In this document: piece by piece, positions 1 to 37,662 of the stretch
How positions within the stretch are numbered: position 1 is the stretch's first letter
How the letters are laid out: every line of letters begins with the position of its first letter
Assembly (NCBI GenBank): GCA_004376265.1
Contig: SOKL01000329.1
Location: 1 to 37,662 of the forward strand
Reading direction: 5' to 3'
Source of the DNA: Candidatus Thorarchaeota archaeon
GTDB taxonomy: Archaea > Asgardarchaeota > Thorarchaeia > Thorarchaeales > Thorarchaeaceae
Length of the DNA: 37,662 nt
Notes under the pieces: model-generated
The model's database searches: none
Told to the model about the DNA's origin: nothing
The model's input: only the letters and a program-made list of their open reading frames with translations
Program-made: the position numbers and the translations under genes

Positions 1-2
1 AG

Positions 3-404
3 AACGGCAGAGAGAACGGGGGAAAGGACTACCAGTCGGGTCGCTTCCCACCTGCGTGCATAGGACAGTGTGAAAGGGTCCTCGATAACCTTGCGATTAG
101 ATACTCAGCTGCTTCGGTAGCAATTGGGTTGGGAAGAACTGTTGTAGAGCTATTCGATTTGAGCGCGTCATTGAAAGATGCAAGGACATTGTTGAAAGAA
201 CGTGGAAAAATAGATAATGAAGTTGTGGCTGCAGTCGGTGATGATGTATTGAAGCGATTTGCGTTCTGTGGAACACGTGAGCAGCTTCAGGAATACACCA
301 AAGAGCTAGAAACAATCGGATTCACAAATATAGTATTTGGACCTCCTATTGGCATGTCAAAGAAAGGAGTAGAGAATCTCGTATCTACAAAGATGCGAAA
401 CTAA
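3..404 (+). CDS. F420-dependent LLM-family oxidoreductase, Mer-like, 3' part only
   Basis: The frame is open from the left edge, so the N-terminus lies outside the window; about 133 C-terminal residues are visible. The stretch RFAFCGTREQLQEYTKELE followed by GFTNIVFGPPIG is the usual C-terminal barrel end of luciferase-like F420 enzymes, where a CGT/AGT turn and a GPPIG/GSPIG loop close the barrel. The best family match from memory is 5,10-methylenetetrahydromethanopterin reductase, which reduces methylene-H4MPT to methyl-H4MPT with F420H2 in the archaeal Wood-Ljungdahl pathway. Other LLM-class enzymes cannot be excluded without the N-terminal half. The stop codon at 402-404 overlaps that of the convergent gene (401-403 on the other strand). 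Confidence 0.7.
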   Translation, partial: NGRENGGKDYQSGRFPPACIGQCERVLDNLAIRYSAASVAIGLGRTVVELFDLSASLKDARTLLKERGKIDNEVVAAVGDDVLKRFAFCGTREQLQEYTKELETIGFTNIVFGPPIGMSKKGVENLVSTKMRN

Positions 405-1888
405 TAATCTTCCAGCTCAGGAAGATAGTTTGTCAGGTCTACATCTTTTGGACGTGTTGACCAATTCCCGAACTCATATGTCAGGTTCTTAGTCAAATCC
501 ATCATTGATCTCGACCCGCTTTGGGCAATTGTCATAATTGGTTGCACTTTTTCAACACCAGGATTCTGTTCGAGTGTACGGAACATCTGGTAGTACTCGA
601 CTTGATGAAGTCCGGGACTCATTGTCCATATCACAATTCCCCTTGAAGAGAGGTAATACATTACCCATGGGAACTGCACAACAAGATTCAAGATTCTGTT
701 CTTCCAAGATTCGTTACATATAATCTCAAAACAGAAATTCGATGATAAACCAAGACCTCCAAACAAAACATAGGGAAGAAAAAGCTCATTCTCTCGCAGT
801 TTTCGAATCACTTGAGCAACTCGACGTGAGTCAACATGAATGTCCCTCATCTTTAGATTAGCACTGACCTGGCTGGGTCCTATTCTAGCGTCTGTTTGAA
901 TCTGAGTAGCTATCGCCAAGTCTAGTTGTGTAAACTGTTCTTTTACTTCGCCACATTGGATGAGTGGCGGCTGGACGTTTTCTGATTTCACAGTCACGTC
1001 GACATCTCCCTTTTTGAGAAATGTTGGAAGAGTCCAGGTATTATCAACTAATAATTGCAGATTTGACTGGGTCCCTGTTGCAGTTTGATAATGTATACTT
1101 GCATAATCAAAAAATTCCTGGGAAAAATCACGTATAGAACTTTGAAACACTCTACGCGTGTCTGAGATATTTGGAATCAAGAAGGTGACATACCCAAGAT
1201 CGGTCATTGTAGTTTTCAGAATACTCTTAGTGAAAGGATATTCTGCAAGGCTCTGTTCAATTGTATTCCAGTCAGATCCATCTCTGATAGTGAAGAAAAG
1301 CATCACTGACTGCAGGTTGAACGCTTTATAGTCAAGTAATGCTGAGAATCGTATTGCATGTCGCTCTTTCATACGTTGGATAGATCTTGCAATTGTCCTG
1401 GGAGTTATACCAAGCTTCTTTGAAGCATCGACTAAAGAGAGTTCAGGTTCTCTTGTGAAAAGCAAGAGTGTTTCAAAATCAGTTTTGTTGATTGGGCTTT
1501 CTTCGATAAGAAAGGCGAAACTGTATGCAGATTTGATTGAGTCTCGTGTTAGTAGATTGAACTTGTTCAATGTCTTGAGGTTTTCTAGTATTCTAGACTT
1601 GAACCGTTCATTGATTGGCATCATCGCGGGATTTGTTGGGGTTGTTGTATATTCCGGGTTTTCTTTGAGAATATCTACAGCTTTAATTGCCGCCTCCATC
1701 GATAATGAACCAGAACATAAACCAAGGTAAATTCTCATAGCATCTAGATAGAACTGTGCCGCTGGTTCATCTGAGTATGGAATCAGGTTGTCAAAAGGAG
1801 TTAGTATCTGCGATGAAAGACTCTCATTAGGATTGATTTCTGGTGTTCTTCCATCAAGTCCTGAACGAGCCTTGTTCAATATTCTCAT
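401..1888 (-). CDS. Large tandem-HTH, Lrp/AsnC-like regulator (second gene of operon)
   Basis: This 495-residue protein has an all-helical N-terminal region (about 1-140). A helix-turn-helix follows at about 148-178 (SLVDASKKLGITPRTIARSI), then an Lrp/RAM-like alpha-beta segment (about 190-285). A second winged-helix unit lies at about 322-372 (AIATQIQTDARIGPSQVSAN onward), followed by a second alpha-beta segment. Two HTH-plus-effector modules in one chain is about three times the size of a normal Lrp. The ATG at 1888 overlaps the TGA of the upstream regulator (ATGA), so the two are translationally coupled. Architecture and some motifs resemble the 592-residue protein at 20485-22263. DNA binding is inferred; the ligand is unknown. 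Confidence 0.72.
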   Translation of the reverse strand: MRILNKARSGLDGRTPEINPNESLSSQILTPFDNLIPYSDEPAAQFYLDAMRIYLGLCSGSLSMEAAIKAVDILKENPEYTTTPTNPAMMPINERFKSRILENLKTLNKFNLLTRDSIKSAYSFAFLIEESPINKTDFETLLLFTREPELSLVDASKKLGITPRTIARSIQRMKERHAIRFSALLDYKAFNLQSVMLFFTIRDGSDWNTIEQSLAEYPFTKSILKTTMTDLGYVTFLIPNISDTRRVFQSSIRDFSQEFFDYASIHYQTATGTQSNLQLLVDNTWTLPTFLKKGDVDVTVKSENVQPPLIQCGEVKEQFTQLDLAIATQIQTDARIGPSQVSANLKMRDIHVDSRRVAQVIRKLRENELFLPYVLFGGLGLSSNFCFEIICNESWKNRILNLVVQFPWVMYYLSSRGIVIWTMSPGLHQVEYYQMFRTLEQNPGVEKVQPIMTIAQSGSRSMMDLTKNLTYEFGNWSTRPKDVDLTNYLPELEDY

Positions 1889-2985
1889 CGCCGATGACTA
1901 TCATTTCCAATTGGTATGCGTGATGCAAGGTGGGACACCACACTCTCAAGTCGTTTCTCTATTTCATGATTGTTGGCTATAAATGTGCATATCTCTGAGG
2001 TGTTACCTACTAGCCCTGATAATATTTGAGACATCGTCAACCAATCCACTGTGAGAGGGGTTTCAAGGTCAAGTACTGTGAGTTCTTTACCAGACAGAAC
2101 ACGCGCTTTAGGGAAAGTACTGGCTTGAGCATTTAGTAATCTTGAAGTTATTGACTCATTTGAATTCACATCTTTGACACACACCATGAGTTTCTGGTCT
2201 AGGCCAATATCATTGACATTCACATATGGAAGGGTGATAATTTTTCTCAATCGAGCTAGTCTACGCCGTAGGGTTCTACTAGACAATGACTCAAGTCCTA
2301 ATTCACTGATTTTCATTTTCACCTCAGATGCAGTTGCATGATAGTTTGATTCGATTGCCGCAGCAATGACTAGATCGACAATTGGTGCACTGCTTGTTTC
2401 ACTCTGTTTTACGCTATCTACATCTGGAAGGACTCTGACATAGTCCTTTGCTACACCAAAAGATGCCTCTAATCTAAAGTCATGACTAAAACCCCATGAC
2501 GATCCATCAAATAATCCCAGATTCATATGATGTGAAATATTGGAAGCAACCTCCACATTCAAACCTAGAGAATATGGACGTTTTCTGAATCGTTCAATTT
2601 GGCTCTTAAACCAAGCATACTGGTTTTTCATTGGTAAGATTGCTTCAAAATAGATTCGAGAATCCATTGTAGAAGACATGACTGATTTCGTAAGTCGTGT
2701 GACAAATGGATTGGTATGCAGCCAGCGAGAAAATTTGACAAGGACCTCTGAGTTCTCACTATCTTGAGCCCACCCAAAAATTAGCACGAGGCCTAATTTC
2801 CCATAATCAAGATTGCTGCGGATACCAACATGAAAATCTGTTTGGAGTTTGTGCCAGATTTGATTAATTGCAGATCTTGTTACATCCAGTTCATCTGCAA
2901 TCTTAGCTTGACGAAAAGATGGATCGATGACCAATCGTCGTAAAAGCCGTAATTCACCTGGTCCCAATGACCGCAAAGTTATCAC
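1885..2985 (-). CDS. Tandem-HTH, Lrp/AsnC-like regulator (first gene of operon)
   Basis: The protein has 366 residues and starts at GTG 2985. It opens directly with a winged HTH (residues about 8-48: LGPGELRLLRRLVIDPSFRQ, then an AKIADELDVTRSAINQIWHK recognition region). An alpha-beta domain and a second HTH follow (about 205-250, ATASEVKMKISELGLESLSS and an RRRLARLRK recognition helix). It is a shorter relative of the coupled downstream gene, lacking the long helical N-terminus. An imperfect palindrome lies just upstream of the start and could be an autoregulatory site. Role as transcription factor is inferred from fold; target genes are unknown. Confidence 0.7.
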   Translation of the reverse strand: MITLRSLGPGELRLLRRLVIDPSFRQAKIADELDVTRSAINQIWHKLQTDFHVGIRSNLDYGKLGLVLIFGWAQDSENSEVLVKFSRWLHTNPFVTRLTKSVMSSTMDSRIYFEAILPMKNQYAWFKSQIERFRKRPYSLGLNVEVASNISHHMNLGLFDGSSWGFSHDFRLEASFGVAKDYVRVLPDVDSVKQSETSSAPIVDLVIAAAIESNYHATASEVKMKISELGLESLSSRTLRRRLARLRKIITLPYVNVNDIGLDQKLMVCVKDVNSNESITSRLLNAQASTFPKARVLSGKELTVLDLETPLTVDWLTMSQILSGLVGNTSEICTFIANNHEIEKRLESVVSHLASRIPIGNDSHRR

Positions 2986-2994
2986 CTATATCTG

Positions 2995-3007
2995 CCCAAT
3001 ATCTGGG
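2995..3007. promoter_or_regulatory. Short palindrome upstream of regulator operon
   Basis: CCCA-ATATC-TGGG sits 10 bp upstream of the GTG start of the minus-strand regulator operon, inside a double ATCTG direct repeat. Lrp-type proteins often bind their own promoters, so autoregulation is a reasonable inference, but arms of 4 bp are weak evidence. Confidence 0.3.
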
Positions 3008-3161
3008 TAATATGGCCGGATGTTTAGTTATGAATTTGGTGGCTCGTCTCGTTTGTCAGAACTGAAAAGTGACCGAGTCAATTCTCGCGGATGAATTCAC
3101 TAGATTTGAATGCGGGGTCATTAGAACGCCATCTAATGCACCCGTTGAATCCAGCGCGCCC

Positions 3162-3170
3162 TTATTATAA
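3162..3170 (+). promoter_or_regulatory. TATA-like box for the 3.2-3.7 kb structured RNA region
   Basis: TTATTATAA lies about 27-30 bp before the first base-paired segment of the candidate RNA (CACACTGT at 3197), which is the normal archaeal TATA-to-start distance. No convincing BRE is visible: the upstream bases are GC-rich. The stretch 3008-3160 shows no supported gene. Confidence 0.4.
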
Positions 3171-3192
3171 CACGTTGAGTTCATTCACATGG

Positions 3193-3715
3193 TTTCACAC
3201 TGTAGAATGAGCTCAAAGGTTAGGTTAATCCTACGCCCAGTTAGTCGTGGGAAGACACCTGTATCGAGAGAGATATAGTTGTCCGACCGCATGCTGAAGG
3301 GAGCAAATCTACACAGTGTGCCCCATTCAACCTTCCAGCAAACGAAGGAGGTGAAAGCGATTAAAACAGACCGGATGAGAACTCTTTACGAGAGCATGAC
3401 TAGAAATCGTGCTGCATTGGAGTTGCTATCAATCGGTGTCGTACACGGTATCTCGACCGTTGTGCAGCCGCCCTGCGAAGATCCGACCCCATTCTGATTC
3501 ACTACATGTAAAGTAGTGGACAGAAGGTCAATCGGACTTGACTGCAAGGTGAGCTTCAGCGTCGACATACTTCGTTGCTGGACATGGTTGGTAGGGGATT
3601 CTTACAACAACTGCAGTGTGAGCTTCTAGAGAGAGAAGCTAACCGATGAAACCAAACCCCCAAAGGTTTGGAGCAGATCTGGAGGAATCCAGAATGCCAA
3701 CCTTTCGCTTGGAGT
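3193..3715 (+). ncRNA. Candidate large structured RNA (about 520 nt) or highly structured leader
   Basis: The region has no convincing ORF but an unusual run of short-loop perfect hairpins. CTGTATC/GATATAG has loop GAGAGA (3259-3278, one G-U pair). CACTAC/GTAGTG is at 3500-3518. GTCAA/TTGAC is at 3527-3542. AGCTTCT/AGAAGCT is at 3621-3640. CCAAACC/GGTTTGG is at 3652-3671. TCTGGA/TCCAGA closes a GGAA (GNRA) tetraloop at 3678-3693. CCAA/TTGG is at 3697-3712. A distant pair CACACTGT (3197-3204) with ACAGTGTG (3313-3320) closes the first domain. A TATA-like box sits at the right distance upstream, and SD-led small ORFs follow. I could not match it to RNase P, SRP or other RNAs I know. Strand is inferred from the promoter and downstream genes. 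Confidence 0.5.
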
Positions 3716-3757
3716 AGAGAACAAAAAATGAAACAAATTACGGAGGAGAAAAACACA

Positions 3758-3799
3758 ATGGATCCTAGACCCGGAGACGAATGTCCTGAACCCTGGTAA
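3758..3799 (+). CDS. MicroORF, 13 residues, MDPRPGDECPEPW
   Basis: The ATG at 3758 has a strong Shine-Dalgarno GGAGGAG at 3742-3748 (spacing 9), and the frame ends in TAA after CCTGAACCCTGG. An in-frame ATG at 3728 would give 23 residues but has no good SD at proper spacing. The peptide closely resembles the 15-residue microORF at 22325-22372, which also has T-M near the start and ends in PEPW. The next gene (3848) has a nearly identical SD context, suggesting one mRNA. Function is unknown; a small signalling, precursor or structural peptide are all possible. Confidence 0.5.
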   Translation: MDPRPGDECPEPW

Positions 3800-3847
3800 T
3801 AATAGAATAAAACGTGCGGTAAACCCGCTACGGAGGAATAACAAAAA

Positions 3848-4099
3848 ATGATACGAACACAAAAAATCGAACCAATATTCGAAGACTTCACACAGCCCGA
3901 TAATGGGCGTGAGGTGGACCCTTTCACCGATTCAGAAACCGTCAGACTCGTTGCAATTAACATCGAGCTATCTGTCAGAAATCTGATCAGTGCAAATGCC
4001 CCACCAGAAAGTCTCGTGGTCACAGCTGACATCGGCACACACAAACTCATGGCTATCCCAACAGCGGATGGCGAAGTTAAGGTGCTAGTGTTCCAGTAG
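3848..4099 (+). CDS. Unknown 83-residue protein after structured RNA and microORF
   Basis: The ATG start has an excellent SD (GGAGGAA 3832-3838, spacing 9). The 83-residue product is soluble and acidic in its first third, with no Cys. It has an alternating hydrophobic C-terminal part (SLVVTADIGTHKLMAIPTAD, then VKVLVF) that looks like paired beta strands, preceded by a helix around residues 32-52. I recognise no family. It lies in an otherwise noncoding stretch, 48 bp after the PEPW microORF, so it is probably the last gene of that unit. A minus-strand frame over the same DNA lacks an SD and looks like a shadow. Confidence 0.6.
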   Translation: MIRTQKIEPIFEDFTQPDNGREVDPFTDSETVRLVAINIELSVRNLISANAPPESLVVTADIGTHKLMAIPTADGEVKVLVFQ

Positions 4100-4162
4100 T
4101 GACCGTGGTGAAGGCAATGGACCCGGAGTATTCCCGGGGGACTAAAGGTTACCCCGGAGTAG

Positions 4163-4189
4163 TACAGTACGTACAGTATGTACAGTATG
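4163..4189. repeat. Three tandem 9-bp repeats upstream of MFS promoter
   Basis: TACAGTACG, TACAGTATG, TACAGTATG follow head to tail and are followed by a partial fourth copy (TATGG). They end 18 bp before a TATA box (4208), where an activator or repressor could bind. Just upstream the 9-mer CCCGGAGTA occurs twice (about 4130 and 4154). Confidence 0.55.
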
Positions 4190-4207
4190 TATGGAAAGAA
4201 GAGGTGT

Positions 4208-4215
4208 CTATATAG
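4208..4215 (+). promoter_or_regulatory. TATA box of MFS gene
   Basis: CTATATAG predicts a transcription start near 4238 and a leader of about 100 nt before the GTG at 4336. Flanked by the 9-bp repeats upstream and an inverted repeat downstream. Confidence 0.5.
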
Positions 4216-4256
4216 CCTGAACCAGTATTTCAGCTTGTTCTCAAGCCGTTCTCATA

Positions 4257-4286
4257 TTGTCCGTAGACTCAATACTTTCCGGACAA
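4257..4286. promoter_or_regulatory. Inverted repeat, possible operator, in MFS leader
   Basis: TTGTCCG (4257-4263) and CGGACAA (4280-4286) are perfect 7-bp arms separated by 16 bp. The site is downstream of the predicted start, as expected for a repressor roadblock or a leader hairpin. Confidence 0.45.
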
Positions 4287-4335
4287 ACTGTGTATCGAAC
4301 GGCAGCACATAAGAACCAGTTTGGAGATACAAAAG

Positions 4336-5754
4336 GTGAAGTTCATCCAGCAGTCTGATGAAAGGAGTGAAGTCGACTTGGATGACGAGCCTGATCTACT
4401 AGCTGGTCAAAAACCTATTGAAAGTGATGACACCATCAAAGAACGCCCTGGATTGAGGGAATCAATCAGAGCTGTGTTCTCATGGCGAAATTACTCTGTT
4501 TATCTATCAACTGCGTGGACTTTCAGTGCTTTTAGCTACTTGGGTTTATTCTTTAATCTCTATTTTCTCGAGTTATATCCCGGAGGGTACCTGTTACTCG
4601 GAGCTGTGTTATCATTAACAAGTTTGGTCGCTTCGATTTCACGTCTGGGCGGAGGGTATGTTGGAGATGTTGTAAACAGAAAACACCTCTCTGTTGTAGC
4701 AATGTTCATGATGGCTATTTACAATCTAATTCTAGGTATCTCTATTGAATTCACATGGATTTTGATTGCTCTCATGTTTTTATCCACCATGGAGATTTTC
4801 AAAGGTGGATCATCTGCTTTTATCATGGATAATATTCCCAAGGAACACAGCGGCCTTGGGCTTTCACTCTTTCAAATTGGAAGAGTGCTGGGGATTTTCA
4901 CACTTGCTGCGTTTGTGATATTAACACCCATTCTTGGGTTTGGACAAAGTCTTCGCCTGATGTTTCTAATCGGCGGATTATTTCTAATCATCACATCAAT
5001 TGCTAGAGCTATTCTTCTCAAGGGCAAAGCCCCAGAACTCAAACGAGAGAGTATTTCCTTACCAAGAGCGTTCTATCAAGACAACAAAAGAGCAGTAAGC
5101 TTGTTGTTGAAGATGGTACCGGGTCTTTTAGCTGTTGTTGTTATTGATTCTGTCAGTGATGCACTATTCCGATTTGGATCCTACATTTACATCTATGAAG
5201 AGGTCGGAATTGAGATACCTGGAATAATCATCATGAGTATCGTAACAATAGTAATTTCAGTTCCCCTGTTGCTGGGAGCCGGTCGATTGTCAGACCGGTA
5301 CGATGTAAAGAAATTGGCATTAATAGTATACAGCGTTGTACCGATATCCGCGATTCTGCTCTTTGTATCGCCAATGTTCCCCTACTGGGCTCCGATATCA
5401 ATAATCAACGGAGCTGAATCAATGATGGAAGGACTTGGGGCTATCTTCTCTACCCCATTTCTAGCTATTGTTATGAAGTCTGTAAACGATACGTTGTGGT
5501 TACTGCTGCTACTCATAATAATTAAGAAGAATCTTCCAAGACAGGACACTTCCAAGATTCTTAGTGTCTTCTGGTTCATTATTTGGATGTGTGCTTCCAT
5601 TGGTCCCTATTTGGGTGGTTTCTTTTTCCAATACTTCTACTCAGGAGACCTCTTCTTGGTAATACTTGTGCTCAACATACTCCTATTGGGATGGATTTCG
5701 AAACAAGGTTTAATCACAGAGCATATTACTGCAGAAACTGTAAATAATGGATGA
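4336..5754 (+). CDS. Major facilitator superfamily transporter
   Basis: This is an integral membrane transporter of about 472 residues with about 12 hydrophobic segments and a charged cytoplasmic N-terminus of about 50 residues. The MFS loop motif appears in both halves: GGYVGDVVNRK after TM2-3 and GAGRLSDRYDVK in the second half. That supports the two six-helix bundles of the family. I choose GTG 4336 because GGAGAT (4323-4328) is a fair SD at the right distance; a TTG at 4321 is in frame but has no SD. Substrate cannot be told from sequence. It stands alone, with an elaborate upstream region (tandem repeats, TATA box, inverted repeat), so it is probably regulated by a specific ligand-sensing factor. 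Confidence 0.85.
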   Translation: MKFIQQSDERSEVDLDDEPDLLAGQKPIESDDTIKERPGLRESIRAVFSWRNYSVYLSTAWTFSAFSYLGLFFNLYFLELYPGGYLLLGAVLSLTSLVASISRLGGGYVGDVVNRKHLSVVAMFMMAIYNLILGISIEFTWILIALMFLSTMEIFKGGSSAFIMDNIPKEHSGLGLSLFQIGRVLGIFTLAAFVILTPILGFGQSLRLMFLIGGLFLIITSIARAILLKGKAPELKRESISLPRAFYQDNKRAVSLLLKMVPGLLAVVVIDSVSDALFRFGSYIYIYEEVGIEIPGIIIMSIVTIVISVPLLLGAGRLSDRYDVKKLALIVYSVVPISAILLFVSPMFPYWAPISIINGAESMMEGLGAIFSTPFLAIVMKSVNDTLWLLLLLIIIKKNLPRQDTSKILSVFWFIIWMCASIGPYLGGFFFQYFYSGDLFLVILVLNILLLGWISKQGLITEHITAETVNNG

Positions 5755-5810
5755 GCTCTTGTTCTCATAGTTCTACAATGTCGTATTAGTGCAGTTGATA
5801 GGTGGGAATA

Positions 5811-6452
5811 GTGGAGAAGAGAAAACTTGCTAAGAAGATTGTTAGTAGTTTGAAGAAAGCATATCCTGATGCACCACAGTCTTACCTGAAATTTGGGAAT
5901 CCATTCGAGCTTTTAATTGCAACAATCCTTTCCGCACGCACTACTGATGCATCAGTGAATAAGTCAACTCCTGCTCTTTTTGCAAGATATCCAACTCCGG
6001 AAAAAATGGCGAGCGCGAAGATTGAGGAGATCACAAAACTCGTACTAGCAACAGGGTCATACAACAGAAAAGCGGGGTATATCATTGAAACTGCGAGATT
6101 GATTGTTGAGAATTTTGGGGGAGAAGTACCCAAGACACTAGACGAGCTTGTCACTCTCAAGGGAGTGAGCAGAAAAACAGCTAATGTCGTCCTGTCAGTT
6201 GCATTCAATCTCAGTGAGGGCGTTGTAGTTGATACACATGTTATGCGTGTCACTGTGAAACTTGGATTAAGTGAGCACGTCAAGAAACCAAAGAAGATTG
6301 AGAAAGATCTGATGGACTTGATTCCGAAGACACTATGGAATGACTATGCGAAGATTGTGGGAATGCATGGACGCCGGACATGCAAATCATTTCGGCCGAA
6401 ATGTCCAGAATGTCGTGTAAACACAGTATGTCCATCAGCAGAACTCTTGTGA
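5811..6452 (+). CDS. nth: Endonuclease III, DNA glycosylase/AP lyase
   Basis: The enzyme removes oxidised pyrimidines and cuts the abasic site in base excision repair. The helix-hairpin-helix reads LVTLKGVSRKTANVVL with the catalytic Lys, followed by the catalytic Asp in VVVDTHVMRV. The C-terminal 4Fe-4S loop is complete: CKSFRPKCPECRVNTVC, spacing C-x6-C-x2-C-x5-C. Length (213-216 residues) is normal. GTG 5811 is preceded by GGTGGGA (5801-5807) as SD; GTG 5802 is also in frame. The glycosyltransferase downstream is separate. Confidence 0.93.
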   Translation: MEKRKLAKKIVSSLKKAYPDAPQSYLKFGNPFELLIATILSARTTDASVNKSTPALFARYPTPEKMASAKIEEITKLVLATGSYNRKAGYIIETARLIVENFGGEVPKTLDELVTLKGVSRKTANVVLSVAFNLSEGVVVDTHVMRVTVKLGLSEHVKKPKKIEKDLMDLIPKTLWNDYAKIVGMHGRRTCKSFRPKCPECRVNTVCPSAELL

Positions 6453-6514
6453 AATTTCATCGAAACATGTTAAAGGGATTCGAATTCGTAGAAAACGTCA
6501 TCGGTGACAAGACC

Positions 6515-7615
6515 ATGAAGATAGGCATTGTGAGCAAGTTTGGTGCTCCAGATGGACTTTGTACGCGTGTCAACAGCGTCCTTACTGGTCTTGTAAATCA
6601 AGGTCATGAAGTTCATGCACTTACTCAATCCAAACAAGTAGATGGCATTCCAGTTGACCAAGTTCATAGATACAATGCGATGTGGCTCAATGAACACTAT
6701 TCAATTGACTCATTCAGTTCCCCTCGTTTGATTGCACAAGTTTGCAAGAAACATGACATTGACGTATTGCATATTCAGATGAATTCAGGAACTACAGAAG
6801 TGTTTCTGCCCTTCTACAAACACGCACTTCCACCCATTGTCGTGACTTTCCACCTCGCTTATGCAGCAGGAAGGTCTCTCTACACTAATGTCTTTGCCAT
6901 CGCTTGGAAAGGTTCTCTCTTCGCAGCAAAGAAATATGATGAGATTATTCTCGTAGACCCATCTCAGAAGTCTTACTTTTTAGATTATAATATTCCTGAG
7001 GCCAAGCTTTCTGTGATTAGAAATGGTGTGGACACGGTGTCATTCAGCCCTCCGATAAAGAAGAAGGATGATGGGATAATAGATTTCGTGTATGTTGGTC
7101 GTTTGAGCCTTGATAAGGGAACTAACATTCTCTTAGACGCATTCAGTCAATATCATCGTGAGAATCCAGATTCGAAACTAACTTTGATAGGAGATGGAAT
7201 AATTAAGCGTCGTATAGATGACGCTACAACTGATGATTCAATAACTTGGATTGGTACCATCGATCACGCCAAGGTTCCTGCAATCCTTCAAAACATGGAC
7301 GCATTTGTTATTCCACAGAATATTGGCGGGTTAGGTCTCAGTGTCATGGAAGCTATGAGCTGTGGTCTTCCGGTAATTACAACTGCTATCGGTGAAACTG
7401 TTCGTCTTCTTGGACAAGATGAAGGAATTCTAGTGAAACCCCAGAATGTTCCAGATGTTGTTGATGCAATGCGAGTGTTAGGAGAGAACAAAAAACTCAG
7501 GCATTCTATGGGTGATAAGTGCCGCCAAAAGGTCGAAGAACAATACTCGTGGAAGAATCAAATCAATCAAATCGAGCAAGTCTATGAAAGAGCAATAGCA
7601 CGTCAAAAAACGTGA
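6515..7615 (+). CDS. GT4-family glycosyltransferase
   Basis: GT-B fold transferase of 366 residues, probably using a nucleotide sugar to build a glycolipid or surface glycan. The N-terminus MKIGIVSKFGAPDGLCTRV is the typical first strand and Gly loop, which fixes the start at ATG 6515 (GGTGAC at 6503 as SD). Earlier in-frame starts would run back into nth. The second domain opens with FVYVGRLSLDKG and carries GGLGLSVMEAMSCGLPVITT. In most GT4 enzymes this last segment is E-x7-E; here the first Glu is Gly and only the second (in EAM) is kept. Acceptor and donor cannot be assigned. Confidence 0.88.
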   Translation: MKIGIVSKFGAPDGLCTRVNSVLTGLVNQGHEVHALTQSKQVDGIPVDQVHRYNAMWLNEHYSIDSFSSPRLIAQVCKKHDIDVLHIQMNSGTTEVFLPFYKHALPPIVVTFHLAYAAGRSLYTNVFAIAWKGSLFAAKKYDEIILVDPSQKSYFLDYNIPEAKLSVIRNGVDTVSFSPPIKKKDDGIIDFVYVGRLSLDKGTNILLDAFSQYHRENPDSKLTLIGDGIIKRRIDDATTDDSITWIGTIDHAKVPAILQNMDAFVIPQNIGGLGLSVMEAMSCGLPVITTAIGETVRLLGQDEGILVKPQNVPDVVDAMRVLGENKKLRHSMGDKCRQKVEEQYSWKNQINQIEQVYERAIARQKT

Positions 7616-7691
7616 GGGTTTTCCTTAGGAAACAACTTATCAGGTTTCTGAAATCCATCCATGTACATAACTTGACAGGTGAGAACATCCG

Positions 7692-8987
7692 ATGTTAGAC
7701 ATCCGTTTCATCAGAGAGAACATCGACTTAATCCGTGATAATCTCAAGCTACGAAGAGAAGAAACGAAACTCAAAGATTTTGACCGTCTTCTTAAGATGG
7801 ACGAGCAAGTAAGAGGTCTGATGAAAGAGATCCAAGATTTGAGAACGCAGCGAAACAAAATTTCAAGAGAGATAGGTGAGCTCAAGAAATCAGGTCAAGA
7901 TGATTCTAAGCTTGTCAAGCAGGTCAATAAAGTAAATGTGGAGATCAAGTCTTTAGAAACCGAAAAGGGTAACATTCAGACAGAATTGAAACGTATCCAG
8001 ATGAGTATACCCAACATCCTACACGAAAGTGTTCCATACGGAGAAGATGATGAGGACAATGAAGTAGTTAGGGAGTGGGGAGGAAAGCCCGAGTTTAATT
8101 TCGAATATCACAGTCATGTCGATTTACTTGAAACTCTTGGAGTGGGAGACATTCCTCGTGCAGCTAAAATAGCGGGTTCAAGATTTTATTATCTCAAGAA
8201 CGAGTTGGTTCTTCTTGATATTGCAATGCAGCAGATGGCACTTGAGATTCTCTTGAAAAAGAGTTATTCTCCAGTTTATCCACCCTTTATGATGCGACGG
8301 GAGCCATATGAGGGTGTCACAGATCTTGCAGACTTTGAGGATGTAATGTACAAAATTGAGGGTGAGGACCTCTATCTCATCGCTACATCTGAACACCCAT
8401 TATCAGCAATGTATATGGGAGAGATATTCGAACCAAATGACCTTCCTATCAAGTTAGCAGGTGTTAGCACATGTTTTCGGAAGGAAGCAGGTTCTCATGG
8501 AAAAGACACGAAGGGCATCTTCAGAGTGCATCAGTTCAATAAAGTAGAACAGTACGTTTTCAGTCATCCAGATGAGTCCTGGGAAATCCATGAAGAGCTA
8601 ATCAAGAATGAAGAGGAATATGTGCAAGCACTAAAACTTCCATATCGTATCGTTAATTCCTGTACTGGCGATATCGGAATTGTAGCTGCAAAGAAGTATG
8701 ACCTCGAATTCTGGTTTCCAGGTCAACAGAAGTACCGTGAAGGTGGTTCCTGTAGTAACTGTACTGCATACCAAGCAACCAGACTCAACATCAAATATCG
8801 TTTGAAGAAAGGAGGGACCGAGAAGGCTTTCCTCCACACACTAAATAGCACCATGATGGCCAACCCAAGAACGATGGTAGCTATTCTCGAAAACTATCAG
8901 AGAGAGGATGGGAGTGTTGAGATACCTACTGCGTTGCGCAAATACTTACCATCAGAGATCAAGGAAATAATGCCAAGAACACAATAG
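7692..8987 (+). CDS. serS: Seryl-tRNA synthetase, canonical type
   Basis: This class II aminoacyl-tRNA synthetase charges tRNA-Ser. Residues about 1-110 form the long antiparallel coiled-coil tRNA-binding arm. The catalytic domain has motif 2 (FRKEAGSHGKDTKGIFRVHQ) and motif 3 with its Arg in NPRTMVAILENYQ. Length (431) is standard. It is the common type, not the rare methanogen Zn-type, which lacks this arm. ATG 7692 has SD AGGTGAG (7677-7683). Single gene, no obvious operon. Confidence 0.95.
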   Translation: MLDIRFIRENIDLIRDNLKLRREETKLKDFDRLLKMDEQVRGLMKEIQDLRTQRNKISREIGELKKSGQDDSKLVKQVNKVNVEIKSLETEKGNIQTELKRIQMSIPNILHESVPYGEDDEDNEVVREWGGKPEFNFEYHSHVDLLETLGVGDIPRAAKIAGSRFYYLKNELVLLDIAMQQMALEILLKKSYSPVYPPFMMRREPYEGVTDLADFEDVMYKIEGEDLYLIATSEHPLSAMYMGEIFEPNDLPIKLAGVSTCFRKEAGSHGKDTKGIFRVHQFNKVEQYVFSHPDESWEIHEELIKNEEEYVQALKLPYRIVNSCTGDIGIVAAKKYDLEFWFPGQQKYREGGSCSNCTAYQATRLNIKYRLKKGGTEKAFLHTLNSTMMANPRTMVAILENYQREDGSVEIPTALRKYLPSEIKEIMPRTQ

Positions 8988-9060
8988 GATGCTCTAGTAA
9001 TCGTGTAACTAATCGTCACGCTTAAAACGAACATTCATTCAGATAGCTTGGGGAACATCA

Positions 9061-9531
9061 TTGACAACTGTACAACAGACCTTTGAAAAGTTGGTTTCCC
9101 TTGCAATACAGAGAGAGGAAGAAGCATACGATTTCTATATGAAGGCTGCTGAGGAGTCAGAACTGAAGGCATCCGCGAAGTTGCTCGAGGATCTCGCAAA
9201 CCAAGAAATAATCCACAAGCAAAAGTTGGAGGCGGCACTTGATGAGGGTGTTTGCGACACTTTCACCTGCGATTCCATTGAAGAGCTCGATAAAATGGAT
9301 TTGGATCAATACCTTATCGACATCCCACTTTCACCGTCATCAACACCTCAAGATGTTCTGATTATTGCTATCAAAAAAGAAGCTGCAGCACATAGCTTCT
9401 ACAAGGCACTCTCTGAACTAACCGGTAAGGCAACACACAGATCAGTCTTTGAAACTCTAGCCAAAGAAGAAGATGTCCACAAGACCAGATTGCAGAATAT
9501 ATACGACGATATCTTTCAATCAGATATGTGA
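9061..9531 (+). CDS. Ferritin-like di-iron protein (rubrerythrin-type)
   Basis: The four-helix bundle protein has 156 residues. Two half-repeats each carry the di-iron pattern: REEEAYDFY with NQEIIHKQKLE, and KKEAAAHSFY with KEEDVHKTRLQ. These supply the Glu and ExxH ligands of the rubrerythrin/ferritin superfamily. There is no C-terminal rubredoxin domain, so it is the short form. Likely roles are peroxide reduction or iron handling in an anaerobe, which fits the superoxide reductase 2 kb away. The start is TTG 9061 with weak SD GGGGAA. Confidence 0.8.
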   Translation: MTTVQQTFEKLVSLAIQREEEAYDFYMKAAEESELKASAKLLEDLANQEIIHKQKLEAALDEGVCDTFTCDSIEELDKMDLDQYLIDIPLSPSSTPQDVLIIAIKKEAAAHSFYKALSELTGKATHRSVFETLAKEEDVHKTRLQNIYDDIFQSDM

Positions 9532-9562
9532 GCTGTCCAATCCACTTCTTCGAGTGTTGTTT

Positions 9563-10843
9563 CTATTTCTTATGCAGTTTCTCGGCTGCAATGAATGTAA
9601 GACCGCGTTTGGTCAGTTCTTCTGCCGTTCTATTGAGCGCATGATGTTTGTCAAGATAGTTCTGTGTGAGCAACGGCATGTGACCTTGTTCAATAATCTC
9701 AGTTTTCTCTCGGAAATAGTCCAAGATATCACTTGGATGCTCTCGTTGTGAGTCGACTTCAGGAACTCCACCCTCATGTTTTGCGCTGATGTTTTTCACA
9801 TGGTCAGATAACTCAAGAAGTTCGGGTAGTCGGTCATATGGTTGACGAACAATACTCTTGTAGGTCTCAGTGATGTGATGTTCAAGTCTAACTACATCCT
9901 CGAACCCGAAATCCTTTCTCACATAAGCCGCAAGTTCCAAGGTCTTGTTGTCCACGCTATTGGAGAGATTGAAGCCTATCAAGGGACTAGTTCCATCGTC
10001 ACGACTGAAGAGTTTGGCTGTCAGAAGTGTCCAAAGGCAAGCGTAAGGGTTGTCATTACCCATAAAGACGGAGATCTTGAATTCCATGTCTATTCCAAGT
10101 TTGTGCATCATGTATCCTACAAACACACTACCCGGATTGATGTTGAGTACTTGTTTCACACCATACTTCGTGAAATAGTTCAGGTATTCATCGGCCCATT
10201 TCAATGGAAAGTCATTGGGCATCCCTATACCACCAAAGTATCCTGTGATTGTGTCTGGACCACCAAGGTGTATGTTGGCAGGTGCACCGTCCAGACCAGG
10301 TAAGGTCCCCTTCGTATCAAGTGTTTCTACATATGAAGAGCCTGTGATTTGCATCCCTGCAGCAAAAGCAATAACGTGATTGTCAGCTGTCTGTTCAGCC
10401 ATGTTTCTCACGCGAATGAATCGACCAGGCATTAACTCTCCTTTCTCAATTGATTGTTTTGCTTCCTCTATAAGCCAAGGGAAGTATTGACAAGCACTGA
10501 TTTCTAGAGTCACTGCGAAACTCTCGTCAAAATTGGTAGTGTCTGCCTTGTCACCTAGAATCTTACGACGATAATCCTGTATTGAGATGAAGGCGTCGTT
10601 GTCTCTCTGTTCTTGAAGCCAGAGTAAATCCTTTACATATGGAGAATTCTTCGCTTCGAGAAGTGAAAGGAGATTATCAAGCTTTGTTGCCTCGTGGGCT
10701 TTTTTGTTGATCTCATCTACACCACCGTATTTCTCAATTACTTCGAGAAGACCTGTGACCATTGGATTGTCATCGCGAAGGAAGAAATCATTAATCTCTT
10801 CCAATCTCGCGTGGTCAATACTCAACTTTTTCCTATCAGTCAT
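9563..10843 (-). CDS. Large unrecognised cytosolic protein, enzyme-like
   Basis: This is a 426-residue soluble protein with no membrane segments. The N-terminal third is helical and charged. The middle is Gly-rich with conserved-looking stretches (ANIHLGGPDTITGYFGGIGM and QVLNINPGSVFVGYMMHKLG). The C-terminal third is helical again, with a late HH pair in LDKHHALNRTAEE. Alternating strand-helix texture in residues 150-330 suggests a TIM-barrel-like enzyme, but I cannot name the family or see a known catalytic motif. The start is ATG 10843, with a GGATG-type SD. It is followed on the same strand by nothing close; the ECF S component gene ends 86 bp upstream. Confidence 0.8.
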   Translation of the reverse strand: MTDRKKLSIDHARLEEINDFFLRDDNPMVTGLLEVIEKYGGVDEINKKAHEATKLDNLLSLLEAKNSPYVKDLLWLQEQRDNDAFISIQDYRRKILGDKADTTNFDESFAVTLEISACQYFPWLIEEAKQSIEKGELMPGRFIRVRNMAEQTADNHVIAFAAGMQITGSSYVETLDTKGTLPGLDGAPANIHLGGPDTITGYFGGIGMPNDFPLKWADEYLNYFTKYGVKQVLNINPGSVFVGYMMHKLGIDMEFKISVFMGNDNPYACLWTLLTAKLFSRDDGTSPLIGFNLSNSVDNKTLELAAYVRKDFGFEDVVRLEHHITETYKSIVRQPYDRLPELLELSDHVKNISAKHEGGVPEVDSQREHPSDILDYFREKTEIIEQGHMPLLTQNYLDKHHALNRTAEELTKRGLTFIAAEKLHKK

Positions 10844-10928
10844 AGCTAATGCATCCTTATCGTTGAACGATATAGCTGCTTGAGAGCTGTGATACGAGAA
10901 TGCTACTTCCTAAAAAACGATTGCGACA

Positions 10929-11516
10929 TTAAACATTTTCAGATTCATCCGGTTCCTCCAAAGGTTCAGGTTGACCATAGTTGATAGTGCGTAGATAAGA
11001 ACGGATATTGGGACCAATTAGAAGTGTTACAGAGCCGCCAATCGCGACCTGAACCAAATTGATTGTCACTAGTTCAACAATCGCCATTTCAACTGGAATA
11101 CCTAAAAAGAACACCTCTCCAAGGAAATAACCTATCAACATTATGATAGCTCCCACAAGCACTGCGATGGCGTCTCGTACATTCAACCTGACATGTTCTC
11201 GCGCTCGAGAACCCAAATACCCCACTGCCATGCCCTCGAAACCCTTGACAATGAGTGTAATAGGAGCAAAGAGAGGGAACCCGATTATATCAGCTATTGC
11301 TGATCCAACTCCCCCTACAAAAAAGCCGCCAACCGGACCTAGAAGAAGACCACCGAGCATCACAATGATATCTCCGAAGTTGAAATAACCACCTGTTCCA
11401 GGATAAGGAATCCGGATTACGAAAGTCATAATTGTTGCAAGTGCAGTCATTATAGCAAGCAGAGCTAAATTAACTGCAGAGTTCTTCCCTGCGGGGCGAA
11501 AATACTTCATCTCCAT
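10929..11516 (-). CDS. ECF transporter S component (vitamin/cofactor binding membrane protein)
   Basis: This 195-residue membrane protein has about six hydrophobic helices. It has the ECF S-component N-terminal pattern: an Ala-rich first helix (LALLAIMTALATIMTFVIR) and a loop YFNFGDIIVMLGGLLLGPVG, followed by GG(V)GSAIAD. S components bind the substrate, usually a vitamin or precursor, and dock onto a shared EcfAAT module, which is not in this window. Specificity (biotin, folate, queuosine precursor and so on) cannot be read. ATG 11516 has a strong SD GGAAGGTGA on the minus strand and a TATA-like element further upstream. Confidence 0.82.
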   Translation of the reverse strand: MEMKYFRPAGKNSAVNLALLAIMTALATIMTFVIRIPYPGTGGYFNFGDIIVMLGGLLLGPVGGFFVGGVGSAIADIIGFPLFAPITLIVKGFEGMAVGYLGSRAREHVRLNVRDAIAVLVGAIIMLIGYFLGEVFFLGIPVEMAIVELVTINLVQVAIGGSVTLLIGPNIRSYLRTINYGQPEPLEEPDESENV

Positions 11517-11559
11517 AATCTTTCACCTTCCAGAGCTGTGATATTACACATGCAAGATT

Positions 11560-11573
11560 GGTTATATTTAACC
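11560..11573 (-). promoter_or_regulatory. TATA box inside palindrome, promoter of ECF S component gene
   Basis: GGTTA-TATT-TAACC has perfect 5-bp arms around an AT core; read on the minus strand it gives TTAAATATAACC. The predicted start is about 11540, leaving a leader of about 25 nt with the SD. A repressor bound here would cover the TATA box. Confidence 0.45.
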
Positions 11574-11712
11574 TTGAGCCTAGATGGCAAAACCTTTGAT
11601 TCTTGACCATTTACAGTCTTAACCGCACTTTTTTAACAAACGAAGCACAAGACCGTACAGTGTGCAGTTTGAATAATCAGCTGCCGCATTTGTAAGATTG
11701 AGGTTGTGAATA

Positions 11713-12093
11713 ATGTCCAAGAAATGGATACAGACTGCTGATTGGAAGAGTGAGAAACACGTACCTGTAATTGATATCAAAAAGGTCGAGGATGGAAAAG
11801 TCATTGTCAAGGTGGCTGTTGGTAAAGAGATAGCACATCCAAACACGACAAACCACCACATCAAGTGGATGGACCTCTTCTTCTGGCCAGAAGGAGAGAA
11901 GTTCCCCGTGGAAATAGGCTACCATACTTTTGACCACCATGGCGAATCTGCTCAGGGACCTGATACTAGTGGAATTTACAGTGACCCTGTTGCTAAGTTT
12001 GTCTTCAAAACTGGTAAATCAGGTACTTTGATGGCTACATCATACTGTAACTTGCATGGTCTCTGGAAGAGTGAGGCCGAACTCAAAATCTAA
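11713..12093 (+). CDS. sor: Superoxide reductase, one-iron (neelaredoxin) type
   Basis: The enzyme reduces superoxide to hydrogen peroxide without making oxygen, a common anaerobe defence. The full metal site is visible: Glu14, Lys15 and His16 in EKHVP, His42 in AHP, His48/49, then Cys112 and His115 in YCNLHGLW. The N-terminal desulforedoxin domain (CxxC) of 2Fe enzymes is absent, and 126 residues is normal for neelaredoxin. The start ATG 11713 has a GAGGT SD. A hairpin terminator follows the stop. Electrons would come from rubredoxin or a similar carrier not seen here. Confidence 0.93.
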   Translation: MSKKWIQTADWKSEKHVPVIDIKKVEDGKVIVKVAVGKEIAHPNTTNHHIKWMDLFFWPEGEKFPVEIGYHTFDHHGESAQGPDTSGIYSDPVAKFVFKTGKSGTLMATSYCNLHGLWKSEAELKI

Positions 12094-12112
12094 ACCAGCA
12101 TTTAGTTGAGCG

Positions 12113-12150
12113 GATGGGTTGGCCACAAGGCAGCCCATCATCTTTTCCTT
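12113..12150 (+). terminator. Hairpin plus T-rich tract after sor
   Basis: GATGGGTTG (12113-12121) pairs with CAGCCCATC (12131-12139) over 9 bp with one G-U, loop of 9, then ATCTTTTCCTT. It begins 20 bp after the sor stop codon. The rest of the gap to 12282 shows nothing further. Confidence 0.6.
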
Positions 12151-12282
12151 CTACTTGATTCTATGAAAGAGTTGAAGCCGAAAACATCTAGGGTTTCGAA
12201 AAGTTGCAAAAAGTGAACCGTCTTCCTCTTTCATTTTTGGACTTCCAAAGAACACCAATCCTCGGTTCTATAAGACTTCGCT

Positions 12283-12510
12283 CTAGATGACTTCAGACAG
12301 TGTGGCTCCCCAGATTGTATGCCCGTCTGTTGTACCAGTTGCAATCATTCGTTTTCCGAGATGAAAGGCATAATCTCCAGAGCCAAAGTCAGGTGGTACA
12401 GCTTCCCAGGGCATGATTGCAGATAGCCTGTATTCTGCACCATCATCCGTGGTAATTACGTATTGATCCAAAATCTTGGAAACAAGCCCGATGACCGAAA
12501 TCTCCTTCAT
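12283..12510 (-). CDS. Unknown small beta-rich protein
   Basis: The product has 75 residues from ATG 12510 (79 if the in-frame TTG at 12522 is used). The sequence alternates short strands (ISVIGLVSKILDQYVITTDD, then AEYRLSAI) and contains LGKRMIATGTTDGHTIWGAT, reminiscent of a small OB- or SH3-like barrel. I do not recognise the family. It is divergent from the tandem basic microproteins, and a palindrome (12548-12560) lies between the two starts. Confidence 0.6.
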   Translation of the reverse strand: MKEISVIGLVSKILDQYVITTDDGAEYRLSAIMPWEAVPPDFGSGDYAFHLGKRMIATGTTDGHTIWGATLSEVI

Positions 12511-12547
12511 AACAACACCCAACCACGGGCAAGCTGCATTTCACTAG

Positions 12548-12560
12548 TCACAATATGTGA
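12548..12560. promoter_or_regulatory. Palindrome in divergent promoter region
   Basis: TCACA-ATA-TGTGA is a perfect inverted repeat. It sits 32 bp upstream of the plus-strand TATA box and 38 bp upstream of the minus-strand ATG, so one regulator could control both directions. Confidence 0.4.
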
Positions 12561-12591
12561 CTTCATTCTGTGACCCTGTCAAGTGGCTCCG

Positions 12592-12600
12592 CTATATATA
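12592..12600 (+). promoter_or_regulatory. TATA box of microprotein pair
   Basis: CTATATATA predicts a transcription start near 12622, about 10 nt before the first microprotein ATG (12633). Confidence 0.55.
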
Positions 12601-12632
12601 CTGATTCTGAGTGTTATTCCTTGTGAAACATC

Positions 12633-12734
12633 ATGGCTCTAACAACTAATTCACGAACAACATCTGTGCTGAAGAACAAGAAGGCAAAGGTTTCGACCGA
12701 TGCTCTTACCCACGCAATGCTCTATCGGAGGTGA
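12633..12734 (+). CDS. Basic microprotein A (33 residues), related to its neighbour
   Basis: The frame starts MALTTNSRTT, continues with a Lys-rich segment (LKNKKAKV) and then STDALTH, and ends MLYRR. It shares the order MAL, Lys run, STDA[LI]TH and aromatic-Arg end with the next ORF. That is hard to get by chance in two adjacent frames. The last codons CGG AGG TGA contain the SD of the following ORF, so translation is coupled. A TATA box is 33 bp upstream, giving a short leader. Net charge is strongly positive; nucleic acid or ribosome binding is only a guess. Confidence 0.55.
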   Translation: MALTTNSRTTSVLKNKKAKVSTDALTHAMLYRR

Positions 12735-12738
12735 TAGA

Positions 12739-12828
12739 ATGGCTCTAGCTAAGAAGAAGAAAAGAATCTACGGGAAGAAACTCTCAACTGATGCAATAAC
12801 TCACCGGTACACTTACAGGAATTGGTAA
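12739..12828 (+). CDS. Basic microprotein B (29 residues), ends in Trp
   Basis: It starts MALAKKKKRIYGKK, continues LSTDAITH and ends YTYRNW before TAA. The SD GGAGGTGA (12727-12734) is near perfect, with a 4-nt spacer, and lies inside the end of microprotein A. Similarity to A (MAL, KK, STDA, TH, YR) indicates tandem duplication. No Cys, no membrane segment. Function is unknown. Confidence 0.6.
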   Translation: MALAKKKKRIYGKKLSTDAITHRYTYRNW

Positions 12829-12830
12829 TC

Positions 12831-12947
12831 ATGAAACGCATTTTTGACGAGAAAATCTCTCGTAGTAAATACTCTAATTTATCGAACGATAATGCGAAAC
12901 GTCGTTGTTTAACAATTAATGAAGTGCTCCTGATGGAAGTTACTTGA
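12831..12947 (+). CDS. Possible third small ORF (38 residues), doubtful
   Basis: It starts MKRIFDEKISRSKYS two bases after the stop of microprotein B and is basic, which is why I list it. It has no SD of its own beyond coupling, it lacks the STDA-TH pattern, and its end overlaps one arm of a strong hairpin. It may just be trailer sequence. Confidence 0.22.
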   Translation: MKRIFDEKISRSKYSNLSNDNAKRRCLTINEVLLMEVT

Positions 12948-12956
12948 GCACTTCAT
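12919..12956. terminator. 11-bp perfect hairpin between convergent genes
   Basis: ATGAAGTGCTC (12919-12929) and GAGCACTTCAT (12946-12956) are perfect complements with a 16-nt loop, followed by ATCATTTTAC. It lies between the microproteins and the convergent membrane-protein gene, so it probably ends or stabilises transcripts from one or both sides. A smaller hairpin (ACGAGA/TCTCGT) lies at 12847-12863. Confidence 0.5.
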
Positions 12957-12982
12957 ATCATTTTACAATTTCCCAACTCATT

Positions 12983-13570
12983 CTAACTGCCAGCTTTCAA
13001 GATCCAACTGACTAGCTCAGCTGTCATTTGATTCTCCTGCATGAATTCGTTTCTATACATCGGGCTTTTGAAAGCAATCAAGACATTCTGCATCCCTGCA
13101 TCAAAGCCTACAATTCGAACAGCTTTGGCAACCGCGTTTGGCATGAATGCCACTTTTGTTAGAATCATGGCCAGTCCGAAGAGTCCTATGATTAGGAATG
13201 GCCATATGGACATCGGTCGCCTTCTCCAAAAACTATCCCCTATGAAAAGAAGACCAAAAACTAGGAATCCCACAAGTAAGCCATCTACAAGGATGCATAG
13301 AGTCTGATATCTATCGGTTCCGGCGTCCGGGTTAGCATGGTCTTCACATACTTGGACTCGTAAGACTTGCATCTCTGGATGTTGTGGACCAACTTTCCGC
13401 CGCACAGACAAACTATATGCAGGGTCCGTAAATTCCGTCCCCCGAGCAATCTTCATTCGCATGATTTTGGTAGCTGGAGAACCACATACTGGACATGTCC
13501 TAGGAAATCGAGCCTTGAGAGTTTCAACCCTTACTACCGGTTCGTCGAAAAACTCTCTCCGAGGACTCAT
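12983..13570 (-). CDS. Small membrane protein with Cys-type zinc motif
   Basis: The product has about 195 residues; ATG 13570 is preferred because GGAG lies 9 nt upstream, with TTG 13585 as alternative. Residues about 25-40 carry TCPVCGSPATK, and a later VCEDHANP could complete a CxxC...C..H zinc site. Two adjacent hydrophobic segments follow at about 95-145, then a basic C-terminal domain. Topology suggests a cytosolic zinc-knuckle head, a helical hairpin in the membrane and a cytosolic tail. I do not recognise a named family. Confidence 0.7.
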   Translation of the reverse strand: MSPRREFFDEPVVRVETLKARFPRTCPVCGSPATKIMRMKIARGTEFTDPAYSLSVRRKVGPQHPEMQVLRVQVCEDHANPDAGTDRYQTLCILVDGLLVGFLVFGLLFIGDSFWRRRPMSIWPFLIIGLFGLAMILTKVAFMPNAVAKAVRIVGFDAGMQNVLIAFKSPMYRNEFMQENQMTAELVSWILKAGS

Positions 13571-13667
13571 GAGATGGAACTCCAATCTGTATCAAAATCC
13601 ATGATTTCGTTGATAATGAGTATATCGAATGCAGTTCTTGGACATCTTTATCTTCAAATCGAGTGCA

Positions 13668-14249
13668 ATGTTGGGTATGTACTTGGGAGAGAAGGTCAAT
13701 CTGAGAGCACTTGAACTGGATGACTTGGACATCGTAATGACGCACTGGAATAATCTTGAACTTCGTCAATACTTGAACAGTCAAATACCAATGTCAAGAC
13801 AGACAGAACGAGCGTGGTTGGAGCGGGCGACTACACAAGATCCTTGGAGAGATGGAGAAATGACTCTTGCAATCGAGGATAGAAAGTCTGGGGAGTTCCT
13901 TGGTACAGTGAGTTTGTTTGATATATCTAAACAACACAAACGGGCAGAGTTTGGTATTGCAATTCACAACGCAGACAATCTAGGAAAAGGGTACGGAACT
14001 GATACTACCCGAGTGATGCTCTGGGTTGCGTTCCACATTTTAGGTCTGAACAGCATATATCTGATAACCATGGATGGCAATGAACGAGCTCAGAAGGCAT
14101 ACAAGAATGCAGGATTCAAACCAGTAGGAGTCTTCAGACAAGGAGCGTACGTGAAAGGGGCTTTTCACGACTTTGTCATAATGGACATTCTCAAGGAAGA
14201 GTTCTTTGAAACATATCCACCAGGCTCGTCAGTCGGAAATAGTCCTTGA
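13668..14249 (+). CDS. GNAT acetyltransferase, RimJ/RimL-like
   Basis: The product is 193 residues from ATG 13668. A TATA-like CTTTATCTT (13646-13654) predicts transcription starting at about 13676, so the leaderless ATG at 13677 (MYLGEKVNLRALELDDLD) may be the true start. The acetyl-CoA loop is LGKGYGTDTTR and the following segment LGLNSIYLITMDGNERAQKA with YKNAGF is typical of the RimJ/RimL branch, which acetylates protein N-termini or small amines. The substrate is unknown. It is divergent from the zinc-motif membrane protein gene. Confidence 0.85.
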   Translation: MLGMYLGEKVNLRALELDDLDIVMTHWNNLELRQYLNSQIPMSRQTERAWLERATTQDPWRDGEMTLAIEDRKSGEFLGTVSLFDISKQHKRAEFGIAIHNADNLGKGYGTDTTRVMLWVAFHILGLNSIYLITMDGNERAQKAYKNAGFKPVGVFRQGAYVKGAFHDFVIMDILKEEFFETYPPGSSVGNSP

Positions 14250-14350
14250 GTGGAAGCGCAACAATCAAAAAGAAGTCGACATGTCAGACCGACTAGTCAT
14301 CAGCATAATCTTGGTCTACCAAGAGTCTGCATTCCGAGAAGGAGAGAACG

Positions 14351-16357
14351 TTGTTGTCTGATTCAAAACTCCAAGAACTAGCAATCAATACTATTCGATT
14401 TCTATCTGCTGACGCTGTACAGCGTGCTAACTCTGGACATCCAGGTATGCCAATGGGTGCAGCTGCGATGGCTTATACTCTATGGACTAGATATCTACGT
14501 TTCAATCCAAAGAATCCAGATTGGTGGGATCGTGACCGGTTTGTATTATCTGGTGGTCATGGGTCTATGCTTCTCTATTCCTTACTCCATCTCACCGGAT
14601 ACGATGTCAGCAAGGAAGACTTGATGGATTTCCGCCAAATGGGTTGTCGAACCCCTGGACATCCTGAGAACTTCTGTACACCAGGTGTGGAAGTCACAAC
14701 AGGTCCACTAGGTCAAGGACTCGGAAACACGGTTGGGATGGCAATTGCAGAGGCACACTTGGCAGCTGTTTTCAATAAACCCGGTCTTGATCTCGTTAAT
14801 CACTACATATACGCAATCGTCACAGATGGAGACCTCATGGAAGGGTTGTCATCTGAAGCTGCATCGCTTGCAGGACATCTTCGTCTAGGAAAGATTGTAC
14901 TTTTGTATGATGACAATCTCATTTCTATTGATGGAAGCACTGAACTTACTTTCTCTGAAGATCGGAATGCTCGGTTTGCGGCTTTTGGTTGGCATGTTCA
15001 ACAAGTTAAGGATGGAAACGACGTTGATTCAATTGACGAAGCAATTCAGAAGGCTAAGAATGATCCACGGCCTTCGCTCATTTCTGTCCGGACTCACATT
15101 GGTTATGGTCTACCCACCAGACAGGATACTGCAAAGGCTCATGGAGAACCAGCAGGAGAAGAGGAGTTAGCAGGAGCAAAGAAGAAACTCAATTGGCCTC
15201 TCGAACCAGCCTTCTACATTCCTGATGAAGTGCTCAAACATTTCCGAGAAATTGGGGAACAGGGGGCAAAGATAGAGGATGAGTGGAATTCACTCTTTGA
15301 TGACTATACTAAGGCACATCCTGAATTAGCTGCAGAGTTCAGTCGACGAATGAAAGGTGAACTTGTAAAGAAATGGGATGATGACCTACCAGTGTTCCAA
15401 TCGACTGACGGACCTTTAGCCACAAGAACTGCATCAGGGAAGACCATCAATAAGCTTGCCTTGAAACTACCCGAAATGATTGGGGGTTCTGCAGACCTAA
15501 CTCCTTCAAATAAGACCTGGATTGATGGAAGTCCATCATTCCAAGCAGACTCTCCTGAAGGCCGCAATATCCATTTTGGTGTTCGTGAGCATGCAATGGC
15601 TGCAGCTGTCAATGGAATGGCTGCACACGGCGGATTGATTCCGTATTCAGGAACATTCCTCATGTTCTCTGATTATATGCGCCCTTCAATTAGACTCTCA
15701 GCCCTCTCAAAGCATCGAAGCATCTGGATATTCACTCATGACAGCATCGGTGTGGGTGAAGATGGGCCAACACATCAGCCAGTTGAACAAATTGCTTCCC
15801 TGCGGGCTATTCCTGACCTTACTGTCATTCGACCAGGGGATGCTAACGAGGCAGTTGAAGCGTGGAAGATTGCTATTACTCACACAGACAAACCTACACT
15901 GATAGCATTGACCCGACAAAAGATTGCTATTCTAGATCGAAGCAAGTATGCTGCTGCTTCAAGTCTCAAGAAAGGGGCATATGTTTTAGCAGATCTTGGA
16001 AAAGACCCTGAAGTTATCTTGATGGCTTCTGGCTCGGAGGTCGAGCTTATTGTGGAAGCTGGTGAGAAGTTGTCTGCTGAGGGTGTCAACGTGCGACTTG
16101 TTTCATTCCCAAGCTGGGAGTTATTCGAAAACCAGAGCCAAGAGTATCGAGACTCTGTTTTACTACCTGAAATCAAGAAACGTTTGGCTGTTGAAGCAGG
16201 TGTTTCTCAAGGTTGGGCGAAATGGATTGGAGATGAAGGCGATATGCATTCGGTGGACAAGTTTGGTTCTTCTGCTCCTTCCAAAGTAGTATTCAAGAAT
16301 TACGGATTCACAGTTGACAACATCCTCGAAAAAGCAAGAAAATTAATCGGGAAATAG
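14351..16357 (+). CDS. tkt: Transketolase, full-length bacterial-type
   Basis: This TPP enzyme moves two-carbon units between sugar phosphates in the non-oxidative pentose pathway. All parts are in one 668-residue chain. The N-terminal domain has [15 protein letters not shown] and the TPP motif (TDGDLMEG through to a DDN). The pyrimidine-binding domain has [16 protein letters not shown], and the C-terminal domain follows [13 protein letters not shown]. Many archaea instead encode two half-size subunits. Start is TTG 14351 (or 14354), with GGAGAG at 14341 as SD. Single gene. The bacterial layout suggests ancient transfer, which needs a tree. Confidence 0.93.
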
Positions 16358-16436
16358 ATGAACTTTGTTCAAGTATCTTCAATCTTATTTTGTATAAATG
16401 ACGGTAGATTTGATTTCCAGCAACCCCAACCAAAAG

Positions 16437-16480
16437 CTATATTAGTTAGGAACCGAACTAGATAATTAGGTTCCGAACTA
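16437..16480 (+). promoter_or_regulatory. Promoter with duplicated operator of the PNPOx-MarR-MBL operon
   Basis: CTATATTA (16437-16444) is the TATA box, with purine-rich CAAAAG before it. Two 15-bp copies follow, TTAGGAACCGAACTA (16446-16460) and TTAGGTTCCGAACTA (16466-16480), 20 bp apart, so both face the same side of the helix. Each is part of an imperfect palindrome (TAGTT...AACTA). They cover the space between TATA and the predicted start (about 16467), as expected for a repressor. The MarR protein in this operon is the obvious candidate. Confidence 0.65.
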
Positions 16481-16496
16481 TTGGAAGTGGTTCTTG

Positions 16497-16970
16497 GTGG
16501 ATGAGAAAGAGATTAGAGCGTTATGCTTAGACCTTCTGGAAACTGGTTGGCCAGCATACGTCACAACGGTAGACGCAAAAGGATACCCTCAGACGCGTGC
16601 GATGTTTAACCTTCGAAATAGAGATCGATTTCCGAAGTTGATCCCATTCTTTGACAAGCATCGTGAAGATTTCACTGTTATGTTCACGACAAACACATCT
16701 TCAACGAAAATTACAGAATTGAAAGCAAGACCACCAATTTCTGTCTACTATTGCAATCCCGACAAATGGAGAGGGGTCATGTTTGGAGGGGATATAGAGG
16801 TGGTTGATGATTCAGACGAGATGAAGGAGTTTTGGCATGATGATTGGACAAAATACTATCCCAAGGGCTACGATGATCCAGACCATACAATGCTCAGACT
16901 AGTCCCAGCTGTAGCCAAGGGCTGGGCAGGTAGCATGACTTTTAGATTGGAGTTGGGTGATAAGCAATGA
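16497..16970 (+). CDS. Pyridoxamine-5'-phosphate-oxidase-like split-barrel flavoprotein
   Basis: The product has 157 residues from GTG 16497 (GGAAGTGG at 16483 as SD; TTG 16494 also possible). The pattern of a helix, then AYVTTVDAKGYPQTRAMFN, then TTNTSSTKITELKARPPISV and VMFGGDIEVVDD is that of the PNPOx-like or general-stress-26 family. These bind FMN, FAD or F420. True vitamin B6 synthesis is unlikely for a short form like this. Its stop overlaps the ATG of the MarR gene (ATGA). Confidence 0.78.
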   Translation: MDEKEIRALCLDLLETGWPAYVTTVDAKGYPQTRAMFNLRNRDRFPKLIPFFDKHREDFTVMFTTNTSSTKITELKARPPISVYYCNPDKWRGVMFGGDIEVVDDSDEMKEFWHDDWTKYYPKGYDDPDHTMLRLVPAVAKGWAGSMTFRLELGDKQ

Positions 16971-17407
16971 TGTCAGAGAGGGAGGGTGGATTTCTCGTTA
17001 CACAGATCCATCACCTTGGTAGACGAGTCTTTTCGGAGCTCTTGAAGGAACGTGGTCTCGAAATAGGTCCAGGACAAGGCAGAATTCTGTTTGCGCTATG
17101 GCAAAAAGATGGAGAACCCATAAACGCACTGATTAAGAAGACACTGCTGAGAAAGTCAACGCTCAGTGAACTACTGGACAGCCTTGAGAAGGCAGGTCAT
17201 GTGAAACGCGTACAATCTGCCGAAGACAAAAGAAAGGTCCTGGTGAAATTGACTGAGAAAACCCGCCAGATGTTGAATGTATACATTGAGGTTTCACAGG
17301 AGATGACTAAGATCTTCTATAGGGATTTTGAAGCAGAAGAGATTGATGAGTTCGAAGCATACCTCAAGAGAGTTCTAGAGAATCTTGTCTCTCAAGAGTC
17401 ACAATGA
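16967..17407 (+). CDS. MarR-family transcriptional regulator
   Basis: This dimeric winged-HTH protein has 146 residues. HTH and wing are visible in residues 48-95: NALIKKTLLRKSTLSELLDS, then LEKAGHVKRVQSAEDKRKVL with the conserved D-x-R wing. Terminal helices (residues 8-30 and 110-145) would form the dimer interface. It is the middle gene of a three-gene operon and probably represses it through the duplicated palindromes at the promoter. The ligand is unknown; the flavoprotein and hydrolase partners suggest sensing of a small organic or oxidised compound. Confidence 0.88.
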   Translation: MMSEREGGFLVTQIHHLGRRVFSELLKERGLEIGPGQGRILFALWQKDGEPINALIKKTLLRKSTLSELLDSLEKAGHVKRVQSAEDKRKVLVKLTEKTRQMLNVYIEVSQEMTKIFYRDFEAEEIDEFEAYLKRVLENLVSQESQ

Positions 17408-17425
17408 GATGGCGAGGTTCTGAAA

Positions 17426-18238
17426 GTGGAGACCCGAGTCATACTACTAGGTACAGGAACACCCAATATCGACCCTGATAGGTCTGGTCCATCTGTAGCG
17501 ATTGTTGTTGGTAAATCTACGTATATTGTTGATTTCGGACCGGGGATAGTAAGACGCGCGATGGCCGCAGGAATTAAATCTACATCACTGACTAAAGCCT
17601 TTCTCACTCATCTTCACTCTGATCATACTATAGGTTATCCAGACCTCATTTTCACACCAGCTGTTGAAGGAAGGAATGAACCACTGGAAGTTTATGGACC
17701 GAAGGGTCTGAGAGATATGACCCTGCACATTCAGGAAGCATACAAGGAAGATGTCAGAGCGCGATTTGATGGTTTGGAACCAGCAAAAGAGCGCGGATAC
17801 GCTGTGAATGCTCACGAGATACAAGAGGGGACAATCTACAGGGATGACCATGTTGAGGTCGAATCTTTTCGGGTCGATCATGGTTCGTTGGAAGCTTACG
17901 GTTACAAATTCATCACGTCAGACAAGACCTTTGTGATTTCCGGTGATACACGTCCTTCGTCCAACCTCATCGAGAAAGCAATTGATTGTGATATCTTAAT
18001 TCATGAAGTCTATTCGGCAGAAGGTCTGAAAGAGCGTCCTGAGGAGTGGATTAGATATCATTCATCAGTCCATACATCGACATATGAGCTGGCTGAGATT
18101 GCCAATAAGACGAAACCGGTGCTTTTGGTATTGTATCATCAGATCTTCTGTAATCGTACTGAGGAACAATTACTAGTGGAGATATCTGACAAATATGAAG
18201 GAAAGTTAGTTTCAGGGAAGGACCTGGATGTCTTCTGA
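17426..18238 (+). CDS. Metallo-beta-lactamase-fold hydrolase, RNase Z-like subgroup
   Basis: The product is 270 residues from GTG 17426 (GAGG SD, spacing 9). The start TRVILLGTGTPN and the metal motif THLHSDHTIGYPDL (HxHxDH) match the RNase Z/arylsulfatase-like branch. VDHGS, ISGDTRP and LYHQ supply the later His/Asp ligands. A separate long exosite arm for tRNA is not evident, so a small-molecule ester or phosphodiester substrate is as likely as tRNA. It is the third gene after the PNPOx-like and MarR genes, so it is probably induced together with them. Confidence 0.82.
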   Translation: METRVILLGTGTPNIDPDRSGPSVAIVVGKSTYIVDFGPGIVRRAMAAGIKSTSLTKAFLTHLHSDHTIGYPDLIFTPAVEGRNEPLEVYGPKGLRDMTLHIQEAYKEDVRARFDGLEPAKERGYAVNAHEIQEGTIYRDDHVEVESFRVDHGSLEAYGYKFITSDKTFVISGDTRPSSNLIEKAIDCDILIHEVYSAEGLKERPEEWIRYHSSVHTSTYELAEIANKTKPVLLVLYHQIFCNRTEEQLLVEISDKYEGKLVSGKDLDVF

Positions 18239-18302
18239 CCATAGAAATCGATTAAAGATGAATAGTATACCGAGTGTATAGTCGATTGTAGAGGTGGAAT
18301 CA

Positions 18303-18392
18303 ATGTTCCTTAAAGATGAGGATGGTCAATGGATTGACGAAGAAGAAGATTGGGGCGATGATGAGTGGGAAGAGGATGACGACGATTGGTAA
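18303..18392 (+). CDS. Acidic, Trp-rich microprotein (29 residues)
   Basis: ATG 18303 has a good SD (GAGGTGGA, 18290-18297, spacing about 5). The peptide starts MFLKDEDGQWIDEEEDW and ends DDDDW before TAA. It contains four Trp and about 17 Asp/Glu, with only one Lys. A TATA-like GATTAAAG sits at about 18250, so it may have its own promoter 64 bp after the metallohydrolase. Acidic W-repeats of this kind can act as docking peptides, but no family is recognised. The convergent neighbour ends 78 bp later. Confidence 0.6.
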   Translation: MFLKDEDGQWIDEEEDWGDDEWEEDDDDW

Positions 18393-18470
18393 TCACTATC
18401 ATGATTTCAAATATACTCCATTTTACAAGTGCGACTATTACGAAAGCACCATGAACAGACCAGTAATCCT

Positions 18471-19415
18471 TCAGTACGCTTTCTTGAACCAAAGGTATCT
18501 GTATTTCTCTTTGAACTCGCACTTTTCGTACATACTACATGCTGCATCATTGCTACTTTGAACAACAAGTTCCGATGATGTATGACCCTTCAGAAATGCA
18601 CGGTTAAGAAGTTCGAATAAAAGGGCTTGACCATAGCCCTTTCTTCTGTATTTCTTTACTACACCCATACCTTGAATCTGAACTTTTTTTTGGCTTCTCC
18701 CATTTAGTTGAGAGTTTATCGGCCATCCGCAGCAGAGTCCAACGGGTCTTTCATTGAATAAACCGACGAGTATCAGGTTTTGATCGAAACTACTATGGCT
18801 AATCAAAGCCTTGAGTGATTCAACATCGACGGGTTCATAGTGTGGATCGTCTTCAAATATCTCATTTTGCAGTTGTGCCCATAGAGGTAGTTCCTTTTTG
18901 ACATCCAGACGTCTTACTCTAAATCCCCAATCGATGATAGAGGGTTTTTCTGGAATCTTGTGTTCAAGGTGCATCTTTACCAAAACATGGTCATTTTCAA
19001 ATCCTCGATTTTTTACAAAGGATATTGCGTAGGGTCGATAACTGGGAATTCGACACAAACAGAGGTTTATTCCTCGCTCAATACTATTTTGAGTTAGATA
19101 ATGCAATATTTTTGTACCAATACCTTGACATCGATAATCGGGATGGACTTGAACCATTATTCTTGATTTTGCAGGAGTTGTGTTTTGATCGAATATAGTT
19201 CCAGAAGCAACAAGTTTCCCCTCGAAGTTTCGAACTAGTACAATATCGTTCGCTATATCAACTCTCGGCTGCGAAAAAGAAGATTTGAAGTAATCTTCTG
19301 AAAACTCAACATGGTCGGGATTATCAAATGAACTAACGATATTGAATAATGCAGTATAATCGCTGAACATGACATTATTACCAGGTTCCAATGAGAAATC
19401 ATCAAGCACACACAT
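18471..19415 (-). CDS. Tandem GNAT acetyltransferase
   Basis: Two GNAT folds lie in one 314-residue chain. The first acetyl-CoA loop is VHPDYRCQGIGTKILHYL (about 92-110). The second is VVKKYRRKGYGQALLFELLN (about 250-270), followed by the usual SSNDAACSMYEKCEF. Both loops keep the Q/R-x-x-G-x-G/A pattern, so both could bind acetyl-CoA. Substrate is unknown. It begins 4 bp after the stop of the CARF-like regulator gene, so the two are one operon and the regulator may control or act with it. Confidence 0.82.
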   Translation of the reverse strand: MCVLDDFSLEPGNNVMFSDYTALFNIVSSFDNPDHVEFSEDYFKSSFSQPRVDIANDIVLVRNFEGKLVASGTIFDQNTTPAKSRIMVQVHPDYRCQGIGTKILHYLTQNSIERGINLCLCRIPSYRPYAISFVKNRGFENDHVLVKMHLEHKIPEKPSIIDWGFRVRRLDVKKELPLWAQLQNEIFEDDPHYEPVDVESLKALISHSSFDQNLILVGLFNERPVGLCCGWPINSQLNGRSQKKVQIQGMGVVKKYRRKGYGQALLFELLNRAFLKGHTSSELVVQSSNDAACSMYEKCEFKEKYRYLWFKKAY

Positions 19416-19419
19416 GGTT

Positions 19420-20105
19420 TCAACCTACCGTCTGAATACTCTCTAGTGTCCGACTTGAATAGGAACTCCACAAACGCCGCTTCCGAATCTGTTTATGATG
19501 AAGTATGGTAGATCCCAGTTCTGTTATCTGAACCTGTTTTTTTCGAGCTTTGCGAGTTCTCCTAACATAACCAGCCATTTCTAAATCACGTAGGTGTCTA
19601 GACACACCCGATTGTCTGATACCGGTGTGCTTTGAGATCTCTTTCTGATGGACTGGACTGTCATGAGTTTCTAGATAATCAAGAATCTCACACTTCTTAT
19701 GTGTCAGATTTACCAACTCAGATGGCCACACTTCTGATATCTGGAATGATTCAGTCCCTGTTGTGTAGATTATCGATGCTCTGACAATTGCAGCCGCAAC
19801 GCATGCTGCCAGGGTCATCACACATTGTCCAGAAGTCATACTAAACTCAACCTGATAATCATCTAATTTGCGATGATCCAAGGCTCTCAGAATTGATGAG
19901 AGAATACTAGTGAAATCGGTTAGCACAACGCGAACGGGTATTACAGTAATGCCAAGATTTGAAAATTGCTTAATGAGATTGTCTGCTATGTCGAGCTTCT
20001 CTCGGGAATAGACTAGGATTAGCTCATCAATACTTCGTCGTATTGCGATGTGTTCAATTGTTTTTTTTTCCCAAGTAACGCTACATGTATCTTTGGTTTT
20101 AACAT
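19420..20105 (-). pseudogene. CARF-like (Csa3/DUF6293-type) HTH regulator, frame broken at an A9 run
   Basis: The C-terminal part has a MarR/ArsR-like winged HTH (KEISKHTGIRQSGVSRHLRD, LEMAGYVRRTRKARKKQV). Before it comes a Rossmann-like domain with EFSMTSGQCVMTLAACVAAA and the linker SEVWPSELVNLTHKKCEILD. That is the layout of Csa3 and DUF6293 regulators, which sense nucleotides. The natural start, MLKPKIHVALLGKK from ATG 20105 (GGAG SD), is in another frame. The two frames meet at nine A (20061-20069 as T); ten would join them into TIEHIAIRRSIDELILVYSR. Either a sequencing or real indel, or slippage at the run. A shorter GTG start at 19926 would lack half of the sensor domain. Confidence 0.72.
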
Positions 20106-20146
20106 CTTTTCAAACTCCAATTGGTTGTCACGAAAGCATATGATTC

Positions 20147-20322
20147 AAGACATCCGGGTTTGTCATCAATTTTCTGAGCCCCAACTGTTTCTGAAGGCCA
20201 CAGTATCTATGAAGATGTCTGTGGAGTGCCATTCCCCCGAGGTCTCCCCCCCACCGGGGAGAGATGTTTCTCGTTACGTCGATTCCTCGCATCAGGTGGT
20301 TCCTGATCCCCGGGTATGTCTT
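20147..20322. ncRNA. Candidate structured RNA (about 176 nt) or leader of the CARF-like gene
   Basis: A closing helix joins AAGACATCCGGG (20147-20158) to CCCGG plus ATGTCTT (20309-20322): 12 bp with a 2-nt bulge. Three hairpins lie inside it. CCACAG-ATCT/AGAT-CTGTGG is at 20198-20224, TCTCCCC/GGGGAGA at 20243-20262 and ATCAGG/CCTGAT at 20291-20307. The stretch is GC-rich compared with its surroundings and has no ORF. It lies upstream of the CARF-like gene on the minus strand, where GTATATAAG (20332-20340) reads CTTATATAC. The predicted start (about 20310) would cut off the outer strand, so the orientation stays open. No known family was matched. Confidence 0.45.
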
Positions 20323-20414
20323 GATTTCTGAGTATATAAGACATCGATTGGCTATGGAAAACAAGCAATCTACGCGTTAGAATGCAATTTCATAGAAGCA
20401 CTTAGCAGATTGTG

Positions 20415-20459
20415 GTAGCATTTATTGACCATTATTGTTTTTTCAATAAATGTCGCTAC
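20415..20459. terminator. Strong hairpin downstream of large regulator gene
   Basis: CATTTATTG (20419-20427) and CAATAAATG (20444-20452) are perfect complements. Outer GTAG/CTAC extend the stem past a 3-nt bulge. The loop holds a T6 run. It begins about 30 bp beyond the stop of the 592-residue regulator and probably ends its transcript. Confidence 0.45.
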
Positions 20460-20484
20460 TGACAATAATATGTCGGATTTTGGA

Positions 20485-22263
20485 TTATCTACGCCTTCTA
20501 GACACATGGGGGCTACGTGAGGAGCTAGATGTTTCAACGGCCAGATTTTCACTTTCTTCTCTAAGTTGATTCAGCCAGGTGTTAATCTCATCCGTTGGGG
20601 ATTGCCACCCTTGTCTTTCAACATTCCACATACTTTCAGGATATTTCCAATGACCCCAGATTCCACTACTCAGAGGCGATACGGTTACGGGCCATCTAAG
20701 TGAACGAAGTGTATCCATCAAACGAGTGGACCCACCAGCAGGAAGATCAGTCATCATGAGAAGATTTCGATTTTCTTCATAGCGTAGGAATGCTCGTGGG
20801 AGTTCTCTGGACCACGTGTCCAGAATATCAGCAGATTTTCTATCAGTAGCTCTGATTGCAACTCTTTCTACTAGACCAATATTTAGAACATTCCAAATAC
20901 TACGAATCAAACCATCTGACCTGAGTTTCTTCATACGGGTTGAGAGATTTGTTTGTCCTATTGATAGTTCATTTCTCAGTGCTCTGGTAGAAGTGATTCC
21001 TTTCTGTATTAGCGCAAGGATACTCATGTCAAGAGAGTCAAGATATACATCTGAAGTCTTAGCGGGTACGTCAATGCGTTCAACAAGTTGGTCAAGAGAT
21101 TCTTTTCGAATTCTATGACCCCAACCTCTCATAGCTACCCATGGGATTTCCCATCGACAGATTTTTGGATTATAATGGTAGAATGAGTTTGATATTCCTA
21201 CTGAATATGTTTCAGCAACATCGACAGCAATTCCATTGCTATTGAGAATTGAGGACATTTGATCCAATGAGCGGGTGTTCTCAATATTGTCCGGAACTGC
21301 AAGTCGTGCTATTATTTGCCAAGGACCATTGAGAATCGACTGCACATCGTATAAAAATGGGCAATGCGTAACGAGTTTTGATGGATCGCTCCATGAAGGG
21401 CCAGCGAGAAGAACATAGAAGGTTCGTATTCCGATTCTTGAAAATGGGGCTGTTGCGAAGTTCATCAAAACATATTTGCGCTTGAGACGGTTAATTCTTG
21501 TACAGACCCAAGACTCACTCAATCGAGAGACCTCAGCTACCTGACGATATGTTGCAGTCGGGTCTTTCAAAAGAGCATCTACAATCTTCACATCTGCTTG
21601 ACCAAGCTCGACTACAATATTCTGAGTTCTTAGATTCATATACTCAACATACTCATCAAAATCTAATGATTTTCCATAACGAGCCATACACACAAACTCA
21701 TGAACGATGGAGTCCAATTCGCTTGAACCACCAAGAGCGTATATCCAGTTCATTAAATTGTAAGAATTGTATTGTAGGTTAGTTCGAACACGTTGTGTAG
21801 GGATAGTTTGCCATTCCTGCACCCATTTGATCCTATCAGGCCTCTTCAACATCTGTCGAGCAAATTCAGATGCAAGATCACGTTTCGCCTCAGAACAAAG
21901 CTCTGGGGGAAAGGCATTGAACAGACACTCTCTATAAACTACACCAGCAAGCGGAATCGTTTCTTGAAGAGTGTCAGGATGTATCTTGAGCTCTTTCCCA
22001 AAAGCATTGTAGTTCCCCCCTATTCTTTCGATATTGTGTGCATTGATGACTTTCACTGATTTAGGAATAGGGGATACCTCAAGTCCAAAACGCTGAGTTA
22101 TCATTTTAGAACAATCAAGCCATAGTTTTGAAACCCGAGAATAGATATCAGTCATCAAGTGTATCGGGTGAATTTCGGACTTAAGAGCTTCGTGCTTGCC
22201 AGCATGACGTGAAACTATAACTGCTCTAGTCGATAAATCCGTTACTTGTGTTTTAGGAAGCAA
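20485..22263 (-). CDS. Very large tandem-HTH, Lrp-like regulator
   Basis: The protein has 592 residues. Residues 1-210 are helical and unlike known domains. A first HTH lies at about 222-262 (TYRQVAEVSRLSESWVCTRI plus NRLKRKYVL), then an alpha-beta sensor-like part. A second HTH lies at about 412-455 (TSTRALRNELSIGQTNLSTR, MKKLRSDGLIRSIW), followed by a second alpha-beta part. The tail is Ser/Arg-rich, ending RRRR. The order helical region, HTH, sensor, HTH, sensor matches the 495-residue protein at 401-1888, so the two are probably paralogues. Start ATG 22263. It is divergent from the PEPW microORF at 22325. Confidence 0.72.
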   Translation of the reverse strand: MLPKTQVTDLSTRAVIVSRHAGKHEALKSEIHPIHLMTDIYSRVSKLWLDCSKMITQRFGLEVSPIPKSVKVINAHNIERIGGNYNAFGKELKIHPDTLQETIPLAGVVYRECLFNAFPPELCSEAKRDLASEFARQMLKRPDRIKWVQEWQTIPTQRVRTNLQYNSYNLMNWIYALGGSSELDSIVHEFVCMARYGKSLDFDEYVEYMNLRTQNIVVELGQADVKIVDALLKDPTATYRQVAEVSRLSESWVCTRINRLKRKYVLMNFATAPFSRIGIRTFYVLLAGPSWSDPSKLVTHCPFLYDVQSILNGPWQIIARLAVPDNIENTRSLDQMSSILNSNGIAVDVAETYSVGISNSFYHYNPKICRWEIPWVAMRGWGHRIRKESLDQLVERIDVPAKTSDVYLDSLDMSILALIQKGITSTRALRNELSIGQTNLSTRMKKLRSDGLIRSIWNVLNIGLVERVAIRATDRKSADILDTWSRELPRAFLRYEENRNLLMMTDLPAGGSTRLMDTLRSLRWPVTVSPLSSGIWGHWKYPESMWNVERQGWQSPTDEINTWLNQLREESENLAVETSSSSRSPHVSRRRR

Positions 22264-22324
22264 TTTTCACTCTATATCATCAATTATCTCGTCTTGTTTT
22301 GTATAGTTAGTCTATCTATTATTC

Positions 22325-22372
22325 ATGATAACAATGTTCGGACCTCCAGAAAACCCACCTGAACCATGGTAA
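22325..22372 (+). CDS. MicroORF, 15 residues, MITMFGPPENPPEPW
   Basis: It is divergent from the large tandem-HTH regulator. A TATA-like TTGTATAG (22299-22306) predicts a start at about 22328, so it would be leaderless or nearly so from ATG 22325 or 22334; no SD is present. It matches the microORF at 3758-3799 (T-M, Pro-rich middle, PEPW end, TAA), although codons differ in the middle. A palindrome follows 30 bp later. Expression is unproven; the similarity between two distant loci is the main argument. Confidence 0.42.
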   Translation: MITMFGPPENPPEPW

Positions 22373-22401
22373 AGAATTCCATTGTTTAGGAAAGATCATC
22401 G

Positions 22402-22417
22402 AATGATGGTCATCATT
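22402..22417. promoter_or_regulatory. 7-bp palindrome after microORF
   Basis: AATGATG-GT-CATCATT is a perfect inverted repeat; with a 2-nt centre it is better as a protein site than as a hairpin. An overlapping stem, GATCATC/GATGGTC (22394-22411), would work as a short terminator. The rest of 22420-22576 shows no supported gene. Confidence 0.35.
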
Positions 22418-22576
22418 GGTAGTAAAAAGAAATCAACAATGAACAAACCCCTTCGGATTTTCTTTGTACGATAGAGTGAAGAGCGTTTCTTGGCTGCTAA
22501 GAAAGTGAAGAAGAAAAATCATAGGACCTGGCGAGATCCATCAGATTTCCCCAGTTTCCTTCTTTTTTCGCATAAT

Positions 22577-24538
22577 CTAACGTGCACGTTTTATCTCTTC
22601 AACAGCCTCAGGATTAACCAAGGATGCAGTGTCACCAAGATCCTCACCAAGGTATGCAGCTCGAATCATCCGTCGCATCACTTTGGCACTTCTTGTCTTG
22701 GGTAAATCAGAAACGAATAGTATTGCACGAGGAGTGAGCGGTTTGCCCATGGCAATTACTACTGACTGCTTGAGTTCTTCTCGTAACTCCTCAGACGGCT
22801 CAATCCCGGGTTTAAGTACACAAAATACTACAAGTTCGTTAAGCTTGATCTTATGTGGGATGCCTATCGTTGCCGCCTCAGTCACAGAAGGATGGGCGAC
22901 TAGAACTGATTCAGCCTCTGCAGGTCCAAAACGCTTACCTGCCACTTTGATAATATCATCAGACCTGCCCAAAATATACCATAGACCATCTGAGTCGATT
23001 GCTGCAAAATCGCCATGAACCCAAATATTCTCCCAACGAGACCAGTATGTATTCTCATACCGTTCAGGGTTTTTCCAAAATCCCCGCGTCATTCCTATCC
23101 ATGGAGACTTAATGACTAATTCTCCGACCTTATTTCGAACTGGTTTACCATCGTCGTCGAAAACATCAGCTGCAATTCCTGGACAAGGACCTGAAAATGC
23201 ACACGCTTTGAGGGGCAAGAGAGGATTACCCATCACAATACCACCTGAGATTTCTGTTCCTCCGGAATAGTTAATGATTGGAATTTTCTTCGCCCCAACT
23301 GTTTCAAAGAGCCACATCCACGGGTCAGGATTCCAAGGTTCACCCGTAGATCCAAAGTAACGGAGCGAAGACAAGTCATGTGGCTTGACAGGATCTTCAC
23401 CGTGAGTCATCAAGAGTCGAATCAAAGTTGGTGAAACACCCAGTATCGTAAGCTTGTATTTCTCAACTAACTCCCATAGACGTCCAGGACCCGGATAATC
23501 TACTGCTCCGTTATAGAGAAAGAAAGTACCTCCTAGTATCAGTGCTCCGAATATCAGCCATGGACCCATCATCCATCCTAAGTCCACATTAGGCCCCCAC
23601 GCGATTATCTCTCCCGGATGCAAATCTGTGCCAAACGCCATGTCTTGTGCGGATTTGATTGGAAAACCGCAGTGGGTATGTACTGCACCCTTTGCGAGTC
23701 CTGTTGTACCGGAAGTGTAGATAATCATCATTGGTGATTCGGCATCTGTAATCTCTGTGTCCGCGGATTCCGATTGACCAGAAATGAGCTCATCCCACCA
23801 CCGATCACGACCTGATTTCATTTCAATTGAAGTTCCCACCAGATTCAAGACAATCATATATTTCAGCGAAGGGATATTAGTAGCAGCCTGATCAACAATC
23901 GGTTTCATGGAAATAATCTTGCCTCTACGGACGGTCCCATCAACAGTGAATATTGCCTTGGCATCGGCATCTCCCAAACGATCTACAATTGCATTCACTC
24001 CAAATCCTGAGAATAGTGGGAGGATTATCCCACCTATCTTGGCAATGGCAAGGAATGCGATTGTAGTTTCAGGAACCATCGGCATGTAAATTCCAATGGG
24101 ATCTCCAAGACTTAGACCAATAGAACGAAGCGCGTTTGCGGCCTTGTTTACCTCTTTATACAACTCGCCATAGGTCATAGAACTTGTATTTCCATCCTCA
24201 CCCTCCCAGAGTAAGGCATTTCGATTCTCAACGGGTGTTCCAATGTACTTATCGAGACAATTCTGAACGATGTTCATTTTAGCATCGACGCACCAACGAG
24301 GCCATGCAATACCTTGAGAGAGGTCTACGACTTCCGAATATGGTTTGTAGAACTGAATATCTAGGAATTTTAGAACAGCATCTGTGAACCAGCCCACATC
24401 TTCAGTGGACCGTTGCATGAGTTCCTCAAAAGTTGCTATTTCGTGCATCTTCATGAATTTCGTAAGATTTGCATGTTGAATGTGATCTTGTGTTGGTCGC
24501 CAGACAATCTCGCCACCGAATTCAAAGGTGTCTTTCAA
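22577..24538 (-). CDS. AMP-forming acetyl-/acyl-CoA synthetase
   Basis: The enzyme activates acetate or a short acid with ATP and CoA through an acyl-adenylate. It has the ANL-family signature YTSGTTGLAKGAVHTH (274-289), then NYSGGTEISGG (A5), GDFAAIDSDGLWYILGRSDD with the hinge Asp, and the C-terminal catalytic Lys in KTRSAKVMRR. Length 653 and the layout are those of the Acs branch. Acetate is the likeliest substrate but short-chain acyl-CoA synthetases look the same. Start TTG 24538 with GGAG SD. It lies downstream of the small Cys-rich gene, 91 bp apart on the same strand. Confidence 0.88.
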   Translation of the reverse strand: MKDTFEFGGEIVWRPTQDHIQHANLTKFMKMHEIATFEELMQRSTEDVGWFTDAVLKFLDIQFYKPYSEVVDLSQGIAWPRWCVDAKMNIVQNCLDKYIGTPVENRNALLWEGEDGNTSSMTYGELYKEVNKAANALRSIGLSLGDPIGIYMPMVPETTIAFLAIAKIGGIILPLFSGFGVNAIVDRLGDADAKAIFTVDGTVRRGKIISMKPIVDQAATNIPSLKYMIVLNLVGTSIEMKSGRDRWWDELISGQSESADTEITDAESPMMIIYTSGTTGLAKGAVHTHCGFPIKSAQDMAFGTDLHPGEIIAWGPNVDLGWMMGPWLIFGALILGGTFFLYNGAVDYPGPGRLWELVEKYKLTILGVSPTLIRLLMTHGEDPVKPHDLSSLRYFGSTGEPWNPDPWMWLFETVGAKKIPIINYSGGTEISGGIVMGNPLLPLKACAFSGPCPGIAADVFDDDGKPVRNKVGELVIKSPWIGMTRGFWKNPERYENTYWSRWENIWVHGDFAAIDSDGLWYILGRSDDIIKVAGKRFGPAEAESVLVAHPSVTEAATIGIPHKIKLNELVVFCVLKPGIEPSEELREELKQSVVIAMGKPLTPRAILFVSDLPKTRSAKVMRRMIRAAYLGEDLGDTASLVNPEAVEEIKRAR

Positions 24539-24629
24539 TTGATATGCTCCTATCAGCTTGGACTCACAAACCGTGATTCCCCTGCAGCATGTTCAATCGC
24601 CTATTTTATGGTAGTGATTGAGAAATATA

Positions 24630-24797
24630 TTAAGATTGGAGGGACAATTCAGATTTGTTCACAGCATGTTTTGTAATCTCAAGATTGCAGGATTTGTTCT
24701 CTCTGCACCAGTCTTCGCATTTCTGTGCGAGTTCCTCTGATTTATACAGAAGGTCACACTCTTCACATAGAAACAGCTCGTTCACTTTTTTGGTCAT
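24630..24797 (-). CDS. Small Cys-rich protein (55 residues)
   Basis: The product starts MTKKVNELFLCEECDLLYKS, then has QKCEDWCRENKSCNLEITKH. The pattern CxxC, KC-x-x-W-C and SCNLEITKHA is one I associate with short conserved archaeal proteins of unknown function that carry a zinc-knuckle-like N-terminus. Five Cys suggest a metal site. ATG 24795-24797 has only a weak SD (GGTAGT). It precedes the acetyl-CoA synthetase gene on the same strand. Confidence rests on the Cys spacing rather than on a search. Confidence 0.7.
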   Translation of the reverse strand: MTKKVNELFLCEECDLLYKSEELAQKCEDWCRENKSCNLEITKHAVNKSELSLQS

Positions 24798-24918
24798 ACT
24801 ACCATAGGTGAATCGCGCTGTTTTTAGGTTGATGGTATGAGAGTTCTTCTTTGATGATGGATGCGACGATGGGAATTCTCAAATCTTTGATACGTGTTAA
24901 ACAAAAAGTGTGAAAATC

Positions 24919-25254
24919 ATGTCAATTGAAACCTATCCAGATTGTATAAGAAACCTGCCGAAGGCTAAGATGAATTTTCTAGGAGTCCAAGCGTATATTG
25001 CCAAAGGTGAACAATTTCAGGTTGGATTCTTTGAGATTGAACCTATTGGAGTTGTATCTCCACATAGCCATGGAGCACAATACGGCTTTGTAATTGAGGG
25101 TGAGATGTTACTGACAATAGGTGATAAAACCAAACTCTACAAGCGAGGTGATTCATACTATATACCCGAGGGAGTTGTTCACTCAGCAGAGTTCAAGACA
25201 TTTTGCAGGGTAATGGATTTCTTTGCCGAGCCAGCTAGGTACGAAACTGAATAG
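24919..25254 (+). CDS. Small single-domain cupin
   Basis: The product has 111 residues from ATG 24919 (GTG 24910 also in frame). Both cupin motifs are present: SPHSHGAQYGFVIEGEMLLT (HxH...E, G) and RGDSYYIPEGVVHSAEF (G...PxG..H). The conserved His/Glu set would hold one metal ion. Such stand-alone cupins act as sugar or small-ligand binding proteins, isomerases or dioxygenases; the activity cannot be chosen here. Convergent with the SDR gene. Confidence 0.85.
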   Translation: MSIETYPDCIRNLPKAKMNFLGVQAYIAKGEQFQVGFFEIEPIGVVSPHSHGAQYGFVIEGEMLLTIGDKTKLYKRGDSYYIPEGVVHSAEFKTFCRVMDFFAEPARYETE

Positions 25255-25286
25255 GTTTTATGATAATTTCAAGGGGCGGTTTTTGT

Positions 25287-26039
25287 CTATATCGCCATAC
25301 CACCATCTACTGATAGACAGGTTCCAGTACAAAACTCGGCTTGCACTAAATACAGTATACCCCCTGCTATCTCTTCAGATTGACCAAAGCGTTTGAGGGG
25401 TTGTCGTTCAATGAATTGTTTTCTAGCAGCCTCAGGGTTAGGTAGCTTTGCTAGACGATCCTTGAGAGAGGGTGTATCAGTGGTGCCAGGACAAATACAA
25501 TTGACACGAATCTTGTCATCCATATGGTCAACTGCCATTGCACGAGTTAGTGCAACAAGCGCTCCTTTCGATGCAGTATAAGCAGCCCGATCTTTCGCTC
25601 CCATCAGAGCTACTGCGGATGCCACGTTGATAATGACTCCCTGTGTTTTTCTAAGGTGAGGAATAGCAAATCTGGATACGAGATATACACCTCTGACGTT
25701 TACTTCCATTGTGCGATTCCAGTCTTCAGAACTTGTGTTGTCTACCCTTCCCGGAATGACAATCCCAGCATTGTTTACCAAAATGTCTAGCTGATTGTAC
25801 TTTTCAATAGTATCCGAAACCAACTGTTGAACAAACCCTTCATCAGAGATGTCGCCTCTAACAAATATCGCCTCTCCTCCGGTAGATTGTATGTCTTTTA
25901 CAACTCTCAGTCCAGATTCAGATATGTCGTTACACACAACATTTGTTCCTTCACGTGCGAGAAGTTTCACAGTGGCCTCTCCAATTCCTGCAGCTGCACC
26001 GGTGATAATTGCTGTTTTTCCTTTCAGATTCAACTTCAA
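25287..26039 (-). CDS. Short-chain dehydrogenase/reductase
   Basis: Classical SDR of 250 residues, FabG-like. Cofactor motif TGAAAGIGEATVK, NNAG, catalytic Ser in NVASAVA, and YTASKGA (Tyr and Lys) are all present. The Asp in CNDIS after strand 2 points to NAD rather than NADP. The substrate could be a 3-hydroxyacyl, sugar or polyol. Start TTG 26039, with GAGAGAGGA upstream as SD. Divergent from the GTPase gene. Confidence 0.92.
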   Translation of the reverse strand: MKLNLKGKTAIITGAAAGIGEATVKLLAREGTNVVCNDISESGLRVVKDIQSTGGEAIFVRGDISDEGFVQQLVSDTIEKYNQLDILVNNAGIVIPGRVDNTSSEDWNRTMEVNVRGVYLVSRFAIPHLRKTQGVIINVASAVALMGAKDRAAYTASKGALVALTRAMAVDHMDDKIRVNCICPGTTDTPSLKDRLAKLPNPEAARKQFIERQPLKRFGQSEEIAGGILYLVQAEFCTGTCLSVDGGMAI

Positions 26040-26141
26040 ATAATCCTCTCTCTATCACATTCTGTATCCACACATCTGAATAAAGATGTCGTGAGAGTCA
26101 AGAACGAAGCCTATCTTCAAAATGTGAGGTGACTGTCCTGA

Positions 26142-27251
26142 ATGAAGGTCTGTTTCCATAGCCGAAATATCACTATAAGCAACGATGAGTTAGGAAAATT
26201 GCGCCACTATCGTGAGGAGTATGATTCAGTATTGGAGTCTCTGAGTTGGCAATTCAAGGTTTGTCTTATCGGCGATGGTTATGTCGGAAAGACCAGCATA
26301 CGTCGTAAATACATTGGTGAGGGATTCAGGTCCAATTATATTCCAACCTTGGGAGTTGATTTTGCTCAGAAGATCACATCGACCAAAGATGGTAACACTC
26401 GTCTTGTTATCTGGGATATAGCCGGTCAGTCCCAATTCCAGAGTCTTCGTAAGCGGTACTATGAAGGGTGCAGTGGACTGATTCTTGTCTACTCCGTTGT
26501 TGATAGAGAGTCCTTTGACAATGCTTCCAAATGGCTCGTCGAGGCGCACGGATACATGAAGAAGTTTCCTGTTCTGATAATAGTGGCTAACAAGATTGAT
26601 CTGCGAGCATATTATCCTAAAGAAGACATAATTTCATACGAAGAAGGTGAAGAGTTTACCAAGATGTTTAGTGAGAAACTAAACACTCCTTCCATCTTCA
26701 TTGAAACCTCAGCTCTGACCGGAGTGAATATCGATGAGGCATTCGATAGATTGACCTCAATGATGATTCATCCAGAAGTGGCACAACCGCTCGATTCTGC
26801 ACAGGAGCTATCAGTTCCTGAAACAGAAACGATTCCAGTTTCTGAACCTAATTCAACCACACCTTCAGTAGAAAGTAACGTTACAGCGAGCGTAGAGAAT
26901 TCAAGCTCCATATCTATTGAGGACCCGCAAGTAGAAGAGGAAATGACTGAATTAGTAGATCTACGTGTCAAACTCAAAAGAGCTGAACAAGATCTCAGGG
27001 ATTTCTCTTTTGAAACTGAAACGAATCTTCTCAATCTGAAAAATACTGTGTATGTCAAGAAAATAATGTACGAGCATCTGCGTAAACAACTTAGTCAAAC
27101 AAGACAGGAATGGGCAGATGCCTATGACGAACATGTCGACCTTGATAAACGTAAGAAGGACGAGTTAGAGAAGATATTCTCACAAATCGAAGATATCAGA
27201 AAGAAGATTGAAACAATAGAATCCACAGTTAAGAATCATGTTCGCGATTAG
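26142..27251 (+). CDS. Rab/Ras-like small GTPase with C-terminal coiled coil
   Basis: G domain at about 37-210: P-loop GDGYVGKTS (44-52), switch I Thr in YIPTLGVDF, DIAGQ (92-96), NKID (150-153) and ETSALTG. The YIPTLGVDF and WDIAGQ pattern is Rab/Ran/Ras-like. DIAGQ has Ile where most eukaryotic Rabs have Thr, and the catalytic Gln is kept. A Ser/Thr/Glu-rich linker (about 215-268) leads to a coiled coil of about 100 residues (270-369). No prenylation Cys motif is present, so membrane binding, if any, must use the N-terminal extension or partners. ATG 26142 has SD GAGGTGAC. Such GTPases are abundant in Asgard archaea. Confidence 0.9.
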   Translation: MKVCFHSRNITISNDELGKLRHYREEYDSVLESLSWQFKVCLIGDGYVGKTSIRRKYIGEGFRSNYIPTLGVDFAQKITSTKDGNTRLVIWDIAGQSQFQSLRKRYYEGCSGLILVYSVVDRESFDNASKWLVEAHGYMKKFPVLIIVANKIDLRAYYPKEDIISYEEGEEFTKMFSEKLNTPSIFIETSALTGVNIDEAFDRLTSMMIHPEVAQPLDSAQELSVPETETIPVSEPNSTTPSVESNVTASVENSSSISIEDPQVEEEMTELVDLRVKLKRAEQDLRDFSFETETNLLNLKNTVYVKKIMYEHLRKQLSQTRQEWADAYDEHVDLDKRKKDELEKIFSQIEDIRKKIETIESTVKNHVRD

Positions 27252-27283
27252 AACTTGGAGTAGGACCGAAATGACTAATCGTT

Positions 27284-27637
27284 CTAGAATGTGATTACTT
27301 TGTCACTTTCTAGGCTCCATTTAGCTAGGTCACTCATGCCACCTCGTTCAACTCCAGAGATCAACGATTCTTCCTTCAGGCCACGGGCATCAATACAAGT
27401 TCCACAACATTTGATAGAAACTTTTTTTGTGATTAATAATCGGATCATTCGCCCAAGATTGTAATATCCATCGGGAGTCTTTTGGCCAGATATTGCGCAG
27501 GATACAGCATCACCTATCAGGAAGATATTCACATCTACATTGGAATTTTCTTTCTTCAGAGCTATGGCTAATCTCAGTCCATTGTAGGATCGCTCTGTGC
27601 CATATGGTGGATCATTCAGAATCAATAGTATGTCCAT
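27284..27637 (-). CDS. DsrE/DsrF-like sulfur-carrier family protein
   Basis: The product is 117 residues from ATG 27637. The start MDILLILNDPPYGTERSYNG is typical of DsrE/TusD proteins, and IKCCGTCIDARGL holds the Cys region where the sulfur-carrying Cys of the family lies. It probably passes persulfide sulfur to a partner. It lies 85 bp downstream of the thiI-like operon on the same strand, which supports a sulfur-relay job. Confidence 0.85.
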   Translation of the reverse strand: MDILLILNDPPYGTERSYNGLRLAIALKKENSNVDVNIFLIGDAVSCAISGQKTPDGYYNLGRMIRLLITKKVSIKCCGTCIDARGLKEESLISGVERGGMSDLAKWSLESDKVITF

Positions 27638-27743
27638 AGTCTTGTAAGCGACCCACACAATATTAGAATTGCGTTGTATGTATGAAAAGGAAACATTTCC
27701 TGTTCAACTGACCTGATTAGGAAGAATACCATTATTGGAATCT

Positions 27744-28043
27744 CTACGTGTCTTGTGAGTAAAGGAGTGAGGAGAGTATTTTTGTAATTTCTTCAGCGTC
27801 TTCTTCCGATGGAAACTTGCGGAGCAGTAGTCGACCGGATGGGAAGATATTCACAATTTTACCATCATCACCTTCGAGGATTAGCATTGCTGGAAGACTA
27901 ACCCGGACTGTCATTTTCAGCAAATCTTTCACTTCATCTGTGACAGACAAAATGTCAACATTCGTTCTGTTCTTTGGCTTTGCTTCGTAAGCAGCCCCAT
28001 CGGAACAGAGTTTGAGCATGAACAAATCAGTGATCTTTAACAC
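27744..28043 (-). CDS. Unknown 99-residue protein coupled to thiI
   Basis: GTG 28043 lies within the last codons of the thiI-like gene (17-nt overlap), so translation is coupled. The C-terminal half (KIVNIFPSGRLLLRKFPSEE, then DAEEITKIL) looks like one half-repeat of a TATA-binding-protein-like fold: strand, SG turn, strand, then an E-A helix. The family is not firmly recognised; a TBP-like or ferredoxin-like alpha-beta fold is an inference. Position suggests a partner in tRNA thiolation or sulfur transfer. Confidence 0.65.
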   Translation of the reverse strand: MLKITDLFMLKLCSDGAAYEAKPKNRTNVDILSVTDEVKDLLKMTVRVSLPAMLILEGDDGKIVNIFPSGRLLLRKFPSEEDAEEITKILSSLLYSQDT

Positions 28044-29055
28044 CAGCCTGTATGATTATGACTTCAGCTTGAGCCATCTCAGTAGCAATCAATCCCATAT
28101 CCATCTTACTTTCTGCGGACTTGATTTTCTTGATGTCAGCATATACGGTAGGATACTTTGGTGGTAATGAACAACATGAAACAGCCTCATGAGCGAACTT
28201 GTAAGTATCAATCTTTCTCGCCATCTTCTCAATCTCAACCTTGTCATCACCAATGCAAGGTCGGATGATGGGAATATCATCCACCGCACTTTCCTCTGCA
28301 AGAAGATTGCGTGTCGTTTGTGACGCTTGCTCTCCAATGATTTCCCCAGTCACAATGGCATCAGCATCTTCAATTCGTGCGATTTCTTGTGCCAATCTGT
28401 ACATGTTCCTCCTACAGAAGACACAGGTCATTTTTCGGGGTGCATGTCGTAGAACTTCGGTTAAATCATCGCCATGAGGTACGATGTACATCTTAATTTC
28501 ATGACCATGAATATACTCTGTCAGTTTTCTTGCCTGTCTGATGGCCAGGTTTTTGGTCGATTCATCCCCAAATGGAAAATTATCAAAATGGACAAAGATT
28601 GGAATACACCCCCTCTTCATTATTTTGAATGCAGCTATTGGAGAGTCAAGTCCCCCCGAAATAGTACAGACAGCACGCCCCTGAAATCCTGTGGGGAGGC
28701 CTCCTATTCCGTCAAGCCGCTCAGTTGACCGGAACACTTTGTCATCGCATTCCTCGAAGTGTGTCTTGTCGTGAGAATCCGAGAGGCTGAGTTCATCTTT
28801 TGGGATAATTGATACTGGTGACATTGAGGAAACACCAAATACTTGAGACGCAGTTTTAGCTACTTCCACGATATCATTCGTTTCAATGAAGACTTTCTGA
28901 CATACAGATTGGATGTTTTTGAATGAGATGCTCTGATCTGCAAGTGCTGACTTCACATTCTCAATTAATAGGATAATTGCTTGGTTTCTAATCTGTGTCG
29001 ACCAATGGTCTAGTTCATCGCACCTGAGCAGAATCCCATCATATTCAATCGTCAT
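28027..29055 (-). CDS. thiI: ThiI-like tRNA 4-thiouridine synthetase, shortened N-terminus, no rhodanese
   Basis: ATP-dependent sulfur transferase that makes s4U in tRNA and can feed thiamine synthesis. The PP-loop SGGLDSP is at 133-139, followed by FVHFDNFPFGDES and a VTGEIIGEQASQTTRNL segment typical of ThiI. SCCSLPPKYPT matches the region of the conserved active-site Cys. The rhodanese domain is missing, as in archaea generally. The PP-loop usually lies near residue 180; here the N-terminal ferredoxin-like/THUMP part is about 50 residues shorter, and residues 85-115 are low-complexity acidic. Sulfur may therefore come from a DsrE-like or LarE-like partner. Confidence 0.88.
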   Translation of the reverse strand: MTIEYDGILLRCDELDHWSTQIRNQAIILLIENVKSALADQSISFKNIQSVCQKVFIETNDIVEVAKTASQVFGVSSMSPVSIIPKDELSLSDSHDKTHFEECDDKVFRSTERLDGIGGLPTGFQGRAVCTISGGLDSPIAAFKIMKRGCIPIFVHFDNFPFGDESTKNLAIRQARKLTEYIHGHEIKMYIVPHGDDLTEVLRHAPRKMTCVFCRRNMYRLAQEIARIEDADAIVTGEIIGEQASQTTRNLLAEESAVDDIPIIRPCIGDDKVEIEKMARKIDTYKFAHEAVSCCSLPPKYPTVYADIKKIKSAESKMDMGLIATEMAQAEVIIIQAGVKDH

Positions 29056-29278
29056 ATTTCATCCTTCACTACAAGCTACTAGTTAGTGTCATTTTCATCT
29101 TCACCGTTCTGTTGATTCAATGTACAAACCAAGACAGAACTCAACTACTACAATATTGATATGTTTGATAAGCATGGTGACATGGACACGCTAAAGGTAT
29201 ACGATATCGAATCCCTCGTATCAGGTTGAAACGTGTTGCTCTTTCTCAACTTTTATGAATGCGTACGGTGAGTTATGA

Positions 29279-30118
29279 ATGGCCAAGACTATGACCACAA
29301 GTAGCAAGAAGTTCGAAAGGATAAGAGATCAATTTAGTGGAAAACGCGTTCTTGTAGCATTTAGCGGTGGAGTGGACAGTACGGTACTCGCCCATATTGC
29401 CCATAATAGTGCTGCAGAAACGATTCTGCTAACTGTCGACAGCATAACTTTTCCAAGGACAGAACTAGAGGCATCTATGAGAGTTGCAGAAGAACTTGGT
29501 ATCAAGATAGAGATTATTCAGGTCGATGAACTTTCAAATAAGGACCTAGTGAGCAATCCCAAAGATCGTTGTTATCATTGTAAGAAGGAGCTTGCCTCGG
29601 TCTGGCTTGATACAGCTAAGAAACTCGGAATGGATATTGTTGTGGATGGGACTAATGCTAGCGACATGAATGATTATCGTCCTGGCGCTAAAGCACTGAA
29701 GGAAGCTGGAGTCATCTCTCCATTCCGTGAATTTGGTATAACCAAGGACGAGATTCGAATCTATGCCAGAGAGGTAGAGTTGTCAGTCGCTGATAGACCT
29801 TCTATGGCCTGTCTCTCAAGCAGGTTCCCATACGGTACTGAGATTACCGAAGACCGCGTTAGAAGAGTAGACAAAGTTGAAAGTGACGTGAAGGCTATTT
29901 TTTCTATTGAGTGTGTTCGCGCGCGGTTTCATGGAGATGTAGTAAGGATTGAGGTTGGTCGCGAAGAGAGACAGAAGCTTTTCGATGTGGACAAGTTGGA
30001 CAAGCTTCATGCGCTCGCTAAGGATGCTGGTTTCAAGTATGTTGCTTTTGATGTACTTGGATATCGTACAGGAGCGATGAATGAAGTTTTGGATCCTGTT
30101 ACACGACAGCTTGAATGA
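29279..30118 (+). CDS. larE: LarE-like ATP-dependent sulfur transferase
   Basis: PP-loop enzyme of 279 residues. The motif FSGGVDST (28-35), NPKDRCYHCKKEL, DGTNASDMNDYRPG and ADRPSMACLSSRFPYGTEI follow the LarE family in order. The Cys in ACLSSR is the position of the sacrificial cysteine that LarE uses to thiolate the nickel-pincer nucleotide. LarB and LarC are not in this window, so a different sulfur acceptor is possible. It is divergent from thiI across 222 bp. ATG 29279 has GGTGAG at about 29268 as SD. Confidence 0.85.
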   Translation: MAKTMTTSSKKFERIRDQFSGKRVLVAFSGGVDSTVLAHIAHNSAAETILLTVDSITFPRTELEASMRVAEELGIKIEIIQVDELSNKDLVSNPKDRCYHCKKELASVWLDTAKKLGMDIVVDGTNASDMNDYRPGAKALKEAGVISPFREFGITKDEIRIYAREVELSVADRPSMACLSSRFPYGTEITEDRVRRVDKVESDVKAIFSIECVRARFHGDVVRIEVGREERQKLFDVDKLDKLHALAKDAGFKYVAFDVLGYRTGAMNEVLDPVTRQLE

Positions 30119-30157
30119 AATACTCTCCTCAGAGCCCTAAACAGGAGATTGAGCTAG

Positions 30158-31372
30158 CTATTCGAAGAGAGTGACTTCGACCGAGTCTCCTTCCTCAATG
30201 ACATCAAGATTGATCGGGAGGATTATGTATCCATCAGCAGTAGCCATACTTGTGATGGCACCAGAATGTTTGTAGACTGGATGAGCAATTCCGTTTCTTA
30301 TTCTGACGGTGAGAAATTGCATTCTTCCTGAAGCGGAAACTAATCGCTTACTGATTTTAGCTAATACGGTTTTTTGGTGTGCAGGGGGTTGCCGCCCCAT
30401 CTGTCTCACAGCTGGTACAAGGAAAATGTATGCATTGCTGAGACAGGATGTAGGATATCCTGGCATTCCAAAGACCGGTGTGCTTTGTGCGACACCGTAG
30501 AGTGTGGGTTTTCCTGGTTTTATCTGCACTCCGTGAAATAGGACTTCACCCACATCACCAAGTATTCCAGCTAGAAGATCTTTCTCCCCCACTGAGCTCC
30601 CTCCAGATAGCACAACCATGTCATAGTGTAGAGCTTTTTCTATTGTATCCTTTAGGGCAGAGTAATCATCACCAACGATTCCAAAGCGGTCCACTTGAGC
30701 TCCATGAGCCTGGAGTATGGCCTCGAGAGTGAAAGAATTGACGTCATAGATTTGACCTGGATTGAGATTCTCACCTGGTGCAACAATTTCTTCACCTGTC
30801 GGAATAACAGCTATTCTAGGTCTACCAAAGACGTCGACATGAGTCCAACCAAGCGCAGCCAAAGTGCCTATTTTAGCTGGTGTTAACCAAGCTCCTGTTG
30901 TAAGAACTAAATCGCCCTCCACAATGTCCTCACCCTTCTTCGAAACATTGGCTCCGGGATACACAGGTCGAGTCACTAAAATCCTATCTTCATGTCGTTC
31001 AGTATATTCCACCATGACTACTGAATTGGCACCACTTGGCATGGGGGATCCTGTAGCAATCTGGATACAATGACCTCGACTTACTTCTTGGTCTGATACT
31101 TCACCAGCGTGAATAACTCCATCAAGCTCTAATTTGATTTCACTCTCATCAGCACCAAAGGTGTCCTCTGCAATAACAGCATAGCCATCCATCGCAGACC
31201 TCTCGAAGGGAGGTACTGACCTATTCGCCTTGACATCTGAAGCAAGCACTCTTCCAGAGGCCCCAGCTATTGAAATATTCTCAATTCTATCAATCGGAAT
31301 ACAGGTTTTCAAAATGGTTTCCTTTGCTTTTTCATGAGAAACCAGAAGTTTGAACGGTTCCATCTCTTTCAT
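30158..31372 (-). CDS. moeA: MoeA, molybdopterin molybdenum/tungsten transferase
   Basis: Inserts molybdate or tungstate into adenylated molybdopterin. About 404 residues. Signatures: VPPFERSAMDGYA, IPTGEE, LSGGSSVGEKD (ligand loop), then FGMPGYPTSCLSNAYIFLVP and a C-terminal beta domain. The ATG at 31372 overlaps the TGA of moaB (ATGA), so it is the last gene of a coupled operon moaA-moaEC-moaB-moeA. With TupABC across the operator, tungsten may be the main metal. Confidence 0.93.
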   Translation of the reverse strand: MKEMEPFKLLVSHEKAKETILKTCIPIDRIENISIAGASGRVLASDVKANRSVPPFERSAMDGYAVIAEDTFGADESEIKLELDGVIHAGEVSDQEVSRGHCIQIATGSPMPSGANSVVMVEYTERHEDRILVTRPVYPGANVSKKGEDIVEGDLVLTTGAWLTPAKIGTLAALGWTHVDVFGRPRIAVIPTGEEIVAPGENLNPGQIYDVNSFTLEAILQAHGAQVDRFGIVGDDYSALKDTIEKALHYDMVVLSGGSSVGEKDLLAGILGDVGEVLFHGVQIKPGKPTLYGVAQSTPVFGMPGYPTSCLSNAYIFLVPAVRQMGRQPPAHQKTVLAKISKRLVSASGRMQFLTVRIRNGIAHPVYKHSGAITSMATADGYIILPINLDVIEEGDSVEVTLFE

Positions 31373-31869
31373 CGGTCGACCTCCCATAGCAAATGCCCAA
31401 GGCTAGGCAGTATAATTTCCTTGAGTGCGGTCAACATAGCATTCTTTGATCCTGGTAAACAGAATATCACTGTGTTCCCAGCCAACCCGGCTACAGCTCT
31501 GCTATAGATTCCGGCAAGACCGATTTCTTCATGGCTCAGTTTTCTGAAATGTTCTCCAAAGCCATCTAGTTTCTTATCAAGGAGTGGCTCTACGGTATTT
31601 GTAGTTATGTCCTTCCTACCAATACCTGTACCCCCACTGGTCAGAATTACCCTGATAGAAGGGTCGTTGATATAACCAGTGATGGCTGTCCTCACCTCTC
31701 CTTCATCATTCTTCACGATATCGTATGCCTTAGTGGTATGCCCTTCTGAAGCAACTATTTCCATGGCAATCTTCCCAGACCTGTCAGTTTCCTTTGTTCT
31801 TGTATCAATGACAACTAAAACGGCAAAGGTCGTTTCTAGCGTTTGATCTCTTCTATGTTCATCACTCAT
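31369..31869 (-). CDS. moaB: MoaB/Mog-like molybdopterin adenylyltransferase
   Basis: Activates molybdopterin with ATP before metal insertion; archaeal MoaB does this job. 166 residues with TSGGTGIGRKDITTNTV (pterin/nucleotide loop) and FCLPGSKNAM near the C-terminus. Its ATG shares one base with the stop of the moaE-moaC fusion (TAATG), and its stop overlaps the moeA start, so four genes are linked by overlaps. Confidence 0.92.
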   Translation of the reverse strand: MSDEHRRDQTLETTFAVLVVIDTRTKETDRSGKIAMEIVASEGHTTKAYDIVKNDEGEVRTAITGYINDPSIRVILTSGGTGIGRKDITTNTVEPLLDKKLDGFGEHFRKLSHEEIGLAGIYSRAVAGLAGNTVIFCLPGSKNAMLTALKEIILPSLGHLLWEVDR

Positions 31870-32732
31870 TACAATTCGACCTTCTCTTTTCGTACAACCC
31901 GAACGTTTTCCAAGCGAGCTATTGGATACTGTCCCTCGGAGTCCTTCTCAAGATATTTTGTCATGTCCCAGATGGTGAGCAGTGAAGTTGTGACACCGAC
32001 AAGAGCCTCCATCTCAACTCCTGTAGAGTATGTGGCTATTACCTCGCAGGCTCCTCGTATTCTATCTTCAAGAAACTCAAAGGATACCCCAACTGAGGAC
32101 AACGGAATTTGATGGCATAGGGGGATTAGCTCGGATGTCTTCTTGGATGCAACGATTCCAGCTACCTCAGAAACCGATAGCACATTACCCTTCTTTGTTG
32201 TACCAAGACGTACTGCTTCAACAGTTTCAGGATGAAGAATCAGCTCTCCTTCAGCCCGGGAGGTTCTGAAGCTGAAAGGCTTCTTGGATATGTCCACCAT
32301 CCTGACCTCAGACCGTTCTTCCGCTTCCATCTCACCGACCCAATGACTTCCTCCCTCGAAATACTCCTGTTTCCAAATGGGGACTATATCCTTTAAACGC
32401 TCAATTGCATATCTGCAGCTTTTGAACGCTTGATCTCTATGTGCAGCGCCTGCCGCAATTATTACAATGTTTTGTCCAATCTCAACGCGACCCTTTCGAT
32501 GAATAATCGAAACATCAGTTGCTCCGAACTTCCGAATCGCATCGTCTCGAATTTCCTTAAGCTTCTCTACAGCCAAAGAGTTATCCGCTTCGAACTCTAA
32601 CCTCTCCACAGTCTTTCCGCGGCTCATGTTTCTAACTGTGCCAAGAAAAATGACTAGAGCTCCCATCTCAGGTGTTCGTGTTTTGGAAACGACTTCATCA
32701 ATAGAGAAATCTTCCTCAATTACTTCTATCAA
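31869..32732 (-). CDS. moaE-moaC: MoaE-MoaC fusion protein
   Basis: Two pathway steps in one chain of about 287 residues. The first half is MoaE, the catalytic subunit of molybdopterin synthase (FLGTVRNMSRGKTVERLEFE, then GRVEIGQNIVIIAAGAAHRD and the Lys in PIWKQEYFEGGSHWVG). The second half is MoaC, which makes cyclic pyranopterin phosphate (MVDISKKPFSFRTSRAEGEL, then LIPLCHQIPLSSV and MEALVGVT). MoaC acts before MoaE. The start is probably TTG 32732 or GTG 32741 inside the end of moaA, with an AAGGGTG SD; the longer open frame upstream overlaps moaA too far to be real. No moaD is seen nearby. Confidence 0.9.
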   Translation of the reverse strand: MIEVIEEDFSIDEVVSKTRTPEMGALVIFLGTVRNMSRGKTVERLEFEADNSLAVEKLKEIRDDAIRKFGATDVSIIHRKGRVEIGQNIVIIAAGAAHRDQAFKSCRYAIERLKDIVPIWKQEYFEGGSHWVGEMEAEERSEVRMVDISKKPFSFRTSRAEGELILHPETVEAVRLGTTKKGNVLSVSEVAGIVASKKTSELIPLCHQIPLSSVGVSFEFLEDRIRGACEVIATYSTGVEMEALVGVTTSLLTIWDMTKYLEKDSEGQYPIARLENVRVVRKEKVEL

Positions 32733-33720
32733 TCTCTTCACCCTTTTGCCAATATGGTTCACGTTGTGCAATTGCTGTAGTGTACGCTTGGAGAAGATCG
32801 CTATCGTTTCTGTATTCTGAAAGGTAAGACCGGACATGCACCAAATTATCCGATCGGTATAGACAAGGCTTGAGCATACCATCAGTTGTGACCCGTAGTC
32901 TGGTACAGGATCTGCAAAATTCAGCGTTATGTATAGGTTTCACAACCTCCACTCTTGCAATTCCACTCTGAGTGGGTACGGAATACTGTCGTCGGCCATG
33001 TAGTGCCCTTTGTACAATCTTGATAGCAGTATTATTGAACTGTTCCTCCAATTCTTTCAACATGAAACGGTGATTTTCTAGATTGCCTTCAGGATCAATC
33101 GGCACATCTTGGACCTCTATTAGCTGGAGAATTGTGTCTGTTGATGCAGCAAATTCCATCATCGACTGTATCTCGAGTTCATTGGATTCACGTAGAATCG
33201 TCATGTTGATCTTTACCGGTGATAAGCCAACCTCTATTGCTCTCTCTATTCCCTTTTTCACAATCAACAGGTTCTTGGAACCAGTTATCGCCTCAAACGT
33301 TGTTTGATCAAGTGAATGAAGACTAACATTGACTCTGTCTAGTCCTGCAGCCTTAAGATCTGCAGCCATCTGATGAAGATGAGAACCATTTGTTGTAAGT
33401 GAGAGATCTTCGACAATTGGGGATAGCCTGCTTATGATTTCCAACAGGTCTGAACGGAGGAGAGGTTCACCCCCGGTAAGCTTGACTCTTGTGACTCCAT
33501 GAGCAGTAGCCATCCGTACGAGTCGTTCAATCTCTACCGGGGTCATCTCTGAACCTGTTGGACTTTCACCTTCAGCATGACAGAAAAAGCATGAATAATT
33601 ACACCTCTGTGTGAGTGATATTCTCAAATAGTTCACAGGGCGACCAAATGTATCTGTCAATGGCTCATGAATGCAAGATAATTCTCGCTTTCGGTCAAAG
33701 TCAGTGTTAGGTTCAACCAT
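32716..33720 (-). CDS. moaA: MoaA, radical-SAM GTP 3',8-cyclase
   Basis: First enzyme of molybdopterin synthesis. The radical SAM cluster is C-N-Y-S-C-F-F-C (CX3CX2C) near residues 40-47 and the C-terminal second cluster is FCRSCTRLRVTTDGMLKPCL. KLTGGEPLLR is the SAM-binding GGE. A minus-strand TATA (33751-33756) predicts transcription from about 33727. That excludes GTG 33732 and supports ATG 33720 (334 residues). First gene of the moa operon, divergent from tupABC. Confidence 0.94.
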   Translation of the reverse strand: MVEPNTDFDRKRELSCIHEPLTDTFGRPVNYLRISLTQRCNYSCFFCHAEGESPTGSEMTPVEIERLVRMATAHGVTRVKLTGGEPLLRSDLLEIISRLSPIVEDLSLTTNGSHLHQMAADLKAAGLDRVNVSLHSLDQTTFEAITGSKNLLIVKKGIERAIEVGLSPVKINMTILRESNELEIQSMMEFAASTDTILQLIEVQDVPIDPEGNLENHRFMLKELEEQFNNTAIKIVQRALHGRRQYSVPTQSGIARVEVVKPIHNAEFCRSCTRLRVTTDGMLKPCLYRSDNLVHVRSYLSEYRNDSDLLQAYTTAIAQREPYWQKGEEIDRSN

Positions 33721-33771
33721 CGGTGTTCTCACTCTACGCTAGATAGTATCTATAACTGTTATGTTCTGTCA

Positions 33772-33804
33772 TGCATATCGAATCGATATGCACGGGTATG
33801 CATA
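33772..33804. promoter_or_regulatory. Palindromic operator between moaA and tupABC
   Basis: Arms TGCATATCGA (33772-33781) and TCGATATGCA (33783-33792) are a perfect inverted repeat around a single A. A second small palindrome, TATGCATA, follows at 33797-33804. The element lies about 16 bp upstream of the moaA TATA (33751-33756) and just before a plus-strand TATA-like CTTAATTT (33808-33815). It is the natural place for a tungstate/molybdate-responsive factor; no such regulator gene is in the window. Confidence 0.7.
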
Positions 33805-33902
33805 ACACTTAATTTGTTTGTGAGAACCACATCCGAGCACACCATCAAGGCCATTTCTATCAATCTGATGAATCTAAAGAAAGGTGTAACAAGGGTGTTT
33901 TG

Positions 33903-34949
33903 ATGAAACGAGAAAGGATGCTAGGGTTTTTATTTCTGATGCTGGTTCTAATTGGTACAGGATCGGGATTTGTCTGGAATTATCTTCAATTCCATAACAA
34001 GGAAACACTAGTCATATCAACGACAACAAGCCTATTTGACACAGGCCTTCTCGATGAAATCAAGATAGTATATGAAGAAACACATCAAAATGTGCTATTG
34101 GCTTTCATCTCTGCTGGAACAGGAATTGCAATCACTCATGCCATGAACGGGGATGCTGACGCAATCCTGGTACATTCGCCTTCGCAAGAAAAGTTGTTTA
34201 TGGAACAGAACTTTGGTGTAGATAGGAGAATATTCTCGTACAATTTCTTTGTGATTATAGGACCTAGCGATGATCCTGCAGGAATAATGGGATTGAACGT
34301 GACTAATGCTTTGAGTCAAATCTATGTTTATGGTCGCAGTCTCAATACAAGTCTATGGATTTCACGCGACGATAGGTCTGGAACCAATACAAAAGAAATA
34401 GCTCTTTGGACTCAAGCAGGAATGGATTATGATCTTATCAAAGAAGAACCGTGGTTTCTTTCATCCGGGACTGGAATGGGCTCAACACTCCAAATAGCTG
34501 GTGAACTTGAACTCTATACCTTAGCTGATATTGGAACTTATCTGAATTATTACTCAAAAGGTCTAACTACACTCCAAGAGCTAGTAAGTTCGGACGCGAC
34601 ACTCATCAACGTCTATAGTGCGATTATAGTGAATGCTACTCAGGTGGAGGGAGTGAAATACGAGCTTGCGTCGGATTTCATTCAATGGCTAATTGACTCA
34701 GATGCTCAAGAGCTAATTGGGATCTATGGTCAGGCAGACTATGGCCAGTCTATATTCATGCCTGCAACATCTGTTTTGCAGACACAGTCACCTTCAGATA
34801 TTTTCAACTGGATCAGAGATAACGCGTTCTTTGATTTCAACGGTACACTCTATGAATGTCCTCCACCATGGAGGTCAGATGGTTATACTCCCATTATACC
34901 TGTCTTGATGTTAAAAATGGAACAAATCGTGAGAGAGATTGAGAGATGA
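33903..34949 (+). CDS. tupA: Tungstate-binding protein, TupA-like
   Basis: The product is 348 residues and starts with a hydrophobic N-terminal signal/anchor (residues about 7-27). Oxyanion-binding motifs of TupA are present: STTTSLFDTG (39-48), SAGTGIAI, then RDDRSGTNTKEIALW and SSGTGMGSTLQIA, followed by YTLADIGTYL. These differ from ModA/WtpA and favour tungstate. No lipobox is visible, so it is probably held by its N-terminal helix on the outer face. ATG 33903 overlaps TTG 33900; stop overlaps tupB (ATGA). Confidence 0.9.
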   Translation: MKRERMLGFLFLMLVLIGTGSGFVWNYLQFHNKETLVISTTTSLFDTGLLDEIKIVYEETHQNVLLAFISAGTGIAITHAMNGDADAILVHSPSQEKLFMEQNFGVDRRIFSYNFFVIIGPSDDPAGIMGLNVTNALSQIYVYGRSLNTSLWISRDDRSGTNTKEIALWTQAGMDYDLIKEEPWFLSSGTGMGSTLQIAGELELYTLADIGTYLNYYSKGLTTLQELVSSDATLINVYSAIIVNATQVEGVKYELASDFIQWLIDSDAQELIGIYGQADYGQSIFMPATSVLQTQSPSDIFNWIRDNAFFDFNGTLYECPPPWRSDGYTPIIPVLMLKMEQIVREIER

Positions 34950-35608
34950 CGTTGTGGACTGACCTGTTAGAGATAACTCTGCGAAGCATATTCGTATCTG
35001 GCGTAGCTGCATTGCTGGCTGCACTTATTGGAATACCTGTAGGAGTTTTGATCGGGCTAAGAAGGTTCAGGGGGCGGTCTCAAGTGAAGGGTGTGTTCAA
35101 TGGTCTAATGGCAATGCCCACTGTCGCGCTGGGGCTTGTACTCTACCTAGTTTTTTCCAATGCAGGACCTTTGGGATTTCTTCAAGTGTTGTACTCACCG
35201 TTTGCAATCATCATAGGACAGGCCATTCTTGTTTTTCCATTATTAGTAAGCATCTCTAGTGAAACAGTGGAAACCATCGATCCCAGTATACGTGATCTTG
35301 CACTCACTCTGGGTGCTGATGAACGGGAAGCCTCCGTATCGGTTTTGCGAGAATCACTTGGGGGTATTGTTCTAGCAGTATCAGCTTCTTTCAGTCGAGC
35401 AATATCAGAACTTGGCATTGCGTTGATGTTGGGCGGCAACATTGAGGGACTGACAAGAGTGCTCACATCTTCAATTGCCCTCGAAACAACAAGAGGTGAG
35501 ATCATACTTGGACTTGGATTAACTGTAATCCTATTGTCTTTGATGATAATTTTCAATATCCTTCTCAGGATGGCTGAGAAACGGTTGAGGTGGTGGCTTT
35601 GGGAATAA
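34946..35608 (+). CDS. tupB: Tungstate ABC transporter permease, TupB-like
   Basis: This membrane permease has 220 residues with about five or six helices. The ABC-permease EAA loop is ALTLGADEREASVSVLRESL, which contacts the ATPase. Conserved pieces MAMPTVALGLVLYLVFSNAG and RAISELGIALMLGGNIEG match the TupB family. It starts on the overlapping ATGA with tupA and ends 19 bp inside tupC, so the three are co-translated. Confidence 0.92.
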   Translation: MTLWTDLLEITLRSIFVSGVAALLAALIGIPVGVLIGLRRFRGRSQVKGVFNGLMAMPTVALGLVLYLVFSNAGPLGFLQVLYSPFAIIIGQAILVFPLLVSISSETVETIDPSIRDLALTLGADEREASVSVLRESLGGIVLAVSASFSRAISELGIALMLGGNIEGLTRVLTSSIALETTRGEIILGLGLTVILLSLMIIFNILLRMAEKRLRWWLWE

Positions 35609-36672
35609 TTACAACAGAGGATGTCCATGTGCATCTTGATACTTCACACGCTCTTAGAGGGCTCAATATCGATGTGAATCAGAGCGAAATCCTTTCAATT
35701 GTTGGTCCCAATGGCTCTGGAAAGACGACGCTGCTAAAGTTATTGGGCGGCCTCTTAAGACCTACATCCGGCGAGCTCACGTTCAAAGGCCAGGTCATAA
35801 CTGATGAGAACAGAGAAACGCTTCGAAAGAAAGCAACCGTGGTCTTTCAGAAACCAGTTCATTTTGGAACTTCAGTTTTCAAGAACATAGCATACGGACT
35901 CCGAATAAGAGGGATGGATGAAGATGAGATTACCGAGCGCGTAGAAGAAGTTCTATCATTTGTAGACCTCGATGATTTTGGTGAGAAACTTGCTCGCAAT
36001 CTTTCTGGGGGGGAGCAAAGGAGAGTGTCGATAGCCCGAGCAATTGTGCTTAGACCGGAGATTCTTCTCCTTGATGAACCTACGGCAGATCTTGATATTG
36101 ATAGTACTAGAATTGTTGAAGATGTCCTCAAGAAGTTCAACAGGGAACACAATACTACCATTATAGTATCAACTCATAATCTATTCCAAGCCGAATCTGT
36201 TGCTCATAGAACAGCAATAATCGACAGAGGACAAATTCAGATGATTGGAAGAGCGAGTGCAATGCTTGGGTTCGAACTTGATAAAATGAAAGATGAAGGA
36301 CTTGTGCTCAACACGTTCAGAGGAGATGCGACTTGGCTCAACAAGAGCACTCATTGGAGAGGACTTCTGAGAATCGAACTTGCAGATGGTGTATTTGTAG
36401 AAGCAATAGGAACACAAGAGGGGGATGTGACCATTTGGATACCCCCGCAAGACGTGATTATTTCGAAAAGGACAATTCTATCCAGTGCGAGAAATACTCT
36501 CAAGGGAAGAGTATTGAAAGTTGAAGAAGTCAACTCAACTACGTTGCTCACAGTAGACGTTGGAGTTGAGATTGTGGCTCAAATAACTAGGAATTCATTG
36601 AAAGACTTCGACATCAAGATTGGAGATTCTGTCTATGTCACATTCAAAGCTTCTTCAGTCTCGGTCTATTAG
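35590..36672 (+). CDS. tupC: Tungstate ABC transporter ATPase, TupC/WtpC-like with C-terminal TOBE domain
   Basis: Walker A GPNGSGKTT, Q-loop FQKPVHFGTS, signature LSGGEQRRVSIARA, Walker B ILLLDEPTADLD and switch His in VSTHN are complete. Residues about 240-360 form a regulatory extension ending in a TOBE/Mop-like domain (ARNTLKGRVLKVEEV, then GDSVYVTFKASSVSVY). It could bind tungstate or molybdate and inhibit transport, as in ModC. Plain TupC proteins often lack this. Start GTG 35590, with GTG 35593 also possible. Confidence 0.92.
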   Translation: MVALGIITTEDVHVHLDTSHALRGLNIDVNQSEILSIVGPNGSGKTTLLKLLGGLLRPTSGELTFKGQVITDENRETLRKKATVVFQKPVHFGTSVFKNIAYGLRIRGMDEDEITERVEEVLSFVDLDDFGEKLARNLSGGEQRRVSIARAIVLRPEILLLDEPTADLDIDSTRIVEDVLKKFNREHNTTIIVSTHNLFQAESVAHRTAIIDRGQIQMIGRASAMLGFELDKMKDEGLVLNTFRGDATWLNKSTHWRGLLRIELADGVFVEAIGTQEGDVTIWIPPQDVIISKRTILSSARNTLKGRVLKVEEVNSTTLLTVDVGVEIVAQITRNSLKDFDIKIGDSVYVTFKASSVSVY

Positions 36673-36748
36673 ACAGATGTCGAGAGAAAGAAGATAGACA
36701 CAAAGAGTGTGGATTCTCGGTTCACCTGACCTCTGCAGTTTTTGTATT

Positions 36749-37662
36749 TCATCCATCGAGGAGTCCAGCTATTAGCGATTCGACAGAAGCAACCTTGATG
36801 TCGGATTCAATAAAATTGGCTCCATCTTGTAAATTTCTCAGACAAAACGGACAGGATGTTGTAAGAATGGTTGCTCCACTCACCTCAGCTTCACGAACTC
36901 TGTCTGCGGCAATAGATATTGCATCTTCACTTCTGCCAGATCTAAATCCGCCACCAGCACCACAGCATTTTGCAAACTTCCGGCTCCATTCCATCTCGAC
37001 TAACTTTACTCCGGGTATCGATCTCAGTACATTTCTGGGTTCATCAAAGATTCCAGAATGTCTTCCAAGGTGGCATGGATCATGATAGGTCAATTTTGTG
37101 TTTAATGATGCAAGCTTGAGTTTACCACTTTTTATTATCTCTTCTAGCAAATCTAATGTATGCGTAACCCTGAACCTTGGCGTTTCGTCTAATAGATTCT
37201 GATAATCATGAGAGAGCATCCTATAACATCCTGCACAGGATACTAGAATATTGTCTGAATCTGTTTTCTTGAAAAGCTCACTGACTCTCTCGGCTTGCGT
37301 ACGAGCCTGAGATTCATCACCTACTCTATATGCAGGAGATCCACAACAAATTGGTTCAGATAGTATTTTGAAACTAATTTCCGCTGCTCTAAGAACCTTG
37401 AGCAGAAAGGCGATGTCCTCTCTATCTCTGTAAATCTGCGTGCACCCAAGAAAAAGTGCATAATTGGCTGTATTCAGTTTCGATTCAGGTAGAGATTGCA
37501 AGTATTGTGAACCCTCATCTACATCAGCAGAGTATGGATTACCACTTTCTCGCGTTTTTGTACTGATTTTCATATAGCCTTCAGGGATAGTTACGCCTAG
37601 GTCGTAGAGAACTGTCTTCATCTCATGAATGGCCTCACTTTGATTATATCCGCAAGCGACAT
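36749..37662 (-). CDS. CCG-domain Fe-S oxidoreductase (HdrB/GlpC/LutA-like), 5' end cut off
   Basis: The frame is open to the right edge (VACGYNQSEAIHEMKTVL), so the N-terminus, probably with ferredoxin clusters, lies outside. Two cysteine-rich CCG domains are visible. The first has PICCGSPAYRVGDES and VSCAGCYRMLSHDY. The second has YHDPCHLGRHSG, KCCGAGGGFR and TTSCPFCLRNL. These hold non-cubane clusters in HdrB and related electron-transfer subunits. It could be the GlcF/HdrD-like partner of a flavin dehydrogenase. The partner gene is beyond the window. Confidence 0.85.
   Translation of the reverse strand, partial: VACGYNQSEAIHEMKTVLYDLGVTIPEGYMKISTKTRESGNPYSADVDEGSQYLQSLPESKLNTANYALFLGCTQIYRDREDIAFLLKVLRAAEISFKILSEPICCGSPAYRVGDESQARTQAERVSELFKKTDSDNILVSCAGCYRMLSHDYQNLLDETPRFRVTHTLDLLEEIIKSGKLKLASLNTKLTYHDPCHLGRHSGIFDEPRNVLRSIPGVKLVEMEWSRKFAKCCGAGGGFRSGRSEDAISIAADRVREAEVSGATILTTSCPFCLRNLQDGANFIESDIKVASVESLIAGLLDG

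Follow-up and report, generated by a model that had tools for sequence, protein, structure and literature searches.

Organization of the locus

The window, meaning the whole 37,662-nucleotide stretch of DNA that was analysed, comes from a Candidatus Thorarchaeota archaeon, and the interval under study lies at 3193-3715 on its forward strand. Comparison with relatives indicates that this interval forms the 5′ portion of a polycistronic mRNA conserved among them, which carries a small protein gene (sORF1), a micro-ORF, a further reading frame (ORF3) and, downstream, a gene for an MFS transporter (4321-5754, forward strand). Two divergently oriented Lrp/AsnC-like helix-turn-helix (HTH) regulators are encoded on the reverse strand at 401-1888 and 1885-2985. 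These genes are syntenic in relatives, in which the order regulator-regulator-sORF1-ORF3-MFS-HhH/GPD is conserved, and every ORF of the main locus is preceded by a Shine-Dalgarno sequence. The genomes compared are metagenome-assembled, with an estimated 8% contamination for the window's own genome; the locus nonetheless recurs across many independent assemblies. It was not found outside the Thorarchaeaceae.

A TATA-like promoter box, placed at 3162 by an earlier note on this DNA, is present as TTATTATA (3162-3169, forward strand) and is conserved in the genus alignments, where it keeps much the same spacing to the first strand of the stem described below. Just 3′ of the presumed transcript start is a perfect palindrome, TGAGCTCA (3208-3215), which is invariant in the genus alignment and could be an operator or an RNA contact. 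Elsewhere, the window contains a molybdenum-cofactor gene cluster (30158-36672) with MoeA, MoCF_biosynth, MoaE/MoaC and radical-SAM MoaA-like genes, followed by genes for a substrate-binding protein and an ABC ATPase.

A small protein gene with a probable non-AUG start

The earlier note saw no convincing gene in the interval, yet the most conserved part, 3347-3497, consists of a Shine-Dalgarno sequence and an ORF of 45 codons on which purifying selection is strong. The Shine-Dalgarno sequence GGAGGTG (3347-3353, forward strand) is present in all 32 loci listed, and sORF1 itself (3360-3497, forward strand) begins with ATT and encodes IKTDRMRTLYESMTRNRAALELLSIGVVHGISTVVQPPCEDPTPF, followed by a stop codon. 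The strongest and widest matches in a DNA search of relatives cover 3335-3497, and a protein of 45-48 residues is read from one frame in 19 relatives at 75-92% identity; across the Thorarchaeaceae the identity is 73-91%. The first alignment has no variation in 21 of its 45 columns. The earlier note had named a conserved, synonymously biased protein frame as evidence against its own proposal of a structured RNA, and such a frame occupies the centre: within the genus, mean pS is 0.43 and mean pN 0.039 (pN/pS 0.09). Over 26 loci pS is 0.64 and pN 0.11, variability at the three codon positions is 0.11/0.06/0.33, and codons 1-12 alone have a pS of 0.65 versus a pN of 0.16. Because the frame is open and conserved, synonymous changes are in excess and a ribosome-binding site precedes it, the comparative evidence identifies sORF1 as a protein-coding gene under purifying selection.

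Translation of sORF1 is inferred to begin at an ATH codon. In 32 of the 32 loci listed (two of them partial), GGAGGTG is followed 6-7 bases on by ATT, ATC or ATA and never by ATG. Two other codons were considered and rejected. The GTG at 3351 is out of frame or precedes an in-frame stop codon in several relatives, and a GTG start overlapping the Shine-Dalgarno sequence is excluded in five loci because the frame is closed by a stop codon 1-2 codons before the ATH. The ATG at 3375 is replaced by an Ile or Val codon in other relatives. Among the distant members of the family, four have ATC or ATA and another (L169) has ATC with ATG as the very next codon; the exception is L170, where the start is an ATG further upstream. 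sORF1 is therefore a candidate archaeal gene whose start is conserved as AUU, AUC or AUA.

The AlphaFold2 model of the protein (pLDDT 72) predicts a helix over residues 2-32 and a disordered tail. Searches against Pfam, NCBIfam and PDB sequences gave no match. sORF1 was found confidently only in the Thorarchaeaceae, matches elsewhere in the phylum having E values of 0.02-0.1, and all named matches in the genome collection are Candidatus Thorarchaeota. A phage or viral origin was rejected, with no phage match and no relative among viral contigs. In three genomes the assembly breaks within or beside sORF1 (two contigs in each of two genomes and one in the third), as if at a branch point among co-occurring strains.

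RNA structure of the interval

The excess of short hairpins reported earlier is real: 3193-3715 contains six perfect short-loop matches with stems of 6 bp or more, some of them nested versions of a single stem, where mononucleotide shuffles give an expectation of 0.69 (p ~0.003). The forward strand of 3185-3725 also folds more stably (-191.7 kcal/mol) than dinucleotide shuffles (-152.4 ± 6.2 kcal/mol), with a z of -6.35; z for the reverse strand is -2.48. By part, the mean z is -1.56 in the leader, -1.62 in spacer 1 and -2.46 in spacer 2, with no excess folding in sORF1 (-0.22) or in the MFS control (-0.12). The local hairpins of the earlier note were rejected as a conserved element, as 41.6% of their cells are paired versus 31-40% when the structure is slid along the alignment. 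No Rfam 15 covariance model matches the window above its curated threshold, and at a permissive threshold 2950-4350 gave only chance-level snoRNA matches.

The long-range helix described in the earlier note does exist and is longer than the 8 bp it was given. In the consensus structure of a 12-species alignment, it is a stem of three parts, P1, P2a and P2, that encloses sORF1 (all coordinates on the forward strand). The 5′ strand of P1 (3190-3206) lies at the presumed transcript start, and the 5′ strands of P2a (3321-3328) and P2 (3335-3342) end just 5′ of the Shine-Dalgarno sequence. The 3′ strands follow in the order P2 (3574-3581), P2a (3589-3596) and P1 (3610-3628). Across the 12 species 95.4% of cells keep the pairing versus 30-44% when the stem is slid, a comparison that favours the stem since it was taken from the consensus of the same alignment. 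The covariation score is 0.127 versus 0.094 for shuffled alignments (reached in 0 of 500), with four pairs changed on both sides. Compensatory change is thus present, in a modest amount, because many pairs of the stem never vary and the stem was drawn from its own alignment's consensus. Of the large structured RNA that had been proposed, the conserved long-range stem stands, but it closes around a protein-coding gene.

Leader and spacer may also form a duplex in 11 loci of other genera, at a place analogous to P2/P2a and with different sequences. Most of these loci are non-significant when taken singly, and the combined Fisher p against shuffles is 7e-4. In the consensus fold the Shine-Dalgarno sequence of sORF1 (3347-3352) may additionally pair with the gene's own Pro-Pro codons (3467-3472), which are also subject to coding constraint.

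The micro-ORF and ORF3

Downstream of the stem, a micro-ORF of 13 codons (3758-3799, forward strand) with a Shine-Dalgarno sequence and an ATG start encodes MDPRPGDECPEPW, followed by a stop codon. The ending Pro-(Trp/Phe/Tyr)-stop is present in every locus examined. All 26 loci of one set have a Shine-Dalgarno sequence, an ATG start, 11-14 codons and a Pro-Trp or Pro-Phe end, and all 11 of a further set end in Pro-Trp, Pro-Phe or Pro-Tyr, one of them with a GTG start; three of these 11 are from a genus without a detected sORF1. The length ranges from 11 to 15 codons, the N-terminus is variable, and in two loci the micro-ORF is duplicated.

Between the micro-ORF stop codon and ORF3 is a short hairpin, GTGCGG...CCGCTAC (3814-3835, forward strand). 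Folding of this spacer has a mean z of -2.46, with 15 of 26 loci below -2, and many relatives have equivalent hairpins of different sequence. ORF3 (3848-4099, forward strand) encodes 83 amino acids with a predicted helix-strand-strand-strand order. It is single-copy in 41 Thorarchaeaceae genomes, including 13 of the 13 with good completeness, and is restricted to this family, being absent elsewhere in the phylum sample. ORF3 has no match in Pfam or NCBIfam. The top structure matches of its model (pLDDT 83) are mostly Roadblock-like, the best at an E value of 0.1, so that the predicted resemblance to the C-terminal half of Roadblock/LC7 is without significance; of that half the protein has just the helix and three strands, and no match falls below E 0.1.

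A dispersed family of Pro-Trp micropeptides beside related regulators

As judged from sequence comparison, the micro-ORF peptide belongs to a dispersed family of 10-15-residue peptides with a Pro-Trp terminus, which occurs in three contexts (the main locus, A4-type loci and H3-type loci), each adjoining members of one Lrp/AsnC-like superfamily. The pattern Pro-Glu-Pro-Trp-stop has matches in 21 of 47 family genomes, and 20 other places with this pattern are mostly short ORFs of 12-15 codons; two of the first matches have no start codon in the short frame and were left out of the counts. Some of the micro-ORFs contain tandem cores (for example, ...DNPFTPPPEPWTTDNPFTPPPEPW), and many are followed, ~150-300 bases further downstream, by a member of one paralogous family of ~665 amino acids. 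An upstream Pro-Trp micro-ORF is present in 19 of 31 A4-type loci and a divergent one in 11 of 30 H3-type loci (10 of 11 among the closest), compared with one such micro-ORF in ~200 kb of background strand. A stricter H3-type pattern has matches in 10 family genomes and in one other genome of the phylum. The scan of regulator loci found no such micro-ORF in 12 of the 31 A4-type loci or in most of the distant H3-type loci, nor in the stretch scanned beside the A4-type regulator of the window's own genome.

The window holds a second member of the family, MFGPPENPPEPW followed by a stop codon (22334-22372, forward strand). It is divergent from the related regulator H3 (20485-22263, reverse strand), which is homologous to the regulators at 401-2985, and no gene follows it on its strand. 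No Shine-Dalgarno sequence was seen before this gene, which is possibly leaderless.

Tandem identical cores separated by short spacers occur in five loci and differ at silent sites only. The two micro-ORFs of L037 likewise encode the same protein with silent differences, and those of L042 differ by one residue. Because the tandem cores are identical as protein while their silent sites differ, selection appears to act on the peptide sequence itself. The gene next to the H3-linked micropeptides is convergent in four loci, and several others have unrelated downstream genes, which argues that these peptides are not leaders of one particular gene. Folding of the A4-type upstream regions gave the order micro-ORF, hairpin with U-rich tract, regulator gene, as expected whether the micro-ORF belongs to an attenuator or is a short gene of its own that ends in a terminator.

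Profile comparisons place the regulator groups in one superfamily. The H1-H3, H2-H3 and H1-H2 comparisons have probabilities of 97-98%, and A4-H3 has 89% (E 2e-6). H3 matches Lrp/AsnC structures over 219-344 (E 8.7e-8) and H1 does so at E 0.001, in both cases to solved structures with an HTH and a ligand-binding domain. A4 has no match in Pfam or the PDB; it is probably a distant relative, with its homology to Lrp resting mainly on the one comparison with H3. Unlike solved members of the Lrp/AsnC group, the regulators described here are far longer and have more than one HTH-like region.

Possible functions of the peptides

The reading that ranks first, with a probability approaching an even chance, is that the micropeptides act in trans and are paired with the adjoining regulators. 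They would be functional products in their own right, serving the neighbouring multi-domain Lrp/AsnC-like proteins as ligands or co-regulators. Such a pair of peptide and regulator would possibly be a cell-cell signal, with the MFS protein as its putative exporter. With the closing stem and the weak AUU-type start, translation of sORF1 would stay low and independent of the downstream cistrons. A peptide gene adjacent to a regulator is found in the main, A4 and H3 contexts alike, with a presumed cognate relation. No recognizable secretion signal was found in the micropeptides, and no processing enzyme or receptor for them was identified. In the bacterial pairs Rgg/SHP and PlcR/PapR, a tiny ORF also adjoins the gene for its regulator, and the peptide is variable with a conserved end. 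The present regulators differ from these in being Lrp/AsnC-like rather than RRNPP proteins, and the candidate peptides are 10-15 amino acids long without an evident secretion signal. The fuller proposal that adjacent Lrp/AsnC-like regulators sense the Pro-Trp micropeptides, and that one copy belongs to a core single-copy operon with a stem-enclosed, non-AUG small protein, is put forward tentatively.

The main rival, somewhat less probable than the reading in trans, is that the short frames act in cis. The micropeptides would be leader peptides, with a ribosome pausing at Pro-x-Pro-Trp/Phe-stop so that the next hairpin refolds and controls the downstream ORF3-MFS genes or the A4 regulator; jointly with this, sORF1 would work like the uORF of AZIN1, as an AUU-initiated frame on which ribosomes pause. 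The conserved residues adjoin the stop codon in every case, and a hairpin is found 3′ of the micro-ORF at the main locus and, with a U-tract, before the A4-type regulators, all consistent with such control. The mRNA of AZIN1 (antizyme inhibitor) carries a short, AUU-initiated uORF with a C-terminal, Pro-rich and Trp-containing PPW pause motif (PMC9082881, PMC11058473). The likeness in start codon and Pro-rich terminal motif is no more than a resemblance; the AZIN1 uORF depends on eukaryotic scanning whereas sORF1 is archaeal, led by a Shine-Dalgarno sequence, enclosed by an RNA stem and ends in P-x-P-F. In bacterial leader-peptide attenuators and Mg2+-transporter uORFs such as mgtQ, Pro and acidic residues can slow or destabilize ribosomes, and a short ORF is likewise followed by a hairpin and then the downstream gene (PMC8092293). 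The reading in trans is favoured over this one because the tandem cores, including residues beyond the Pro-Trp end, are kept identical through silent changes only, no one gene regularly follows the micropeptides beside H3, and no alternative antiterminator pairing was identified. Neither attenuators nor uORFs such as mgtQ are known to have a Pro-Trp ending conserved at the stop codon, tandem cores or stand-alone copies.

If either of these two readings is true, Asgard archaea would have a new type of gene control based on peptides, of which no earlier description was found in the open-access papers searched. The mRNA is predicted to encode a string of tiny proteins that had so far gone unnoticed, and the micropeptide family gives a concrete, testable list of 10-15-codon genes, too short for searches that set a minimum ORF length.

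A third explanation, in which sORF1 and the micropeptides are ordinary small subunits of a structural or enzymatic kind, or else antimicrobial-like peptides that the MFS protein exports, and in which the regulators control their expression, is unlikely. The long helix predicted for sORF1 and the adjacent regulators and transporter suit this explanation, but the same C-terminal ending recurs in three contexts, each time next to members of one regulator superfamily, and in the two contexts other than the main locus no transporter is a constant neighbour. A large structured non-coding RNA with incidental ORFs is very improbable: the interval does contain a conserved RNA fold, with the strongly negative folding z and the conserved long-range stem noted above, but its identification as a non-coding RNA is contradicted by the strong synonymous bias and codon periodicity of sORF1. 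The Shine-Dalgarno sequence before each ORF, the lack of conservation of the local hairpins and the spread of sORF1 over a wider range of genera than the RNA sequence in its details also speak against it.
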